Positions 1 to 64,000 of a stretch of 64,000 nucleotides of DNA are shown piece by piece (the first letter of the stretch is position 1; every line of letters starts with the position of its first letter). The stretch comes from Colwellia sp. Arc7-635. GTDB taxonomy: Bacteria; Pseudomonadota; Gammaproteobacteria; Enterobacterales; Alteromonadaceae. The stretch covers positions 3,596,001-3,660,000 of the forward strand of contig NZ_CP034660.1 of the NCBI RefSeq assembly GCF_003971255.1. Direction: 5' to 3'. The position numbers were made by a program, and so were the translations under genes. The notes below the pieces were generated by a model, which saw only the letters and a program-made list of their open reading frames with translations, was not told the origin of the DNA and did not search any database.

Positions 1-300
1 TATGCTTTGTCCATTCAGGACGTTTTTCATCAAAATGCTCAAATTCAGGCTGCTCATCATATGGCTGAGCTAATACTTTATGTAATTGATAAAGTAATGA
101 GTAATCACCCTGCTCGGCCAATTCAATAGCTTGCTGTGCTAAATCATTATGTGGCACATACTTAGGATTTATTGCATGTATTTTCAGCTTAATTTCTTGA
201 CGATTGTTGTCACGACTATTTCGTAATACGACATAGTGATCTAAGCAATTGTATAATGTTTCTTGATATAACGAGGTCCTTTGTCCTTCATTATAAAAAC
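1..300 (-). pseudogene. selO: selO (ydiU) remnant, C-terminal part
   Basis: Read on the minus strand, one frame gives the C-terminal end of the protein adenylyltransferase SelO: a NPKYV-x-x-N-x-LAQQAIELAEQGDYS stretch, then QPYDEQPEFE and RPEWTK, which matches the family's conserved tail. The last few codons lie beyond the window edge. There is no room for the roughly 400-residue catalytic part, because the frame meets a stop near 336. In another frame, around 310-400 on the same strand, a short FTFDNQF-x-TLS stretch resembles the SelO N-terminus, which would mean a large internal deletion plus a frameshift. The C-terminal match is seen in sequence; the N-terminal match is tentative. SelO transfers AMP to Ser/Thr/Tyr residues, and this copy cannot do so. 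Confidence 0.75.
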
Positions 301-420
301 AGCACTTAAGGTCGTGATGAATTGGTTATCGAAAGTAAAGGTAATATCAGACAAGTGGATTTGCGCACTCTGTAAAACAAGGCTGCTAGTATCGACCGAT
401 CAAAGGTTAAATTTAACCAA

Positions 421-864
421 ACAATCAATATGATGATGATAGAATTTACTTAAGTTACTCCTTGTTTAATGAAACATATAAGCGCACTTTATTAAAAATA
501 AAAACATCTAAGTATTGAGAAGAATATTTACGACTATCGCGAAAAAAAACATTTAATGAACTTAAACTACAGTTAATAATGCTAATCTATTTAGTAAACA
601 AGCATTAATGACATCTGATTGTAAATCAACCTAGGATTAATTTCATTGCGGTCAGTATCATACAGATAAAGCATTTTCTTTTTCCATGATGAAAGCGTGC
701 TGTAAAATATCTTAGACTATACTGATTAGATATTTCATCGTTACCTCACTTAATTCACAGTGAAGATAACAATGGCTATCCCACCTATAATATTAAAAAA
801 AGGGGTAGGAAAATATAACATCAAATCCATAAGTTCGTCCCAAATAAGTACATTAGGTCATTTT
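421..864. other. Intergenic region left of the first intact gene
   Basis: AT-rich and without a convincing gene. The frame of the downstream cyclase opens at a GTG at 760 and has an ATG at 772, but neither has a good ribosome binding site. The stretch may therefore be mostly leader and promoter. No clear hairpin terminator or operator was found. Confidence 0.4.
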
Positions 865-2832
865 ATGCTGAATGGTAGAATAAGTTTTTCAAAGCGTATA
901 CCTGCATTTTATTTCTTTATATTAATGTTGATTCTTTCACCACAAACAGTAGCTTCTCCAGACGAACTTCTCCCGTATGCGGAATTAAGTGGTACTGAAC
1001 TTGGGCAAAAATTAATATTGATAGAAGCAATAATCAAACAAGACCCTAAGTTAGCACTAGCACAGTTAACACAATTGAAGTCATCGAACAAATGGCAACA
1101 CAAGCCAATATTTAATGCTAAATACTACATAATAAAATTTCACATACATCGAGCGCTCTCTTCTCCAACAGACGCTAATATTGTAATCAAAGAGATGGCT
1201 GCATACGCCATAAATAACAAATTAAACTGGCTCACTTTAGAAGCTAAATATTACCAAGCAAATATTATATTGATGCAAAATGGTAATAATATAGCGATTC
1301 TTAACATTATTGAAACTGCCTTACCTTTAGCTATTAAAATCAATTTTAGCCATTTAGTTGGCCGTTTTTATAATTTACGAGCAATTTCATTGCAAAATAG
1401 CGGTAATAATGAAGCTGCATTGATAGATTATCACCAGGCTATAGATATTTTGTCTCATTACCCTAATGAAAGTTGGCTAATAAAAATTTATTCAAATATT
1501 TCAATTGTCTACTTAGAGCTGGAAGACTTGAGTAAAGGCCTAGAGTTTAATCAATTAGCTTTTGATATATATGAAAAAGAAGCAAAAGACGATGCAGAAT
1601 TAAAAACATCATTGCTAATCATGAAAGCCGTTTTTTTTAAAAGATTACATGCTGACAAAAAGGCCATAACGACACTTTATTTAGCAAAAGAAAGTGCTGA
1701 AAAGTCTGGTTCTATCAACTTAATACTGAATGTTAAAAACAACTTATCGGGCATGTTATTAAAAAATAAAAAGGTTAATGACGCAAAAGAAATAGCACAA
1801 GAATGTATCGAACTTTCAATAGAGCATAACATTATCTCCTCTTTATATTATTGCCGATCGAACCTTGGACAAATAGAGATGGAGTTAGGGAACTATCCTG
1901 CTGCCATTGAATTATTATCCCAAGCAAAAGAAGGCTTTAAACAACAAAACAGCATTAAAGCAATGATAGAACAACAACGTAGCTTAAGTCATGTTTATGA
2001 ACGTTCTGGCGACTTTTATAATGCATTGAAACTACATAAAGAATATTACCAGAGTAATATCGAATTAATGTTTAATGAACGCACAAGTGAAATATTAAAA
2101 TTACAGGAAAGTTATGAAGCAAAGTTAAAAGAGAAACAAATAACCTTGCTCTCTACAAAAAATGATTTGCAGACAGTAAAAATAAAACAGAAAGAGCTTA
2201 ACAATCGACTACTCGCATTAGCATCATCGATTGTTTTTGTTTTGTTAATTTTCTTTATTAGAAGATATATACTCGTAAATAAACAAAAAATGGTCTTAGA
2301 AAAATCCAATACTAAATTATTCAATACTAGTCTAATCGACCCATTAACAAAAATAGCAAATCGTCGTGCACTTAATGAACACATCAAAAAATTTGATAAT
2401 GAAGATTATAAAACAGAGATCCACCATTGCATCACAATAATTGATATTGATCATTTTAAACAAGTTAACGATACCTATGGTCACAGTGTTGGTGATGAAG
2501 TTATTGTTATTATTGTAGATAGATTAAAAACTCAAATTAGACAAAATGACATGTTAGCTCGTTGGGGCGGAGAAGAATTTATATTACTCATCGAAAACCC
2601 TGAAAATACTGATGGTTACTTGATCATTAATAGAATAATTAAAACCATAAGCAGCACTCCAGTAAAGACCTCTGTTGGTAATTTACATATCACTATATCT
2701 GCAGGAGCAACCTCAGTCAGCGCGGATAAAGTTAACAGCGACTTATGGCCTAAGTTACTTCACAGTATTGATATTGCTCTTTATAAAGCAAAAGAGAGTG
2801 GGCGTAACCAAGTACAAATGACATCACTCTAA
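865..2832 (+). CDS. Diguanylate cyclase with periplasmic TPR sensor (TPR-GGDEF)
   Basis: This membrane enzyme makes cyclic-di-GMP from two GTP. From the ATG at 865 it is 655 residues. A signal peptide or anchor (SFSKRIPAFYFFILMLIL) leads, followed by about 400 residues of TPR-like helical repeats, then a coiled coil. One transmembrane helix sits near residues 449-468, and a GGDEF domain fills the C-terminus. The active site is RWGGEEF (GGEEF at 568-572). An inhibitory I-site, RQND, lies five residues before it, so catalysis and product inhibition both look intact. I prefer 865 because it places the signal peptide at the N-terminus and has AGG a few bases upstream; GTG 760 and ATG 772 are alternatives. 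The ligand is unknown. It stands alone upstream of ettA. Confidence 0.88.
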   Translation: MLNGRISFSKRIPAFYFFILMLILSPQTVASPDELLPYAELSGTELGQKLILIEAIIKQDPKLALAQLTQLKSSNKWQHKPIFNAKYYIIKFHIHRALSSPTDANIVIKEMAAYAINNKLNWLTLEAKYYQANIILMQNGNNIAILNIIETALPLAIKINFSHLVGRFYNLRAISLQNSGNNEAALIDYHQAIDILSHYPNESWLIKIYSNISIVYLELEDLSKGLEFNQLAFDIYEKEAKDDAELKTSLLIMKAVFFKRLHADKKAITTLYLAKESAEKSGSINLILNVKNNLSGMLLKNKKVNDAKEIAQECIELSIEHNIISSLYYCRSNLGQIEMELGNYPAAIELLSQAKEGFKQQNSIKAMIEQQRSLSHVYERSGDFYNALKLHKEYYQSNIELMFNERTSEILKLQESYEAKLKEKQITLLSTKNDLQTVKIKQKELNNRLLALASSIVFVLLIFFIRRYILVNKQKMVLEKSNTKLFNTSLIDPLTKIANRRALNEHIKKFDNEDYKTEIHHCITIIDIDHFKQVNDTYGHSVGDEVIVIIVDRLKTQIRQNDMLARWGGEEFILLIENPENTDGYLIINRIIKTISSTPVKTSVGNLHITISAGATSVSADKVNSDLWPKLLHSIDIALYKAKESGRNQVQMTSL

Positions 2833-3057
2833 TCAACATTTAACTGTTACCTGTTTACCTAACGCACACTTAAAACACCGTCATCACTTACTAGTTTCCA
2901 ATCACTATTCTGTTAGTATTCAACAATAATATTTTGGCTTAATAATGAATATTATTTCGCACAAAATTGAAAGCTCATCAATCTCATTTGCTTGCCCTCG
3001 CCCTTTAACCTAAAATATCGACATTATTGTCTTTCCAACCAAATCATAAGGTTTTCC

Positions 3058-4737
3058 ATGGCACAACCATTACCAGATAAATTCATCATGTCGATGAATC
3101 GCGTTTCTAAGGTAGTTCCTCCTAAGCGCACAATATTAAAAGATATTTCTCTTTCTTTCTTCCCTGGTGCAAAAATTGGTGTACTAGGTTTGAATGGTTC
3201 AGGTAAATCGAGCTTACTACGTATTATGGCCGGTGTTGATACTGAATTTGAAGGTGAGGCACAAGCGCTTGCCGGTACTAAAATCGGTTATTTACCACAA
3301 GAACCGATTTTAGATGAAGAAAAAACCGTTCGTGAAATTGTTGAAGAAGCGGTTTCTGAAGTAAAAGATGCCATGGCACGATTAGACCAAGTTTATGCTG
3401 AATATGCTGAACCAGATGCTGATTTTGACGCGCTAGCAAAAGAGCAAGGTCAACTTGAAGATATTATTAACAGCCAAGACGGCCATAACATTGATAATGT
3501 TTTAGAACGCGCTGCTGATGCCTTGCGTTTACCTGCTTGGGAACAAAAAATTGGTATTCTTAGTGGTGGTGAACGTCGTCGTGTTGCTTTATGTCGTTTG
3601 CTATTACAAAAGCCTGACATGTTGTTACTTGATGAACCAACGAACCATTTAGATGCAGAGTCTGTTGCTTGGTTAGAGCGCTTCTTACACGATTACCCTG
3701 GTACCGTTGTTGCCATTACCCATGATAGATATTTCTTGGATAATGTCGCTGGCTGGATTCTAGAGCTAGATAGAGGCCACGGTATCCCTTATGAAGGTAA
3801 CTACTCTTCATGGTTAGAGCAAAAAAATGCCCGCCTTGAACAAGAAAGTAAAAGCGAAAGCGCGCTACAAAGAACAATCAAACAAGAACTTGAATGGGTA
3901 CGTTCAAATCCGAAAGCTCGTCAATCAAAAAGTAAGGCCCGTATGGCACGCTTTGAAGAGTTGAATAGCCAAGATCATCAAAAACGTAACGAGACTAATG
4001 AACTTTACATTCCACCTGGACCTCGCCTAGGTGATAAAGTTTTAGATGTTAATAACTTAACAAAATCGTTTGGCGATAGAGTGCTGATTGATAACTTAAG
4101 CTTTAGCGTTCCTAAAGGCGCTATCGTTGGTATTATCGGACCAAACGGTGCAGGTAAATCGACCTTATTCAAAATAATGTCCGGAGTTGAAAAACCAGAC
4201 TCTGGCAGTGTAGAGTTGGGCGACACAGTTAAACTTGCCAGTGTTGATCAGTTCCGTGATGATATGGATGACAGCAAAACAGTTTACCAAGAAATATCTC
4301 AGGGCCATGAGATTTTAAACATCGGTAACTTTGAAATTCCAAGCCGTGCTTACGCTAGCCGCTTTAACTTTAAAGGCAATGATCAACAAAAAATTATTGG
4401 TAATTTATCTGGTGGTGAGCGTAACCGTGTTCATCTAGCTAAATTAGTGCAAACAGGTGGCAATGTATTACTACTTGATGAGCCAACCAATGATTTGGAT
4501 GTAGAAACATTACGTGCACTTGAAGAAGCGTTATTAGAGTTCCCAGGCTGTGCCATGGTAATTTCCCATGACCGTTGGTTCCTTGACCGTATTGCTACTC
4601 ACATTTTAGATTACCGTGATGAAGGTCAAATCAACTTTTATGAAGGTAACTTCACTGATTATGAAGCTTGGCTGAAGAAAACTTATGGCCCAGCAGCAAC
4701 AGAGCCGCACCGTATAAAGTATAAAAAAATAGGTTAA
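3058..4737 (+). CDS. ettA: Energy-dependent translational throttle protein EttA (ABC-F ATPase)
   Basis: EttA is a soluble ABC-F ATPase that binds the ribosomal E site and gates the first elongation step according to the ATP/ADP ratio. Its 559 residues are close to the usual 555. Two ATPase domains are complete: Walker A GLNGSGKSS and GPNGAGKST, signatures LSGGERRR and LSGGERNR, and Walker B LLLDEPTNHLD and LLLDEPTNDLD. The linker carries the basic ARQSKSKARMARFEEL stretch typical of EttA. There are no membrane helices. The ATG at 3058, preceded by AAGG, gives the family N-terminus (MAQ...FIMSMNRVSKVVPP); the frame opens further upstream at 2992 but that extension is not conserved. A strong terminator follows, so it is probably monocistronic. 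Confidence 0.95.
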   Translation: MAQPLPDKFIMSMNRVSKVVPPKRTILKDISLSFFPGAKIGVLGLNGSGKSSLLRIMAGVDTEFEGEAQALAGTKIGYLPQEPILDEEKTVREIVEEAVSEVKDAMARLDQVYAEYAEPDADFDALAKEQGQLEDIINSQDGHNIDNVLERAADALRLPAWEQKIGILSGGERRRVALCRLLLQKPDMLLLDEPTNHLDAESVAWLERFLHDYPGTVVAITHDRYFLDNVAGWILELDRGHGIPYEGNYSSWLEQKNARLEQESKSESALQRTIKQELEWVRSNPKARQSKSKARMARFEELNSQDHQKRNETNELYIPPGPRLGDKVLDVNNLTKSFGDRVLIDNLSFSVPKGAIVGIIGPNGAGKSTLFKIMSGVEKPDSGSVELGDTVKLASVDQFRDDMDDSKTVYQEISQGHEILNIGNFEIPSRAYASRFNFKGNDQQKIIGNLSGGERNRVHLAKLVQTGGNVLLLDEPTNDLDVETLRALEEALLEFPGCAMVISHDRWFLDRIATHILDYRDEGQINFYEGNFTDYEAWLKKTYGPAATEPHRIKYKKIG

Positions 4738-4770
4738 CTAATTAGTTAACTGTCTAGTAACCAATAAGAT

Positions 4771-4809
4771 AAAGGCACTTTAATATTTTAATTAAAGTGC
4801 CTTTTTTTT
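4771..4809 (+). terminator. Rho-independent terminator of ettA
   Basis: A stem AAAGGCACTTTAAT / ATTAAAGTGCCTTT with a short loop is followed by a run of T. It lies 34 bases after the ettA stop. Confidence 0.9.
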
Positions 4810-4855
4810 AAAAGCGAGCTATGCTGAGTTTACCATTTTGCAAAAATAAAACTCA

Positions 4856-5221
4856 ATGAAAAATCGACGTCAATTTACTCGAGTTCTTTTCTCCATGACA
4901 GCCAAGCTGACAGTAGACGATAGTCAGTTTGATGTGAAAATACACGACATTTCATTAAATGGAGCATTGCTTTATTTTGATTGCGGGGAAGCAATACTCA
5001 CACGAAAAATAGGTTTACTTTCATTTCAGTTGGATAGTAGTGATGCTGAAATTGTCATGAATATCGCTATTGTTCATCAAGAAGAAAATGAAATTGGTGT
5101 GCAGTGTAATGCTATTGATATTACTAGTGTCAGTTTGTTACGCCGATTAATTGAGCTTAATCTTGGTGACGACGAACAATTACATAAAGAGCTCTCGCAA
5201 CTTACTCGCCCCGAAAATTAA
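4856..5221 (+). CDS. PilZ domain protein (cyclic-di-GMP receptor candidate)
   Basis: A 121-residue, single-domain cytosolic protein. The N-terminus carries the PilZ arginine motif (RRQFTR, RxxxR), and a DISLNGA stretch about 30 residues later matches the second motif (D/NxSxxG). Both parts of the cyclic-di-GMP site are therefore present. There are no membrane helices or output domain, so it probably acts by binding a partner. It lies between the ettA terminator and a GcvR-like gene; the 21-base gap to that gene suggests co-transcription. The partner is not evident from sequence. Confidence 0.85.
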   Translation: MKNRRQFTRVLFSMTAKLTVDDSQFDVKIHDISLNGALLYFDCGEAILTRKIGLLSFQLDSSDAEIVMNIAIVHQEENEIGVQCNAIDITSVSLLRRLIELNLGDDEQLHKELSQLTRPEN

Positions 5222-5242
5222 TTTATGCTCAAAGGATTTACG

Positions 5243-5740
5243 ATGAATAACCTTATTATTTCTTTTATCACCGCTGACCGTCCCGGTATAGTAAAAACCT
5301 TATCTGACTTGATCACTCAACATAAAGGTAACTGGAAAAAATCGAGCTTACACCAAATGTCTGGCGTATTTGCCGGTGTTATTGAGATTTCAGTCCCTGT
5401 GGATAACTCACAAGCGTTATCGGATAAACTCGTGGGTTTAACAGGTTTTAAAATGCAAGTTGAGCTCGTTCAACATCATGATTCAACACCTGCAACACTA
5501 CTTGTTTTAGAGTTAACGGCTAACGATAGAGTCGGCATAGTACAAGAAATTTCATCTATAATTCATCAACATGGCGGTAATTTACTGAAACTTGTTAGCA
5601 CACAAGAAAGTGCACCACATTCAGGTCATGAGCTATTTAAAGCAAAAGTCACCATTACTGCTGACGAAAAAGAAGTTGATACTATGATTGATGCGCTTGA
5701 AAACTTAGCCGACGATTTGATGGTTGATATTTCTCGCTAG
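5243..5740 (+). CDS. GcvR-like ACT-domain regulatory protein
   Basis: A 165-residue protein of two consecutive ACT domains, each opening with an ACT-like motif (ITADRPGIV near residue 10, LTANDRVGIV near residue 90). This is the architecture of GcvR, which in E. coli binds GcvA and represses the glycine cleavage operon when glycine is low. It is shorter than E. coli GcvR (about 190 residues), and no gcvA or gcv gene lies nearby, so the exact target is inferred. The start at 5243 has an AAAGGA ribosome binding site six bases upstream; an earlier in-frame ATG at 5225 lacks one. It is likely co-transcribed with the PilZ gene. Confidence 0.75.
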   Translation: MNNLIISFITADRPGIVKTLSDLITQHKGNWKKSSLHQMSGVFAGVIEISVPVDNSQALSDKLVGLTGFKMQVELVQHHDSTPATLLVLELTANDRVGIVQEISSIIHQHGGNLLKLVSTQESAPHSGHELFKAKVTITADEKEVDTMIDALENLADDLMVDISR

Positions 5741-5810
5741 ATAATTAATAACCATGAGATATGCGTGGTAGGGAATGTCTGAGAAACCTGCTTAACATAA
5801 AGTTATATGT

Positions 5811-5912
5811 ATGGCTGCTCTTTCACATCCGTGTGATCGCAGCATACCGTTCGTCCTGAACATGGCTGCTCTTTCACATCCATGTGACCGCAGCATACCG
5901 TTCGTCCTGAAC
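5811..5912. repeat. Two tandem 51-bp REP-like hairpin units
   Basis: Unit 1 (5811-5861) and unit 2 (5862-5912) differ at only two positions. Each folds as GCTGC...GCAGC enclosing TCACA/TGTGA (perfect TCACAT/ATGTGA in unit 2), followed by a small GTTC-GTCCT-GAAC dyad. They sit between convergent genes and immediately before a shared terminator, a placement typical of REP/BIME-like elements. Confidence 0.8.
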
Positions 5913-5914
5913 AT

Positions 5915-5951
5915 AAAAGTCCGCATTCATTTCTGATTGCGGACTTTTTTT
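5915..5951. terminator. Bidirectional terminator between gcvR-like gene and pstS
   Basis: AAAAGTCCGCA / TGCGGACTTTTTTT stem with a 12-base loop. It has T runs in both orientations and separates two convergent genes. Confidence 0.88.
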
Positions 5952-5978
5952 ATGCGCTAATTTTACATTAGTACGAAC

Positions 5979-6944
5979 TTATAAAGACAAACCTAACTTT
6001 TTAAATTCTTTCATGACTACTGACGTTGGTAATGGGATATAACCATCTTTTTCAACAATAGTCTGGCCTGATTTTGACAATACCATTTTCAAAAACTCAG
6101 CTTCCATAGGTGCTAACGGCTTAGTTGGGTGCTTATTAACATAAACGTATAAAAAGCGTGATAATGGATACTTTTTAGAGATGGCATTTTCCATGCTAGC
6201 TTCGACATAGTTATCGCCTTTTTTAGACAATGGTAATGCACGCACACCTGATGTTTGATAACCAATGCCTGAATAACCGATGCCATTTAATGAGGCAGAA
6301 ACTGATTGAACAACTGACGCTGAACCAGGTTGCTCATTCACGCTATTTTTGAAATCGCCTTTACATAGTGCTTTCTTTTTAAAGTAACCGTAAGTACCAG
6401 AGACTGAATTACGGCCATATAACTGTACATCTTTGCCAGTCCAATCTCCGGTTAATCCTAAGTCACCCCAACGGTCAACATCTTTTAAGGCACCACATTT
6501 GCGGTTATTTGAAAATATCGCGTCAACTTGGTCAATACGAAGACCTTTTATAGGGTTATCTTTGTGTACGAAAACAGCTAAGGCATCGATAGCGACTCGA
6601 ACCGCTGTAGGCTTGTAACCATAGCGTTTTTCGAATGCTTCGATTTCACGAGATTTCATTTTACGGCTCATTGGCCCAAGGTTTGACGTAGCTTCTGTCA
6701 ACGCAGGTGGCGCAGTAGATGAACCGGCTGCTTGAATTTGTACATTCACATTTGGGTAAGTACGTTTAAATTCTTCGGCCCAAAATGTCATCATATTAGC
6801 CAGTGTATCCGAACCAACTGATGATACGTTACCCGATACACCACTGACTTTTTTATATTCTGGTAAATCGCTATCAACTGCAAATGCAGATAAATTGATA
6901 AGACTAGATAAACCAATAACGCCTAAGACACGTTTTAAACTCAT
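5979..6944 (-). CDS. pstS: Periplasmic phosphate-binding protein (PstS family)
   Basis: A 321-residue substrate-binding protein. A signal peptide is visible ([22 protein letters not shown], cleavage near residue 23). The mature part begins with the family's [12 protein letters not shown] and has the phosphate-loop motif [12 protein letters not shown]. It should bind inorganic phosphate in the periplasm for an ABC importer. No pstC, pstA or pstB lies in the window, so it works with a remote permease or as an extra high-affinity copy. PhoB-box-like repeats lie 54-111 bases upstream, and phoR and phoB follow on the same strand, which supports phosphate-starvation control. Confidence 0.88.
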
Positions 6945-6997
6945 GTTACTCTCCGATGAGAATTATAATTAATTTGAGAACACTATATAAAGTGAAT

Positions 6998-7055
6998 ATG
7001 ACAATAATAAGTAAAGTTTATGACACTTATATTACAGTAGTCATAAAAGTGTCAT
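6998..7055 (-). promoter_or_regulatory. PhoB-box-like cluster upstream of pstS
   Basis: On the minus strand GTGTCAT (7026-7020) and TTGTCAT (7004-6998) are separated by exactly two 11-base steps, with a degenerate seven-mer between them. On the plus strand 7038-7055 reads TAGTCAT-AAAA-GTGTCAT, a good 7-4-7 Pho box in the opposite orientation. Together they sit in the expected activator zone for pstS. Confidence 0.7.
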
Positions 7056-7321
7056 CGATTTTAAATAAAACTAAAATAAGACATTACAGCAGACATAGGC
7101 TTTAATACTACGCGAAAGCTTAGAACTACAGAGTAAGAAGTAAAAGGTGTTTTATTACGAAAAATACATGGCAAAAGATACTGACAGGTTTTGAAGTGGT
7201 TATTGCCTATAGATCAATACTACTTAGGTAATAAAGGGTATCAACATATGACGTTATTTACCCCTGCATCAGTGAAACATGCCATTACCGGTTATTACAG
7301 CTATTACAGCTATTGACGATA
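7056..7321. other. Intergenic stretch between phoR end and pstS promoter
   Basis: No gene is supported here. A short direct repeat (TTACAGCTA, about 7295-7315) lies just past the phoR stop. No terminator-like hairpin was identified. Confidence 0.35.
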
Positions 7322-8617
7322 TTACTCAACAGCCTTAGTGGTAAAATAGATAATAAATTCACTCCCCTTATTCCACTCACTTTCAATTGAAAGCTCGGCA
7401 TGGTGGTGATTTAATACATGTTTGACAATCGCTAAACCTAGTCCTGATCCTCCCGTATTGCGAGAGCGCGACTTATCAACGCGAAAGAAGCGCTCCGTCA
7501 AACGATTAACGTGCTCAGGCTTAATGCCTGGACCATTATCTTTAACACTAAAACGTATTTTATTGCCATCATTGCGAAGGCTAACATCAATAACACCCTG
7601 CTCAGGCGTATAGGCAATAGCATTTGACAATAAATTCATACAAGCACTTTTAAGCTCGTGTTCATTGCCATAAACCTTTATATCGGCGGCAATATAATCA
7701 TTAATCGTATGATTTTTCTCTTGGTTCAACCATTGTACATCTTCAACGATAGTTAAAATTAAGCGAGATAAATCAACTTGCTGACGATTATCATCTTCAA
7801 CATTGTTTTCAACTCTTGATAATACTAATAGCTGTTCAACTAGCCTGTCCATACGTGAGACTTGAGTTTCAATGGTTGAAAACGCTTTTTGCCAGTGAGG
7901 CTCTAATGCAGCATCACTCGCTTGTACCATTTCAACATAACCACGTACCACGGTTAAGGGTGTTTTTAACTCGTGTGAAACATTAGCAACAAAATCACGG
8001 CGCATTTCTTCTAGCCGTTGTATTTTACTGATATCACGCGCTAATAATAAAATTTGGTCGCTACCATACGCCATCATACGTAGCTCGAGTTGTAGTTCAT
8101 TGTTTATTGGCGAAATAGTAAGACAAGGGCTGTCATAGTTACCACTGTCTAAGTATTTAGAAAACTCGGGAAATCGAATCAAGTTATCAATACGTTGGCC
8201 AACATCTCCAGGCCAACGAACACCTAATAACTGGGAGGCTTTTTTATTGCCCCATAAAATGGTTAATTCAGTTGAAAGAACTAAGGCGCCATCAGGCAGT
8301 GCTTCAGCACCGTCACGAAATTTACGAATACGTTCATTTAATTGCTTTTGCTTTTGGCGCTGTTTACGAATACGTCGATAAAGCCCGTCATAAATACGTC
8401 CCCAAATGCCGCTGGCTTGTGGTGGAGATATCGACTTGCCTTGCCATAACCAATTAATTAATTTGAATAAATGATTGTAGTGCCAAGTGAGCAGCCCAAT
8501 AGAAACTAGACTGACGACGAGAAATGTTTGCCCAAACAAATACCCAACAAAGCCACTAACAATGATCGTGCTAGCAATGCGGGTAGCAAGCTTTCGAGCT
8601 GATATGCGAAAATACAT
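7322..8617 (-). CDS. phoR: Phosphate regulon sensor histidine kinase PhoR
   Basis: A 431-residue inner-membrane kinase, the usual PhoR length. Two hydrophobic segments lie in residues 12-45 with almost no periplasmic loop, as in PhoR. Next come a PAS-like domain (about 100-190) and a HisKA box VANVSHELKTPLT with the phospho-acceptor His215. The ATPase domain has NLLSNAIAYTP, DNGPGI and GGSGLGLAIV motifs. It phosphorylates PhoB when phosphate is scarce, taking its signal from the Pst transporter. phoB lies upstream on the same strand, but 332 bases separate them, unlike the tight phoBR pair of E. coli. No Pho box was seen directly before phoR. Confidence 0.94.
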   Translation of the reverse strand: MYFRISARKLATRIASTIIVSGFVGYLFGQTFLVVSLVSIGLLTWHYNHLFKLINWLWQGKSISPPQASGIWGRIYDGLYRRIRKQRQKQKQLNERIRKFRDGAEALPDGALVLSTELTILWGNKKASQLLGVRWPGDVGQRIDNLIRFPEFSKYLDSGNYDSPCLTISPINNELQLELRMMAYGSDQILLLARDISKIQRLEEMRRDFVANVSHELKTPLTVVRGYVEMVQASDAALEPHWQKAFSTIETQVSRMDRLVEQLLVLSRVENNVEDDNRQQVDLSRLILTIVEDVQWLNQEKNHTINDYIAADIKVYGNEHELKSACMNLLSNAIAYTPEQGVIDVSLRNDGNKIRFSVKDNGPGIKPEHVNRLTERFFRVDKSRSRNTGGSGLGLAIVKHVLNHHHAELSIESEWNKGSEFIIYFTTKAVE

Positions 8618-8888
8618 AAATTAATAATAAACCTGAGGTTTGAATAAGCGTTTCATAAATAACTTAAAATATCTGCTGCGAATAATCATTAGCAAGTGGT
8701 TATAACAGGCTAATAATCTAGTACCTGAAACTCTAAACATAATAAGCTTCTACATTTACAACACTGACAACTGCTTTTATTTTCCTAACGCGTTATAGCT
8801 CTCCTGTTACAAGGGTAAACTAAAACGAGTCGTTAGTGATTATCAAGGTCTTTTTATAGAATAACAATCACTTATTATTAATAAAACC

Positions 8889-8931
8889 AAGTAGATGAAG
8901 ACTAAAGCTATATTATTAGCTACATCTACTT
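8889..8931 (-). terminator. Hairpin between phoB and phoR (possible attenuator)
   Basis: Inverted repeat AAGTAGATG / CATCTACTT with an inner AGCTA/TAGCT stem. It starts 19 bases after the phoB stop and is followed on the minus strand by GGTTTTATTA, only partly T-rich. It could lower read-through into phoR. The rest of 8618-8949 shows no gene. Confidence 0.5.
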
Positions 8932-8949
8932 ATCTTGAGATTAGTTCAA

Positions 8950-9651
8950 TTATACGCGGTCTTTAGTTTTACCTGAAAAACGATAGCCAGAGCCTCGTAC
9001 GGTCTGAATAAAGTCCTCATGGCCTTCACCCGAAATTGCCTTGCGTAAACGTCGAATATGCACATCAACGGTTCTATCTTCCACATAGACATTAGTGCCC
9101 CAAACATTATCAAGTAATTGCTCTCGGCTATATACTCGCTCGGTATGGGTCAGGAAAAAATGTAGCAATCGAAATTCTGTTGGTCCAAGGTCTAAACTCT
9201 GCTCATTAATGGAGACACGATGGGCGACAGGGTCTAGTTTAATGCCATGAAATTCAATAGCTTCTTCCAGTGCGGTTGGAGCAACTCGACGAATAACGGC
9301 TTTAATACGCGCAATTAATTCTTTTGGTGAAAAAGGTTTAGTGACGTAATCATCAATGCCGGCGTCAAAGCCTTTTACTTTATCGTCTTCGTCCGCTCTA
9401 GCCGTTAACATGATGATAGGAATAGTGCGTGTATATTCGTTTTGTTTTAACGATTTTGCTAACTTTACACCCGTACCACCAGGTAACATCCAATCAAGTA
9501 GAATTAAATCAGGGTAAGGTTCTTTAATCTTCGCTTGTGCTTGCTCAATTGTTTCAGCTTCGATGGCATTAAAACCATTCTGTTCTAAAACAAAGATGAT
9601 CATTTCTCTGATAGGTGCTTCGTCTTCAACAACCAAAATCTGTCTATTCAT
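8950..9651 (-). CDS. phoB: Phosphate regulon response regulator PhoB
   Basis: A 233-residue OmpR/PhoB-type regulator. The receiver domain has VVEDE, phospho-acceptor Asp53 (LLDWMLPGG) and Lys105 ([10 protein letters not shown]). A winged-helix DNA-binding domain fills the C-terminal part, ending in [11 protein letters not shown]...VRGSGYRF. Phosphorylated by PhoR, it binds Pho boxes and recruits sigma70 RNA polymerase. A near-perfect Pho box lies 50 bases before its start, so it probably activates itself. pstS and the porin on either side have similar boxes. Confidence 0.96.
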
Positions 9652-9700
9652 GTATCCTTCCTAATAGTCTAACCGTATGCCAACATTGTGATAAATAATT

Positions 9701-9718
9701 GTGACAGTTTAATGACAA
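9701..9718 (-). promoter_or_regulatory. Pho box upstream of phoB
   Basis: On the minus strand it reads TTGTCAT-TAAA-CTGTCAC, two seven-base half-sites with a four-base AT spacer, very close to the E. coli consensus. It is 50 bases before the phoB start codon. Confidence 0.85.
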
Positions 9719-9793
9719 CAGTATAAATATAGCCATAATCCGTTTGCTATAATCACTGGCGATAATCGTTGGCGATAAATATTACTCAGCGCA

Positions 9794-9874
9794 GGCCAAA
9801 AAAAATCTATTGGCCATGACGTTGAACACAGAGAGTTGTTCACGCTGGGCGTAAAGCCACATCAGCGGCTTTAC
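9794..9874. repeat. Three small hairpins downstream of the porin gene
   Basis: The strongest is GTAAAGCC / GGCTTTAC (9851-9874). The others are a GAACA/TGTTC dyad near 9824-9842 and GGCC/GGCC around a run of eight A (9794-9815). On the minus strand that A run becomes a T run inside the last loop. They probably end the porin transcript, but none is a textbook terminator. Confidence 0.4.
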
Positions 9875-9928
9875 CATTATGATCTTCTACTTAAATGCGA
9901 CTCGCAACAGCACAAACTGCAACAAGCG

Positions 9929-10855
9929 TTAAAAATTATATTCAATACCGGCAGCGAGGTAGTCTTCATCTGCACCGCTGTCCATATCAAAGCTTGTATA
10001 GAAGGTGTATAGCTTGGTGCTTTTAGCAAGTGAATAGTCAGCACCTACGGTGATGCCTGATTTATCGTCACCATCTTTAAAATCAGCTGCTTGGTATTGA
10101 CCTTTAAAGGTTATTTTATCCATTTTATATTTAGCTGATACCATGAAACCATCCATTTCAGCGCTACCATCTACTTTTTCTTGTGTTTGCACCATAGCAC
10201 CTAATACAACACCGGAAATCTTACCTTGCACTGTCGCGCGGGTTATATCATAACCTTTAACTTCAGAGTCAACGGCAATTGAAGCAAATATGTTTGATTT
10301 CTTTAGCTTGGCATCACCGTAAAATACCGCAACAGAAACGCCATTTTCAGCATCAACGGAATCTTCAGCAATATATGTTACACCAACTTTAAAAAGATTA
10401 AATTCCGGTGACTTATAAGAAACGGTGTCCGCCATGCGGTTCTCACCTTTCCATAAATTTTTAATGTCGCCATTTAAATCACTAAACAGATCAACTTTAC
10501 CTTGTGATTGTTTTAGCATGGTGTCATTTTTACCCAACAATACTTCACCAAAACTACCGGCTAAGCCAACATACTGATTACGATCAGTAATACTATCACC
10601 CGCTTCACTATCACCGTCTAAGTCGACTTGAAACTCTGCTTTGTAGATAACCGTTAGACCATCACCTAAATCATGCGTACCTTTCAAACCAATACGTGAC
10701 GCATTGCTTTTTACTTCAGAGAACGATCCTTCGCCTTCATCCGAAGATTGTAGCGAAAGATTAGCTTTACCATAGATGTCAACATCAGCGGCAAACGATG
10801 ATAATGATAGAGAAGATAATAGAGCGACAGCAATTTTGTTGTATGTAAGTTTCAT
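9929..10855 (-). CDS. Outer-membrane porin (Gram-negative trimeric type, phosphate-regulated)
   Basis: A 308-residue general porin. It has a signal peptide (MKLTYNKIAVALLSSLSLSSFA, then ADVDIYGKANLS), alternating beta-strand pattern and a terminal aromatic residue (GIEYNF) needed for outer-membrane assembly. The opening VDIYGKANLSLQ, followed by SRIGLKGTHDLGDGL and NQYVGLAG, matches OmpC/PhoE-type porins. Two good Pho boxes lie 60-110 bases upstream, so it is probably the functional counterpart of E. coli PhoE, letting phosphate esters or anions through during starvation. The selectivity is inferred from regulation, not from the sequence of the pore. Confidence 0.85.
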   Translation of the reverse strand: MKLTYNKIAVALLSSLSLSSFAADVDIYGKANLSLQSSDEGEGSFSEVKSNASRIGLKGTHDLGDGLTVIYKAEFQVDLDGDSEAGDSITDRNQYVGLAGSFGEVLLGKNDTMLKQSQGKVDLFSDLNGDIKNLWKGENRMADTVSYKSPEFNLFKVGVTYIAEDSVDAENGVSVAVFYGDAKLKKSNIFASIAVDSEVKGYDITRATVQGKISGVVLGAMVQTQEKVDGSAEMDGFMVSAKYKMDKITFKGQYQAADFKDGDDKSGITVGADYSLAKSTKLYTFYTSFDMDSGADEDYLAAGIEYNF

Positions 10856-10915
10856 GTGATACCTTTAAAAAATTTGTATGTCTAAAAATAATTATGCTTA
10901 TTTTGCCAAACCTTT

Positions 10916-10963
10916 ATGACACTTTTGTGACATCCATAAATTAATTTGACACTTTTATGACAA
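10916..10963 (-). promoter_or_regulatory. Two Pho boxes upstream of the porin
   Basis: On the minus strand: TTGTCAT-AAAA-GTGTCAA (10963-10946) and ATGTCAC-AAAA-GTGTCAT (10933-10916). A weaker third box lies near 11006-10989. The boxes are about 30 bases apart, roughly three helical turns. Confidence 0.82.
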
Positions 10964-11006
10964 TAAACCGTATTTTTATTGATTTTTTTATGACCATTTT
11001 GTGATG

Positions 11007-11447
11007 TTTTTATTGTGTTTTTTTGACAAACTCATCACCTAAATGAATTTTAATCCAATTTTCTGCTTGTGGGTAATTTTATGCTTAATTTACTTGATAG
11101 CTAAATACATTGTCGTTAGATCCTTAATTACACCGACATAGCTCTCTATTGAGATAATAGATGACAACTGCAGTTAAGCACACTAAGCATATTAACGATT
11201 ACTTATCTTCAAGCCTCATATTGGTTAACACATATTCCCCCTTTGAGATAAAGGCTAGCTATTGAATCAAGTAAAACATCAAAAAATTAAAAACCGTAAA
11301 CAAAGCATAAATACAATTTAAATAGGGGGATGAAATTAGCAGTCAATTCACGAATATTTTTCGAAAAATAACACTATATTAAAAAAAAACTTTTAACCTT
11401 ATGTAAAACAGCTAAAATCAAGAAAAGTGAAATAAAAGAAATATTTA
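11007..11447. other. Intergenic region between divergent porin and sensor kinase
   Basis: AT-rich and without a supportable gene. It must hold the kinase promoter. No strong dyad was recognised beyond the Pho boxes at its left side. Confidence 0.35.
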
Positions 11448-13211
11448 ATGAAAACAACAAGCCTGTCACGAAAATTACTTACGCGAGTGTTGTCTTTTTA
11501 TTTTGTCCTGACATTTCTAGTGACTTGTGTGCAAATTGGTGCTGAATATGTCAACACTAAAAGCCACATCACCAGTGAGCTATTAACACTAGAGAAAACC
11601 TTTAGTGGTAGCTTAACACGTGCCGTCTGGGAGCTTAATACTCAACAAGCGATAGATATTGCTGATGGTTTGGTTGCTATTCCAATGATTAAAGGCATTA
11701 AAGTCAGTGATGAAAACAATCAGATTATAGCCCAAATGGGCCTAATAGCTGACGAAGAAAGCCTTAATGTTGAATCAATTGATGATGACGCCGGCGACAA
11801 TGAATATTTTAATGTGACCTCAAGCATTGATGGTTTATTTGGTCACTCTTTTCCTTTAATTTTTGAATTTTCCGGCCGAACAACAAAAGTAGGCTCTGTT
11901 ACCTTATTATCAAGTAATGAAGTTATTTTTAACCGTATACAGGTAGGAATCTACTTTCTTATTGGTAATGCGATGGTTAAAACAGCGGCACTGGTATTAT
12001 TATTTTCCATCGCCTTTTCAAACCTTTTAACCAATCCGCTTAACGAACTTACAGAGCAAATTAATCAATTTGATATAGACGATCCTGAAGCATCAAAACT
12101 TCATGTTATTAACTATGAAAATAACGAGTTAAATATTCTTCAAGATGCTTATAATAATTTGATTGATGAGCTCGTCATTTACAAAGAAAAGCTCGCCTTA
12201 GCTCAAAGTAAAATAATATCAGCGAATGGCAAACTTGATGAACAAAATTTAATGCTTGAGCAAGAAGTTGCCCGTAAAACATCATCACTGAGCACAACAA
12301 TGCTCAAAATGGAAATGCAGCAACGTGAATTATTAGATCAACAAGGTAAGCTGCAAGCAGAAAACACTCGCAGAAGTAGTACCGAAAAAACGTTAATAGC
12401 GACCAACCACGAGTTAAAAAGTTATATTCTAGAATTAAAGAAAGCACAAGAACGCTTACTAGACGCTGAAAAGATGGCTGTTTTAGGTAATATGTCAGCA
12501 GAAGTAACCCATGAAATAAACACCCCTATCGGCGTTAGTATTACCTCTACATCATATTTGGCTGACCTCCTCACTAAACTTAAAAGTGACATTGATGACA
12601 ATAAGTTGTCAAAACGTACCCTTTACGACTTCACTGATAACGCTGAGCAAGGTATTAATCTGGTACTGAATAATCTCGGACGTGCTTCAGAGTTAGTGAC
12701 AAGCTATAAACAAGTCGCTGTTGATCAGATAAGTGATAAAATTCGTAAGGTAAATCTTGGAAAGTACTTAGATGAAATCATTAATTCATTACATCCAAAA
12801 TTAAAAAGAACAAACCATTCTATTAAAATAGATTGCCCTGATAGCTCTGATATTTATTGTCACGCGGGTGCTATTTCGCAAATTTTTACCAATTTGATCA
12901 TTAATTCTGTTGTTCATGGCTTTAAAAATATTAATCGCGGTGAAATCAACATATCAGTTCAGCTTAATGGTGAACATGTTCACATCACTTATCAAGACAA
13001 TGGCCATGGTTTATCAAGTGAAGAGTTAGAGCACTTATTCGATGCATTTTACACGACAGCAGAAAACCAGGGCGGCTCAGGGTTAGGAACTCATATTATT
13101 CATGACCTTGTTAACGACACATTAAGTGGTAGTGTTAGAGCGAGTTCATCGCTGGAAAAAGGCCTACGTTACGATATTGAGTTTGACAGTATGCAAAGAG
13201 TGCTTTCTTAA
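11448..13211 (+). CDS. Orphan membrane sensor histidine kinase
   Basis: A 587-residue kinase. A transmembrane helix at about 10-30 is followed by a periplasmic domain (31-160) containing RAVWELNTQQA, then a second helix at about 168-190 and a HAMP-like linker. A long coiled coil (240-345) leads to the HisKA box AEVTHEINTPIGV with His355, and an ATPase domain has NLIINSVVHGF, DNGHGL and GGSGLGTHI. No response regulator lies beside it. It shares this plan, including the W-[E/D]-[L/F]-N motif, with the kinase at 35089-36651. The ligand and partner cannot be told from sequence. Confidence 0.88.
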   Translation: MKTTSLSRKLLTRVLSFYFVLTFLVTCVQIGAEYVNTKSHITSELLTLEKTFSGSLTRAVWELNTQQAIDIADGLVAIPMIKGIKVSDENNQIIAQMGLIADEESLNVESIDDDAGDNEYFNVTSSIDGLFGHSFPLIFEFSGRTTKVGSVTLLSSNEVIFNRIQVGIYFLIGNAMVKTAALVLLFSIAFSNLLTNPLNELTEQINQFDIDDPEASKLHVINYENNELNILQDAYNNLIDELVIYKEKLALAQSKIISANGKLDEQNLMLEQEVARKTSSLSTTMLKMEMQQRELLDQQGKLQAENTRRSSTEKTLIATNHELKSYILELKKAQERLLDAEKMAVLGNMSAEVTHEINTPIGVSITSTSYLADLLTKLKSDIDDNKLSKRTLYDFTDNAEQGINLVLNNLGRASELVTSYKQVAVDQISDKIRKVNLGKYLDEIINSLHPKLKRTNHSIKIDCPDSSDIYCHAGAISQIFTNLIINSVVHGFKNINRGEINISVQLNGEHVHITYQDNGHGLSSEELEHLFDAFYTTAENQGGSGLGTHIIHDLVNDTLSGSVRASSSLEKGLRYDIEFDSMQRVLS

Positions 13212-13314
13212 TGAATACAGACGATCTAAGGCGTGCGTGATATCTCTAAATACGGTAATATAACGCTCGTTTTTCAATTATTCGCCCACTTACTTAGGGC
13301 ATAGGATTATTTTA

Positions 13315-14235
13315 ATGTGGTTTAAAAACCTATACTTTTTTGCCTTTACCCGCCCTTTTGAATGTTCTGAAGAAGATTTAGAGAAACAATTATCTGAGCA
13401 TTTATTTACCCCTTGTGCATCAACTGAGCAATCACATTTTGGTTGGGTTAATGCACTAGGTAAGCACGGCGATACCGTTGTACATGCAGTAAACGGTAAC
13501 TTTTTACTATGTGCCCGCAAAGAAGAGAAAATTCTTCCTGCACCTGTAGTTAAAGATATGCTTGAGCAAAAAATAGCACAATTAGAAGCTGAGCAATCAC
13601 GCGGCGCTACCAAAAAAGAAAAAGAGCAATTTAAAGAAGATATTATTTTTGAATTACTACCACGTGCTTTTTCTCGCTTTAGCGATACCCGTGCTTATAT
13701 CAATGCGACACATAATATCATTGTTATTGACACCAGCAGCCGCGGTAAAGCCGAAGACTTTTTAGCCTTATTGCGTAAAGCGCTCGGTACATTGCCTGTC
13801 ACTAGTGCATCACCAGAAAAAGCACCTGACGAAGTCATGACTGATTGGTTAGTTGAAAGTAATTTAGGTGCTAATTTCCAGCTAGGTATGGAAGCAGAAT
13901 TTAATGCTTTAGGCGATGATGGTGCTGTAGTTAGAGTAAAAAATCAAGATCTTACCAGTGAAGAAATTAAAGCTCACTTAGATGCTGATAAATATGTAGT
14001 TAAGGTGGCATTAGAATGGGATGAATCACTATCATTTATCTTGTGTGACGATTTAGCCGTTAAGCGTCTTAAGTTTTATGATGTTATTCAAGAACAAAAC
14101 GACGACATCGATAGCGATGACATCGTAGCAAAACTTGATGCAGATTTTGCCTTAATGGCAGGAGAACTCAATCGCTTTATAGATCACCTACTCGCTGAGT
14201 TTTCACTAAAAGCTAGCGACTATTTAGAAGCATAA
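13315..14235 (+). CDS. rdgC: Recombination-associated protein RdgC
   Basis: A 306-residue cytosolic and nucleoid protein of usual length. The N-terminus MWFKNLYFFAFTRPFE and the internal SRGKAEDFLALLRKALGTLPV are characteristic. RdgC forms a ring-shaped dimer that binds double-stranded DNA without sequence preference and restrains RecA. AGGA precedes the start with suitable spacing. A terminator follows, so it is likely a single-gene unit. Confidence 0.95.
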   Translation: MWFKNLYFFAFTRPFECSEEDLEKQLSEHLFTPCASTEQSHFGWVNALGKHGDTVVHAVNGNFLLCARKEEKILPAPVVKDMLEQKIAQLEAEQSRGATKKEKEQFKEDIIFELLPRAFSRFSDTRAYINATHNIIVIDTSSRGKAEDFLALLRKALGTLPVTSASPEKAPDEVMTDWLVESNLGANFQLGMEAEFNALGDDGAVVRVKNQDLTSEEIKAHLDADKYVVKVALEWDESLSFILCDDLAVKRLKFYDVIQEQNDDIDSDDIVAKLDADFALMAGELNRFIDHLLAEFSLKASDYLEA

Positions 14236-14305
14236 GTACTTATAAAACAATTTTTTAGCTCTAGTTTTTTTCTAGCTCTAATACAGTAATGAAAATACAG
14301 TAATG

Positions 14306-14335
14306 AAAAAGGCGCTCATCAGCGCCTTTTTTTTT
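14306..14335 (+). terminator. Rho-independent terminator of rdgC
   Basis: GGCGCT-CATC-AGCGCC flanked by A run and T run. A tandem 14-base duplication (ATACAGTAATGAAA) sits directly before it at about 14280-14307. Confidence 0.92.
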
Positions 14336-14382
14336 ATGTAGAATAGCAAAGTCTTGCTAGATTACTCTTTAAGCCATATATC

Positions 14383-15225
14383 TTAGTCAAACATAGTTCT
14401 AACTTGGGCTAATAGTTCAATAAATTCCTCAGAAGCCATATAGTCAATATCAGGTAAAATGCCTTTAGTCACATAGCTTTTCAGGAGAATATCTCGCGTA
14501 GTTTCACTTTTAAATATGCCATGATAAATCGCACCAGCCCGAATAAAATCAAGGTAATGCACTTCTTTTGGTAATAACGTTAAATCATTCCAAGAAACAA
14601 CCACTTCGGTAAATTCCTCAGAAAAATCCCAAGCTTTGGTCACTTCACCACCAATTTCATTAGAAAACTTTATAATCGCTTGTTGTAAAAATGCCGGATT
14701 AGCAAAAACGTCAGGATGACTTTCCGCTTCAACTAATATAGGTAAAACACCTATATTATGAACAAGTGCGGCTAAAGTGATGGTATCGAGCGTAAAAGCT
14801 GCATGCTTATTTTTTTGCAAATAAAGTGTCATAAGTGCGATCGCAACAGTAGCCACATCAACGGTCTTTCGCCATGACTTTTGCATGTACTCAGAAATAA
14901 CGGCGTTTTTTGAGATAAACATTTGTTCTACAGCCATGGCTGTCGCGATACTTTTTATTTGTCTAAGGCCGATGCGAGTGACTGCCTGAGCAACAGAGTC
15001 AACCTTAATAGAGCGACCAAATACCACACTATTCGCTACTTTGAGCATACCCAACGATAACGCAGGGTCTTGAGCTATAATATCGCTCATTCGTCCTAAA
15101 TTAACTTCAGGATCATCCGCTGCTTCTCTAACTTCTAATGCCACTTCTGGCAAAGTCGGTAGTACTAACGCATCTTGTTTAATTTTTTCGACAAGTATTG
15201 TATAAAGTGCATTTTCTGCGCCCAT
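14383..15225 (-). CDS. HDOD domain protein
   Basis: A 280-residue protein made almost wholly of an HDOD domain (TLPEVALEVREAADDPE, then IIAQDPALSLGMLKVANS). HDOD is a catalytically inactive relative of HD phosphohydrolases, and a complete HD pair is not visible here. Such proteins serve in stress and motility signalling, often near cyclic-di-GMP enzymes. It has no receiver or output domain and no operon partner, so the role stays open. Its 3' end faces the rdgC terminator. Confidence 0.82.
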   Translation of the reverse strand: MGAENALYTILVEKIKQDALVLPTLPEVALEVREAADDPEVNLGRMSDIIAQDPALSLGMLKVANSVVFGRSIKVDSVAQAVTRIGLRQIKSIATAMAVEQMFISKNAVISEYMQKSWRKTVDVATVAIALMTLYLQKNKHAAFTLDTITLAALVHNIGVLPILVEAESHPDVFANPAFLQQAIIKFSNEIGGEVTKAWDFSEEFTEVVVSWNDLTLLPKEVHYLDFIRAGAIYHGIFKSETTRDILLKSYVTKGILPDIDYMASEEFIELLAQVRTMFD

Positions 15226-15462
15226 AAAAATCCCTTATTATTAGTGTTGGTATATACATTAATCTAGCACAAAATATTGAAATTTCAGTAATTAAAATCA
15301 TATTTTTAGTTTTTTTAAATACCATGTTTTCAGACGAAGGTTTTCTCGACTAAAAAGTTATCTTAAAGCTTTGATTGAGATCAAATTTTAATGACAAAAC
15401 CAGACAGAAAAATCAAGATTAAATTATAATTCGCGACCAATTTTATTAGATTAACTGTTGAT

Positions 15463-16824
15463 ATGCTTAAGCCTGAACTACTGTCCCCTGCTGGCAGCCT
15501 AAAAAATATGCGCTACGCTTTTGCGTATGGTGCCGATGCAGTGTACGCCGGACAACCTAGATATTCACTCAGGGTTCGCAATAACGAATTCAGCTTAGAA
15601 AACATAAAAATTGGCATTGATGAAGCACATGCCTTAGGGAAAAAGTTTTATCTGGTTAACAATATTGCCCCACACAACAGTAAGCTACAAACATTTCTGC
15701 ACGATATAACCCCAATTATTGCGATGGGCCCCGATGCTTTGATCATGTCAGATCCTGGCTTGATCATGATGGTGCGCGAAAATTTTCCCGATATGCCGAT
15801 TCACTTATCTGTACAAGCAAATGCAGTCAATTGGTCAACAGTAAAGTTTTGGCACCAGCAAGGTATTGAGCGCGTTATTCTTTCTAGGGAACTCTCACTT
15901 GATGAGATTGAAGAAATTCGCTTTCGTTGCCCAGAAGTCGAGCTAGAAGTTTTTGTTCATGGTGCATTGTGCATGGCATATTCTGGCCGTTGTTTATTGT
16001 CAGGTTATATTAATAAACGCGATCCAAACCAAGGCACTTGCACAAACTCTTGTCGTTGGAAATATGATAGCCATCCAGCAAAAGAAACAGCTACAGGTGA
16101 TATTATTGCTGTGCCACCGGCTGAAATTTATGTCCCAGAGCAAAAGCCTTTCGAAGATGTTGTTTTATTGCAAGAACAAGGTCGACCTGGTGAGTATATG
16201 CCGGCGTTTGAAGACGAGCATGGCACCTACATAATGAATTCAAAGGACTTACGTGCGGTTGAGCATGTTGAACGCTTAGTTAAAATGGGCGTACATTCAT
16301 TAAAAATTGAAGGGCGAACTAAGTCATTTTACTACTGCGCTCGTACAGCACAAATCTATCATCAGGCGATGTTAGATGCGGTTAATGACAAGCCATTTAA
16401 TCAACATTTAAATCGTGATTTAGAACACTTAGCCCACCGTGGCTATACCGAAGGGTTTTTAAAGCGACATCGTCACAGTGATACGCAAAACTATGATTAT
16501 GGTTATTCAAAGAGCGATAGCCAACAATTTGTTGGCGAAGTTATCACTCGTAATAGTGATACTGGCTTAGTTGAGATTGACGTTAAGAACAAGTTTCTTG
16601 TTGGGGATCAACTAGAGTTAATGACACCTGCAGGAAATCAAAGTTTTACGCTAACAACGATGAAAAACCTGCAAGGTCAAGACATTGAAGATGCAAAAGG
16701 CTCAGGTCACAAGGTAGCAATTGCATTGGATAGCGATGTTGACTTGTCGTTTGGTATTATTATGCGCTATTTAACCGAAGGCGGAACAACACGTCATCCT
16801 TTCGCGCAAAATCAGGAAAAGTAA
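15463..16824 (+). CDS. trhP: tRNA 5-hydroxyuridine synthesis protein TrhP (peptidase U32 family, YegQ)
   Basis: At 453 residues it has the length of E. coli YegQ/TrhP and the same N-terminus (MLKPELLSPAGSLKNMRYAFAYGADAVYAGQP). The U32 signature EVFVHGALCMAYSGRCLLS is intact, with more cysteines in DPNQGTCTNSCRW. TrhP makes 5-hydroxyuridine at tRNA position 34, the first step towards cmo5U, using prephenate. Despite the family name it is not thought to be a protease. It begins a two-gene unit: the ferredoxin gene starts three bases after its stop. Confidence 0.93.
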   Translation: MLKPELLSPAGSLKNMRYAFAYGADAVYAGQPRYSLRVRNNEFSLENIKIGIDEAHALGKKFYLVNNIAPHNSKLQTFLHDITPIIAMGPDALIMSDPGLIMMVRENFPDMPIHLSVQANAVNWSTVKFWHQQGIERVILSRELSLDEIEEIRFRCPEVELEVFVHGALCMAYSGRCLLSGYINKRDPNQGTCTNSCRWKYDSHPAKETATGDIIAVPPAEIYVPEQKPFEDVVLLQEQGRPGEYMPAFEDEHGTYIMNSKDLRAVEHVERLVKMGVHSLKIEGRTKSFYYCARTAQIYHQAMLDAVNDKPFNQHLNRDLEHLAHRGYTEGFLKRHRHSDTQNYDYGYSKSDSQQFVGEVITRNSDTGLVEIDVKNKFLVGDQLELMTPAGNQSFTLTTMKNLQGQDIEDAKGSGHKVAIALDSDVDLSFGIIMRYLTEGGTTRHPFAQNQEK

Positions 16825-16826
16825 CC

Positions 16827-17072
16827 ATGGCATTACTCATTGAAAACAGCTGCATTAACTGCGACATGTGCGATCCTGAATGTCCAAACGAAGCCATTTC
16901 AATGGGTGAAAAGGTTTATGAAATAGATACAGACAAATGCACACAATGCATAGGTCATTACGATAAGCCGACCTGTGTTTCAGTATGCCCAATTGATTGT
17001 ATTAAACCAGATCCTGAGAATGTAGAAAGCGAAGATGCGCTATTAGCAAAGTTTCTTCGCATGCATGGTTAA
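16827..17072 (+). CDS. yfhL: YfhL-type 2[4Fe-4S] ferredoxin
   Basis: An 81-residue ferredoxin with two cluster motifs, CINCDMCDPECP and CTQCIGHYDKPTCVSVCP. The second has the extra loop between its second and third Cys that marks the YfhL/Alvin family. It transfers electrons in the cytosol. Its placement directly behind trhP, with a shared terminator, suggests it feeds electrons or clusters to tRNA hydroxylation. That link is inference from context. Confidence 0.93.
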   Translation: MALLIENSCINCDMCDPECPNEAISMGEKVYEIDTDKCTQCIGHYDKPTCVSVCPIDCIKPDPENVESEDALLAKFLRMHG

Positions 17073-17095
17073 AAAGCTCGGAGTATTTAGATAAT

Positions 17096-17126
17096 GAAAA
17101 AGGAGGCTATTCAGCCTCCTTTTTTA
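17096..17126. terminator. Terminator after trhP-yfhL
   Basis: AAAAAGGAGGCT-ATTC-AGCCTCCTTTTTT. It is near symmetrical, so it may also serve thyA, which converges from the right. Confidence 0.92.
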
Positions 17127-17157
17127 CATTCAATATTTTAAACTTACATCAATAAAA

Positions 17158-17991
17158 TCAAACTGATATAGCGGCTTTTATATGGGGATGAGCTTGATAA
17201 TTTTGTAATTCAAAATCTTCAAAAGTAAAATCAAAAATACTTTTTACTTCCGGGTTAATCCACATATTAGGTAATGGCAAAGGCTCACGTGATAATTGCT
17301 CGTCAACCTGTTCAAGGTGGTTTAAGTACAAATGTGCATCACCAAAAGTATGTACAAAATCACCCATTTCTAAATCACAAACTTGTGCAATCATCATAGT
17401 AAACAATGCATAGCTAGCAATATTAAATGGCACGCCAAGAAATATGTCAGCACTGCGTTGGTATAACTGACAGCTTAATTTACCGTTTAAAACATAAAAC
17501 TGAAACAAGGTGTGGCATGGCGGTAAGGCTTGTTTACCTAATGCAGCATTCGCTGTCGGACTGATTGAAGTATCTGGCAATAAGGCCGGATTCCAAGCGG
17601 TAATGATATGGCGACGCGAGTCTGGATTATTTTTTAAGTCGTCGATAAGTTGGGCTAATTGATCAATAGTTTCGCCATTTTGAGCGGGCCAATTACGCCA
17701 TTGCACGCCATAAACTGGGCCAAGTTCGCCATCTTCAGTAGCCCAATCATCCCAAATTTTCACGCCATTTTCTTTTAAGTAAGCAATATTCGACTCACCT
17801 TTAATAAACCACAATAACTCATGAATTATCGATTTAAGATGGCATTTTTTCGTCGTTACTAATGGGAAGCCCTTGGCAAGATCAAAACGCATTTGATGAC
17901 CAAAAATACTTTTAGTGCCAGTGCCAGTACGATCAGACTTTTCAATCCCTTCGTCTCTAACATGTCGCATTAAATCAAGATATGCTTTCAC
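17158..17991 (-). CDS. thyA: Thymidylate synthase ThyA
   Basis: ThyA methylates dUMP to dTMP using methylene-tetrahydrofolate. Conserved features are DRTGTGT, the active site [12 protein letters not shown], the [17 protein letters not shown] block and GDAHLYLNH. The frame is open to an ATG at 18033, but the GTG at 17991 is the better start. It aligns with E. coli residue 1 (VKAYLDLM against MKQYLELM) and has AAAGGA six bases before it. That gives 277 residues against 264 in E. coli. The excess is explained by an insertion of about 13 residues just before the catalytic Cys ([14 protein letters not shown]). lgt, its usual upstream partner, is absent. Confidence 0.95.
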
Positions 17992-18088
17992 AGGGTTTCC
18001 TTTAAGGTTATTTATTCGGGTAGATTGCGCCAAGGTATTAATACTATTGCACTAAATTCAACCACTGGCTGCAGTATAAATGTATTAT

Positions 18089-18119
18089 CAGCACCGAGGG
18101 TTTTAATCCCTGAATGCTG
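18089..18119 (-). other. Hairpin in the thyA leader
   Basis: CAGCA / TGCTG outer stem and AGGG / CCCT inner stem around TTTTAAT. It lies between the exporter stop and the thyA start and has no T run. It could be a leader structure or a weak terminator. Confidence 0.35.
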
Positions 18120-18188
18120 TCGGCAAAATTATGCCTAATTATCGACAACTAGGCAAAGTTATCTCTATAAAAACAGCGAAAAAATGAC

Positions 18189-18983
18189 TTAATAGCAAAT
18201 CATTTTGAAGGCGACTAGCATTAAAAACAACGCAAAGCCCTTTTTCATATAAGACAAAGGTAGTTTAGCGCCTGCTTTTACCCCTAAGGGCGCAAATAAC
18301 GATGACGTCAGTACGATACCTAATAACGCAGGTAAATAGATATAACCGATACTCCAAGGCGGTAGGTCGCTTTGTCCAAAACCAATAACAACGTAGCCTA
18401 AAGCGCCAAAAAACGCGACAATAATGCCACTAGCTGTTGCAACACCAATGGCTTGACGCATCGATAATGAACAATACATTAAAATAGGCACTAATATCGC
18501 CCCACCAGCAATGCCCATCAAGCTTGCTAACACACCAGTAAATAAGCCAATACTTTGCAAGCCCCAACGAGTAGGTAATGTGACACTGCGCTGAACTTTA
18601 ATCGACAAAAACATATAAGCCGCAAGTATCAGCACTGCACTGGCAAATATAATCGTTAACGCTTTTAACGATAGCATGCCCGCAATAACGGCACCGAGTA
18701 AAGCGCCAATAGCCACCGAGAGCACTAATTTTCTTGCTATAGACCAAGGAATATTACCGTTTTTATGATGTGCAAAAGCAGCAGAAGAGGAAGTGAAAAT
18801 TATCGACGCTAGCGAGGTTGCTAATGCCATAGGAAAAGCTAATTCAGCGCTGATACCCATTAAAGGTAATAAATAAACTAATACCGGTACAATAATCAGC
18901 CCGCCACCAATACCAAGTAAACCGGCAAAAAAACCCACAATTGCGCCTAATAAAGCACAGGCGATGAAAACACTAGTAAACAT
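18189..18983 (-). CDS. TauE/SafE (TSUP) family membrane transporter
   Basis: A 264-residue inner-membrane protein of about eight helices in two repeats. Each repeat carries the family's glycine-rich motif (GFFAGLLGIGGGLIIVPVL near residue 20 and GVLASLMGIAGGAILVPIL near 150). TSUP members export or import sulfite, sulfoacetate and other small anions; the substrate cannot be assigned here. It lies between ptsP and thyA on the same strand. E. coli carries a relative, yfcA, beside epmC instead. Confidence 0.88.
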   Translation of the reverse strand: MFTSVFIACALLGAIVGFFAGLLGIGGGLIIVPVLVYLLPLMGISAELAFPMALATSLASIIFTSSSAAFAHHKNGNIPWSIARKLVLSVAIGALLGAVIAGMLSLKALTIIFASAVLILAAYMFLSIKVQRSVTLPTRWGLQSIGLFTGVLASLMGIAGGAILVPILMYCSLSMRQAIGVATASGIIVAFFGALGYVVIGFGQSDLPPWSIGYIYLPALLGIVLTSSLFAPLGVKAGAKLPLSYMKKGFALFLMLVAFKMICY

Positions 18984-19132
18984 TCATATCACTTAACTTG
19001 ATTACAGGGCTTGGTCTATTTGATTGTAACGTTAAACTCAAACTATGATTACGGTGACAGGTACGGTTATGGCTAGATTTAAAATAAAGGCTAGTATCGT
19101 CACTAGAAATAATAAAAAATATTGAAATATTT

Positions 19133-21412
19133 TTATTGTAATTTTGCATGAGCAAAATCCCCTAAACCTAATTTTATTAACTGCTCATGCATGTAACTAT
19201 GCACATTAGCGGTGTCTTTTAGACTCAAGACCGTTGTTAACATTTTCTTTAACTTGTGGTATTCAACATGTCGAATAACCCACTTAACCTTAGCTAAACT
19301 ATGAGCGCTCATACTTAAATTTTTATAGCCCATCGCCATTAATAGTAATGCACCCGTGGGTTCATTCGCCAATTCGCCACAAATACTCAATGGCATGTGC
19401 TGCGCTTGGCTCTTTTGTGCAATGTAGTGCAGTGCGCGTAAAACCGCGGGATGATAAAAATCATATAAACTGGCTACGCGGCTATTATTACGATCAACCG
19501 CTAATAAATATTGGGTTAAGTCATTACTTCCCACCGAAAAAAAGTCGACTTTTTCAGCCAAATCTTCTAGCTGAAAAACAACACTAGGCACTTCAATCAT
19601 CACGCCAACTTTAGGTTTTACTAACCTGTCACGTTCATTGTGAGACAACTCAGAGGAGATTTCATAATATGCTTGATTAATCAGCCTAATGGCCTCGTCG
19701 ACCTCGGTAATGCTCGAAATCATTGGTAACATAATAGCTAAATTGCCTAAGCCAAAATTTGCTCTGAGCATAGCGCGTATTTGTACTAAGAATATTTCTG
19801 GGTGATCAAGCGTGATCCGAATGCCGCGCCAGCCTAAAAAAGGGTTTGCTTCGATAATAGGAAAGTAAGGCAGCGATTTATCGCCACCAACATCTAACGT
19901 TCGCATCGTGACAGGTTTGCCTGCGAATGACATTAATACCTGACGATACAACGCCGTTTGCTCAGTTTCTGATGGAAAACAACTACGATTCATAAACGGA
20001 ATTTCGGTACGATACAAGCCTACGCCATCGGCACCAACACTTTTTGAATACTCAAAGCCAGATGACAAACCGGTATTGACCAATAAACTCATGCCATGGC
20101 CATCTTTGGTTTCTGCCGGTAAATGCTCAACTTCTTTGACTTGTGCTTGTAGTTCTTCTTCTACCGCCAAAATGTGACGATATTCACTGATTAATGCATC
20201 GCCTGGCGTGACATAAAGTTGATAGCCGTAGCCATCTAAAATAGCTTTTTTATGATGCAATTGACGGATAGTAAGAAAGTCACCGCCCATAATTGCTGGA
20301 ATATTTAATGCTTTAGCTAAAATAGCCGTATGTGAATTATTAGAGCCCGATAACGAAACAATGCCTAATAAACCAAGATGTTGATACTCTGCCAACATAG
20401 TGGCGCTGACATCTTCTGCCACCAGGATAAATTGCTCAGGTAGTTTTTGATCGCGTCCAGCCAAGTTTTGAATATTATTTAATAATCGATTGCCTAAATC
20501 TTTAATATCGTAGGCACGTTCACGTAAATATTCATCATCTAAGGCTTCAAATTTCACCACATAACCGTCGACAATTAATTTCAAAGCACTTTCAGCATTC
20601 CAGCCTTGTTTAATTTTTGTCATCACTTCAGTTTTAAAATTATCACTATCAAGTAACTGTTTATAAACATCAAAAATGTCGAGACTACTGTCTGAAATTA
20701 TTTTTCTGAGCTTTTCACTCATTTCGGAAAATTCAGCAAATGTTCGACGTACAGCATTATCAAAAATAATTAACTGCTGTTCAGCGTCGTTAACCTTATT
20801 AACCGCAATAGTCGACAAGTCTGCTTTCGGGTGCACCACAATCATCTCACCAATAGCGATACCTGGCGCGCCACCAATACCTTTATGATGCTTAGCAAAG
20901 CTTTGATTACCATGATAGAGCTCAATCATACCTTGCGCTTCAATACCGGCAAGTGCTGTGGCTAATTGTGCTGATAAGGTGACGAGAAATGCTTCTTCAT
21001 TTTCGTTAAAAACACGGGCGTGCTTTTGTTGAACAGTTAAGATACCTAAAACTTTACGTTGATGAATAATAGGAGTGCCTAAAAAGGCTTTAAAACGATC
21101 TTCTTCTACTTCAGGTGCATGAATATAATCAGGGTGCTGTTGAGCATTAGCAATGTTTATCGGCTCTTCACGTTGTCCAACCAAGCCAACAAGACCTTCA
21201 GTAAAACCAACACTCGTGCGGCCAAAAGACTCTTGTGCTAAACCGTTAGATGCCATCAGAAGAAAGTGCTGCTTATTATGATCAGCTAAATATACTGAAC
21301 AGCACTGAGTCGCTAATGCCTCTTTGACCTGAGACACTAAGCGAAGTAACGCTTGATCCAACTCTGAAGTTTGGCTGAATTCTAAAACAATTCGACGTAA
21401 AACCGGAAGCAT
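19133..21412 (-). CDS. ptsP: Phosphoenolpyruvate-protein phosphotransferase PtsP (EI-Ntr)
   Basis: Enzyme I of the nitrogen PTS: it takes phosphate from PEP and passes it to NPr. The 759 residues have an N-terminal GAF sensor (1-160; SVYLADHNKQ, AFLGTPIIHQRKVLG) that responds to glutamine or alpha-ketoglutarate in relatives. The EI part follows, with active-site His361 (SGSNNSHTAILAKALNIPAIMG) and a PEP-binding barrel (SVGSNDLTQYLLAVDRN, then LSICGELA). It lies downstream of rppH, as in E. coli, with a hairpin between. ptsO and ptsN are not in the window. Confidence 0.95.
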   Translation of the reverse strand: MLPVLRRIVLEFSQTSELDQALLRLVSQVKEALATQCCSVYLADHNKQHFLLMASNGLAQESFGRTSVGFTEGLVGLVGQREEPINIANAQQHPDYIHAPEVEEDRFKAFLGTPIIHQRKVLGILTVQQKHARVFNENEEAFLVTLSAQLATALAGIEAQGMIELYHGNQSFAKHHKGIGGAPGIAIGEMIVVHPKADLSTIAVNKVNDAEQQLIIFDNAVRRTFAEFSEMSEKLRKIISDSSLDIFDVYKQLLDSDNFKTEVMTKIKQGWNAESALKLIVDGYVVKFEALDDEYLRERAYDIKDLGNRLLNNIQNLAGRDQKLPEQFILVAEDVSATMLAEYQHLGLLGIVSLSGSNNSHTAILAKALNIPAIMGGDFLTIRQLHHKKAILDGYGYQLYVTPGDALISEYRHILAVEEELQAQVKEVEHLPAETKDGHGMSLLVNTGLSSGFEYSKSVGADGVGLYRTEIPFMNRSCFPSETEQTALYRQVLMSFAGKPVTMRTLDVGGDKSLPYFPIIEANPFLGWRGIRITLDHPEIFLVQIRAMLRANFGLGNLAIMLPMISSITEVDEAIRLINQAYYEISSELSHNERDRLVKPKVGVMIEVPSVVFQLEDLAEKVDFFSVGSNDLTQYLLAVDRNNSRVASLYDFYHPAVLRALHYIAQKSQAQHMPLSICGELANEPTGALLLMAMGYKNLSMSAHSLAKVKWVIRHVEYHKLKKMLTTVLSLKDTANVHSYMHEQLIKLGLGDFAHAKLQ

Positions 21413-21604
21413 TATAATCCCTATAATTTATTTTTACTGATGTATTCGATAACCTATAATATTCAAAGCTATAGTCTCATCCATGACTATACCTGTACTA
21501 TTGACCTAGCCACTTCTGAGTTAACTCACTGCTAGCTAATGCTGAATTAACGCGAGTTAACACTGATTAATTCTGAGTAAAATATATACCAACAATTTTA
21601 AACT

Positions 21605-21630
21605 AAATAGCTCACCGAAGTGAGCTATTT
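21605..21630 (-). terminator. cUUCGg hairpin between rppH and ptsP
   Basis: On the minus strand AAATAGCTCAC-TTCG-GTGAGCTATTT forms an 11-base perfect stem closed by a UUCG tetraloop. It lies 35 bases after the rppH stop. The following bases (AGTTTAAAATTG) are only moderately T-rich, so it may be a partial terminator or an mRNA-stabilising stem. Confidence 0.6.
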
Positions 21631-21664
21631 TACAAGACATAACAATAATCTAAGGTAATAACAA

Positions 21665-22171
21665 TTAAGCACGGCGGCGGCGACGTTCTTGGCGATAACT
21701 CGGCATTGCAGCTAAAGCAAATTCTTTCATCACCTTACGATAAACTTCACGTTTAAACGACACCACTTGCCTTACTGGATACCAATAAGACACCCAACGC
21801 CAGTCATCAAACTCGGGATGATTAGAATGTAATAAATCAACAGCTGATTCTGGTGCCGTCAGTTTCAGTAAAAACCATTTCTGCTTTTGACCAATACAAA
21901 CGGGTAAGCTTTCGTGTCTAATTAACCTTTTTGGTAATTTATATCTTAACCAATGCTTAGTGGTTGCCACAATTTTAACATGTTCAGGTTTTAAACCTAC
22001 TTCCTCGTCTAATTCCCGGTACATAGTTTGCTCTGCAGACTCACCCTCATCAACTCCACCTTGTGGATATTGCCAAGAATGCTGACCAAAACGCCTTGCC
22101 CAAAATACTTGTCCCCCATCATTGATTATTACTATGCCGACATTGGCTCGATAGCCTTCGGCATCTATCAA
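21665..22171 (-). CDS. rppH: RNA pyrophosphohydrolase RppH
   Basis: A Nudix hydrolase that removes pyrophosphate from 5'-triphosphate mRNA ends and so starts RNase E-dependent decay. The N-terminus [14 protein letters not shown] and [20 protein letters not shown] match E. coli RppH, and the Nudix box [20 protein letters not shown] is complete. I place the start at a TTG (22171), which has AGGAG five bases before it and aligns with the E. coli start, giving 168 residues. The frame is open to an ATG at 22222 with poorer support. The Arg-rich tail (RQERRRRRA) is notable. Confidence 0.93.
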
Positions 22172-22372
22172 AGGAACTCCTGACAGCATTAAATAATGCT
22201 TTGATTCTTCCACATTCTGCACTTTTGGGCAAACACTTATTGATAGAAACCGACCTAATACTATCGATTAGCGATTGTTTACTCATAACATTTTAGCTAT
22301 TAAGAATAAGACAGAAAATAATTGCCTTGCTCAAAACCTTATAGCTGATTGATAATAAGCGAAACCAAATTA

Positions 22373-23065
22373 ATGAATGAGCTAGTGTTGAGTATTGGAA
22401 CAAGCCCTAAAAACGAAGCGGAATTGCTAGAAAGAGCACAAGACCTTGCCGGCATGACACTTGGAGAAGTGGCTGAATCTATTAATGTGGTTGTTCCTAA
22501 AGATTTAAAACGTGAAAAAGGCTGGATAGGCTTGTTATTAGAGCAAGTATTAGGCGCCAGTGCCGGATCTCGACCTGAACCTGATTTTCCGCATTTAGGT
22601 ATCGAATTGAAATCTTTACCCATTAATTATCAAGGTAAGCCATTAGAAACAACATTTGTTTGTGTCGCTCCCCTAACCGGATTAGTTGGTGCTCAATGGC
22701 AAACCAGTCATATTCGCAATAAACTTGCGCGCGTTTTATGGGTGCCTGTTGTATCTGAACGCTCCATCCCAATAGCCGAACGCATTATTGGCACGGCATT
22801 TATTTGGTCCCCTTCTGCAGAAGAAGAGCATTTACTAGCGCTAGACTGGCAAGAACTCACTGATATGATCGTGCTCGGCAATGTTGAAAATATCCACGGC
22901 AAACATGGGCAAGTTTTACAACTGAGGCCCAAAGCGGCAAACAGTCATGCTAAAACTCAAGCATTTAATCGCTTAGGCCAACCATTTATGACGTTACCAC
23001 GTGGTTTCTACTTAAAAACAAGCTTTACACAGTCATTGTTGAATAAGTATTTACGCGTAAATTAG
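22373..23065 (+). CDS. mutH: DNA mismatch repair endonuclease MutH
   Basis: MutH nicks the unmethylated strand at hemimethylated GATC when called by MutS-MutL. From the ATG at 22373 it has 230 residues (E. coli 229). The metal-binding residues are present in [16 protein letters not shown] (D...ExK), and the C-terminus [12 protein letters not shown] is conserved. An upstream TTG at 22349 is in frame but would lengthen the protein beyond the family. Its presence implies Dam methylation in this organism. It is divergent from rppH across about 200 bases. Confidence 0.95.
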
Positions 23066-23202
23066 TAAGCTAGTCGATGTTAATATATTCAAAAAGGCCA
23101 AATCAGTACTATTCAGTATTATAAAAAATAAAATCGTAGCTAAAATTCATTAACCACGCTATAAATATAGATTATATTAAGTTTTGGCACAGTTATACAT
23201 CT

Positions 23203-24639
23203 ATGAAGTTTGGTAATAAATTTGATCGTTACATTGCAGTAATATTTTTCGTTACTATTATGACGGTTATTTTGGCATCATATCTAACATTGAAAGATGT
23301 AATAAATAGTCATAATAAACAAGTACAAAGTGCTATTACTCCGCTATTTTCCTTAGTCACTAGTGAAATACTTCGGCCATTAAATGTCGCCAGTTTTATG
23401 GCACATAATCAATTTTTGCTCGATTATGTCAGCCAAGAAAGTATAGATAAAGACCGCCTGACTTCTTACATCAATAAAATATCTAGCTCATATAATATGC
23501 TAGCATTCATAGCGTTAAAAAATCACAACCTTATGATCGACTCTGACGGCAAAGAAGCCATGCTAAGCAGTGAAGACGCAGAGTGGTTTCATCGCATCAA
23601 AGATTTACCTGGCGATCAATTTACTGACATAGGTAATTCTGAAGATCCGCATTTATATTTTGATAACCGTATTTTCAATAATGACGGTAAATTTATTGGT
23701 TTTACTGGCGTTGCTATTGATCTCAATTATTTTAGCAGTAAGTTTCAAGAATATAGTGATCGTTTTGGTTTTGAATTATATTTTGTTGATAAAAATAATA
23801 TTATCACTCTGTCGTCTAATAAAATTATGAAATCGGAAAGCCATCACCGAAAAGCGCTCATGACCCGCTTAAATGACTTACCTTGGCACCAATCCCTAGT
23901 AGCGAATAATGGTACGGATAAAAACTTAAACACCGAAGTTATGTACACCACTGAAAGCGGTTTATTGATTTCTCAGATGCCCATTCAAGAGCTAGATTGG
24001 CGCATGTTTATTGTTTCACCACCAGCCTCTGAACAAAGTGAGTATTGGAAAATATTTATTAGTCGCTTCTTACTATTTTTCTTTATTGCCATCATTTTCT
24101 ATTTGATACTTTTAAATACCATTAATTATTTAAAATCGCGTTTAATTAGACACTCTGAAACTGACTATTTAACGCAACTACCTAATCGTAGTCATATTCA
24201 TTCGCGCTTCGATGATTTGGCTAAAAGTAATAAAAATCTCTGTGTTGTTTTAGCGGATATTGATAACTTTAAAGATGTTAATGATACTTACGGACATTTA
24301 GTCGGCGACGATGTCTTACGTATTATCTCCGAGCAATTATCATTAACACTGCGAAAAATTGACGTGGTCGGTCGCTGGGGTGGAGAAGAGTTTGTCATGC
24401 TACTACCTGAAACAACGGCTCAACAAGCCCATATTATTGTCGAACGTATTAGGAATAACATTGCGGCTATTTCTTTCCCAATATCATCAACTAGTGGTAC
24501 TTTTTTCACAACGATTAGCTTTGGTATTTGTGAACAATCTCTTGCAAATAAAACCATTGAAAGTTATATAGACTGTGCAGATAAAGCATTATACGAAGCT
24601 AAAAGTAATGGTAGAAACCAAAGCGTTATTTTCAATTAA
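23203..24639 (+). CDS. Diguanylate cyclase with periplasmic Cache-type sensor
   Basis: A 478-residue membrane enzyme. One transmembrane helix lies at 10-30 and a second at about 285-307, around a 250-residue periplasmic domain with Cache-like features (DKNNIITLSSN). The C-terminal GGDEF domain has the active site RWGGEEF (GGEEF 393-397) and an intact I-site RKID (384-387). It should make cyclic-di-GMP in response to an external small molecule. This is the second cyclase in the window with both sites intact. Confidence 0.9.
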   Translation: MKFGNKFDRYIAVIFFVTIMTVILASYLTLKDVINSHNKQVQSAITPLFSLVTSEILRPLNVASFMAHNQFLLDYVSQESIDKDRLTSYINKISSSYNMLAFIALKNHNLMIDSDGKEAMLSSEDAEWFHRIKDLPGDQFTDIGNSEDPHLYFDNRIFNNDGKFIGFTGVAIDLNYFSSKFQEYSDRFGFELYFVDKNNIITLSSNKIMKSESHHRKALMTRLNDLPWHQSLVANNGTDKNLNTEVMYTTESGLLISQMPIQELDWRMFIVSPPASEQSEYWKIFISRFLLFFFIAIIFYLILLNTINYLKSRLIRHSETDYLTQLPNRSHIHSRFDDLAKSNKNLCVVLADIDNFKDVNDTYGHLVGDDVLRIISEQLSLTLRKIDVVGRWGGEEFVMLLPETTAQQAHIIVERIRNNIAAISFPISSTSGTFFTTISFGICEQSLANKTIESYIDCADKALYEAKSNGRNQSVIFN

Positions 24640-24683
24640 GCGACAATTAAAAGATCAAAGATTATTGCTAATTTTGGATACTG

Positions 24684-24737
24684 GCCGTACCTAAAAAATA
24701 TTACTCCAAAGGTTTAAAGTGATATTTTAAGTACGGC
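24684..24737. repeat. Long imperfect inverted repeat between convergent genes
   Basis: Perfect outer arms GCCGTAC / GTACGGC continue as an imperfect stem of about 20 pairs (CTAAAAAATATTACT against AGTGATATTTTAA) around a 15-base loop. It lies 45 bases after the cyclase stop and 21 bases from the mutarotase stop. It could end both transcripts. Confidence 0.6.
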
Positions 24738-24757
24738 TGCAGACGTATTTTTAATGT

Positions 24758-25654
24758 CTATTTACGTTTATCATGAAGTTTAATCGTTTGGCTCATACAA
24801 GCAGTCGCTTGGCTCTCAATACTCTGCCAATGAGTATTTGCAGCTTCTAAACAAACAAATTCATCTTCTCCTTGGGCGTGTACATCGCTCATCGCTTTAG
24901 CGTCCGTTCCTGGGTTCCATAAAACCCATTGCTGACAACCTTGGCTTAGCACTTCAATCTCTCGTTGCCATTCGTGGTCAAAAATAACCATACGTTCGTC
25001 ACTATGATAAATACGATCAATTGGCCCCGAGCAATTATTTAACGGTGATTTTTTTCCATTAACCGCTGAAATTTTATCGTCGAAAATAAGGCTATTCAAC
25101 GCCGGAATTTCAGTTTTTTTCGGGTTCCCCACACAAAAGTAGCTATGCAAAGCACCGGTATATGTCAGTGTTTGATCAGATAGATTTTGCATCGTTAACG
25201 TTTGCTGAAATGTTTCATTAAAGACCAGCGTTTGTGTTAATTTAAAAGCTGCGGGCCAATGAGGCGAAAGTTGTTCACCGGCTAATAATAAGGTTATTTC
25301 AACATTATCCGAGGTGATTTTTATATCGGCAAGTTGCCATTGACTCTGTCTAGCAAAACCATGGTTTTTCGTTTTAATCACATTACCGTTAGCCAGTTTA
25401 ACTTCACCACCAAACCAGGGCCAGCATAGTGGTACACCGCCTCTAATAGCAGTACCTAAGTTATATTGACTATCATCACTAAGCCAAAATACAGGTTGTT
25501 GTCCTACCGGTTGCCAACTAAGCACTTGGCCACCATATAAGCTAACAGAACCTTCACCCTTTTGATGAATAAAGCGCAAAGCTTGTAATCCTTCGGCAAG
25601 TTCAAATAATTCCACACGACCAAATTCATTTTCTAGCAATATTTTTAACATCAA
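24758..25654 (-). CDS. yeaD: D-hexose-6-phosphate mutarotase (YeaD family)
   Basis: A 298-residue aldose-1-epimerase-like protein that interconverts the anomers of glucose-6-phosphate and similar sugars. Typical features are GQVLSWQP, RGGVPLCWPWFGG, the LHSYFCVG stretch with a catalytic His, and a late conserved segment WNPGTDAKAMSDVHAQGEDEFVCLE. It is cytosolic with no signal peptide. It stands alone on the minus strand. Confidence 0.9.
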   Translation of the reverse strand: MMLKILLENEFGRVELFELAEGLQALRFIHQKGEGSVSLYGGQVLSWQPVGQQPVFWLSDDSQYNLGTAIRGGVPLCWPWFGGEVKLANGNVIKTKNHGFARQSQWQLADIKITSDNVEITLLLAGEQLSPHWPAAFKLTQTLVFNETFQQTLTMQNLSDQTLTYTGALHSYFCVGNPKKTEIPALNSLIFDDKISAVNGKKSPLNNCSGPIDRIYHSDERMVIFDHEWQREIEVLSQGCQQWVLWNPGTDAKAMSDVHAQGEDEFVCLEAANTHWQSIESQATACMSQTIKLHDKRK

Positions 25655-25820
25655 ACTTATTTCTACCTCTTTGAACTTATAGTGCTAACCACAAAGGCTA
25701 CACTGTTATTAATAACATTTTAGGTCATTATACCCAAACGGCTTAAAGATGCAGTTTCAAGTGGCTTGGGTAAATACTGATGGATGAAAGCGTTAAGTAT
25801 TCTGAATAGCTTTCAAGTTT

Positions 25821-25852
25821 AAAAATAAAAAAGCCACGGATTAACGTGGCCA
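25821..25852 (-). terminator. Terminator of the amidohydrolase pair
   Basis: On the minus strand GGCCACG-TTAAT-CCGTGGC is followed by a long T run. It lies 20 bases after the stop of the second amidohydrolase gene. Confidence 0.9.
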
Positions 25853-25871
25853 TTTATTTACCGCTTATAAC

Positions 25872-27128
25872 TTACTTTATGTAAGATTTAGGCATATCGC
25901 TGTCGCTTGTGTAGCGATCACGCAACGCATCCTGACGGCTTTTAGTTGAGTACTCTTTACCGGCAATCCAAATATGCTCGACTTTAGTGCTCAGTTCAAA
26001 AGGATCGGCACTCCACAGTACTAAATCCGCAGTTTTACCCACGGCAATTGTGCCACTGTCGAGGTTAAAAGCTTCAGCAACATTCGCTGTAACCGATGCT
26101 AATGCCGCATCTCGTGATAAACCATTAGCGATTGCATTACCTGCATGAAACCTAAGTTGGTAAAGATTATGCGTATCACCATTAACGGTTAATACAACAT
26201 CAACACCTGCTGCGGTTAGTTTTGCTGCATTTTTTAATGATGCATGTAAAGAATCAAAACTACTCGGCAAATTATCTAATGCAGCCATCACAACCGGTAC
26301 TTCAGCGTCAGCAATTTCTTTTGCAACTAATACGGCATCAGCGGCACCAACGAGAACTAAATCTAATGAGAATTGCTTTTTAAGTTGCAGTAATACCAGT
26401 AAATCTGTTGCTCGGTCAGCATAAGCAACTAACGCTTTATCGCCGCTTAGTAATGCGTTTATCACTTGTGCTTGACGGCTTGGTTCTTTCGCTTCTTTTT
26501 TGCTTTTAGTATTTTTCGCTTTAGCTAATTGCTTAGTAGCATCTTCAAGCTCAAACTGTAGTTTCTGTAACGCTAATGCTCGCGAGCCTTTACTTTTTGC
26601 TCCTAAGTCGATAACAACGTTATTGTTGCTCAAACGCACACTATCAAACTCTCCCGAAAGGTCAGCAACAAAAGTTTGGCCTTTAAACATATCATCGCCG
26701 CCATGAGGAGCAACAACATTACTGGTAATACCGCCTTTACGACTATAAGGAATAACCGTAGAGCGTGGGTTAAAAGCTAAACTTGCATCAAAAGTTATAT
26801 CCGCTTTTTCATCGCCAGCATCACGGCTGCGTGATACGGCACCGACTTCCACTAAACCTAATTGATTCATTGAACCAATTAAACCAGGGGTCAAAATTTT
26901 ACCTTGTGCGTCAATAATCGTATCAGCCACTACCGTAGCAGGATTAATAGCAATGACTTTACCGTCTTCAACCACCACGGTAGCATCTTCAAGTACACCT
27001 TGAGCGGTGACTGTGTGTATTGTCGCATGAGTAATGGCAAAGCTTTCTGCAAAACTTGCAGAAGAACTCGCTAGTGCCAAAGCAATTAGCGATGATTTGA
27101 ATAGTTTTAAATGTTTCATTTTCTTCAC
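25872..27128 (-). CDS. Exported amidohydrolase-fold protein without metal ligands (probable pseudoenzyme)
   Basis: A 418-residue protein with a signal peptide (SSLIALALASSSASFA). The fold is recognisable from the N-terminal beta-sandwich (ATVVVEDGKVIAINP), TPGLIGSMNQLGLVEVG and the C-terminal GTIAVGKTADLVLWSADPF. The metal ligands of active relatives are missing. The HxH position reads GSMNQLG, the later His positions read AYADRA and GAADAV, and the late Asp position reads VNGDT. It starts one base after the stop of its active-looking paralogue, with its ribosome binding site inside that gene, so the two are co-translated and may form a complex. The loss is seen in sequence; the complex is inference. 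Confidence 0.82.
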   Translation of the reverse strand: MKKMKHLKLFKSSLIALALASSSASFAESFAITHATIHTVTAQGVLEDATVVVEDGKVIAINPATVVADTIIDAQGKILTPGLIGSMNQLGLVEVGAVSRSRDAGDEKADITFDASLAFNPRSTVIPYSRKGGITSNVVAPHGGDDMFKGQTFVADLSGEFDSVRLSNNNVVIDLGAKSKGSRALALQKLQFELEDATKQLAKAKNTKSKKEAKEPSRQAQVINALLSGDKALVAYADRATDLLVLLQLKKQFSLDLVLVGAADAVLVAKEIADAEVPVVMAALDNLPSSFDSLHASLKNAAKLTAAGVDVVLTVNGDTHNLYQLRFHAGNAIANGLSRDAALASVTANVAEAFNLDSGTIAVGKTADLVLWSADPFELSTKVEHIWIAGKEYSTKSRQDALRDRYTSDSDMPKSYIK

Positions 27129-27129
27129 C

Positions 27130-28512
27130 TTATCTTTGACCTAACAGGAAATCGCTTTTTGCTTGGTATTTTTCATCAAAACGGTCGTATACTTTCGCCC
27201 CGTCAACAAACACTTGTTCAGCTTGGGCATAAACACTGAATGGGTTTTGATTCCAAATAACGACATCGGCATTTTTCCCGGCTTCTAAGCTACCGGTTTT
27301 TTCGGCTAGGCCAATCGATTTGGCTGCATTTTCTGTGATCCACGTGATCGCTAGTTCTGGCTTGATATCAAAGCCATTTTCGTTGGCACGATACATCACC
27401 TTACCAGCTTCTTGGTTCAAGCGTTGAATAGTGCTGGCTGAATCAGAATGTACTACGGCGCAAGAGTTTTTAACGGCATCAACAATCGCGACATTTTCAT
27501 GAACCATGTCGTAAGCTTCCATTTTAAAGCCCCACCAGTCTGGCCACATGGCTGCACAATTGCCATTTTCGGCTAACATATCAGCTATTTTGTAAGCTTC
27601 AATAGCATGATGAAAGGTCCCTGAGTCATAGTTAAACTCTTTACCTAAATCAATCATCATCGCCATTTCTTCAGCTTTATAACAATGGTTATGAATTAAA
27701 ATATCACCATCTAGTACGCCTTTTAAGGTATCTAACTCAATATCACGCATCGGTGCTATCGGATTTTTACCCGCAGCGTAATCAGCGTCATATCGTTCCC
27801 AAGCATGCTTATACTCAGTTGCCTTTGCCCAAGCCATTCGATAACCGGCCATGTTGCCCATGCGCGTTGAAGGTAAAATTTTACGCGCACCATAAACTCG
27901 TTTAGGATTTTCACCACAAGCCATTTTTAAACCGTAAGGCGCATCTGGAAATTTCATTCCTTGCATTGTTGGACTAGGAACATTGCGTAGCGTAACACCA
28001 CGACCACCAAATAAGTTTGCTGAGCCAGGTAAAATTTGTAGTGTCGTAATACCGCCTTCACGAGCGGCTTCAAAACCTGGATCTTGTGGCCAAATACTAT
28101 GCTCAGCCCATACTTCTGAAGTATTAGGCGAACTCATTTCATTGCCATCAGAATGCGACTCAACTGAAGGACTTGGGTAAACACCTAAGTGCGAATGCAC
28201 ATCAATAATACCCGGTGTTATCCATTTACCATTTGCGTCAATTTCAACCGCGCCATCAGCAACTAAATTTTTACCCACTTTGTTAATTTTACCGTCTACC
28301 ATCAAAACATCGGCATTATCCATGCGGCTGCCTGTACCTGTTAATACCGTGGCATTTTTAATCAAAGTGGTTTGCAGCGGTAATACTTTATAAGTACTCG
28401 GGTATGGATTTTTATTTATGACGATTTGTTCGTCTTGTTGTTCGCTTTGCAAACAACCGGTCAAGGCAACAGAAAGTGCTGCCATCACTAGCGATGGTAG
28501 AAATTTTTGCAT
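27130..28512 (-). CDS. Exported amidohydrolase lipoprotein (imidazolonepropionase-like)
   Basis: A 460-residue metal-dependent hydrolase. The N-terminus is a lipoprotein signal (ALSVALTGC). The catalytic set is present: HxH in TPGIIDVHSHLG, further His in ILIHNHCYKAEE and FHHAIEAYK, and Asp in VVHSDSAST. The C-terminus AGKNADVVIWNQNPF is typical. It probably cleaves an amide, peptide or lactam in the periplasm; the substrate is unknown. It is the first gene of a two-gene operon with a degenerate paralogue. A perfect 19-base palindrome lies 33 bases before its start. Confidence 0.87.
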   Translation of the reverse strand: MQKFLPSLVMAALSVALTGCLQSEQQDEQIVINKNPYPSTYKVLPLQTTLIKNATVLTGTGSRMDNADVLMVDGKINKVGKNLVADGAVEIDANGKWITPGIIDVHSHLGVYPSPSVESHSDGNEMSSPNTSEVWAEHSIWPQDPGFEAAREGGITTLQILPGSANLFGGRGVTLRNVPSPTMQGMKFPDAPYGLKMACGENPKRVYGARKILPSTRMGNMAGYRMAWAKATEYKHAWERYDADYAAGKNPIAPMRDIELDTLKGVLDGDILIHNHCYKAEEMAMMIDLGKEFNYDSGTFHHAIEAYKIADMLAENGNCAAMWPDWWGFKMEAYDMVHENVAIVDAVKNSCAVVHSDSASTIQRLNQEAGKVMYRANENGFDIKPELAITWITENAAKSIGLAEKTGSLEAGKNADVVIWNQNPFSVYAQAEQVFVDGAKVYDRFDEKYQAKSDFLLGQR

Positions 28513-28544
28513 AAAAATGTTCCTGTGTTGCTACACACATTGCA

Positions 28545-28563
28545 AAATAACATCATGTTATTT
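28545..28563 (-). promoter_or_regulatory. Perfect palindrome, candidate operator of the amidohydrolase operon
   Basis: AAATAACAT-C-ATGTTATTT, nine-base arms around one base. Its place 33-51 bases before the start codon suits a repressor site overlapping the promoter. No regulator gene is adjacent. Confidence 0.55.
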
Positions 28564-29063
28564 ACAACTATTGTATGAGCTTATTATTATAAGACTTATT
28601 ATTATTTGGTTAATTAGCTTAACGACTTTGTTATAAAAAATGGCTACGCTTGAGATATAAAACTTAGTCAGTAACGACTTCATTCACAAGTTGCCCAGCC
28701 TGATCATTTTTTATTTTAAACATTGCTAAACGACAAATAATTAATCAATGGGGTATTGTCCTCATTGAAGTAACAGGTATTATTCGAGGAGAATAATTGT
28801 TGTTAATCATTACAGTATTATGAAATGTCTCTAACAACAAGTCAGCTATATGGCCGAGTTGAGCAATTGCGTTAAACCGTCAATTATCTGCGATAAGTAA
28901 CTATGTAGAATGAGGGTGCTGGGTGGTTGATTATGTGACGAGGCTCTATGGCTGAATTTTTTATTCGGGTGTTTAACTAGGGTAATTAACTATGATGATT
29001 AATGGTAGTTATTGGTGATAGTTATTGATAGTAGTTATTGATGACCTTTAGCCATGTATACCA
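28564..29063. other. Intergenic region with short tandem repeats
   Basis: No gene is supported. Near 29003-29042 there are several imperfect copies of TAGTTATTG(A/G)TGA/TAG, a simple repeat close to the 3' end of the DUF1289 gene. Confidence 0.4.
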
Positions 29064-29369
29064 TTAGAGTTCAAAATCATCGAAATCAAAATCACTACTG
29101 TTATCAAGGTGAGGTTTCTTTGGGGTATCGAGCAAAGATGCTTGTTTATTTTCAACAATAGCTTCTTCGACTTTAATTTTTGCGGGTTTATTTTTGCGCT
29201 TTTTACGTTGCTGGCAACGTTTTATTACTTTTTGACGCTCATTAGAATTAAATGATACCCAGTTTAAGCGCTCGTCTCTAGTACGAAAACAACCTGAGCA
29301 TTGACCTTTGTCATCTGACTGACAAATACCAATACAAGGACTAGGAACATCAAAAAATTCTAACTGCAT
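29064..29369 (-). CDS. DUF1289 domain protein
   Basis: A 101-residue protein. The N-terminus SPCIGICQSDDKGQCSGCFRT holds the four Cys that define DUF1289, and RLNWVSFNSNERQKVI completes the domain. The Cys set suggests a metal or Fe-S site, but no function is established. A basic linker (RKKRKN) and an acidic tail follow. It lies downstream of sulP with a hairpin between. Confidence 0.87.
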   Translation of the reverse strand: MQLEFFDVPSPCIGICQSDDKGQCSGCFRTRDERLNWVSFNSNERQKVIKRCQQRKKRKNKPAKIKVEEAIVENKQASLLDTPKKPHLDNSSDFDFDDFEL

Positions 29370-29446
29370 CTATTCAAATATCTTTAAAGCTAAGGTTAAT
29401 TGGGTGTAAACTAATTTAAAGTCGCTCTTAAGTAAGTCTATTGGAA

Positions 29447-29475
29447 AGATACGACAAGTATAGCTTATCGTATCT
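29447..29475 (-). terminator. Hairpin after sulP
   Basis: AGATACGA / TCGTATCT, eight-base arms with a 13-base loop. It starts 11 bases after the sulP stop and is followed on the minus strand by TTCC only, so termination would be partial. Confidence 0.5.
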
Positions 29476-29485
29476 GGTCAATTAC

Positions 29486-31042
29486 TTAGCCTAACTTATC
29501 TGTCGCAATATGGTAATCAGGGTCTTCAATCACATTGATTTCCACTAAGCTGCCAGCTTTGGTTAACAACTGCGTACATTCTTTACTTAAATGCTTTAAA
29601 TGCATTTTTTTACCGCGACTCAAATAACGCTCAGCTAAAGTATCAATGGCTTCAATGGCTGAATGGTCCGCAACACGTGAGTTTTTAAACTCAACAATAA
29701 CATCATCGCTATCACCTTCCATATCAAACTGTTCTAAAAAGCTAGATACCGAACCAAAGAATAATGGCCCATTGACGTCATACACGGTCGAACCTTTGGC
29801 GTTAATCGTACGATGAACAATGACATGTTTGGCATGTTCCCAAGCAAAAACGAGTGCTGAAACAATCACACCTACAACAACCGCTATTGCTAGATCAGTC
29901 GCTACAGTAACCGCTGATACTAAGATCATCACAAAAGCGTCTGCTTTTGGCACTTTGCCAACAATACGAATACTCGACCATTCAAAAGTACCAATAACAA
30001 CAATAAACATAACACCAACAAGCGCTGCAAGCGGTATTTGTTCAATCAATCCTGAAGCAAATAAAATAAAACCGAGTAATGCAAGTGCTGCCGTGACACC
30101 AGACATACGTCCACGTCCGCCAGAGTTTACATTAATCATCGACTGGCCAATCATGGCACAACCACCCATGCCACCAAAAAATCCTGTCACAGTATTCGCG
30201 GCTCCTTGAGCTAAACATTCTTTATTGCCATGGCCACGTGTGCCCGTAAGCTCATCAATAAGCGTCAAGGTTAACAAAGACTCTATTAAACCAATAGCCG
30301 CTAAGATTAAGGCGAATGGTAGAATAACTTGCAACGTTTCAAGACTAAACGGTACATTAGGAATACTAAATTGCGGTAAACCGCCAGCAATAGAAGCGGC
30401 AGGATCATTAGTCATATCACGAACAAAATCAACAACGGTACGCGCATCTAAATCAAGGCTTTGCACTAAAAGCGTAACCACAACAATCGCTACCAGCGAA
30501 GACGGTACAGCTTTAGTTAATTTAGGTAAAAAGTGAATAATAGCCATCGTTAGTACAATTAGACCAACCATTGTGAACATTTGGCTACCTTGCATCCAGG
30601 CTAATACACCCTCTTCATTCGTTACTTTAAATTGTCCTAATTGAGCAAGGAAAATAACAATAGCTAAGCCATTAACAAAACCGAGCATGACGGGATGGGG
30701 CACCAAACGGATAAATTTCCCCAGTTTAAATAGCCCCGCGAGTATTTGTAGCACCCCGGTTAACACCACCGTGGCAAATAAATATTCAACCCCATGAATA
30801 GCAACTAAGCTCACCATTACAACAGCCATTGCACCGGTAGCACCCGAGATCATGCCTGGACGACCACCAAATATAGAGGTAATTAAACCCACCATAAAAG
30901 CAGCATATAAGCCGACTAATGGTTCCACACCGGCAACAAAGGCAAATGCTACAGCTTCAGGTACTAGTGCTAAGGCTACTGTGAAGCCTGATAACACATC
31001 ATTTTTCAAATTTGCCACTTTACTGGCGTGTAATTCAAACAT
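29486..31042 (-). CDS. SulP family inorganic anion transporter with STAS domain
   Basis: A 518-residue inner-membrane protein from the ATG at 31042; the frame is open to 31120, but the extra 26 residues are not SulP-like. About 12 helices form the SLC26/SulP core ([34 protein letters not shown]). A C-terminal STAS domain (about 415-510) follows, with [18 protein letters not shown] and [17 protein letters not shown]. It moves sulfate, bicarbonate or another anion. No carbonic anhydrase or sulfur gene is adjacent, so the substrate is open. Confidence 0.92.
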
Positions 31043-31329
31043 TATTTTCTCAACTTTGATTAGAACATCAAAAATACAAACCAGTGTCATTAGCTGGCTG
31101 ATATTTAAATACGTAGGCATAGACCCGATAGCACTTAATGATTGGCAGTTTATACCAGTAGGATTAAACGATAATCGTTATCTTTCGGGGCTTGAAGGCG
31201 CGGGAATACTATAGATATATCACCAAAAAGTCAATAAATGCTCAAAATTACATCAAGAATTTTCAAGTAAATATCGACCCTAAGCCATAGATTAGTCAGA
31301 AATTTTTAGTGCAGGAAGTTGATATAAAA

Positions 31330-32001
31330 CTAACCGCTGGTGATAGATTCACGTTCATTTAAGAAGGCTTTTATTTCGTCACGAGATCCCAGAATATGCT
31401 GCTTTAACAATGCGACTGCTTTTTCGACATCACGAGCTTTACATAACGCTAAAATTTCATTGTGTTCCGATTCAGCTTTAGAAATACCGCCAGCCCAAAG
31501 TAAGTGCATACGAATATAACGATCGGCATTCTTGTTTAGGGTATTAACCAAATCTTGGGTTTGTGGACGATTAGCACCAGAATATAAGCAATTATGGTAA
31601 TTAGAGTTGAGCTCACTCCAAGTATTTACTGCATTTTCTTTACCCAAAGCTTTATCTAGTTTTTTCAGTACTTGCGTAGCTTCTTCTAATTTTTCATTAC
31701 TGATACGCGGTAATGAATTGGCCAGTAAATCTCCCTCTAACATAGCACGCAGTTCAAAAAGCTCATCAACTTGACTAGCATTTAACTCAGTTGCCGTAGC
31801 ACCTTTATGAGGTTCAAAAACGACTAAACCTTCACCTTCAAGTTGTAATAGCGCTTCTCTGATTGGAATTCGGCTAACGTTCAATTCTTCCGCTAATGCT
31901 GCTTGTCTTAAAGGTTGGCCGGCTTTAATCTCACCACTTAAGATTTTTTCTCTCAGTGTTTCGACGACTAATTGAGTTCTCGTTTTATATACTATGCTCA
32001 T
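31330..32001 (-). CDS. GntR family transcriptional regulator, FadR/FCD type
   Basis: A 223-residue regulator. The N-terminal winged helix (VVETLREKILSGEIKAGQPLRQ, then LNVSRIPIREAL) is followed by an all-helical FCD ligand domain (VDELFELRAMLEGDLL, later HNEILALCKARDVEKAV). FCD regulators usually bind organic acids. It is divergent from the DUF1538 operon across 665 bases that contain several dyads, so it may control that operon or itself. This is inference. Confidence 0.88.
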   Translation of the reverse strand: MSIVYKTRTQLVVETLREKILSGEIKAGQPLRQAALAEELNVSRIPIREALLQLEGEGLVVFEPHKGATATELNASQVDELFELRAMLEGDLLANSLPRISNEKLEEATQVLKKLDKALGKENAVNTWSELNSNYHNCLYSGANRPQTQDLVNTLNKNADRYIRMHLLWAGGISKAESEHNEILALCKARDVEKAVALLKQHILGSRDEIKAFLNERESITSG

Positions 32002-32666
32002 ACTGGGCTTCCTAGGGATATTACCGCTATTATAGAGCCTCGCACGCTAAACACAAAGAAGACTGATTATAGATAACTCTTTTAATTTTATGGCTAATTT
32101 TATTAAAAACTTAAATAATCTTATTTTTTCAATAGACTGCAGCCCTACTTACTAGACTTATCTCCGACATTATAACTTTGCATTACCATTGAGCTATAAC
32201 ACTAGTTTGTGACATACGCCAAATCAATAATTAGGCAAGGAGGAGTAAACACCGCGCTATTTTGGTAATCGATGTTAGGTTAATTTGCGATACGACTATT
32301 TTTGCGATACGACTATTTTAGCCCAATAATTACTGACCGCTACTTAAGAGCTCTCGTAATACTCCATTAATGTCGATGTAAATGAACACCAGTGTCGATT
32401 AATAGCGGAATCAATTACATCTCAATACCTAGGGGTATTTTTATCTTAGTCACCTATTTTTTCGCATAATTACAACTGAGAAAAAACCTCTGTTTTCACA
32501 ACATTTCTGTTTACTTCCATTGGAATGTAAACGACTAACTTAGTCTTGCTTTCTACCTAGTTCAACCGTTATTTATGGCCTCAAAACAGAACACTTGTTT
32601 TGGATCAAGCCGTCATTTTAATGTAACGGGTATAGTTAAATTTCCCTTTGGCAATTTTGTCGCGAT
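32002..32666. promoter_or_regulatory. Long divergent control region between gntR and the DUF1538 operon
   Basis: No gene is supported in 665 bases. It holds a perfect 17-base tandem repeat at 32284-32317 (TTTGCGATACGACTATT twice). A nested dyad lies at 32509-32532 (GTTTAC...GTAAAC around TTCCATTGGAA), and a dyad CAAAACA-7-TGTTTTG lies at 32582-32602, 64 bases before the first start. The last two are plausible operators. Confidence 0.5.
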
Positions 32667-33404
32667 ATGAACCAACAGTTAATTGTTTTCTTCAAAGCGC
32701 TTTTGGATAGTTGCAAAGACTTACTACCAATCGTCCTTGTGATCGCGTTTTTTCAGTTTGCGGTTTTACAGCAAGCGATGCCAAACCTTGGCGATATTTT
32801 TGTTGGTTTGGTGTTAGTCGTATTGGGTTTAACCTTTTTCATTTATGGCTTAGAAATGAGCTTATTTCCAATTGGCGAATCTATGGCCAAAGCTTTTGCC
32901 ATAAAAGGCAGTACGACTTGGCTGCTAATTTTTGCCTTTTGTTTAGGCTTTGGCACTACCGTTGCTGAACCCGCACTTATCGCTGTCGCACGCGAAGCTG
33001 CAGCGGTTGCATCAAGTGGCGGTATTATTGGGGCGACAGAAATAGCGCGAAATGAGTACGCGAATGGCCTACGTTATACCGTTGCCTTTGCTGTTGGTTT
33101 CGCGATTGTTATCGGCGTTCTGCGTATTATTCGAGGTTGGCCAATTCAATATCTAATTTTAGGCGGCTATATCGTGGTCGTGATCATGACTGCATTTGCA
33201 CCGACTTGGATCATCGGTATTGCTTATGACTCTGGTGGCGTTACAACCTCGACGATTACAGTGCCCTTGGTCACGGCGCTAGGTGTCGGCTTAGCCTCAG
33301 CAATTAAAGGCAGAAACCCTATGACAGATGGTTTTGGCCTTATCGCCTTTGCCTCGCTAACACCGATGATTTTTGTCATGTTATACGGCATGGTAATAAG
33401 CTAA
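32667..33404 (+). CDS. DUF1538 membrane protein, subunit A
   Basis: A 245-residue protein of about seven hydrophobic helices and first gene of a four-gene operon. Conserved blocks are [30 protein letters not shown] and [14 protein letters not shown]. The AEPAL and DSGGVTTST motifs place charged and polar residues inside the membrane, as in ion transporters. I recall DUF1538 pairs from Halomonas (UmpA/UmpB) being reported as a two-component Na+/H+ antiporter; this should be verified. No strong ribosome binding site is seen before the ATG. Confidence 0.85.
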
Positions 33405-33446
33405 TGAACGTAAAAACTTTACCACTTAACAACAGAGTACACTAAC

Positions 33447-34226
33447 TTGAATTTGCTGATAGCACTTTTCGAGACCTTAAAATCAACCGTGGTTGACGTA
33501 CTACCTATTTTATCGATCATCGTTTTATTCCAATTACTAGTCATTCGTCGCCCTATCGCTAATTTAAAAAAAGTCGGCTTTGGTTTTTGCTATGTATTAA
33601 TTGGTTTAGCCTTCTTTTTATTAGGCTTAGAAAAAGCCTTGTTTCCGTTAGGTAAAATGATGGCGGCACAATTAACGGCTGCTGAGTTTATTAATGCTGG
33701 CACAACGATCCATTGGACTGACTATGCTTGGGTATACATTTTTTCCGCTGCGATAGGTTTTAGTACCACAATTGCAGAGCCTTCTCTTATTGCTGTGGCA
33801 TTAAAAGCACAGGAAGTCTCTGGTGGAGGTATTCGTGCTAATAGTTTACGCATTGCCGTTGCAATAGGTGTTGCCATTGGTATCGCTTTAGGAAGCTATC
33901 GCATTGTGGTTGGCCATCCGATCCACTACTACATTATTTCGGGCTATATAGTCGTAGTTATCCAAACATTTTTCTGTCCAAAATTAATTGTACCACTCGC
34001 ATACGATTCCGGCGGTGTAACAACCTCAACCGTTACCGTACCTCTTGTTGCCGCATTAGGCTTAGGTTTAGCGAGTACCATCCCCGGAAGAAGCCCATTA
34101 ATTGATGGTTTTGGCCTTATTGCTTTCGCCAGCTTATTTCCGATAATTGCAGTAATGGCTTACGCACAAATTAGCCAAATTCAAACTAAGAAGCTAACTA
34201 AAAAACTAACTAAAAGTGAGAAATAA
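33447..34226 (+). CDS. DUF1538 membrane protein, subunit B
   Basis: A 259-residue paralogue of the preceding gene with the same blocks ([44 protein letters not shown]) and a longer basic tail (KKLTKKLTKSEK). Two homologous but distinct subunits encoded side by side suggest a heterodimer. The start is a TTG. The PII-like gene begins three bases after its stop, so translation is probably coupled. Confidence 0.85.
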   Translation: MNLLIALFETLKSTVVDVLPILSIIVLFQLLVIRRPIANLKKVGFGFCYVLIGLAFFLLGLEKALFPLGKMMAAQLTAAEFINAGTTIHWTDYAWVYIFSAAIGFSTTIAEPSLIAVALKAQEVSGGGIRANSLRIAVAIGVAIGIALGSYRIVVGHPIHYYIISGYIVVVIQTFFCPKLIVPLAYDSGGVTTSTVTVPLVAALGLGLASTIPGRSPLIDGFGLIAFASLFPIIAVMAYAQISQIQTKKLTKKLTKSEK

Positions 34227-34229
34227 GTA

Positions 34230-34580
34230 ATGCACTTTAAATTGATCATTGCATTCGTTGAAGATGACGTTACCGAAAAGGTAATGAAAGAAGCTCGCAT
34301 GGCTGGCGCTACCGGCGCCACAATTATTAATCATGCCCGTGGTGAAGGAGTTAACCGTCAAAGAACATTTTTTGGAATGCAATTAGAGTCCCAACGCGAT
34401 GTTCTATTATTTGTCGTCGAGGAGCATTTAAGCAGAAATATTTTAGAGCGTATTGCTAAAGTGGCAGGTTTTGATGAAGAGCCAGGCAAAGGCATTGCCA
34501 TTCAAATCGATATTCAAGACGCTGTCGGTGTTGTCCATCAAGTAGAGCGTTTAAAAGGTAAAATTGAGGAAGAGTTATGA
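34230..34580 (+). CDS. PII-like signalling protein
   Basis: A 116-residue protein with the PII fold pattern: a beta strand FKLIIAFVEDDVTEKVMKEA, a T-loop-like segment (ARGEGVNRQRTFFG) and a late strand IAIQIDIQDAVGV. The T-loop lacks the uridylylated Tyr context of GlnB/GlnK, so this is a PII-like family rather than a nitrogen PII. GlnK binds and gates the AmtB channel next to it; by analogy this protein may gate the DUF1538 pair in response to a nucleotide. Its stop overlaps the CBS gene start (ATGA). Confidence 0.83.
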   Translation: MHFKLIIAFVEDDVTEKVMKEARMAGATGATIINHARGEGVNRQRTFFGMQLESQRDVLLFVVEEHLSRNILERIAKVAGFDEEPGKGIAIQIDIQDAVGVVHQVERLKGKIEEEL

Positions 34581-34990
34581 ACCGCAAGTTAGTGCAAGTA
34601 AAAGATGCCATGACCACTGACAGTTATCACTTCACTGATGGTATGGCCACCGTTTCCGAAGGAATAAGGCTAGCAAAAACACATAATGTAGAGGCGCTAA
34701 TTATTAACAAGCGTCATGATAATGATGAATATGGCTTAGTACTTTTATCAGATATCGCCAAGCAAGTTATCGCTAAAGACAGATCACCTGAACGAGTCAA
34801 TTTATACGAAATTATGGCTAAGCCAATACTGTCAGTTTCACCGGATATGGACGTACGCTATTGTGCTCGCTTATTTGAAAATTTTGGGATTAATACTGCC
34901 CCGGTCATTAAAGACCAACAAGTGCTAGGTTTAGTCAATTATACGAGTATGGTGTTAACTTTGTTGCAAGAAGAAGATAAGCCGTTTTAA
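34577..34990 (+). CDS. Tandem CBS domain protein
   Basis: A 137-residue protein made of two CBS motifs (VKDAMTTDSYHF...GLVLLSDIAKQVI and YEIMAKPILSVSP...VLGLVNYTSMVLTLL). CBS pairs bind AMP, ATP or related ligands. The four-base overlap with the PII-like gene indicates coupled synthesis. With the two DUF1538 genes it gives a transporter supplied with two small cytosolic nucleotide sensors. Confidence 0.88.
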   Translation: MNRKLVQVKDAMTTDSYHFTDGMATVSEGIRLAKTHNVEALIINKRHDNDEYGLVLLSDIAKQVIAKDRSPERVNLYEIMAKPILSVSPDMDVRYCARLFENFGINTAPVIKDQQVLGLVNYTSMVLTLLQEEDKPF

Positions 34991-35088
34991 AACGATATAG
35001 AAATTAGCGAGTGGAGCAGTAATAATTGCTATTTTACTGCTGTTTAACAGCTAAAGTAAGGCCTGTTGTTCACATCTGATTCACCTTG

Positions 35089-36651
35089 CTATGAGATGAT
35101 TTTTTCTTGCAAAGGTACTTTCACGATAAAGCAGCAGCCCTGATCGCTTGTAATAACTTTTATCGTACCATTTAACTTGGTATTAACGAGGTTATAAACA
35201 ATATTCATTCCTAAACCTGAACCACCTAACCCTCGTTTCGTCGTCACAAAGGGGTCGAATATCTTATCTTTAATTGTGCTATCTAAACCTTTACCGTCAT
35301 CTTTATATATCAACGTCAGATCGTTTTCATTCATTTGAAATTCAATAGATATTTCACCATCGATACGATTTTCAAAGCCATGTATATGCGAATTAGTTAA
35401 AAAATTAGTTAATATTTGGTTCCAAGCACTAGGATATGTCACTAAGTTCAGTTCTTCATCAACGTCGATGCTAATCGTATAGTTTTTTTGTTTAAATAAC
35501 GTTTTCACTGTATTTACAACGTCATTAACATGTTGTGCTAAATTAATATTTATTTTTGGATCGGTATGTTGTTCAACAGCAACTGACTTAAAGCCACGAA
35601 TTAGCTCAACAGCTTTGTTCAAACTGCGTTCAATAATGATTTCATATTCAACAAAAAGAGCTAAAACTGTCGTCAGCTGCTTTCTTGTTAATGTTTCATC
35701 AGCAAGTGATTTATTTAATTCGATAATTTTTTCTTTTAGCGCACTAACAGAAGTGACACAAATACCTAGCGGTGTATTCACTTCGTGAGCAACACCTGCA
35801 ACTAATTGACCAAGAGAAGCCATTTTTTCTGATTGTACTAATTGATCTTTAGCTAAAGTCAGTTCATTAAGCGACTGTTGTAATTGTTGGTTACTTTGAG
35901 CTAACTTCGATGTTCGCTCATACACTTTAATCTCTAGATCGCCATTCAGATTAATTAAGGCATTTTCAGCATCTTCTAACTGAATAATATCGCTCTTTAG
36001 CGTCAAGCGCATTGCATTAATCGCTGAGACTAATTCATCGAGTTCATCTGTCTTTTTACTGCGATTTTCTAGCGTTAGCGGTGTGTCTATATTCTCACCA
36101 CTCATCGCTTTTGAATACAATGTAATACGGTACAAATGACGAGTAATCAACCAGTGAACAATAAAAAACGTACTGAAAGCGACGATAAAAATTTTAATAA
36201 ATTCAGCAATAACAATAAAGCCGGCTTTTTGTCGTAAAAGTTGATAGATGTCTTGGTAATCCGCATAAATGATCATATTACCAATATCATTACCTTCAAA
36301 AACAATGGGGTAACGTCGAATTTTTATAGCATTGTCCTTACCTTCACCAACTTGATAAGTTTTGCCAAAGCTAGTGATTATTTCGACATGACGAATGTCA
36401 GGTAAGCGTTGAATACCACCAATTTGCTGTTCGACAAGTGGGTCATTAAAGTCCCATAAACTGGTGGAAATTGACTGTTGATAGCTTAATTCAATGTTAT
36501 TAAAGCGCTCATCTAGCGCTGAAACACCATCTTGAAAATCCATATATAATTGAATAGCGATGGAACACAAAGATAAAACCGCACTGCATAAGAAAATGTA
36601 AACAAAGACGCGTCGACTTAGTTTGCTATTAAAAGCACTTTTATGACTCAT
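35089..36651 (-). CDS. Orphan membrane sensor histidine kinase
   Basis: A 520-residue kinase. A transmembrane helix at about 14-36 leads to a short periplasmic domain containing STSLWDFNDPLVEQQIGG, then a second helix at about 145-168, a HAMP segment and a coiled coil. The HisKA box is AGVAHEVNTPLGI with His289, and the ATPase motifs are NFLTNSHIHGF, DDGKGL and GGSGLGMNIV. No response regulator is adjacent. It closely resembles the kinase at 11448-13211 in plan, but they are only partly similar in sequence. Confidence 0.88.
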   Translation of the reverse strand: MSHKSAFNSKLSRRVFVYIFLCSAVLSLCSIAIQLYMDFQDGVSALDERFNNIELSYQQSISTSLWDFNDPLVEQQIGGIQRLPDIRHVEIITSFGKTYQVGEGKDNAIKIRRYPIVFEGNDIGNMIIYADYQDIYQLLRQKAGFIVIAEFIKIFIVAFSTFFIVHWLITRHLYRITLYSKAMSGENIDTPLTLENRSKKTDELDELVSAINAMRLTLKSDIIQLEDAENALINLNGDLEIKVYERTSKLAQSNQQLQQSLNELTLAKDQLVQSEKMASLGQLVAGVAHEVNTPLGICVTSVSALKEKIIELNKSLADETLTRKQLTTVLALFVEYEIIIERSLNKAVELIRGFKSVAVEQHTDPKININLAQHVNDVVNTVKTLFKQKNYTISIDVDEELNLVTYPSAWNQILTNFLTNSHIHGFENRIDGEISIEFQMNENDLTLIYKDDGKGLDSTIKDKIFDPFVTTKRGLGGSGLGMNIVYNLVNTKLNGTIKVITSDQGCCFIVKVPLQEKIIS

Positions 36652-37281
36652 GACTTTTCCCTGTAATATTTTCTATCACTTATAAAGTACCTTGGTATTA
36701 ACTAAAAATGTTTAAACGAACAATGTTTCAACTAGTAATGTTTCAACACGCAAAGAGTTTAATACTGACAGAAAAAATTAACTTTATGTCATATTCATTT
36801 ACCCTTAACTTCGAAAGCGTAACACTACTCTTAAAACGTAGCACTATTTAAATAGCAGCGAGTAATAAAGTCAAACCGCAAAGTAAATAAATCAGCGGTG
36901 TAATGATTATTTTTATCAGTTACTATCATCAGAGTGCCCCTTTAAAGAATAAAACATTAGCAACGTTAATTACCCATGAATTTCATAACCTTAAAGAACG
37001 GCATATAGCCTTTTGAGTTTACGTAAATATCAGTATTTATTATCTAGAGTTCTGGTTAAGTATTCTTAAGCCCTTCATTTGTTGATAGACGAGTAAATAC
37101 ACGCCCTAATAGCCGATCAATATTTAATCAAAAGGTCATTGTTTTATACATATATCCCCAACCCTAGCAAGCATTAATTATATTTTAGGTCTTGTCCGAT
37201 AATCGCTAGTCATTTACATTGCCTAACGTATGATCAAGCAAATCATCTATCAAATGTTATTGCCATGACAAAAGAGAAAAT
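36652..37281. other. Intergenic region between divergent kinase and ada-alkA
   Basis: No gene, terminator or clear operator was recognised in 630 bases. A short direct repeat AATGTTTCAAC occurs twice near 36722-36755. Confidence 0.4.
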
Positions 37282-38712
37282 ATGTTAAGTATTGCAGTAT
37301 GTGAAAATGCTAGGTTAAGTCGTGATATTCGTTTTGATGGTAAATTTTTTACTGCCGTGCTCACTACCGGTATTTTCTGTCGTCCTATTTGTCCTGCTCG
37401 ACCACCAAAGCCTGAAAATGTCACCTATTATGAAAGCGCAGAATTAGCCCAACAATCAGGTTTTCGTCCTTGCAAGCGTTGCTTTCCTCAATTAGCGCCG
37501 AGCTTACCTGCCCCTAGAAAAATTAAACAAATTACACAGGCTTACTACGAAAATAACTACAATTTACAAAACTGTGCAGAGCAGCTCGATATCAGTGAAC
37601 GGCAGATTCGCCGTTTGTTTGTGCAATATTATGGTTTACCGCCCAGTGAGTTTTTTCATCAACAACGCTTACTACTTGCACATAAACTGCTTGTTTCAAC
37701 ATCCTTAAGTATTACTAATGTCGCTTTTACTGCTGGTTTTAATAGCATACGTCGCTTTAACGAAGTTATTTTGCAAACCTATCAAACTTCCCCAAGCGAG
37801 ATTAGAGGTAAAAAAACTGCAACTTCTGACCAACAAGTAAATGTATTACTACCTTACAAAGCACCTTTTGATTGGCCATTAATGTTGGGATTTTTCCGAG
37901 CAAGAAAAATGAGTAATATTGAAGGTATCAGCACAGAACATTATTTTCGTACTATCGAACTAGATGATTGCAGAGGCTGGATTAAAGTAACCCAGCATAA
38001 AACTAAAGATGCGTTAAACCTAACGGTAAAGTTAACCGATTATAGTTATTTGCATCAAATAATTGCGCGTGTGCGCAGAATGTTTGACTTAGACGCTGAC
38101 ATGCAAATAATTCATCAGCACTTAATTAAACATCCTAAATTAGCGTTAGTTATCGAACAATTTCCTGGCTTACGTTTACCCGGTTGTTGGGATATCTTTG
38201 AGTTTTCTATCCGGGCAATCTTAGGCCAACAAATTTCAGTTAAAGGCGCGACGACATTAGCGCAACGTATTGCTGAAAAATACGGTGAAAATGTTGCCGA
38301 TATAGCACAAACAGAAGACAGCTCTGCGACAAAGTACTTTCCAAGCGTTCAATCCTTAATGAATGTTGATTATCAAGATATTGGTTTAACACGGTCTCGT
38401 ATTGCCACTTTGCAAACTTGGGTCGCTTACTTTAAAGGAAATGAAAGTATTTTTACTAAAGGTCTTACTATTGAGGAACTTGAAGTTGCGTTAACGGCAC
38501 TAAAAGGTATTGGCCCGTGGACGGTTAATTACATTGGTATGCGAGGATTAAGTGACCCTGATGCCTTTCCAAGTGCAGATTTAGGCATTATCAAAGCATT
38601 AACCTTTGATGACATTAAACCGAAAAATAAAGACATACTAGCATTAGCAGAAAGTTGGCGACCTTGGCGCGCTTATGCCGCTATTTATCTTTGGCAGTCA
38701 CTTGCCCATTAG
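37282..38712 (+). CDS. Ada-AlkA fusion: methylphosphotriester sensor, AraC HTH and 3-methyladenine glycosylase
   Basis: A 476-residue three-part protein for alkylation damage. Residues 1-75 are the Ada zinc domain, with Cys33, Cys37, Cys64 and Cys67 intact; Cys33 is the likely methyl acceptor. Residues 80-175 are an AraC-type helix-turn-helix. From about 185 to the end is AlkA: its N-terminal domain, then the HhH-GPD region with LKGIGPWTVNYIGMRGL and the catalytic Asp in FPSADLGIIKAL. It can sense methylated DNA, activate transcription and excise alkylated bases. ogt lies 104 bases downstream, and together they are a compact adaptive response. Confidence 0.92.
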   Translation: MLSIAVCENARLSRDIRFDGKFFTAVLTTGIFCRPICPARPPKPENVTYYESAELAQQSGFRPCKRCFPQLAPSLPAPRKIKQITQAYYENNYNLQNCAEQLDISERQIRRLFVQYYGLPPSEFFHQQRLLLAHKLLVSTSLSITNVAFTAGFNSIRRFNEVILQTYQTSPSEIRGKKTATSDQQVNVLLPYKAPFDWPLMLGFFRARKMSNIEGISTEHYFRTIELDDCRGWIKVTQHKTKDALNLTVKLTDYSYLHQIIARVRRMFDLDADMQIIHQHLIKHPKLALVIEQFPGLRLPGCWDIFEFSIRAILGQQISVKGATTLAQRIAEKYGENVADIAQTEDSSATKYFPSVQSLMNVDYQDIGLTRSRIATLQTWVAYFKGNESIFTKGLTIEELEVALTALKGIGPWTVNYIGMRGLSDPDAFPSADLGIIKALTFDDIKPKNKDILALAESWRPWRAYAAIYLWQSLAH

Positions 38713-38816
38713 ATAGCTGATAATTAATAACTAATAACTGGTAACTGGTAACTAAAAGCTTATAACTGCGACTTACAGCGCACTGTAATATTATTGAAAA
38801 TTTAAGGAAATATTAA

Positions 38817-39293
38817 ATGTACTATTGTACTTACCAATCACCATTGGGTGAAATTGCCTTAACAGCAAACGACAACGGTTTAAGCGCATTGGCTTTTCAA
38901 ATGGGCAAGTCCCCTATTACTTTTACTGGCTTGACAGAAGATGGCAGTAAATTTACTGACGTCATTCAGCAATTAACACAATATTTCGATGGTAGCAGAA
39001 AGCAGTTCGATTTAGCGTTAGCACCTGAAGGAACAAACTTTCAAAAGCAAGTTTGGCAAGCACTCGTCAAAATCCCTTGTGGCGAAACCAAAAGTTATGG
39101 CTGGATTGCTAAAAGCATCAATAATGCTAAGGCAGTACGTGCTGTTGGCACCGCTAACGGTGCTAATCCCATCGCCTTAATCGTACCTTGTCACCGGGTT
39201 ATTGGTAGCAACGGAAAGCTGACGGGTTACGCGGGTGGTTTAGCATTAAAAGCGAAGCTGTTAATGCATGAAGGTGCATTATTTACTCCCTAA
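38817..39293 (+). CDS. ogt: O6-methylguanine-DNA methyltransferase
   Basis: A 158-residue suicide methyltransferase that moves the methyl group from O6-methylguanine to its own Cys. The active site PCHRVIG and the preceding VGTANGANPIALIV are conserved. AAGGAAA lies before the ATG. Together with the fused Ada-AlkA gene upstream it completes the function set found in E. coli Ada and AlkA. Short TAACTGG repeats fill the gap between them. Confidence 0.94.
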   Translation: MYYCTYQSPLGEIALTANDNGLSALAFQMGKSPITFTGLTEDGSKFTDVIQQLTQYFDGSRKQFDLALAPEGTNFQKQVWQALVKIPCGETKSYGWIAKSINNAKAVRAVGTANGANPIALIVPCHRVIGSNGKLTGYAGGLALKAKLLMHEGALFTP

Positions 39294-39507
39294 ATAATGC
39301 TAAAAATAAAGCTATTCCCCTCGTAATCATGAATTAGTTACACAACGGGCTAATTTTCCATATAACGTAAATATCCATCAACTTAGCGTATCGATGGCAC
39401 ATAGATAATCATAAAGTGCTAAAACATTAGCTGATGTTGTTCCTCCAAGCTAACCTTAATTGATGGTTAAACGATACTAATAAAAATATAAATAACAGGG
39501 AAAATCG

Positions 39508-42500
39508 ATGAAAAGATCTCTTACCTCCTTAATGCTGACGGCGGCGATAACCACCAGTGCGTCAGCAGCTATAGATACTGATTTATTATCAGGTATAAAA
39601 GTTCGTAATATTGGCCCTGCGGCTACCAGTGGCCGAATATCGGACATCGAAGCTGTGATTTCAAATCCTAATATTATCTATGCCTCAGCCGCCTCTGGTG
39701 GCGTTTGGAAATCAGAAAATGCCGGTTTACAATGGACGCCAATATTCGAGCATGAAGAATATGCCTCAACAGGCGCTATTGCTATTAACCAAGCTATACC
39801 TGATATCGTTTGGTTAGGTACTGGCGAAGGTAATGTGCGTAATTCGGTGTCTATCGGTGGTGGTATTTACAAATCAATCGATGCCGGTCAGCATTGGAAA
39901 AAAATGGGTTTAGCAAAGACCGAGCACATCAACCGTATCGCATTACACCCTACTAATCCTGATATCGCTTACGTTGCCGCTCTTGGTACTTTGTGGTCAG
40001 AAAATAAAGACCGCGGCATTTATAAAACCATTGATGGCGGTAAGACTTGGCAGAACATTTTATTCGTTGATAACACCACAGGTGCAACCGATATAAAAAT
40101 GGATCCAAGTAATCCGAATAAATTGTATGCCTCAATGTGGCAATTTCGACGTTGGCCAGACCGTTTTGAATCTGGTGGGCCAGGCTCAGGCTTATTTATC
40201 TCGCTCGATGGTGGTGAATCTTGGCAAGAAAAAACGGTTGCTGATGGCTTACCTGAAGGAGATTTAGGCCGAATTACCCTTGATGTTTCACAAAGCCAGC
40301 CAAATACCGTTTATGCATTAGTGGAAGCAGAAGAAAGTGCCTTAATGCGCTCTGACGATGGTGGTAACAGCTGGCGTACAGTTAATAATGAAGTAGGCGT
40401 TGCCGATAGACCTTTCTACTATTCAGAAATTGAAGTTGATCCCAATAATCCCGATGTAATTTATAACATAGCAACCTTTATTCGCCGATCAATTGATGGT
40501 GGTAAAACCTTTGAAAAAGTAGAAAAAGTAGATTGCTGTGCTGCCGGTAATAACATTCATATTGATAATCACACACTCTGGATCAACCCCAATGATTCCG
40601 AGCATTTAATTTTAGGTAATGATGGCGGTGTCTCAATTACCCAAGACAAAGGCGATAGCTGGCGTTTTGTACAAAATTTAGCTATTTCCCAGTTCTATCA
40701 TGTTCGTGTTGATGACGCACAACCGTATAATATTTATGGTGGTTTGCAAGATAATGGCTCATGGCGCGGCCCTGCTGAAGTATGGCAGAGCGCGGGCATT
40801 CGTAACGTACATTGGCAAGAAATTGGTTTCGGTGATGGCTTTGATGCCATGCCTTTTCCTGATGACGTCACTAAAGGTTACAGCCAATCACAAGGTGGAT
40901 ATTTAAGCCGTTGGGATATTAATACCGGTGAACAAAGCTTGATCATGCCACAACCACCGAATCCAGAAACTGAGTTACGCTTCAACTGGAACGCTGGTTT
41001 AGCACAAGACCCGTTCAATAAAGACACCATTTATTATGGTAGTCAATTTATACATAAATCAGCAGATAGAGGTGAAACTTGGCAAGTTATTTCGAAAGAT
41101 TTGTCGACCAACAATCCTGATTTTCAACGCTATAAAGACTCAGGTGGTTTAACACCAGATGTAACAGCTGCAGAAAACAATACGGCAATTATCGCCATTG
41201 CACCAAGTCCGATAAAACAAGGCGTTATTTGGGTTGGCACTGATGATGGTCGTATTCATGTAACTCAAGACGGCGGTAAAAATTGGAAGAGTGTAGAGAA
41301 AAAAGCTAGAAAAGCGCCAAAAAGTGCTTTTATTCCTCATATAACACCGTCGCTTTATAATGCCGATGAAGCATTTATCGTCTTTGATAATCATCGTCGT
41401 GGTGACATGAAACCTTATATTTTCAAAGCGTCAAAATACGGCAGCAAATTTACTAATTTAACCACTAAAAATATCAAGGGTTATGCACTTTCGGTTCAAC
41501 AAGATCATGTTGATGAAAATTTATTATTTTTAGGTACGGAATTAGGTTTATATGCATCAACTGATGCTGGTGATTATTGGTTTAAATATGATCAAGGCGT
41601 GCCAACCGTTTCAGTAATGGATATGGCAATACAGCAACGTGAAAATGATTTAGTACTAGGTACACACGGTCGCTCAATTATTGTGATTGACGATTACAGT
41701 GCGCTGCGAGGTTTATCTGAGAAATCATTTAAAACCCCACTAAAACTCTTAAGCGTTTCAGACGGTCAACAGTATGTAACCAATCGAGCACCCTCTTCTC
41801 GTTTTTGGGGTGATGCAGCCTATGTTGGCGAAAATGAAGTTTACGGCGTTACATTAACCTTAATGGCTTCAGGTGAACACTTAGTACACCCAGATGAAGA
41901 TAAAGAAAAGACTCGCTTGTTGAACAAAGCAGCTAAAGCTAACGCTGAAAAAGCAAAGCAAAAAGCTACATCGAAAAAGGTTACAGATGAAAAATTAGTA
42001 CTTTCAGATAAAGCGCGTATTACCGTTAAAAACAGCCAAGGCGAAGTCGTTCGTACTTTTGTTAGTCAACTTAAACAAGGCATAAATCGCATTGCTTGGG
42101 GGTTAGAGTCCGATGGCGCATTAACTATGCCTGGTGATGAACCTAAAGAAGACCAAGATATTTTAGCCGCAGGACCCGAAGTGGTGCCGGGTGTTTATAG
42201 CATCAGTGTTAAGTTGAACGACAATGAATTTGAAACGTCAGCAAAGGTATTAAAAGATCCACGCTTTAACGTTTCAACTCAAGACCTAAGCGCTAGTTAT
42301 AATTTACAACATCAAGCGGTTGCTATGTACTCGACCCTTACTAAAGCCGTGCACGCCCTAGTGGATAGTAAAAAAGATGTTGAGTTAATCAAAGCGATGG
42401 CCGATAAAGCACTCGCTAGCCTAGAAAAAATGGAAGATAAAGCATCAACACCGGCAGGTAAGCTAAGCAGTGCAGCTGATGAATTATTGAAGAAGATTAA

Positions 42501-42786
42501 GACATTAGATAAAGAGCTCCGCTCTATCCCTAAAACCAATGGTATTGTTGATGAAAGTTACAAAGTTAGCTCTAAAATATATACCGCTTGGGGCTACGTT
42601 GGCAGTCGCTATGGCAAACCATCACCGACAGCCGAGCTTTACTTAGCACAAGGTAAGGCGGCATTAAAGGTAGGTATCACACAAGTAAACGATCTCTTAG
42701 CACAAGATATTACGCAATTTAAACAGCAATATCAGCAATCGGGATTAGGCTTACTTAAGGGCACAACTTTCATTGCGCTTGATTAA
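39508..42786 (+). CDS. Large secreted Asp-box (BNR/sortilin-like) beta-propeller protein
   Basis: A 1092-residue protein with a signal peptide (MKRSLTSLMLTAAITTSASA). I count ten Asp-box motifs of the S/T-x-D-x-G-x-x-W type (for example KSIDAGQHW, KTIDGGKTW, ISLDGGESW, VTQDGGKNW, ASTDAGDYW) over residues 65-690, giving one or two beta-propellers like sortilin/Vps10 or exo-xyloglucanase folds. A second half of about 350 residues has a Lys/Ala-rich stretch and helical content. It is probably a periplasmic or cell-surface glycan or protein-binding factor. No catalytic residues can be named. It starts after GGGAAA. Confidence 0.85.
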   Translation: MKRSLTSLMLTAAITTSASAAIDTDLLSGIKVRNIGPAATSGRISDIEAVISNPNIIYASAASGGVWKSENAGLQWTPIFEHEEYASTGAIAINQAIPDIVWLGTGEGNVRNSVSIGGGIYKSIDAGQHWKKMGLAKTEHINRIALHPTNPDIAYVAALGTLWSENKDRGIYKTIDGGKTWQNILFVDNTTGATDIKMDPSNPNKLYASMWQFRRWPDRFESGGPGSGLFISLDGGESWQEKTVADGLPEGDLGRITLDVSQSQPNTVYALVEAEESALMRSDDGGNSWRTVNNEVGVADRPFYYSEIEVDPNNPDVIYNIATFIRRSIDGGKTFEKVEKVDCCAAGNNIHIDNHTLWINPNDSEHLILGNDGGVSITQDKGDSWRFVQNLAISQFYHVRVDDAQPYNIYGGLQDNGSWRGPAEVWQSAGIRNVHWQEIGFGDGFDAMPFPDDVTKGYSQSQGGYLSRWDINTGEQSLIMPQPPNPETELRFNWNAGLAQDPFNKDTIYYGSQFIHKSADRGETWQVISKDLSTNNPDFQRYKDSGGLTPDVTAAENNTAIIAIAPSPIKQGVIWVGTDDGRIHVTQDGGKNWKSVEKKARKAPKSAFIPHITPSLYNADEAFIVFDNHRRGDMKPYIFKASKYGSKFTNLTTKNIKGYALSVQQDHVDENLLFLGTELGLYASTDAGDYWFKYDQGVPTVSVMDMAIQQRENDLVLGTHGRSIIVIDDYSALRGLSEKSFKTPLKLLSVSDGQQYVTNRAPSSRFWGDAAYVGENEVYGVTLTLMASGEHLVHPDEDKEKTRLLNKAAKANAEKAKQKATSKKVTDEKLVLSDKARITVKNSQGEVVRTFVSQLKQGINRIAWGLESDGALTMPGDEPKEDQDILAAGPEVVPGVYSISVKLNDNEFETSAKVLKDPRFNVSTQDLSASYNLQHQAVAMYSTLTKAVHALVDSKKDVELIKAMADKALASLEKMEDKASTPAGKLSSAADELLKKIKTLDKELRSIPKTNGIVDESYKVSSKIYTAWGYVGSRYGKPSPTAELYLAQGKAALKVGITQVNDLLAQDITQFKQQYQQSGLGLLKGTTFIALD

Positions 42787-42907
42787 TCACTTAAGCAATA
42801 TCTCTTATTAATTTTTAGCTTTTATTTGGCTAATACTCAAGAAAATCTGTGTATTAGCTAAGGTCTTGGCTAAAATTTAAAGCTTATAGTCACAAATTAA
42901 TAATCAT
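42787..42907. other. Intergenic, 3' region of the Asp-box gene
   Basis: Nothing recognised before the terminator. Confidence 0.3.
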
Positions 42908-42944
42908 AAAAAAGGCTGCTGAATAAATTCAGCAGCCTTTTTTT
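42908..42944. terminator. Bidirectional terminator between convergent genes
   Basis: AAAAAAGGCTGCTGAAT / ATTCAGCAGCCTTTTTTT, an 11-base GC-containing stem with T runs in both directions. It serves the Asp-box gene and purF. Confidence 0.93.
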
Positions 42945-43072
42945 AACTCGTTTATTGCTTAAGTGTTATGACAAAATCAACAGAGCGAATTCACTGATAA
43001 TAATACCTTTATATTCCTTTACTAAAAGGCATATAAAGGTTCTATTTTAAAGATCTATATAAAAGCGATGAA

Positions 43073-44590
43073 CTATTCTGCGCCTTCATTATGCATATCA
43101 ATAATTGAGTCAGCATTTTTGTCAGATGTTTCTTTTGTTTCATTATTACGCAAAGCGTCTAGTCTATCTAAATAGTCTTGATCAATATCTTTGGTGACAT
43201 ATTCGCCATTAAAGACTGACGTTTCAAACTCTGTAATATCTGGATTCGCGGTAGAAACAGCAGCAACTAAATCTTCTAATGTTTGGAAGATTAACTTATC
43301 AGCACCAATGAGTTCACAAATATCGTCCAGTTCACGGCCATGAGCGATCAATTCATTCGCACTTGGCATATCAATACCATAAACATTCGGGAAGCGTATC
43401 TCTGGTGCTGCTGAAGCAAAATACACTTTCTTAGCACCTGCAGCACGAGCCATTTCAATAATTTGTCCTGACGTTGTACCACGAACAATGGAGTCATCAA
43501 CAAGTAAAACATTTTTACCAACAAACTCAGCACCGATGGCATTAAGTTTACGGCGTACAGATTTTTTACGTTGCTCTTGCCCTGGCATAATAAAGGTACG
43601 GCCAATGTATCGGTTTTTAACAAAACCTTGACGGTAAGGAATATTAAGATGACGAGCAATTTCTAATGCGGTGTCACAAGATGTTTCAGGGATCGGAATA
43701 ACAACATCAATATCAATGTCATCCCATTCCTTAGCTATTTTGTCACCCAGTTTTTTACCCATGTCAACGCGTGAACCGTAAACTGAAATTTTATCAATTG
43801 ACGAATCAGGACGAGCAAAATAAACGTATTCAAAAATACAAGGATGAAATGATGGGTTTTCAGCACATTGTTGACTATGAATTTGACCTGATTCAGTGAA
43901 GAAAATAGCTTCACCTGGTGCCACATCACGAACAAATTCAAATTCGTTCGCATCAAGTGCCACTGACTCAGACGCTACCATATATTCGATGCCAGATTCA
44001 GTTTCACGCTTACCAAAAACTAGTGGACGAATACCATTAGGATCACGAAATGCTACCAAGCCGTAACCGACAATTAAGGCAACCGTTGCGTATGCGCCAC
44101 GTACACGTTTATGTACATTGCTCACCGCAGTGAAAATATCACTTGGGTCTAAAGTTGGTTGATCTGTGTTTTGTAATTCGTGACCTAAAATATTAAGTAA
44201 TAATTCAGAATCAGACGTTGTATTAACGTGACGACGAGCTTCAGTATTAAGCCAATGCTTTAATTCTTCAGCATTGGTTAAGTTACCGTTATGAGCAAGA
44301 GAAATACCAAAAGGTGAATTGGCATAAAACGGCTGTGCTTCTGAAGAACTTGATGTTCCTGCCGTTGGGTATCGAATATGACCAATACCGATATTACCTT
44401 GAAGACGTAACATATGACGCGTATGGAAAACGTCTTTTACTAAGCCGTTACCTTTACGTAATCTAAAGGTATTATCGTGAATAGTCACAATACCAGCAGC
44501 GTCTTGGCCACGATGCTGTAACACCGTTAAACCATCATATAAAGCTTGACCAACGGGCGTTTTACCAACAATACCAACAATACCACACAT
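43073..44590 (-). CDS. purF: Amidophosphoribosyltransferase PurF
   Basis: First step of purine synthesis: PRPP plus glutamine to phosphoribosylamine. The 505 residues are normal. The nucleophile Cys2 follows Met (MCGIVGIVG), the glutaminase part has [11 protein letters not shown], and the PRPP site [17 protein letters not shown] is intact. It is the last gene of the fimV-truA-accD-folC-dedD-cvpA-purF block. No PurR box was recognised upstream. Confidence 0.97.
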
Positions 44591-44635
44591 GAACTTATTC
44601 TCCGACGAATTAAGTTTAACTACTAAGTTTAAATA

Positions 44636-45118
44636 CTATGCTAAAAAACTGGATGATTGTTTGAGGTACTCAAAAAACCATTCAACTATTAATGTAAATT
44701 CAGGAATCAATTGAGAGCTCTGCCACCATGGACTAGAAGGTGCAGGCGTAAATGCGTCCATAAAAAATAAGACCGCGGCGATGATCAATACGCCTCTTAA
44801 GGCGCCAAACACAATGCCTAACACTCTGTCGGTGCCCGACAAGCCAGTTTTACTGACCAGCTGACCGATTATATAGTTAACAAGCGCACCTAGAATTAAG
44901 GTGGTGATAAACAGAATAGCGATAGAGGCTGCGTTACGCAGAAGTTGATCGGAAATATTGGTAAATAATGTCGACAAGTTCAGATAAAAGTTACTTGCTA
45001 CGAAAAAGGCACTGATCCAAACAATTAAGGAAACTGCTTCTTTAACAAAGCCGCGCACCAAGCTAATTAAAGCTGAAATGCCAATGATAGCCAAAATGGC
45101 ATAATCTATCCAAACCAT
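44636..45118 (-). CDS. cvpA: CvpA family membrane protein
   Basis: A 160-residue inner-membrane protein with four helices; the N-terminus [28 protein letters not shown] matches E. coli CvpA (162 residues) in this position, so I use the internal ATG at 45118 rather than 45181. CvpA is needed for colicin V production and, in other bacteria, for envelope stress tolerance. It lies 45 bases before purF, as in E. coli. Confidence 0.93.
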
Positions 45119-45189
45119 AAATCGAATATTCTCATTGATTAGAGGCGCGCATTCTATCAGAAGGCCGATAGCGTTTACCAATAATTTTG

Positions 45190-45834
45190 TTATTTAGCTG
45201 GATTAAAACGAGCAACTTTTCCTTGCACATTAGTCAACTTTTTCAGGTCGGGGAGTTTTTTCTCTAAGGATGATTTTATCAACTCGGGGCCAATAAAAAC
45301 CTTGGTCAACTTGCCATTTTTTGTTTTGATCGGCTTAGTAAAAGCGGTGTAGCCTGCTTTTTTTAACTTGCTGACCAAGTCGTCAACATTATTTTGATGT
45401 CGAAAACTACCTAATTGAATAACCCAAGCTTGCTTAAGTACGGCTTTGCTAGGTGTATTTTTAGTATTGTTATTAGCCGATTTTTTTATTTCTGATGCGG
45501 TCTGTTTTGCTGCGAATGACGACTCTTTAGACAAACTCGACACAGTAACACCAGTTTCGTTGAGTGCTTGCCCTGCATCTATCTCGCCAACATCATCTAA
45601 CGCGCGTTCATCGGTAATGCTTTCTTGCGGTAAACTCGCCAGTTTTTCTTCAGGGAAGCGCTTATTAGCTTCAGGAAAGTCAACCTGAGGTGCACGGGGG
45701 ATGGTTTCAAAATTATCTTGATAAGTTTTTTTATCGCCATCAAGTACATCAGGTAAAAATATAATAGCGACGGCAGCCACAATAATAGTACCCACTAAAC
45801 GATTTTGAAACGGTGTAGACAAGTTGTACTCCAA
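45190..45834 (-). CDS. dedD: SPOR domain cell-division protein DedD
   Basis: A 214-residue bitopic inner-membrane protein: a short cytosolic N-terminus, one helix ([19 protein letters not shown], about 13-31), a low-complexity linker and a C-terminal SPOR domain ([30 protein letters not shown]). SPOR domains bind denuded glycan at the septum, so DedD helps constriction. It lies between folC and cvpA, its conserved place. Confidence 0.92.
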
Positions 45835-45840
45835 GCTTTG

Positions 45841-47118
45841 CTAAACTAATAAGCGTCTTATTTCGGCAACCGTAAAGAACGATCCGAAAACTAGAACAAG
45901 ATCAGTTGCTTTCGCATTCTGTTTTGCCATTCTAAATGCCTGAGAGACATTGTCAAAGCAATTTACCTTACTCGGGTCTATTTGCATCTGTTCAACAATT
46001 TTGTTTGCCGCACAACCTCTAGGCACATTAAGTGTGCCGATATACCACTGTGTAACTTCTGGCAAAAGGGCTACAACCGTATTCGCCACATCTTTATCTG
46101 ACAGCATACCTAGTACAGCATGGACTTTCGGATAATTTAGCTTTTGCAGTTGTGTCGCTAAATATCTTGCCGCTTGAGGATTGTGTCCAACATCTAAAAT
46201 AACATCACAGTCGAGTGAGAATTTTTCCATTCGACCAGCAACTTTTGTTTGAGCAATAATCTCATTGATGAATTGGCTATCCAACGACAAAGTAAGTTTG
46301 TCAGTCAAAAGCTCTAGCACCATCATAGCCGTCGCTACGTTGTCTTGCGGAATATGGCAAGCGCTTAGCGCTGAAAAGTTGTTTTTATCACTAGACCATG
46401 ACCAAGTAGAATTGTTATTCGTTGATTTAGCCGTAAAGTGTTGCTCACGAAAGTAGGCTTTAGCTAAAATATTGTCTGCATGTGCTGCTAATGACTTAGG
46501 CGGATTAGTATCACCTACCACCGCCATTTTATGCGCTCTCATGATACCTGCTTTTTCAAAACCAATGGCTTCGCGAGTATCACCTAAATAAGCTTGATGG
46601 TCTAAATCAATGGTGGTGACGACAGCAACATCAGCGTCTATGATATTAGTGGCATCTAAACGCCCACCTAAACCCACTTCAAGAATAATAACATCAGGTT
46701 GCTCTGCCATTAACACCAGCAGTGCGGCTAAGGTAGTATATTCATAATAGGTTAGTGAAATATCGCCTCGGGCGCTTTCTATAGTATCAAACGCGCTCAC
46801 TAAAGCATCATCAGTGACTTCGCAACGATTAATCCGCAAACGTTCGTTAAAACGCTCAATATGAGGCGAGGAATAGACCGAGCAAGTTAAGTTTTGAGCT
46901 AAAAACGCATTTTCTAAAAAAGCACAGGTAGTGCCTTTGCCATTTGTACCGGCAACGGTAATAACTGTTGCGTTAGGAAAGGCAATATTGAGCTTTTCTG
47001 CCACTTGTGCAATACGCTTCAAGCCAAGATCGATTTCGACTGCGTGAATGTTTTCTAAATAAGAAAGCCACTCAGTAAGATTGACTCTTGCTGAATGGCC
47101 TTTAATCATTTTTGACAT
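45841..47118 (-). CDS. folC: Dihydrofolate/folylpolyglutamate synthase FolC
   Basis: Bifunctional ATP-dependent ligase that adds glutamate to dihydropteroate and then to folates. The P-loop GTNGKGTTCAFLEN and the EVGLGGRLDATNII segment are conserved. I use the ATG at 47118, giving 425 residues close to E. coli (422). The frame extends to 47166, but that would overlap accD. The next gene, dedD, starts six bases after its stop. Confidence 0.95.
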   Translation of the reverse strand: MSKMIKGHSARVNLTEWLSYLENIHAVEIDLGLKRIAQVAEKLNIAFPNATVITVAGTNGKGTTCAFLENAFLAQNLTCSVYSSPHIERFNERLRINRCEVTDDALVSAFDTIESARGDISLTYYEYTTLAALLVLMAEQPDVIILEVGLGGRLDATNIIDADVAVVTTIDLDHQAYLGDTREAIGFEKAGIMRAHKMAVVGDTNPPKSLAAHADNILAKAYFREQHFTAKSTNNNSTWSWSSDKNNFSALSACHIPQDNVATAMMVLELLTDKLTLSLDSQFINEIIAQTKVAGRMEKFSLDCDVILDVGHNPQAARYLATQLQKLNYPKVHAVLGMLSDKDVANTVVALLPEVTQWYIGTLNVPRGCAANKIVEQMQIDPSKVNCFDNVSQAFRMAKQNAKATDLVLVFGSFFTVAEIRRLLV

Positions 47119-47128
47119 GAGTTTACCG

Positions 47129-47986
47129 TTATGGTGCTGGGCTATCTTGTCCCATAAACTTAGCAAGCATACGAGCTAAAGTGCTACGCATTTCACGGCG
47201 ATCAACAATTAAATCAATCGCGCCTTTTTCTTTCAAAAACTCACTGCGCTGAAAGCCTTCAGGAAGTTTTTCACGTACTGTTTGCTCAATAACACGAGGA
47301 CCCGCAAAGCCAATTAATGCTTTAGGTTCAGCGACGTTAATATCACCTAACATCGCTAAACTTGCTGAAACACCACCCATAGTAGGATCCGTTAGCACAG
47401 ATACATAAGGTAGGCCTTTTTCACTCATTTTCGCCAACGCTGCACTCGTTTTTGCCATCTGCATTAAAGAAAATAATGCTTCTTGCATACGTGCGCCACC
47501 ACTGGCAGAAAAACAAACGAAAGGTACGTTATGCTCTAAACAGTATTCAACACCTTTAACAAAACGAGCACCAACAACTGACGCCATAGAACCACCTAAA
47601 AAGGCAAATTCAAAAGCAGCAACCACAATAGGTTGGCCGTGAAGCTCACCTTTCATAACGACTAGGGCATCTTTTTCACCGGTATTTTTTTGTGCTGCTG
47701 AAATGCGATCTTTGTAACGTTTTGAGTCTTTAAACTTCAAGATATCTTGTGCTTCAAACTCTTCACCTAGTTCAACGCGCTCGCCTTGATCAAGGAAGCC
47801 ATCAATACGTTTACGCGCAGAGATCCGCATATGATGATCACATTTTGGGCAAACCGACATCTGTCGTTCTAACTCAACTTTATATAGAACCGCGTTACAG
47901 CTAGTACACTTACTCCAAACACCTTCTGGAATATTTCGTTTTTGTGTCGACTTTGCTTTTGGGAGAATTTTTTCAATCCAGCTCAT
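47129..47986 (-). CDS. accD: Acetyl-CoA carboxylase carboxyltransferase subunit beta
   Basis: With AccA it transfers carboxyl from biotin to acetyl-CoA in fatty acid synthesis. The N-terminal four-Cys zinc finger is present ([10 protein letters not shown] and CPKCDHHMR), followed by the carboxyltransferase core ([22 protein letters not shown]). The start [10 protein letters not shown] (47986) matches the family, giving 285 residues; 48037 is an extension without homology. It lies between truA and folC. Confidence 0.96.
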
Positions 47987-48144
47987 AATATATTTTTTGC
48001 CTATGCACGAGAAATCTAATAATTGTTTAAAATACAACCACTAAATATAAAAAATTTGCTAATTACACATATAACGTTGAATTAGACCATAGAACACCTA
48101 CACAATTATAGGAAAAACTGGTCTGTTCTCTTTCTTATTACTGA

Positions 48145-48927
48145 TTATAATAGAAACAATGGTCCAGGATTACGCTTTGGAATACCAAACTCTTCAGGAT
48201 AATCAACATCAACAAAGTATAAACCAGCAGATGGTGCAGTAATACCTGCAACACAACGATTTTTAGCTTCTAAGACTTCTTTGAGCCAACTAACCGGCTT
48301 TAGTTCCTGTCCAACTTTCATTAAGCTACCGGCAATATTTCTCACCATATGATGAAGAAAAGCATTGCCTTTAACATCAATGATAACAAACTCACCTTGG
48401 CGAGAAACGTTGCAATGATACAAAGTGCGTATCGGAGAGTTTGACTGACAATGCACAGTTCTAAACGAAGTAAAGTCGTGGCGACCGATTAAATATTGCG
48501 CCGCTTGATGCATTAAATTTTCATTGAGCGGGTAATGACAAAAGCTAATACCTGAGCTTAAAATTGCCGAACGTAGACGGCTATTGTTAATAATATAGCG
48601 ATATTGTCGTGCCGTTGCGCTAAAGCGAGCGTGAAAGTCTTCTTTGACTTCTCTCACCCAAGATACGGCAATATCTTTCGGTAAATTAGTATTTACACCG
48701 AGTGTCCATGCTACATCTTTGCGTATTTTATCAGTCTCAAAATGAACAACCTGATTGGTCGCATTAACGCCGGTATCTGTTCTACCTGCGCAAACTACTT
48801 CAATAGGTTCGTTAGCTATTTTTGATAGCGCTTTTTCTAACGACTCTTGTACACTGATAACATTTTTCTGTCTTTGCCAACCGTAGTAATTACTACCGTC
48901 GTATTCTATGCCTAATGCGTAACGCAT
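48145..48927 (-). CDS. truA: tRNA pseudouridine(38-40) synthase TruA
   Basis: TruA isomerises uridines 38-40 in the anticodon stem-loop. The start [20 protein letters not shown] (48927) is preceded by GGAG and is typical of the family, giving 260 residues; a further upstream GTG is less likely. The catalytic Asp51 lies in [12 protein letters not shown]. It follows fimV on the same strand, as in E. coli and Vibrio. Confidence 0.96.
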
Positions 48928-49073
48928 TTTATTCTCCACTGCTTAGGAGTGTGCATTATCTATTATTTTAGTTATTTTTGCCATCTGACGTGTAAACAAT
49001 ATGTAGAATTTGTCAGCTTCAGTTGTAAAGAAAGACCGCCATTGGCCGCCTTTCTTTATCAAAAATCACCTTA

Positions 49074-52000
49074 CTAATTTAAATTATCTAATAATTGTTT
49101 TGCGTCAAATTGTTGCTGAGCATCGCCCTGTTTAACGACATCAAGTAAGATAACTTCAGCATTTTCATTGTCACCAATTTCAATATAAACCTTAGCTAAA
49201 TCTAATTTTGCCGCTATACCGTTGTCATCATCATCGATATCATCTTCGGTGATATTCCCCGAAAATTCTGGGAATTCTCCAAGACCAACATCAATATTCA
49301 TTTTTTCGTATGGCTCGATAGGCTTGCCATCGAGTAAACTGTCAGACAGTAATGAATCGACAGAGATGAAGTCTTCTTCTGGCTCTTCAGCCACTAAATT
49401 ATCTTCATCTAATGGCTTTTCGTCATCGACAACCTCTAGGTCAAAGTCATCGCCTATTTCAAAGTTTTCGTCCAGTGCAAACTCATCGCTATTGGATGCA
49501 CTGCTCTCTTCTTCAATATTGGCTAATAAGTCATCAAAATCTAAATTATCAAGTTCTTTCATGCCACTAACTTCTTCAGCGTTACTCTTGGTATCGCTTT
49601 TGATGTTGTTATGCATACTGTCATAACGATCTTCAGCTAATAGATCTGCGAGTACATTGCTGTCAGTAAAGTCAGGTGATAACTCCATCATAGAGTCGCC
49701 TTCTTTCTCTTCACTTAATAACTGAGCAAGTGTAGATTCATCAAAGTCATTAGATAGCTCATGCATTGTTTCATCATCAACAAACGCGGCAGTACTATCG
49801 TCTGATTGCCCATCTGTAGTCACTGTATCTAATTCAGTATCCGATAGAGCAGCATCTGACAATTCAGTATCGAGCAGGTCATCACCAATATCCAATAGCT
49901 CATCATCAGACATCTCTTGTGGTTCATTGACTTCATCAATCAGTGCATCAAGATCAAAATCATCAGAAATTTCTTCGTTATCGTCTGCTAAATTTTCACT
50001 GCTATTTTCTTTACTGTTATCAACTTCAGTAGCAGACTCTGATTCCTGTGCAAATTTCGTCCCAACCTCTTCATCAAGGTCAATAACTGGCTCAATATTT
50101 TCAGTGGACTCATTCACTTCATCAATCAGTGCATCAAGATCAAAATCATCAGAGGTATCTTCACTATCGTCTTTTAAATTTTCACTGCTATTTTCTTTAC
50201 TGTTATCAACTTCAGTAGCAGGCGCTAATTCCTGCTCAACTTCTTGTTCAATCTCTTCAAAATCAAAAGCAGGATCAGTGCTTTCTATTGGCTCGTTAAC
50301 TTCATCAATCAGTGCATCAAGATCAAAATCATCAGAGCTATCTTCATCATTACCTATTAAATTTTCACTGGTATTTTCTTTAATGTTATCAACTTCAGCA
50401 GCAGACTCTGATTCCTGCTCAACTTCTTGTTCAATCTCTTCAAAATCAAGAGCAGGCTCTTTACTTTCTATAGGCTCATTCACTTCATCAATCAGTGCAT
50501 CAATATCGAAATCATCAGAAATGTCTTCTTTATCATCTATTAAATCTTCACTGACATTTTCTTTGCTGCTGTCAACTGCCATTTCTGTTTCATCGACGGC
50601 TTCTTCTAATAAATCACTAAAATCAGCCTCTAAGAACGATTGTACATATTCGTCACTAAAGTTATTAATAAGCGCAGAATTATCGTCTTCTGTACTATCA
50701 GAAATATCATTTTCATCAGCACTCAAATCTTCATTATCTAACACTTCTGTCGACCCTGGCGTGCCCTCAATAGACGCTTCTGATGATTTGTCAGCTTCAT
50801 CATTAATTGAAGCCAATAGCGCATCAATATCATCTGGGTCTGCAACATCTACATTGTCTTCAACTAACGCTTCTTCTGGTTGATCTGCTTCGTCATTAAT
50901 TGAAGCTAATAACGCATCTATATCGTCAGGATCTGAAACATCAACATTATCTGGTACTGGTGCTTCTTCTGGTTGATCAGCTTCGTCATTAATTGAAGCT
51001 AATAACGCATCAATGTCATCTGGGTCTGCAACATCTACATTGTCTTCAACTAACGCTTCTTCTGGTTGATCAGCTTCGTCATTAATTGAAGCTAATAACG
51101 CATCTATATCGTCAGGATCTGAAACATCAATATTATCAGCTACTGACGCTTCTACTGGTTTATCTACTTCGTCATTGATAGAGTCTAATAACGCATCAAT
51201 ATCATCTGGGTCTGAGACATCTACATTGTCTGCTACTGGTGCCTCTACAGGCTTATCAGCTTCGTCATTGATAGAATCTAGTAACGCATCAATATCATCT
51301 GGATCTGAGACATCTACATTGTCTGCTACCGCCGCCTCTACAGGCTTATCATTGATGGAATCTAGTAACGCATCAATATCATCTGGGTCTGAAACATCAG
51401 CATTATCTGCTACCGCCTCTGCAGGCTTATCATTGATAGAATCTAGTAACACATCAATATCATCTGGATCTGAGACATCTACATTGTCTGCTACCGCCGC
51501 CTCTACAGGCTTATCATTGATGGAATCTAGTAACGCATCAATATCATCTGGATCTGAAACATCAGCATTATCTGCTACCGCCGCCTCTGCAGGCTTATCA
51601 TTGATGGAATCTAGTAACGCATCAATATCATTTGGGTCTGAAACATCAGCATTATCTGCTACCGCCTCTGCAGGCTTATCATTGATGGAATCTAGTAACG
51701 CATCAATATCATCTGGATCTGAAACATCAGCATTATCTGCTACCGCCTCTGCAGGCTTATCATTGATGGAATCTAGTAACGCATCAATATCATCTGGATC
51801 TGAAACATCAGCATTATCTGCTACCGCCGCCTCTGCAGGCTTATCATTGATGGAATCTAGTAACGCATCAATATCATCTGGATCTGAAACATCAGCATTA
51901 TCTGCTACCGCCGCCTCTGCAGGCTTATCATTGATGGAATCTAGTAACGCATCAATATCATCTGGATCTGAAACATCAGCATTATCGGTTACTGGCGCCT

Positions 52001-53504
52001 GTGCTGGTATCTCATCTTCATCAGATGCATCCAACAAGGCATTAATATCATCGGCGTCGTTAATCACTTCGCCAGAAGATGCAGAATCACTGTCAGACAT
52101 TTCACTTAGTAAGCTATCTAACTCATTCTGGCCAACTACATCACTATCAAGTGCTTCCGATGTATCAATGTCATTATTCGAGTCTTCATCATCAATGATG
52201 AGGTCATCTTCTAAACCAGCAAATAGGGAATCTAAGTCACTTTGGTCTAGCTGTCCGCCTTCTAAAGCTTCACCTTCTTCGCTGTCGTCATCTAACGCAA
52301 TAGCGTCTAGATCGTCTTCTAAGGAAATATCTTCCAGATCATCTAAGTCATCTAGATCGTCAAGTTGAATAGACTCATCATCAAGTAATTCTTCATCAAG
52401 CGAATCTAAATCATCTCCAAATAAGTCATCATGTTCTTCATCATTTTCAGATAAATCTATTGATAATTCATCATCAAGTGAAAGCTCACTATCGAGTGTT
52501 AAATCATCATCTAGCGACATTTCGCTATCCAAGCTTTCAGGTTCTTCTTTTTCAATATCAACGATTTTAGCTTCTGGCTCTACATCCTTAGTCTCTTTAG
52601 TTTTAACAACCTTTACATCATCATCTTTACTTGAACGACGTCGTAATAAAATAGCGAATAGCGCCAGCACAATAATCGCTGGTAAAGTCGCCATTAAAAC
52701 AATAAACCAAGTGCTCGACATAAAGTTGTCGTCTTCAAGGTCTGCTTTTTGTTTTTCCAGTAGCAAAGATTGCTCTCGAGCTTCAGCTTTTGCTAATAAT
52801 GCTTGTTGCAGAGCGATCATATCGTCCATCTGCACTTTAATCTCTTTGCTTTTCGCCACTTCGTTTTGCATGGTCCCCAGTTGATCATTAAAACTTGTTA
52901 GGCGATCACGTAGCGTTTCATTTTCTTTTAATAAACTTTGTAAACCATCGATAGAGTCCAAAACATCATTTTGAATCGTCGCTAAACGTTGTTGTTGTGT
53001 ATCATCAATGGCTTTTAATTGAACGTTGATTTCTGATTTTGCTGCGTCTAAATCTTTTTTATTAACGGAGGCTTCTTCTGGTGGTATCACTTTTTTAGCG
53101 ACAACTTTGACCACCTTCTTTTGCCAAGCTTTATCATCACTACGTGATTTTTGTTGTGCATTGCTAGTGCTAATAGCTCTCATAACATCAATTGGCGGAA
53201 TTTTTAAATATTGACCACTGATCATGTGGTTTAAATTGTTATCTTTGAAAGAGCCGGGGTTATTCTCGTACAGCGCTTGCATGACTTGGTAAACAGATAA
53301 ACGAGGATCAGGGCGTACTTTTAGCGCGATATTCCATAAGGTATCTCTGCCAACAATGGGGCCATAGCGATCGTAAGGAAAGGCATCTGTCGATTTTGGC
53401 CCTCGAATACGTATACCACTCTCTTCAGCGGAAATAGGTAGACTAAAGCAACTAATGCTAATAAAAAGTATCTGCCATAGGCACAGATGTAAAAATTTTT
53501 GCAT
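49074..53504 (-). CDS. fimV: FimV/HubP-type polar hub protein with acidic repeats
   Basis: A 1476-residue inner-membrane protein. It has a signal peptide (residues 1-26), a LysM-like peptidoglycan-binding segment (about 47-105), a periplasmic coiled coil (about 150-250), one transmembrane helix (about 264-287) followed by RRR, and then over 1100 cytosolic residues. These are strongly acidic and include 14 near-identical repeats built on DVSDPDDIDALLDSIND. Four larger repeats with DDFDLDALIDEVNEP follow. The end has the FimV C-terminal TPR-like domain (IAAKLDLAKVYIEIGDNENAEVIL). FimV/HubP places chemotaxis, type IV pilus and chromosome proteins at the pole. It lies between asd and truA as usual. 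Confidence 0.93.
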   Translation of the reverse strand: MQKFLHLCLWQILFISISCFSLPISAEESGIRIRGPKSTDAFPYDRYGPIVGRDTLWNIALKVRPDPRLSVYQVMQALYENNPGSFKDNNLNHMISGQYLKIPPIDVMRAISTSNAQQKSRSDDKAWQKKVVKVVAKKVIPPEEASVNKKDLDAAKSEINVQLKAIDDTQQQRLATIQNDVLDSIDGLQSLLKENETLRDRLTSFNDQLGTMQNEVAKSKEIKVQMDDMIALQQALLAKAEAREQSLLLEKQKADLEDDNFMSSTWFIVLMATLPAIIVLALFAILLRRRSSKDDDVKVVKTKETKDVEPEAKIVDIEKEEPESLDSEMSLDDDLTLDSELSLDDELSIDLSENDEEHDDLFGDDLDSLDEELLDDESIQLDDLDDLDDLEDISLEDDLDAIALDDDSEEGEALEGGQLDQSDLDSLFAGLEDDLIIDDEDSNNDIDTSEALDSDVVGQNELDSLLSEMSDSDSASSGEVINDADDINALLDASDEDEIPAQAPVTDNADVSDPDDIDALLDSINDKPAEAAVADNADVSDPDDIDALLDSINDKPAEAAVADNADVSDPDDIDALLDSINDKPAEAVADNADVSDPDDIDALLDSINDKPAEAVADNADVSDPNDIDALLDSINDKPAEAAVADNADVSDPDDIDALLDSINDKPVEAAVADNVDVSDPDDIDVLLDSINDKPAEAVADNADVSDPDDIDALLDSINDKPVEAAVADNVDVSDPDDIDALLDSINDEADKPVEAPVADNVDVSDPDDIDALLDSINDEVDKPVEASVADNIDVSDPDDIDALLASINDEADQPEEALVEDNVDVADPDDIDALLASINDEADQPEEAPVPDNVDVSDPDDIDALLASINDEADQPEEALVEDNVDVADPDDIDALLASINDEADKSSEASIEGTPGSTEVLDNEDLSADENDISDSTEDDNSALINNFSDEYVQSFLEADFSDLLEEAVDETEMAVDSSKENVSEDLIDDKEDISDDFDIDALIDEVNEPIESKEPALDFEEIEQEVEQESESAAEVDNIKENTSENLIGNDEDSSDDFDLDALIDEVNEPIESTDPAFDFEEIEQEVEQELAPATEVDNSKENSSENLKDDSEDTSDDFDLDALIDEVNESTENIEPVIDLDEEVGTKFAQESESATEVDNSKENSSENLADDNEEISDDFDLDALIDEVNEPQEMSDDELLDIGDDLLDTELSDAALSDTELDTVTTDGQSDDSTAAFVDDETMHELSNDFDESTLAQLLSEEKEGDSMMELSPDFTDSNVLADLLAEDRYDSMHNNIKSDTKSNAEEVSGMKELDNLDFDDLLANIEEESSASNSDEFALDENFEIGDDFDLEVVDDEKPLDEDNLVAEEPEEDFISVDSLLSDSLLDGKPIEPYEKMNIDVGLGEFPEFSGNITEDDIDDDDNGIAAKLDLAKVYIEIGDNENAEVILLDVVKQGDAQQQFDAKQLLDNLN
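49915..50575 (-). repeat. Four tandem repeats of about 63-66 residues in fimV
   Basis: Each copy reads roughly KEN-x-SE-x-L, then SDDFDLDALIDEVNEP, with a linker rich in Glu. The DNA copies are diverged, so this array is older than the shorter repeats beside it. Confidence 0.75.
50775..51986 (-). repeat. Array of 14 repeats (27-31 codons) in fimV
   Basis: Units are 81-93 bp. The eight at the N-terminal side (higher coordinates) are nearly identical in DNA and lack the EAD insertion. The six at the C-terminal side carry DEADKP or DEADQP and are more diverged. Unit lengths are all multiples of three, so copy-number change keeps the frame. Confidence 0.88.
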
Positions 53505-53873
53505 TAAAATTTCCTATTTATAATGATTATTCGCCAATACATTGACGGGGCCAAGTCAGGAGATTGTAAAGCAAATATTATTCCAATTATTGATAATTGC
53601 TTTAAGCACTTGGCTAAATATGTTCTAATTTTTCACTATGTTATCAAATTAACGCTGCAATACTTATCTTATCGTTAATTTAACTGCCAATAAATTATAC
53701 CAAACAGTATTATTCTCATCTTCAAGTAGTAAAAAATAAAGTGGGACGTATCACTCAAGCGCATTTACTAGTGAGCAGCCAGTTAACAATTGCCCAATAG
53801 CACTTACAGAGTTATGAATAATGACTTAATACCTCGATATTTAGTATAAAGAAATCTAATTGACATAAAAACA
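53505..53873. other. Intergenic region upstream of fimV
   Basis: No gene recognised. It should contain the fimV promoter. No conserved operator was seen. Confidence 0.35.
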
Positions 53874-53905
53874 AAAAACCCGTCGTTTATTATAACGACG
53901 GGTTT
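53874..53905 (-). terminator. Terminator of asd
   Basis: AAAACCCGTCGTT-ATAATA-AACGACGGGTTTTTTG on the minus strand, a ten-base stem and T run 36 bases after the asd stop. Confidence 0.92.
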
Positions 53906-53941
53906 TCATTTTTCTTTAATAAATCTACAACTTAACGAGAA

Positions 53942-54967
53942 TTAATACTCGCCAAGGTGATCTTTAATCAATAATTCAGCAATTTGAACACTATTGGTTG
54001 CAGCGCCTTTGCGTACGTTATCTGCCACAATCCACATGTTAATACCGCAGTTATGGCTAATGTCTTCGCGAATACGTCCAACAAATGTTTCATCTTTACC
54101 ACTGGCATCACTAATTTGTGTAGGGAAGTCTTCATCATTATGACAAACCACAATACCTGGTGCTTTGCTCAATAACTCTTTCACTTCTTCAGCAGAAATT
54201 GGTGAGTTAGTTTCAATGTGTAATGATTCACCGTGACCAAAAAATACTGGAACTCGAACTGCTGTCGGATTGACCAATACCGTGTCGTCACCTAAAATCT
54301 TCTGTGTTTCCCAAACCATCTTCATTTCTTCTTTGGTATAACCATTTTCAAGAAATACATCAATTTGCGGAATAACATTAAAAGCAATTTGACGAGGAAA
54401 GTTTTTAGACTCTACCGGTTTGCCACATAATAAATCTGCTGTTTGTTTTGCAAGTTCGTCCATAGCCGCTTTACCGCCGCCAGAAACTGATTGATAAGTG
54501 CTAACATTAACGCGTGCAATTCCCACCGCATCATAAATCGGCTTTAACGCTACCATCATTTGGATGGTTGAACAGTTTGGGTTCGCAATAATATTACGAT
54601 TACGGTATTCCGCTAACGCTTGTGGGTTAACTTCTGGTACCACTAATGGAATATCCGCGTCATAGCGAAACTCAGAAGTATTATCGATAACGATACAGCC
54701 CGCATCAGCAGCAATGGGAGCGTATTTCGCTGAAATTTCGCCACCCGCTGAAAAGAAACCAATTTGCGCTTGGCTCCAATCGAAGTTATCAGCATCTAAT
54801 ACTTCAATACTTTCCCCATTAAACTCAACAAATTCACCAGCAGAACGAGCGCTCGCCAATGGATATAATTTATTAATAGGAAAATCACGTTGTTCTAGTA
54901 TTTCAATAATTGTTTTACCAACTAAACCTGTTGCACCTAGTACGCAAACATCAAATTTCTGTGCCAT
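53942..54967 (-). CDS. asd: Aspartate-semialdehyde dehydrogenase
   Basis: Reduces aspartyl phosphate to aspartate semialdehyde for lysine, methionine, threonine and diaminopimelate. NADP-binding GATGLVGKTI and catalytic Cys132 (ANPNCSTIQ) are intact, so it is an active Asd rather than the Cys-less Usg paralogue found at this place in some species. The start at 54967 (341 residues) has AGAGAGGA before it; the frame extends to 55021 but would overlap pdxB. It follows pdxB by 13 bases. Confidence 0.95.
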   Translation of the reverse strand: MAQKFDVCVLGATGLVGKTIIEILEQRDFPINKLYPLASARSAGEFVEFNGESIEVLDADNFDWSQAQIGFFSAGGEISAKYAPIAADAGCIVIDNTSEFRYDADIPLVVPEVNPQALAEYRNRNIIANPNCSTIQMMVALKPIYDAVGIARVNVSTYQSVSGGGKAAMDELAKQTADLLCGKPVESKNFPRQIAFNVIPQIDVFLENGYTKEEMKMVWETQKILGDDTVLVNPTAVRVPVFFGHGESLHIETNSPISAEEVKELLSKAPGIVVCHNDEDFPTQISDASGKDETFVGRIREDISHNCGINMWIVADNVRKGAATNSVQIAELLIKDHLGEY

Positions 54968-54980
54968 GATCCTCTCTCTT

Positions 54981-56108
54981 TTATCCAGTTTTTTTATTAA
55001 AGCCAAGCTGATGTGGCACATCTAAGCTCAACGCGTTATCCAAGTTGACGGTTACTGACGAAAACTCCCGGCGAGTCGGGTAAGTTTTACGAATATGGTC
55101 AAATCCTTGGATACTAATTTGTTGACGAAAAATTGCATCGTCACGTCTGACATCGTATACCATTTTTACTAGCTGGTTTAACAGTATTTCATCAAATGCT
55201 TGTTTAATTTTAATCGAACTAATCGCAGGTATCGGTAAAAAGTCTGTAAGCTGCTTATTAGGTGCAATATCAAGCTGTTTGCATAATGCCCGATACAGCA
55301 TTTCGGTGCCACGAGCTTTTCCTTCTAAGCTATAACCAGCAATGTGTGCTGTAGCTATTTCACAATGCTCGATTAGCGCCATAAGAATATTAGGCTCTGC
55401 TTCCCAAACATCGAGCACCAACTTTATTGGATGCCCTGCTTGTTTCATGTTGAGCAAGGCTTGATTATCGATGACCTCACCTCGACAGGCGTTAATCAGT
55501 ATTTGATCATCACGTAATTGCTTTAAGCGTACCGCATCTAGCAAATGGTAGGTCGGATGTTGCCCTGTGCGTGTTAGCGGCACATGCAGCGAAACAACAT
55601 CACAATTTAAAGCTTCTTCAAGGGAAGCAAAAGAACGCTTATCGACAGAATTTTCGGCCAATATGGGGTCACATAAGACATGGTTAATATTTAACGCGGT
55701 TAGCTTCTCACTTAACCTTGACCCCGTATTACCGGCGCCAACAATACCAACAGTTAATTCAGACAATGACAATAAATAACGTTCAGCTAGAATGACCATC
55801 GCACTAAGCACATATTCAGCAACTGACACCGCATTACAACCGGGAGCAGAATGAAAGTTAACCTTACGATCCGCCAAATAGTTTTGATCTATATGATCCA
55901 CACCAATCGTAGCGGTGCCAACAAAGCTTAAGCGTTTATTTTTCTGGAGCAGACTTTCATTTACTTTGGTAATTGAACGTACCAATAGCACATCAGCATC
56001 ACTAACATCTTGTGCTGATAAAGTGCGGCCAGAAAAGGCAGTTAGTACACCTAAGTCTGCAAAGAATTCTGCCGCAAAAGGCATATTTTCATCATAAAAA
56101 ATATTCAT
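54981..56108 (-). CDS. pdxB: Erythronate-4-phosphate dehydrogenase PdxB
   Basis: Second step of the DXP-independent pyridoxal phosphate pathway. The 375 residues match the family (378 in E. coli). The N-terminus MNIFYDENMPFA, NAD-binding GIVGAGNTGSRLSEKL and a C-terminal dimerisation domain unique to PdxB are present. It is the first gene of the pdxB-asd unit. Confidence 0.96.
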   Translation of the reverse strand: MNIFYDENMPFAAEFFADLGVLTAFSGRTLSAQDVSDADVLLVRSITKVNESLLQKNKRLSFVGTATIGVDHIDQNYLADRKVNFHSAPGCNAVSVAEYVLSAMVILAERYLLSLSELTVGIVGAGNTGSRLSEKLTALNINHVLCDPILAENSVDKRSFASLEEALNCDVVSLHVPLTRTGQHPTYHLLDAVRLKQLRDDQILINACRGEVIDNQALLNMKQAGHPIKLVLDVWEAEPNILMALIEHCEIATAHIAGYSLEGKARGTEMLYRALCKQLDIAPNKQLTDFLPIPAISSIKIKQAFDEILLNQLVKMVYDVRRDDAIFRQQISIQGFDHIRKTYPTRREFSSVTVNLDNALSLDVPHQLGFNKKTG

Positions 56109-56210
56109 TTCATGTATCCAGTCATGTTATCTGTAATTTTTCTGGCCGTTACTTTCTAACAAAGTTTTATAACAATACTTTTAACAAACTCGTCAGATTA
56201 AGCTTTGGCT

Positions 56211-56561
56211 TTAAGCGTTTACCGTCACTTGCTTAACATAACTGTCTTTCTCAATATTAGTCACTTCAACAGTCACAACCGCGTTCTCAATCCCTAAACG
56301 CTCAAGCTGGTTGCTAACACTTTCACTTAGGCTTTTACGTTGCGATAAATCACGTCCTGATAATATTTTCATATTGACGTGGAGAAAAACTTGCTCAGCA
56401 CCCGGGAGGTAAAAATCATCATAAGCGCATGCGCGTACTTTTATATCAGAGGCAGTAAAAAGTTCGCTTTGGTTTGCACCTTTATAAACTGCGTGCATTA
56501 GCTGTTCAACAGGTAGGCTTTCAGTAATTTTTGCAGAATATTCAATAATACAATGAGGCAT
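56211..56561 (-). CDS. 5-carboxymethyl-2-hydroxymuconate isomerase-like tautomerase
   Basis: A 116-residue protein of the CHMI branch of the tautomerase superfamily. Pro2, the catalytic base, follows the initiator Met (MPHCIIEYSAKI), and GAEQVFLHVNMKILSGRDLSQRKSLSE matches the fold. In E. coli C/W strains HpaF works in homoprotocatechuate breakdown, but no other hpa gene is here. The true substrate may differ. It lies alone between fabB and pdxB. Confidence 0.83.
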   Translation of the reverse strand: MPHCIIEYSAKITESLPVEQLMHAVYKGANQSELFTASDIKVRACAYDDFYLPGAEQVFLHVNMKILSGRDLSQRKSLSESVSNQLERLGIENAVVTVEVTNIEKDSYVKQVTVNA

Positions 56562-56674
56562 AATAAGTCATACATAATCATAAAAAGATAAGGCGCTTAT
56601 TGTAGCTAAATTTACGATGAAAAACACCGAACAATTCATATCTACTCGATTATTATTTGTGACTTTTTAAGCAC

Positions 56675-56704
56675 AAAAAAACCGCTAAAGTATTAGCGGT
56701 TTTT
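56675..56704 (-). terminator. Terminator of fabB
   Basis: ACCGCTAA-TACT-TTAGCGGT followed by a T run on the minus strand, about 60 bases after the fabB stop. A runs on the other side make it usable in both directions. Confidence 0.9.
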
Positions 56705-56762
56705 AATTTACTTTGACACTATCTCAAGTCAATCTCGAGATAGTTTCAAATCAACAGCAAGA

Positions 56763-57974
56763 CTATTTATACTTTTGCATAACAAGTGTTGCGTTTGTGC
56801 CACCAAAACCAAAGCTGTTCGACATCACTAAATTAAGTTCCATATCGCACTTTTCGGTAACAATATCTAAGCCTTCAGCTTGTTCATCTAAAGTGTTGAT
56901 ATTAATTGAAGGGGCAACAAAGTTATTTTCCATCATCAGTAATGAGAAAATAGCTTCATGAACACCAGCAGCACCTAAAGCATGACCTGTCATTGCTTTA
57001 GTTGCACTAATAGCAGGTGAATCTTTACCAAATACCGCTTGAATAGCGCCAAGTTCTTTAACATCACCAACTGGTGTAGAAGTACCATGCGTATTCAAGT
57101 AATCAACTTTCGCATCAACACCTTGCATTGCTTGTTGCATACAACGAATAGCGCCTTCACCACTTGGTGCCACCATGTCATAACCATCAGAGGTTGCACC
57201 GTAGCCAACAATCTCAGCATAAATATGTGCGCCACGAGCTAAAGCGTGTTCTAACTCTTCAACAACAACCATACCGCCACCGCCAGAAATAACAAAACCG
57301 TCACGGTCTGCATCATAGGTACGAGAAGCAAGTTCAGGCGTGTCATTGTACTTAGAAGACAATGCGCCCATGCCATCAAACATCATAGCCAATGACCAAT
57401 GAACTTCTTCACCGCCGCCAGCAAATACCACATCTTGCTTGCCAAGTTGAATAAGCTCAGCAGCATGACCGATACAATGCGCACTTGTTGCACAAGCAGA
57501 ACTAATTGAATAGTTAACGCCTAAAATTTTAAACGGTGTTGCTAAACAAGCCGAAATGGTGCTCGACATTGTTTTTGGTACCGCATAGGGACCAACACGT
57601 TTAACGCCCTTCTCACGTAATGTGTCTGCTGACTTCACTACGTTTTCAGAAGAAGCGCCACCAGAGCCGGCAACAATACCTGTGCGGAAATTTGAAACTT
57701 GCTCAGGGGTTAACTTGGAATCTTTAATGGCTTGATCCATGGCTATATAAGCATAAGCTGACGCTTCGCCCATAAAACGTAAAGCTTTACGATCAATGTG
57801 GTCTTTCACTTCAATTTCAGGTTTACCCCAAACTTGACTACGTAAACCTTTCTCAGCAAAACTTTCAGAGCGGGTAATACCCGAACGTCCTGTTTGTAAT
57901 GACGCTAATACTTCTTCTGCATCATTACCAATACTTGATACAATACCTAATCCGGTGATAACTACACGTTTCAT
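56763..57974 (-). CDS. fabB: 3-oxoacyl-ACP synthase I FabB
   Basis: Condensing enzyme of fatty acid elongation, needed for unsaturated fatty acids. The 403 residues hold the Cys-His-His set: Cys161 ([14 protein letters not shown]), His in [11 protein letters not shown] and His in [16 protein letters not shown] FabR-type operator lies 72 bases upstream of its start. It is divergent from mnmC, as in E. coli. Confidence 0.96.
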
Positions 57975-58044
57975 TTAAATAACCATATTCAATTAAAAAA
58001 TCTGGGCGTATCATACATACTTTTGCCCCCTATACTGGTCTGTC

Positions 58045-58064
58045 CAGCGTACACTTGTACACTG
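58045..58064 (-). promoter_or_regulatory. FabR-type operator upstream of fabB
   Basis: CAGCGTACACTTGTACACTG is a near-perfect palindrome (AGCGTACA / TGTACACT). It matches the known FabR sites before E. coli fabA and fabB (AGCGTACA...TGTACGCT), so fabB is probably repressed when unsaturated acyl chains are plentiful. Confidence 0.8.
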
Positions 58065-58189
58065 AAATTTTACATTTTTATGACAGAGCTTTGTAATACA
58101 CGGTAAAATAACCTTTTTTTATCATTAATAGCAATCAGATTAATTTATTAATTTGATTTCATACCAACAACGAGAAGCAGTTAAATATT

Positions 58190-60220
58190 GTGATTGAACA
58201 AGCAAAAATTACCTTTCAAAGTGATGGTTCACCGTATTCAAGCCAATTTGGCGACATCTACTTTGATACCACTGAAGGTACCAGTCAAAGTGAAAATGTC
58301 TTTATCGACGGTAATAACATTAGAACGCGGTTGGCGAAGAGCCAAGAAAAGTTTGTCATCGCTGAAACGGGTTTTGGTACCGGCTTAAATTTTTTGCTAA
58401 CACTACAAATATTTAATCAGATCCGGCAGGACAAGAGCGAGCAGAGTACAGCGCCGGTCAGCGTCTTACACTTTATCAGCTTAGAAAAGTATCCATTATC
58501 AAGAGCACAGCTCGAACAGTCTTTAGAAATATTACCGCAGCTTGCTCCATTTAGTCAGCAACTTATCGCGCAATATCCCGAACATCCAGAAACAAACGTT
58601 AACTTAAGTTTTTTGGACGGTGCGGTGACCTTAACGTTAATCTTTGACGATGCAACACAAGGTTTAGCAACGCTTGCACCAGTAAAATCACCGCAACATT
58701 CTTTTAACCTAAATAAACATGCGGCAATGGTAGACGCTTGGTTTCTTGATGGTTTTTCGCCAGCTAAAAACCCTGATATGTGGCATGAAGCGTTATTCAA
58801 GCAAATTTCTCGTTTATCAAAAGAACAAGCCACTCTTGCAACTTTTACTGTCTCAGGCAAAGTAAAACGACAATTAATCGCCGCAGGCTTTCGCGTTGAA
58901 AAGCGTCGTACTGACGGCAAAAAAAATGAAATGCTCAGTGCTATATTTCAACAAAACCCACTTTCTGGCAAAGGTTACCAACAACGTCCTATTATTGCTA
59001 AGCCACAACATGTCAGCATTATCGGCGGTGGAATAGCATCCGCATGTGCAGCTTACGCATTAACAAAAAATGGCGTCAAAGTAACCGTTTATTGTCAAGA
59101 CTTCAGTGTTGCTCAAGGTGCCTCAAGCAATAATATTGGTGCCCTGTATCCACTTATTCATCAACAAGCAGATGATATTAGCCTTTTCTATCAGCGCGCT
59201 TTTGAGCAAGCTGTTAGCTTTTATAAAAATATCACCGAGCTAGGTCATCAGTATGATCATGACTGGTGTGGCTTATTAGAAATATCCTATAAGCCCGCGT
59301 TAGAATTACGCCAACAGCACATCGCTGACTCTGGTATTTGGCCAGAAAACCTACTCCATAGCATTGATAAAGACAAAGCCAGTATTTTAGCTGGTATCAC
59401 GCTAGATCATGGCGGTCTGTTTTTTCCCAAAGCCGGTTGGATAGCCCCCGCACAATTAGTTAAAGCGATATTTAAGGCTGCCGAATCAACTAATCGATTG
59501 CGCATAGAAACAGGCTGTAAAATCAATAGTATTAGCCAACAACCAACAGGTAAATGGCTGCTACACAGTGATGCTGAAAATATTCCCGCCAATGTCGTAA
59601 TATATTGTGGCGGTGCGCAAGGTATTCCATTAAACGTAATTGACCAAATGCCATTAACCTCTGTGCGCGGACAAGTCAGTAATATGGCCAGCTATGGTGA
59701 AATAGCAAAATTAGCGACTGTTATCTGTCACAAAGGTTATTTAACGCCAGCAAGTAATAATCTTCATTGTATTGGCGCGACCTTTAAAAAACACAGCTTT
59801 AATATCGACAGCAATGCTGAAGAAGATGAGTTTAACCTGAACATGTTAGCAAAATGCTTACCAGGATTAACGCCATGGCAAAGTGACGATATTGTTAGTA
59901 GTAAAGCGCGTTTACGCTGTATGACTCCAGATCATATGCCAATGGTAGGGGCTATGCCTAATATTGAAGCGCATAAACAGCAGTATGCGCACTTAAGTAG
60001 AGATAAACGTTGGTGTTATCATCAACAAGCGCCGGTGGTTGATAATCTTTATATGTTGACAGGATTAGGCGCAAGAGGACTTTGTACCGCGCCATTACTA
60101 GCTGATATATTGACAGCTGATATTTGTGGTACGCCCTACCCACTAGATAATGAACAATTATTTAACCTTGCGCCGAATCGCTTCGTGATACGTGACATTA
60201 CCCGACGTAAGTTCGACTGA
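58190..60220 (+). CDS. mnmC: Bifunctional tRNA mnm5s2U34 enzyme MnmC
   Basis: The last two steps of mnm5s2U at wobble position 34. The N-terminal methyltransferase (MnmC2) has SAM-binding ETGFGTGLNFL and DAWFLDGFSPAKNPDMW. The C-terminal oxidoreductase (MnmC1) has the FAD-binding VSIIGGGIASACAAYAL near residue 280. The 676 residues are close to E. coli (668). The start is a GTG. No partner gene follows on the plus strand. Confidence 0.95.
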   Translation: MIEQAKITFQSDGSPYSSQFGDIYFDTTEGTSQSENVFIDGNNIRTRLAKSQEKFVIAETGFGTGLNFLLTLQIFNQIRQDKSEQSTAPVSVLHFISLEKYPLSRAQLEQSLEILPQLAPFSQQLIAQYPEHPETNVNLSFLDGAVTLTLIFDDATQGLATLAPVKSPQHSFNLNKHAAMVDAWFLDGFSPAKNPDMWHEALFKQISRLSKEQATLATFTVSGKVKRQLIAAGFRVEKRRTDGKKNEMLSAIFQQNPLSGKGYQQRPIIAKPQHVSIIGGGIASACAAYALTKNGVKVTVYCQDFSVAQGASSNNIGALYPLIHQQADDISLFYQRAFEQAVSFYKNITELGHQYDHDWCGLLEISYKPALELRQQHIADSGIWPENLLHSIDKDKASILAGITLDHGGLFFPKAGWIAPAQLVKAIFKAAESTNRLRIETGCKINSISQQPTGKWLLHSDAENIPANVVIYCGGAQGIPLNVIDQMPLTSVRGQVSNMASYGEIAKLATVICHKGYLTPASNNLHCIGATFKKHSFNIDSNAEEDEFNLNMLAKCLPGLTPWQSDDIVSSKARLRCMTPDHMPMVGAMPNIEAHKQQYAHLSRDKRWCYHQQAPVVDNLYMLTGLGARGLCTAPLLADILTADICGTPYPLDNEQLFNLAPNRFVIRDITRRKFD

Positions 60221-60360
60221 ATTTAGCGCTAACCATTGTTTACACACATATCAGTTTAAAACAGATTAATAGCGCCAATATGCTACAAGTAATGATGTTT
60301 AGCTAAGTTTCAACAAAGATAACTTACGATAAAAGTAAAACTTAAGTAAATTTTAGACAT

Positions 60361-60392
60361 AAAAAAGCAGCCTATTCAACACGAATGGCTGC
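60361..60392 (-). terminator. Terminator of the epmC-kinase-yfcL unit
   Basis: GCAGCCATTC-GTGTT-GAATAGGCTGC followed by six T on the minus strand; one bulged A in the stem. It lies 22 bases after the yfcL stop. Confidence 0.85.
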
Positions 60393-60414
60393 GGTTAGAT
60401 TCAACAAAAGCGCT

Positions 60415-60687
60415 TTACGCGTTAAAAGCCTGTTGTAAATGCTGCCAATAATCTTGCACTATTTGACGATCTTGTGGATTAAGCTCTGTGCGAGCAGCTT
60501 GTAATTTTTCACTAATACTATTCGCTAGTGCCTTTGATAGCACTTGCGATTCTTCGCCAAATTCGCTACCGGCTAAGCTAATGAAGCCTCTTAAATAACT
60601 ACCCGCAAAAAGTTCATCGGCACTGACATCTTGTGCTACTTGTTCATCTAAATAGTGATATAGCGCGGTAAGGTTTTCAAATTGCAT
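60415..60687 (-). CDS. yfcL: YfcL family protein
   Basis: A 90-residue helical protein like E. coli YfcL (92). The ADELFAGSYLRGFISLA block and the C-terminal LNPQDRQIVQDYWQHL are shared. The function is unknown. The start MQFENL (60687) has GGA eight bases upstream and the family length; 60720 and 60705 are earlier in-frame options. It is near epmC, as in E. coli, but a kinase-like gene separates them here. Confidence 0.88.
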   Translation of the reverse strand: MQFENLTALYHYLDEQVAQDVSADELFAGSYLRGFISLAGSEFGEESQVLSKALANSISEKLQAARTELNPQDRQIVQDYWQHLQQAFNA

Positions 60688-60779
60688 ACTTAATTCCAAA
60701 TTCATTTGGGCCGGTTCCAATCAACCAACCAGTTCTCAATTACATTAAGTGTAAATATCAGGGCATTTACACTCTGTTA

Positions 60780-61913
60780 TTATTGTGGACTCGCCACAGG
60801 GTATAACACTTGGTCATTATAACCCGTAATAACGGGCAGATAACCTGACAATTCGACATCGAGTTCATTATCACCCGTATCAGCAATAAGTGGTCGTGAT
60901 TGCAACGCGTTCAATTTAGTTTTCGTTGCTATGATCATAATATTTTCTTTGCCTATAGCGCGAATTACACGCGGGCTTAACTGCTGATTACCACGACCGA
61001 ATATGTGGCCTTGACCACCAATCAGTGTGATCACCAACTTTACTTTATTGTCTGGATACGTCGCAAGTAATTGCCATAATTGCGGCTCAGTTAAATCACT
61101 GGCAACTAATGCTTGCTGACAAATAGCATCAACGCCAAGCAAAGTATTTTCAAGCGCTAGCTCTTCCATCAAAAAAGCAGTCGTTGAGCCTGAGCCAATA
61201 ATAAAAAGCTCATCATCCATTTTAGCGATCACATCGGCAGCAATATCCAATAGGACTAATTCATCCGACTCTTTACCACCCGACTTAACCGCTTGAATAT
61301 AACGTAACTCTGATGGTACTTGCATCTCACCGAAACGTTTGGCTTTCACAATGCCTTGACGAAATAAACTTTCGTCAATATCCATAACATCTGCGTCAGT
61401 CAAACTCACCAATTGGTTGGTGATCATCAACTCAACGACTCGTCCTGCCGCTTTAGGCGTAATAGCATAAACACCCGAATGAATTTTGCAACCTGCGGGA
61501 ATACCTAATACGGGAAACTTATCACCAACAATATGACAAACATTACGGGCAGTGCCATCACCACCGGCAAACAACAGTAAATCAATATCATGACTGATCA
61601 GGGCTGTAACCGCCTGTTCAGTATCAAGCTCAGTAGTAATATCGTTATCTACCTGATGCACAACTTCAGTGCTAAAGCCTAACGTTTTTGCCGTGTTCTC
61701 ACCCATATCGCCAGAAGCGGTATAAATAAGGATCTCTTCTTTATAAGTAAGTAGTATCTCTAAGGCAAGTAGCGCTCTGGCATTCGACTTCGCCGTTGCG
61801 CCTAATGCAATAGCTTGCTGAGCAACGCCATCGCCATCACTACCCTTCAACGCAACACTACCACCAATACCCGCAATAGGATTAATGACTAAACCTAATT
61901 TAAATTTTTTCAT
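60780..61913 (-). CDS. ATP-NAD/AcoX kinase-like protein
   Basis: A 377-residue NAD kinase superfamily protein of the AcoX/PpnK-like branch. The N-terminus KLGLVINPIAGIGGSVALKGSDG and the nucleotide motif LLFAGGDGTARNV are typical. A long C-terminal part with SGSTTAFLMEELALENTLLGVDAI follows. It may phosphorylate NAD or a related acetoin/diacyl substrate; this branch is poorly characterised. It is inserted between epmC and yfcL, in one transcription unit by spacing. Confidence 0.86.
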   Translation of the reverse strand: MKKFKLGLVINPIAGIGGSVALKGSDGDGVAQQAIALGATAKSNARALLALEILLTYKEEILIYTASGDMGENTAKTLGFSTEVVHQVDNDITTELDTEQAVTALISHDIDLLLFAGGDGTARNVCHIVGDKFPVLGIPAGCKIHSGVYAITPKAAGRVVELMITNQLVSLTDADVMDIDESLFRQGIVKAKRFGEMQVPSELRYIQAVKSGGKESDELVLLDIAADVIAKMDDELFIIGSGSTTAFLMEELALENTLLGVDAICQQALVASDLTEPQLWQLLATYPDNKVKLVITLIGGQGHIFGRGNQQLSPRVIRAIGKENIMIIATKTKLNALQSRPLIADTGDNELDVELSGYLPVITGYNDQVLYPVASPQ

Positions 61914-61955
61914 TGCTTGCTCTCATAAATTTTACCTACGTTAATTCACACGCGC

Positions 61956-62501
61956 TTAAGTTAGACAATGCGTTGATAATTGAAAGTGCTCAGGGGTTAA
62001 AGGCCAAGTCGTTCGATAATGCTGGCTTAAGGCGGCAATAAATACTTGTGCATCCCGAGGAAAACCATGTTCAAGATACTTAAGCACTTGCTGATAAACC
62101 TTAGCTTTAAAAACGAAACGATCTGTTTCACCATCCCCTAATAGATTATCGGTAGAGACATCAAAATCTTTTCCTGTCGCAAGACAAAGCGCCCACTCTA
62201 TTGCCTGTGGCTTTATTTCGACTTGTTCAAATGCCTGCTGTTGCGTCTGATCACGCCCATCAGGAATATACCAATAGCCAAAATCTTCGACGAGTCGCCG
62301 TTCTGCACCAGCTAAACACCAATGGGAAATTTCATGCAGTGCACTGGCATAATAACCATGAGCAAAAATTATTTGATGATAAGAACAACGATCATCAGCA
62401 GGAAGGTAAATAGGTTCATCTTCCCCTCTAACTAGACGCGTATTGTACTCTTGATAAAAGTAACGTTCAAAAATATCAATCAAATCTTTAAAATTATGCA
62501 T
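61956..62501 (-). CDS. epmC: Elongation factor P hydroxylase EpmC
   Basis: Hydroxylates the beta-lysylated Lys of EF-P, the last step of its maturation. The 181 residues match E. coli EpmC/YfcM. Visible motifs are YNTRLVRGEDEPIYLPADD, HEISHWCLAGAERR (metal ligands in HEISH) and FGYWYIPDGRD. It heads the epmC-kinase-yfcL unit. Confidence 0.93.
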   Translation of the reverse strand: MHNFKDLIDIFERYFYQEYNTRLVRGEDEPIYLPADDRCSYHQIIFAHGYYASALHEISHWCLAGAERRLVEDFGYWYIPDGRDQTQQQAFEQVEIKPQAIEWALCLATGKDFDVSTDNLLGDGETDRFVFKAKVYQQVLKYLEHGFPRDAQVFIAALSQHYRTTWPLTPEHFQLSTHCLT

Positions 62502-62817
62502 AATTCAACCAAAAATTGTAAATGTTTCACACTAAGTACAGAAACATAAGCTAGTCTATATAGACAAACTAGCTCCGTAACAGCTTATATTCACTGCAAA
62601 AATAGCTATAAAATAAAAAACTATATGCTAGACATATATGAGCTAACAAGTTATGTTATTAAATGTAAATTTTATGTAACGGTAACGTTTTATTTCTATA
62701 TTTTTTAATAAAAAAATGACATAAATTTAAAGTGTATTTAAACTCACAATCGCGTTTTTACTAGCAAAGATATAGTCAACTTGTAGACCATACTGACTTA
62801 TGTTTTATTTTTTTGCT
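62502..62817. promoter_or_regulatory. Divergent region between epmC and csgD-like gene
   Basis: No gene is supported. It has an inverted repeat AGCTAGT-12-ACTAGCT (62549-62574) around the perfect core GTCTATATAGAC, 48 bases before epmC. This could be an operator. The remainder is very AT-rich, as is usual for H-NS-bound csgD promoters. Confidence 0.5.
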
Positions 62818-62839
62818 GGTTGCAATGTGGTTGCAATGT
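62818..62839 (+). repeat. Tandem 11-bp repeat directly before the csgD ribosome binding site
   Basis: GGTTGCAATGT occurs twice head to tail and ends where GGAG (62840-62843) begins. Extra ATG-containing frames arise from it. Confidence 0.75.
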
Positions 62840-62851
62840 GGAGAAAGAATA

Positions 62852-63547
62852 ATGTCAATGGAAATGGCAAAGTTACGTGCATTTGTACTTACACCAACAT
62901 CAGCTGTACCAACACATTTAGCAATACACAACCGCTTCACTTGTTTAATAAAAGCTTGCGATATTAGCATAGAACTTAGCTCGAAAATACCTGAAAAATC
63001 TCACCTACACGCTTTTAACTTTCTCTTTATAGATTTAGATGAATGCCAAGAAGAAAATGGTTTGCCAGCCAATATTGCGGCTTTGGCATCAAGTAATACA
63101 ACGATATTATTTAATGCAACAGACGGTTTAACCTGTGAAAAAACCGCACTATTGTCTTTTGTTAAAGGTGTTTTTTATCGCAGTGAACGTCCCGATATCA
63201 TCTTGAAAGGCCTAGGTTGTATTATCAGAAATGAATACTGGTTTAAGCGTGCAACTATGAGCAATGCAATTGCCTACTTACTTCGCAATAAGCAAAATCA
63301 GCCAGCAACAACCGATGACACTAAAAACGATATTACTTTCCCAACATTAACTAAACGAGAAAAAACTATCGCTTACTTAGTTGCTAGAGGCGCTCAAAAT
63401 AAAGAGATTGCTGACCAGCTCCATATTAGCCCTAATACTGTAAAAACCCACCTTTACAGTATTTTTAGAAAGACTCGTTCACGTAATCGAATTGAACTCA
63501 TAAGCCGAACGCAAAATTATATTCCAGCCATGGATAAATGCTATTAA
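62852..63547 (+). CDS. csgD: CsgD-like LuxR family regulator
   Basis: A 231-residue regulator. The N-terminus is a receiver-like domain without a clear phospho-acceptor set (FLFIDLDECQEENGL), as in CsgD. The C-terminal LuxR helix-turn-helix is complete (LTKREKTIAYLVARG, NKEIADQLHISPNTVKTHL). The ATG at 62852 is chosen for its GGAG; the frame opens at 62813. It faces csgG, so it probably activates curli genes, as CsgD does when cyclic-di-GMP is high. The csgD symbol rests on context and overall form. Confidence 0.8.
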   Translation: MSMEMAKLRAFVLTPTSAVPTHLAIHNRFTCLIKACDISIELSSKIPEKSHLHAFNFLFIDLDECQEENGLPANIAALASSNTTILFNATDGLTCEKTALLSFVKGVFYRSERPDIILKGLGCIIRNEYWFKRATMSNAIAYLLRNKQNQPATTDDTKNDITFPTLTKREKTIAYLVARGAQNKEIADQLHISPNTVKTHLYSIFRKTRSRNRIELISRTQNYIPAMDKCY

Positions 63548-63556
63548 TTAAAAAAC

Positions 63557-63588
63557 AAAAAAGCCAGTAATTAACCACTGGCTTTTTT
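63557..63588. terminator. Bidirectional terminator between csgD-like gene and csgG
   Basis: AAAAAAGCCAGT / ACTGGCTTTTTT around AATTAACC. T runs on both strands fit the convergent genes. Confidence 0.9.
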
Positions 63589-63633
63589 GTTTTAGCACTC
63601 ATTTATTAGTGCTAACTAATCGCTTATCAACAA

Positions 63634-64000
63634 TTAAATATCAGCACGCCATACTTTCCGATCAATGCCTTTTATCACTAATTCAGTGATGGCCTTTTCA
63701 ATCGCTTGTTGCACACAAACATGCATCGGTTCATTATCACTAAAACCACCTTCAGCTTCAGCCAAACGCTTAAAACTAACGTAGCGGAAAAAACCTGCTC
63801 GTAGCTCCTGGCTCAGCACTTTTTTATTGGTAGAAACAGATACCAGCACTTGCCCTGTTCGCACGTCAACCGCTCGCATATAAACGGTAATTTGATCTTC
63901 TCGGTAAAGTTCAGAAGCTCCAATACCAAAATATTCTGCGCCAAAACCACCTGTTCGGGTATTAGAGTCATAACTAATAATACCACCTTCAAGTAATATC
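63634..64000 (-). CDS. csgG: Curli secretion channel CsgG (C-terminal part, runs off the window)
   Basis: The window holds the last 122 or so codons. On the minus strand the frame is open from the edge: LLEGGIISYDSNTRTGGFG, then YFGIGASELYREDQITVYMRAVDVRTGQVL, a close match to E. coli CsgG. CsgG is an outer-membrane lipoprotein forming the nonameric pore that exports curli subunits. The N-terminus, lipobox and remaining csg genes lie beyond 64000. Confidence 0.93.
   Translation of the reverse strand, partial: ILLEGGIISYDSNTRTGGFGAEYFGIGASELYREDQITVYMRAVDVRTGQVLVSVSTNKKVLSQELRAGFFRYVSFKRLAEAEGGFSDNEPMHVCVQQAIEKAITELVIKGIDRKVWRADI

What the first reader, a model, noticed from the sequence alone, without database searches (positions are those of the whole stretch)
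32582..34990. DUF1538 pair with PII-like and CBS sensors: a nucleotide-gated two-subunit transporter
Four genes are tightly packed (gaps of 42 and 3 bases, then a four-base overlap). Two paralogous membrane proteins have intramembrane AEP and DSGGVTTST motifs, followed by two different cytosolic nucleotide-sensor folds. This mirrors AmtB-GlnK logic but with an added CBS module. A CAAAACA/TGTTTTG dyad and a divergent GntR regulator complete the cassette. To my knowledge, the coupling of the PII-like and CBS proteins to DUF1538 has not been described.
Basis: partly seen in the sequence, partly recalled or inferred. Interest (0 to 1): 0.72.

Follow-up and report, generated by a model that had tools for sequence, protein, structure and literature searches.

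The report
UmpAB antiporter operon with PII–CBS partners
Four neighbouring genes encode a two-part exchanger from a known sodium/proton antiporter family together with two small sensor-like proteins, one of which (a relative of the nitrogen sensor PII) sits beside this exchanger in most of the genomes examined and probably controls it.

Summary
The gene cluster is real and exactly as described. The carrier family is not of unknown function: a DUF1538 pair, UmpAB of Halomonas, is a heterodimeric Na+(Li+,K+)/H+ antiporter (PMC5484666). The window's proteins match the NCBIfam UmpA/UmpB models below cut-off.

What holds up is the coupling. In 155 of 163 non-redundant DUF1538 loci that could be judged, the next gene is PII-like. 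This includes five Bacillota plasmid records, where the pair is fused and followed by a double-length PII-type protein. CBS follows in 132 of 163, so it looks like an accessory. No other neighbour recurs widely.

New anatomy: UmpA and UmpB are predicted to lie in opposite orientations in the membrane (127 of 127 each; 24 of 24 fusions agree). The PII-like protein lacks canonical phosphate and 2-oxoglutarate residues and keeps a T-loop motif TFFGL. The reported dyad is better read as an FNR-type site. The GntR gene is not part of the cassette.

Most likely the PII-like protein docks on and brakes the antiporter. That is inferred. Structure prediction never started, and the open-access searches found no paper describing the coupling.

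The parts
32667..33404 (+). umpA-like gene, DUF1538, 245 aa, predicted N-terminus inside
   Evidence: Pfam 231 bits; NCBIfam UmpA 363 bits, cut-off 490; topology
32964..32972 (+). AEP motif of UmpA (Glu101)
   Evidence: Invariant in 86-row alignment A3
33228..33254 (+). DSGGVTTST motif of UmpA (Asp188)
   Evidence: Asp188 invariant in alignment A3
33447..34226 (+). umpB-like gene, DUF1538, 259 aa, TTG start, Lys-rich C-terminal tail, predicted N-terminus outside
   Evidence: Pfam 229 bits; NCBIfam UmpB 340 bits, cut-off 500; topology
34230..34580 (+). PII-like protein, 116 aa
   Evidence: Pfam P-II 38 bits, cut-off 25; next gene in 155 of 163 loci
34365..34379 (+). T-loop motif TFFGM of the PII-like protein (TFFGL in most relatives)
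   Evidence: Phe47 in 130 and Gly49 in 133 of 133 sequences
34577..34990 (+). CBS-pair protein, 137 aa
   Evidence: Pfam CBS 43 bits, cut-off 24; nearest PDB sequence 5nmu; follows PII in 132 of 163 loci
32595..32608 (+). FNR-type site TTGTTTTGGATCAA, one mismatch from TTGAT-N4-ATCAA
   Evidence: Kept in three same-genus relatives; site enriched upstream of umpA
32582..32602 (.).
   Evidence: Exact and unique in the genome but left arm absent in three same-genus relatives

Best explanation
This is a UmpAB-type heterodimeric monovalent-cation/proton antiporter encoded together with its own regulators. UmpA and UmpB are homologous 7-helix proteins that insert in opposite orientations and together form one 7+7 inverted-repeat carrier. 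The conserved Glu (AEP) and Asp (DSGGVTTST) of each half are the likely ion and proton sites. The PII-like protein, presumably a trimer, docks through its conserved T-loop TFFGL tip on the cytosolic face and holds the carrier inactive or slowed in one ligand state. The CBS pair, in lineages that have it, adds an adenine-nucleotide (energy) input to the same switch. In the window's family the operon is probably under FNR-type oxygen control. Shown elsewhere: heterodimer and antiport of UmpAB in Halomonas. Shown here by computation: conserved coupling, predicted opposite topology, loss of canonical PII ligand residues, enrichment of FNR-type sites. Inferred: docking, the direction of control, the ligands and the role of CBS.
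For: PII is the next gene in 155 of 163 evaluable non-redundant loci and CBS follows in 132 of 163. In 3 of the 8 others PII lies close by in another order or after an insertion (L088, L247, L260). The coupling is also in 7 of 7 plasmid records opened, five Bacillota and two Alphaproteobacteria. In a clustering of neighbour ORFs of 157 loci, of the 16 largest clusters printed none beyond A/B, PII and CBS is in more than 19 loci, except one of 29 whose representative lies antisense to PII. Two-way: 101 of 107 genomes with this PII type also have DUF1538 (compared by eye). UmpAB antiport, co-IP of the heterodimer, and activity of umpAB alone in E. coli KNabc: PMC5484666; activity without the partners fits a brake better than an essential subunit. 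Opposite topology. T-loop motif. Precedents for PII-type control of carriers (Amt, SbtA): PMC10710835, passages.
Against: The window proteins are below the UmpA/UmpB equivalog cut-offs (363 of 490 and 340 of 500), so the substrate rests on family membership and one published study. No interaction was tested and no structure model could be made (27 busy replies). The PII-like protein lacks canonical ATP-phosphate residues, so nucleotide sensing may be wrong. Several genomes carry PII paralogues of this type away from any DUF1538, so other roles exist. Five loci have no PII in reach (L103, L105, L109, L136, L250). CBS is absent in 31 of 163. The review remarks that PII-controlled carriers appear to be trimers; whether UmpAB is one is unknown.
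Confidence: 0.6

Rival explanations
1. The carrier moves another Na+- or H+-coupled substrate in these lineages (for instance bicarbonate, in the manner of SbtA), and the PII-like protein brakes that transport. The antiport seen in Halomonas would be the activity of one branch or a side activity.
For: Equivalog cut-offs are not met by the window's proteins nor by any of 350 class genomes; the best-known PII-like brake with its own carrier, SbtB, acts on a bicarbonate carrier; several hosts listed belong to autotroph-rich groups (group habits recalled).
Against: The only tested DUF1538 pair is a cation/H+ antiporter; the cassette is also in heterotrophs such as Vibrio and in Bacillota.
Confidence: 0.17
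2. The PII-like and CBS proteins are co-transcribed with the carrier but do not touch it: they signal to enzymes or regulators elsewhere, and the operon only groups genes needed under the same condition.
For: PII-like paralogues of this type exist away from DUF1538, beside unrelated genes; canonical PII proteins have many targets (recalled).
Against: PII stays next to DUF1538 in 155 of 163 loci while the other neighbours change; linkage survives a change of gene order in L260; 101 of 107 genomes with the PII type have DUF1538.
Confidence: 0.13
3. The PII-like protein is an activator or a structural subunit of the carrier rather than a brake, and CBS is the actual switch.
For: Near-universal linkage of PII, as expected of a subunit; double-length PII-type protein beside the fused carrier in Bacillota.
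Against: Halomonas umpAB alone was active in E. coli; 31 of 163 loci have no CBS behind PII.
Confidence: 0.1

Closest known systems
UmpAB Na+(Li+,K+)/H+ antiporter of Halomonas zhaodongensis (PMC5484666)
   Same: Two adjacent homologous DUF1538 genes, 7 predicted TM segments each, UmpB with a hydrophilic C-terminal tail
   Different: PII and CBS have no occurrence in that paper's main text; the NCBIfam equivalog cut-offs are not reached by the window's proteins; 'topology' and 'inverted' do not occur there. Whether the Halomonas locus has PII and CBS genes was not established here
SbtA-SbtB
   Same: A PII-family protein that inhibits a Na+-linked carrier, in that case in its AMP-bound form
   Different: Different carrier family, single-gene carrier, no CBS partner known to me; SbtB sequences were not compared
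AmtB-GlnK
   Same: A PII-family protein that binds and blocks a carrier
   Different: The PII-like protein lacks the equivalents of Lys90, Arg101, Arg103, Lys58 and Tyr51 and is about five residues shorter in the T-loop region of the alignment
CBS-CP12 (PDB 5nmu)
   Same: Nearest solved sequence to the CBS protein, E 9.8e-22
   Different: No CP12 part in the window's 137-aa protein; ligand untested

Membership tests
DUF1538 (PF07556) | Score over the Pfam cut-off | tested here: met
   231.4 and 228.8 bits, cut-off 22.6
UmpAB antiporter (NCBIfam equivalogs NF041627/NF041628) | Score over the curated equivalog cut-off | tested here: not met
   363 of 490 and 340 of 500 bits; 0 of 350 class genomes reach the UmpA cut-off
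UmpAB antiporter (NCBIfam equivalogs NF041627/NF041628) | Adjacent distinct A and B subunits | tested here: met
   Each protein scores best with its own model; the 27 B subunits in the tree form one branch, 100/99
UmpAB antiporter (NCBIfam equivalogs NF041627/NF041628) | Cation/proton antiport activity | not testable with these tools
   Needs a vesicle assay
Canonical PII (GlnB/GlnK) | ATP-phosphate residues Lys90, Arg101, Arg103 (roles recalled) | tested here: not met
   Position 90 is Ile, Val or Leu in 129 of 133; 101 is Gly in 131; 103 is mostly Ala, Ser or Glu
Canonical PII (GlnB/GlnK) | Uridylylation site Tyr51 and 2-oxoglutarate residue Lys58 (roles recalled) | tested here: not met
   Position 51 is Thr, Ser or Val in 105 of 133; 58 falls in a gap in 133 of 133, though the gap's exact place depends on the alignment
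PII superfamily | P-II family score | tested here: met
   38 bits, cut-off 25; profile hits to P-II chains in the PDB, best E 1.8e-8
PII-controlled membrane carrier (AmtB-GlnK, SbtA-SbtB) | Direct binding of the PII protein to the carrier | not testable with these tools
   Only conserved linkage is shown
PII-controlled membrane carrier (AmtB-GlnK, SbtA-SbtB) | Trimeric carrier | not tested
   Structure jobs never started
FNR-regulated promoter | TTGAT-N4-ATCAA site upstream and FNR binding | tested here: inconclusive
   One mismatch in the window; 24 of 137 loci within one mismatch against 2.7 expected; FNR gene present; binding untested

The most novel reading that the evidence does not exclude
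A dedicated PII-type brake controls an antiparallel two-subunit cation/proton antiporter in Pseudomonadota and Bacillota, with the CBS pair as a second, energy-sensing input and FNR-type oxygen control near the window's lineage. It would be a PII-controlled carrier of a new transport class, in a family where the split antiparallel pair, the fused inverted repeat, and the single or doubled PII partner all still exist side by side.
Probability: 0.45. Interest if true: 0.78.

Novelty: new variant of a known kind. Interest (0 to 1): 0.62.

Why it matters
PII proteins are central nitrogen and energy sensors, and the carriers listed as controlled by them are few (Amt, Nrt, Urt and SbtA in the passages of the review read). 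A PII-type partner fixed to a sodium/proton antiporter in distant bacteria would extend that control to ion and pH homeostasis, and could explain how cells keep such an exchanger from draining the proton gradient. In the plasmid records the genes are annotated separately, as DUF1538 proteins and P-II family nitrogen regulators, so the unit is easy to miss. It can be tested with a plasmid, an antiporter-deficient laboratory E. coli and a vesicle assay.

Tried and rejected
GntR as part of the cassette: rejected; a homologue lies within the fetched flanks in 4 of 141 loci, window included, and SulP in 5. The dyad as an operator: exact and unique, but its one-mismatch count equals the reversed control (4 and 4) and its left arm is absent in three same-genus relatives, so the FNR reading was preferred. 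Caveat for that reading: in L073 the exact FNR-type match lies in the loop of a long inverted repeat that could be a terminator (seen by eye). A CRP-type site: 0 exact and 4 of 136 within one mismatch. A Halomonas-type locus through the UmpA equivalog model: 0 of 350 class genomes reach the cut-off, so the neighbours of the tested UmpAB itself were not seen. DUF1538 against PDB sequences: nothing for the single sequence or a profile. Partners of orphan PII-like genes: no common one among ten neighbour proteins scanned. Structure prediction: 27 attempts, all answered as busy, so no model and no fold search. Coevolution between the PII T-loop and UmpAB was not attempted; about 130 pairs seemed too few.
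Full report
OBSERVATION. Searches confirm four + strand ORFs at 32667-33404, 33447-34226, 34230-34580 and 34577-34990, with gaps of 42 and 3 bases and a 4-base overlap. Pfam names them DUF1538, DUF1538, P-II and CBS. A GntR-FCD regulator lies divergently at 31330-32001, a SulP permease at 29486-31120, and a histidine kinase convergently at 35089-36651. The genome holds two DUF1538 matches, both here, and four P-II matches, of which the window's scores lowest.

WHAT THE TRANSPORTER IS. NCBIfam gives UmpA 363 bits (cut-off 490) for the first protein and UmpB 340 bits (cut-off 500) for the second. UmpAB of Halomonas zhaodongensis is described in PMC5484666, of which I read parts 1 and 2 of 7 and search passages. 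There, two co-expressed DUF1538 genes rescued E. coli KNabc, showed Na+(Li+,K+)/H+ antiport, and co-precipitated as a heterodimer. PII and CBS do not occur in that main text. So DUF1538 is not without a known function, but the window's proteins do not reach the equivalog cut-offs.

SURVEY. DUF1538 matches occur in 45 of 196 genomes of the window's family and 126 of 398 of its phylum. The UmpA model matches in 120 of 350 of its class. After dropping four duplicates (L120, L122, L125, L246), 167 clusters remain. Four clusters had no room at a contig end (L143, L188, L198, and one of two in L252). Of the other 163, PII is the next gene downstream in 155 (59 of 63, 73 of 74, 16 of 19, 7 of 7), and CBS follows PII in 132 (45, 72, 15, 0). 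Where CBS follows, it overlaps PII by four bases in 98 of 119 pairs counted. Of the 8 clusters without PII next, L088 has it before the pair, L247 after an insertion, and L260 has PII-CBS upstream. L103, L105, L109, L136 and L250 have none in the locus. The genomes of L103, L105 and L109 have a PII of this type on another contig, for L109 together with CBS (L219). Two PII-without-CBS cases, L108 and L135, stop at or near a contig end. CBS is seen in loci labelled or placed as Pseudomonadota and in one MAG labelled Polarisedimenticolaceae (L162), and in none of the 7 plasmid loci. The sets are not random draws and lean to Pseudomonadota.

OTHER NEIGHBOURS. Clustering 1787 ORFs of 157 loci (the 16 largest clusters printed) puts A/B in 147 loci, PII in 111 and CBS in 109; these are lower than because overlapping ORFs were dropped. 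The next cluster, in 29 loci, is represented by an ORF antisense to PII. After that no cluster is in more than 19 loci. GntR homologues appear in 4 and SulP in 5 of 141 loci, the window included, so they do not belong to the unit.

OTHER PHYLA. In five Bacillota plasmid records (L220, L221, L224, L225, L226) one protein of 497-517 aa with two DUF1538 domains is followed by a PII-type protein of 217-224 aa (305 aa as an open frame in L220). Pfam finds P-II in the C-terminal half of 3 of 3 scanned, and two stretches in 1 of 3. I read it as a tandem PII with a weak N-terminal half. Plasmids of Methylocystis and Chelativorans have two DUF1538 genes and PII without CBS; in Chelativorans the first DUF1538 gene is only 273 bases long.

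REVERSE TEST. A profile of 19 DUF1538-linked PIIs matches 107 of 249 phylum genomes at E 1e-8. By my comparison by eye, 101 of the 107 also have DUF1538. The six others are G215, G310, G321, G337, G339 and G373; the G339 protein groups with canonical PII. Some genomes carry a second PII of this type away from DUF1538, beside unrelated genes. That counts against an exclusive role.

ANATOMY OF THE CARRIER. In an 86-row alignment Ala-Glu-Pro and the Asp, both Gly, Val and the second Thr of DSGGVTTST are invariant. I set 7 TM segments by hydropathy; the paper also gives 7 each. Lys+Arg lie more on the N-terminal side in 127 of 127 distinct UmpA proteins (mean 8.5 against 2.4) and in 0 of 127 UmpB proteins (3.9 against 10.6). 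In 24 of 24 fused proteins the N half behaves like A and the C half like B, and the linkers are roughly 30-40 residues with few Lys/Arg. In the tree of 88 domains the 27 B subunits form one branch (100/99). The C halves of nine proteobacterial fusions join them (100/100), and the N halves lie outside that branch. With the midpoint root used for drawing, those N halves sit between A and B, and A is not one clean branch. The Bacillota and 595-647 aa types split off on long branches. UmpAB is therefore predicted to be an antiparallel heterodimer and the fusions an inverted repeat. The TM boundaries are approximate and there is no structure model.

ANATOMY OF THE PII-LIKE PROTEIN. 133 distinct sequences were aligned with the three canonical PII proteins of the window's genome. 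Thr29 is kept in 132 and the core glycines nearly always. Lys90 is Ile, Val or Leu in 129, Arg101 is Gly in 131, Arg103 is mostly Ala, Ser or Glu, Tyr51 is Thr, Ser or Val in 105, and Lys58 falls in a gap. The roles of these residues are recalled. The loop motif T-F-F-G-L is kept (Phe47 in 130, Phe48 in 112, Gly49 in 133). A ligand other than ATP with 2-oxoglutarate, or another pose, is likely. In the PII tree the partners of the nine proteobacterial fusions form one branch (100/99); the canonical PIIs sit on a very long branch and their place is unsure.

CBS PROTEIN. It reads as a tandem CBS pair, although Pfam scores one stretch in the window's protein. The nearest solved sequence is CBS-CP12, 5nmu. 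At position 124 the window has Ser where 51% of 117 relatives have Asp.

UPSTREAM SITE. Within about 220 bases upstream of umpA, the best match to TTGAT-N4-ATCAA has at most one mismatch in 24 of 137 loci against 2.7 expected from dinucleotide shuffles, is exact in 6 against 0.11, and has at most two mismatches in 59 against 27.9. Among 80 permuted half-site and spacing combinations it ranks first, 23 of 136; the second, TTTGA-N6-TCAAA with 12, overlaps the same core. In the list 15 of 21 (the window and family loci L060-L079) are within one mismatch, so the signal is concentrated near the window; elsewhere it is 9 of 116. The window's site is 32595-32608. An FNR gene over its cut-off is in the genome. 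Regulation itself was not tested.

LITERATURE. Eight searches of an open-access library were run. DUF1538 is in five papers: I opened PMC5484666 and one passage of PMC13255231, where DUF1538 is one of the listed growth-pH genes, and saw the other three only in the listing. No paper linking DUF1538 with PII or CBS was seen. The 2023 review PMC10710835 (passages) lists PII-controlled Amt, Nrt, Urt and SbtA and remarks that such carriers appear to be trimers. Most subscription journals and all preprints are outside the library.

VERDICT. A real and widely conserved operon. The carrier belongs to a family with one tested antiporter. The PII-type partner is, as far as these searches reach, an undescribed coupling, and its regulatory role is inferred.

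Noticed in passing
35089-36651 (-): CHASE5-type histidine kinase convergent to the cassette; close homologues lie beside the cassette in near relatives (e.g. L060, L061, L069, L073, L075, L079) but hardly further out.
   Followed up: partly
29486-32001 (-): GntR-FCD regulator and SulP permease stay together in L075 and L079 about 2 kb from umpA, so they look like a separate unit.
   Followed up: partly
L088 2502-6693: Two DUF1538 cassettes head to tail: a fused UmpAB with PII and CBS, then a second PII and a split pair.
   Followed up: no
L102 5899-10511 and L074 5552-7698: A divergent 595-647 aa DUF1538 fusion with its own divergent PII and no CBS; in L102 it lies directly behind a split cassette.
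   Followed up: partly
L206, L207, L213, L216, L217, L218: PII-like paralogues away from any DUF1538, beside unrelated genes; their partner is unknown.
   Followed up: partly
L222, L223: The version with two DUF1538 genes and PII lies on plasmids typed as mobilizable (Methylocystis) and conjugative (Chelativorans), in the latter with a short first gene.
   Followed up: no
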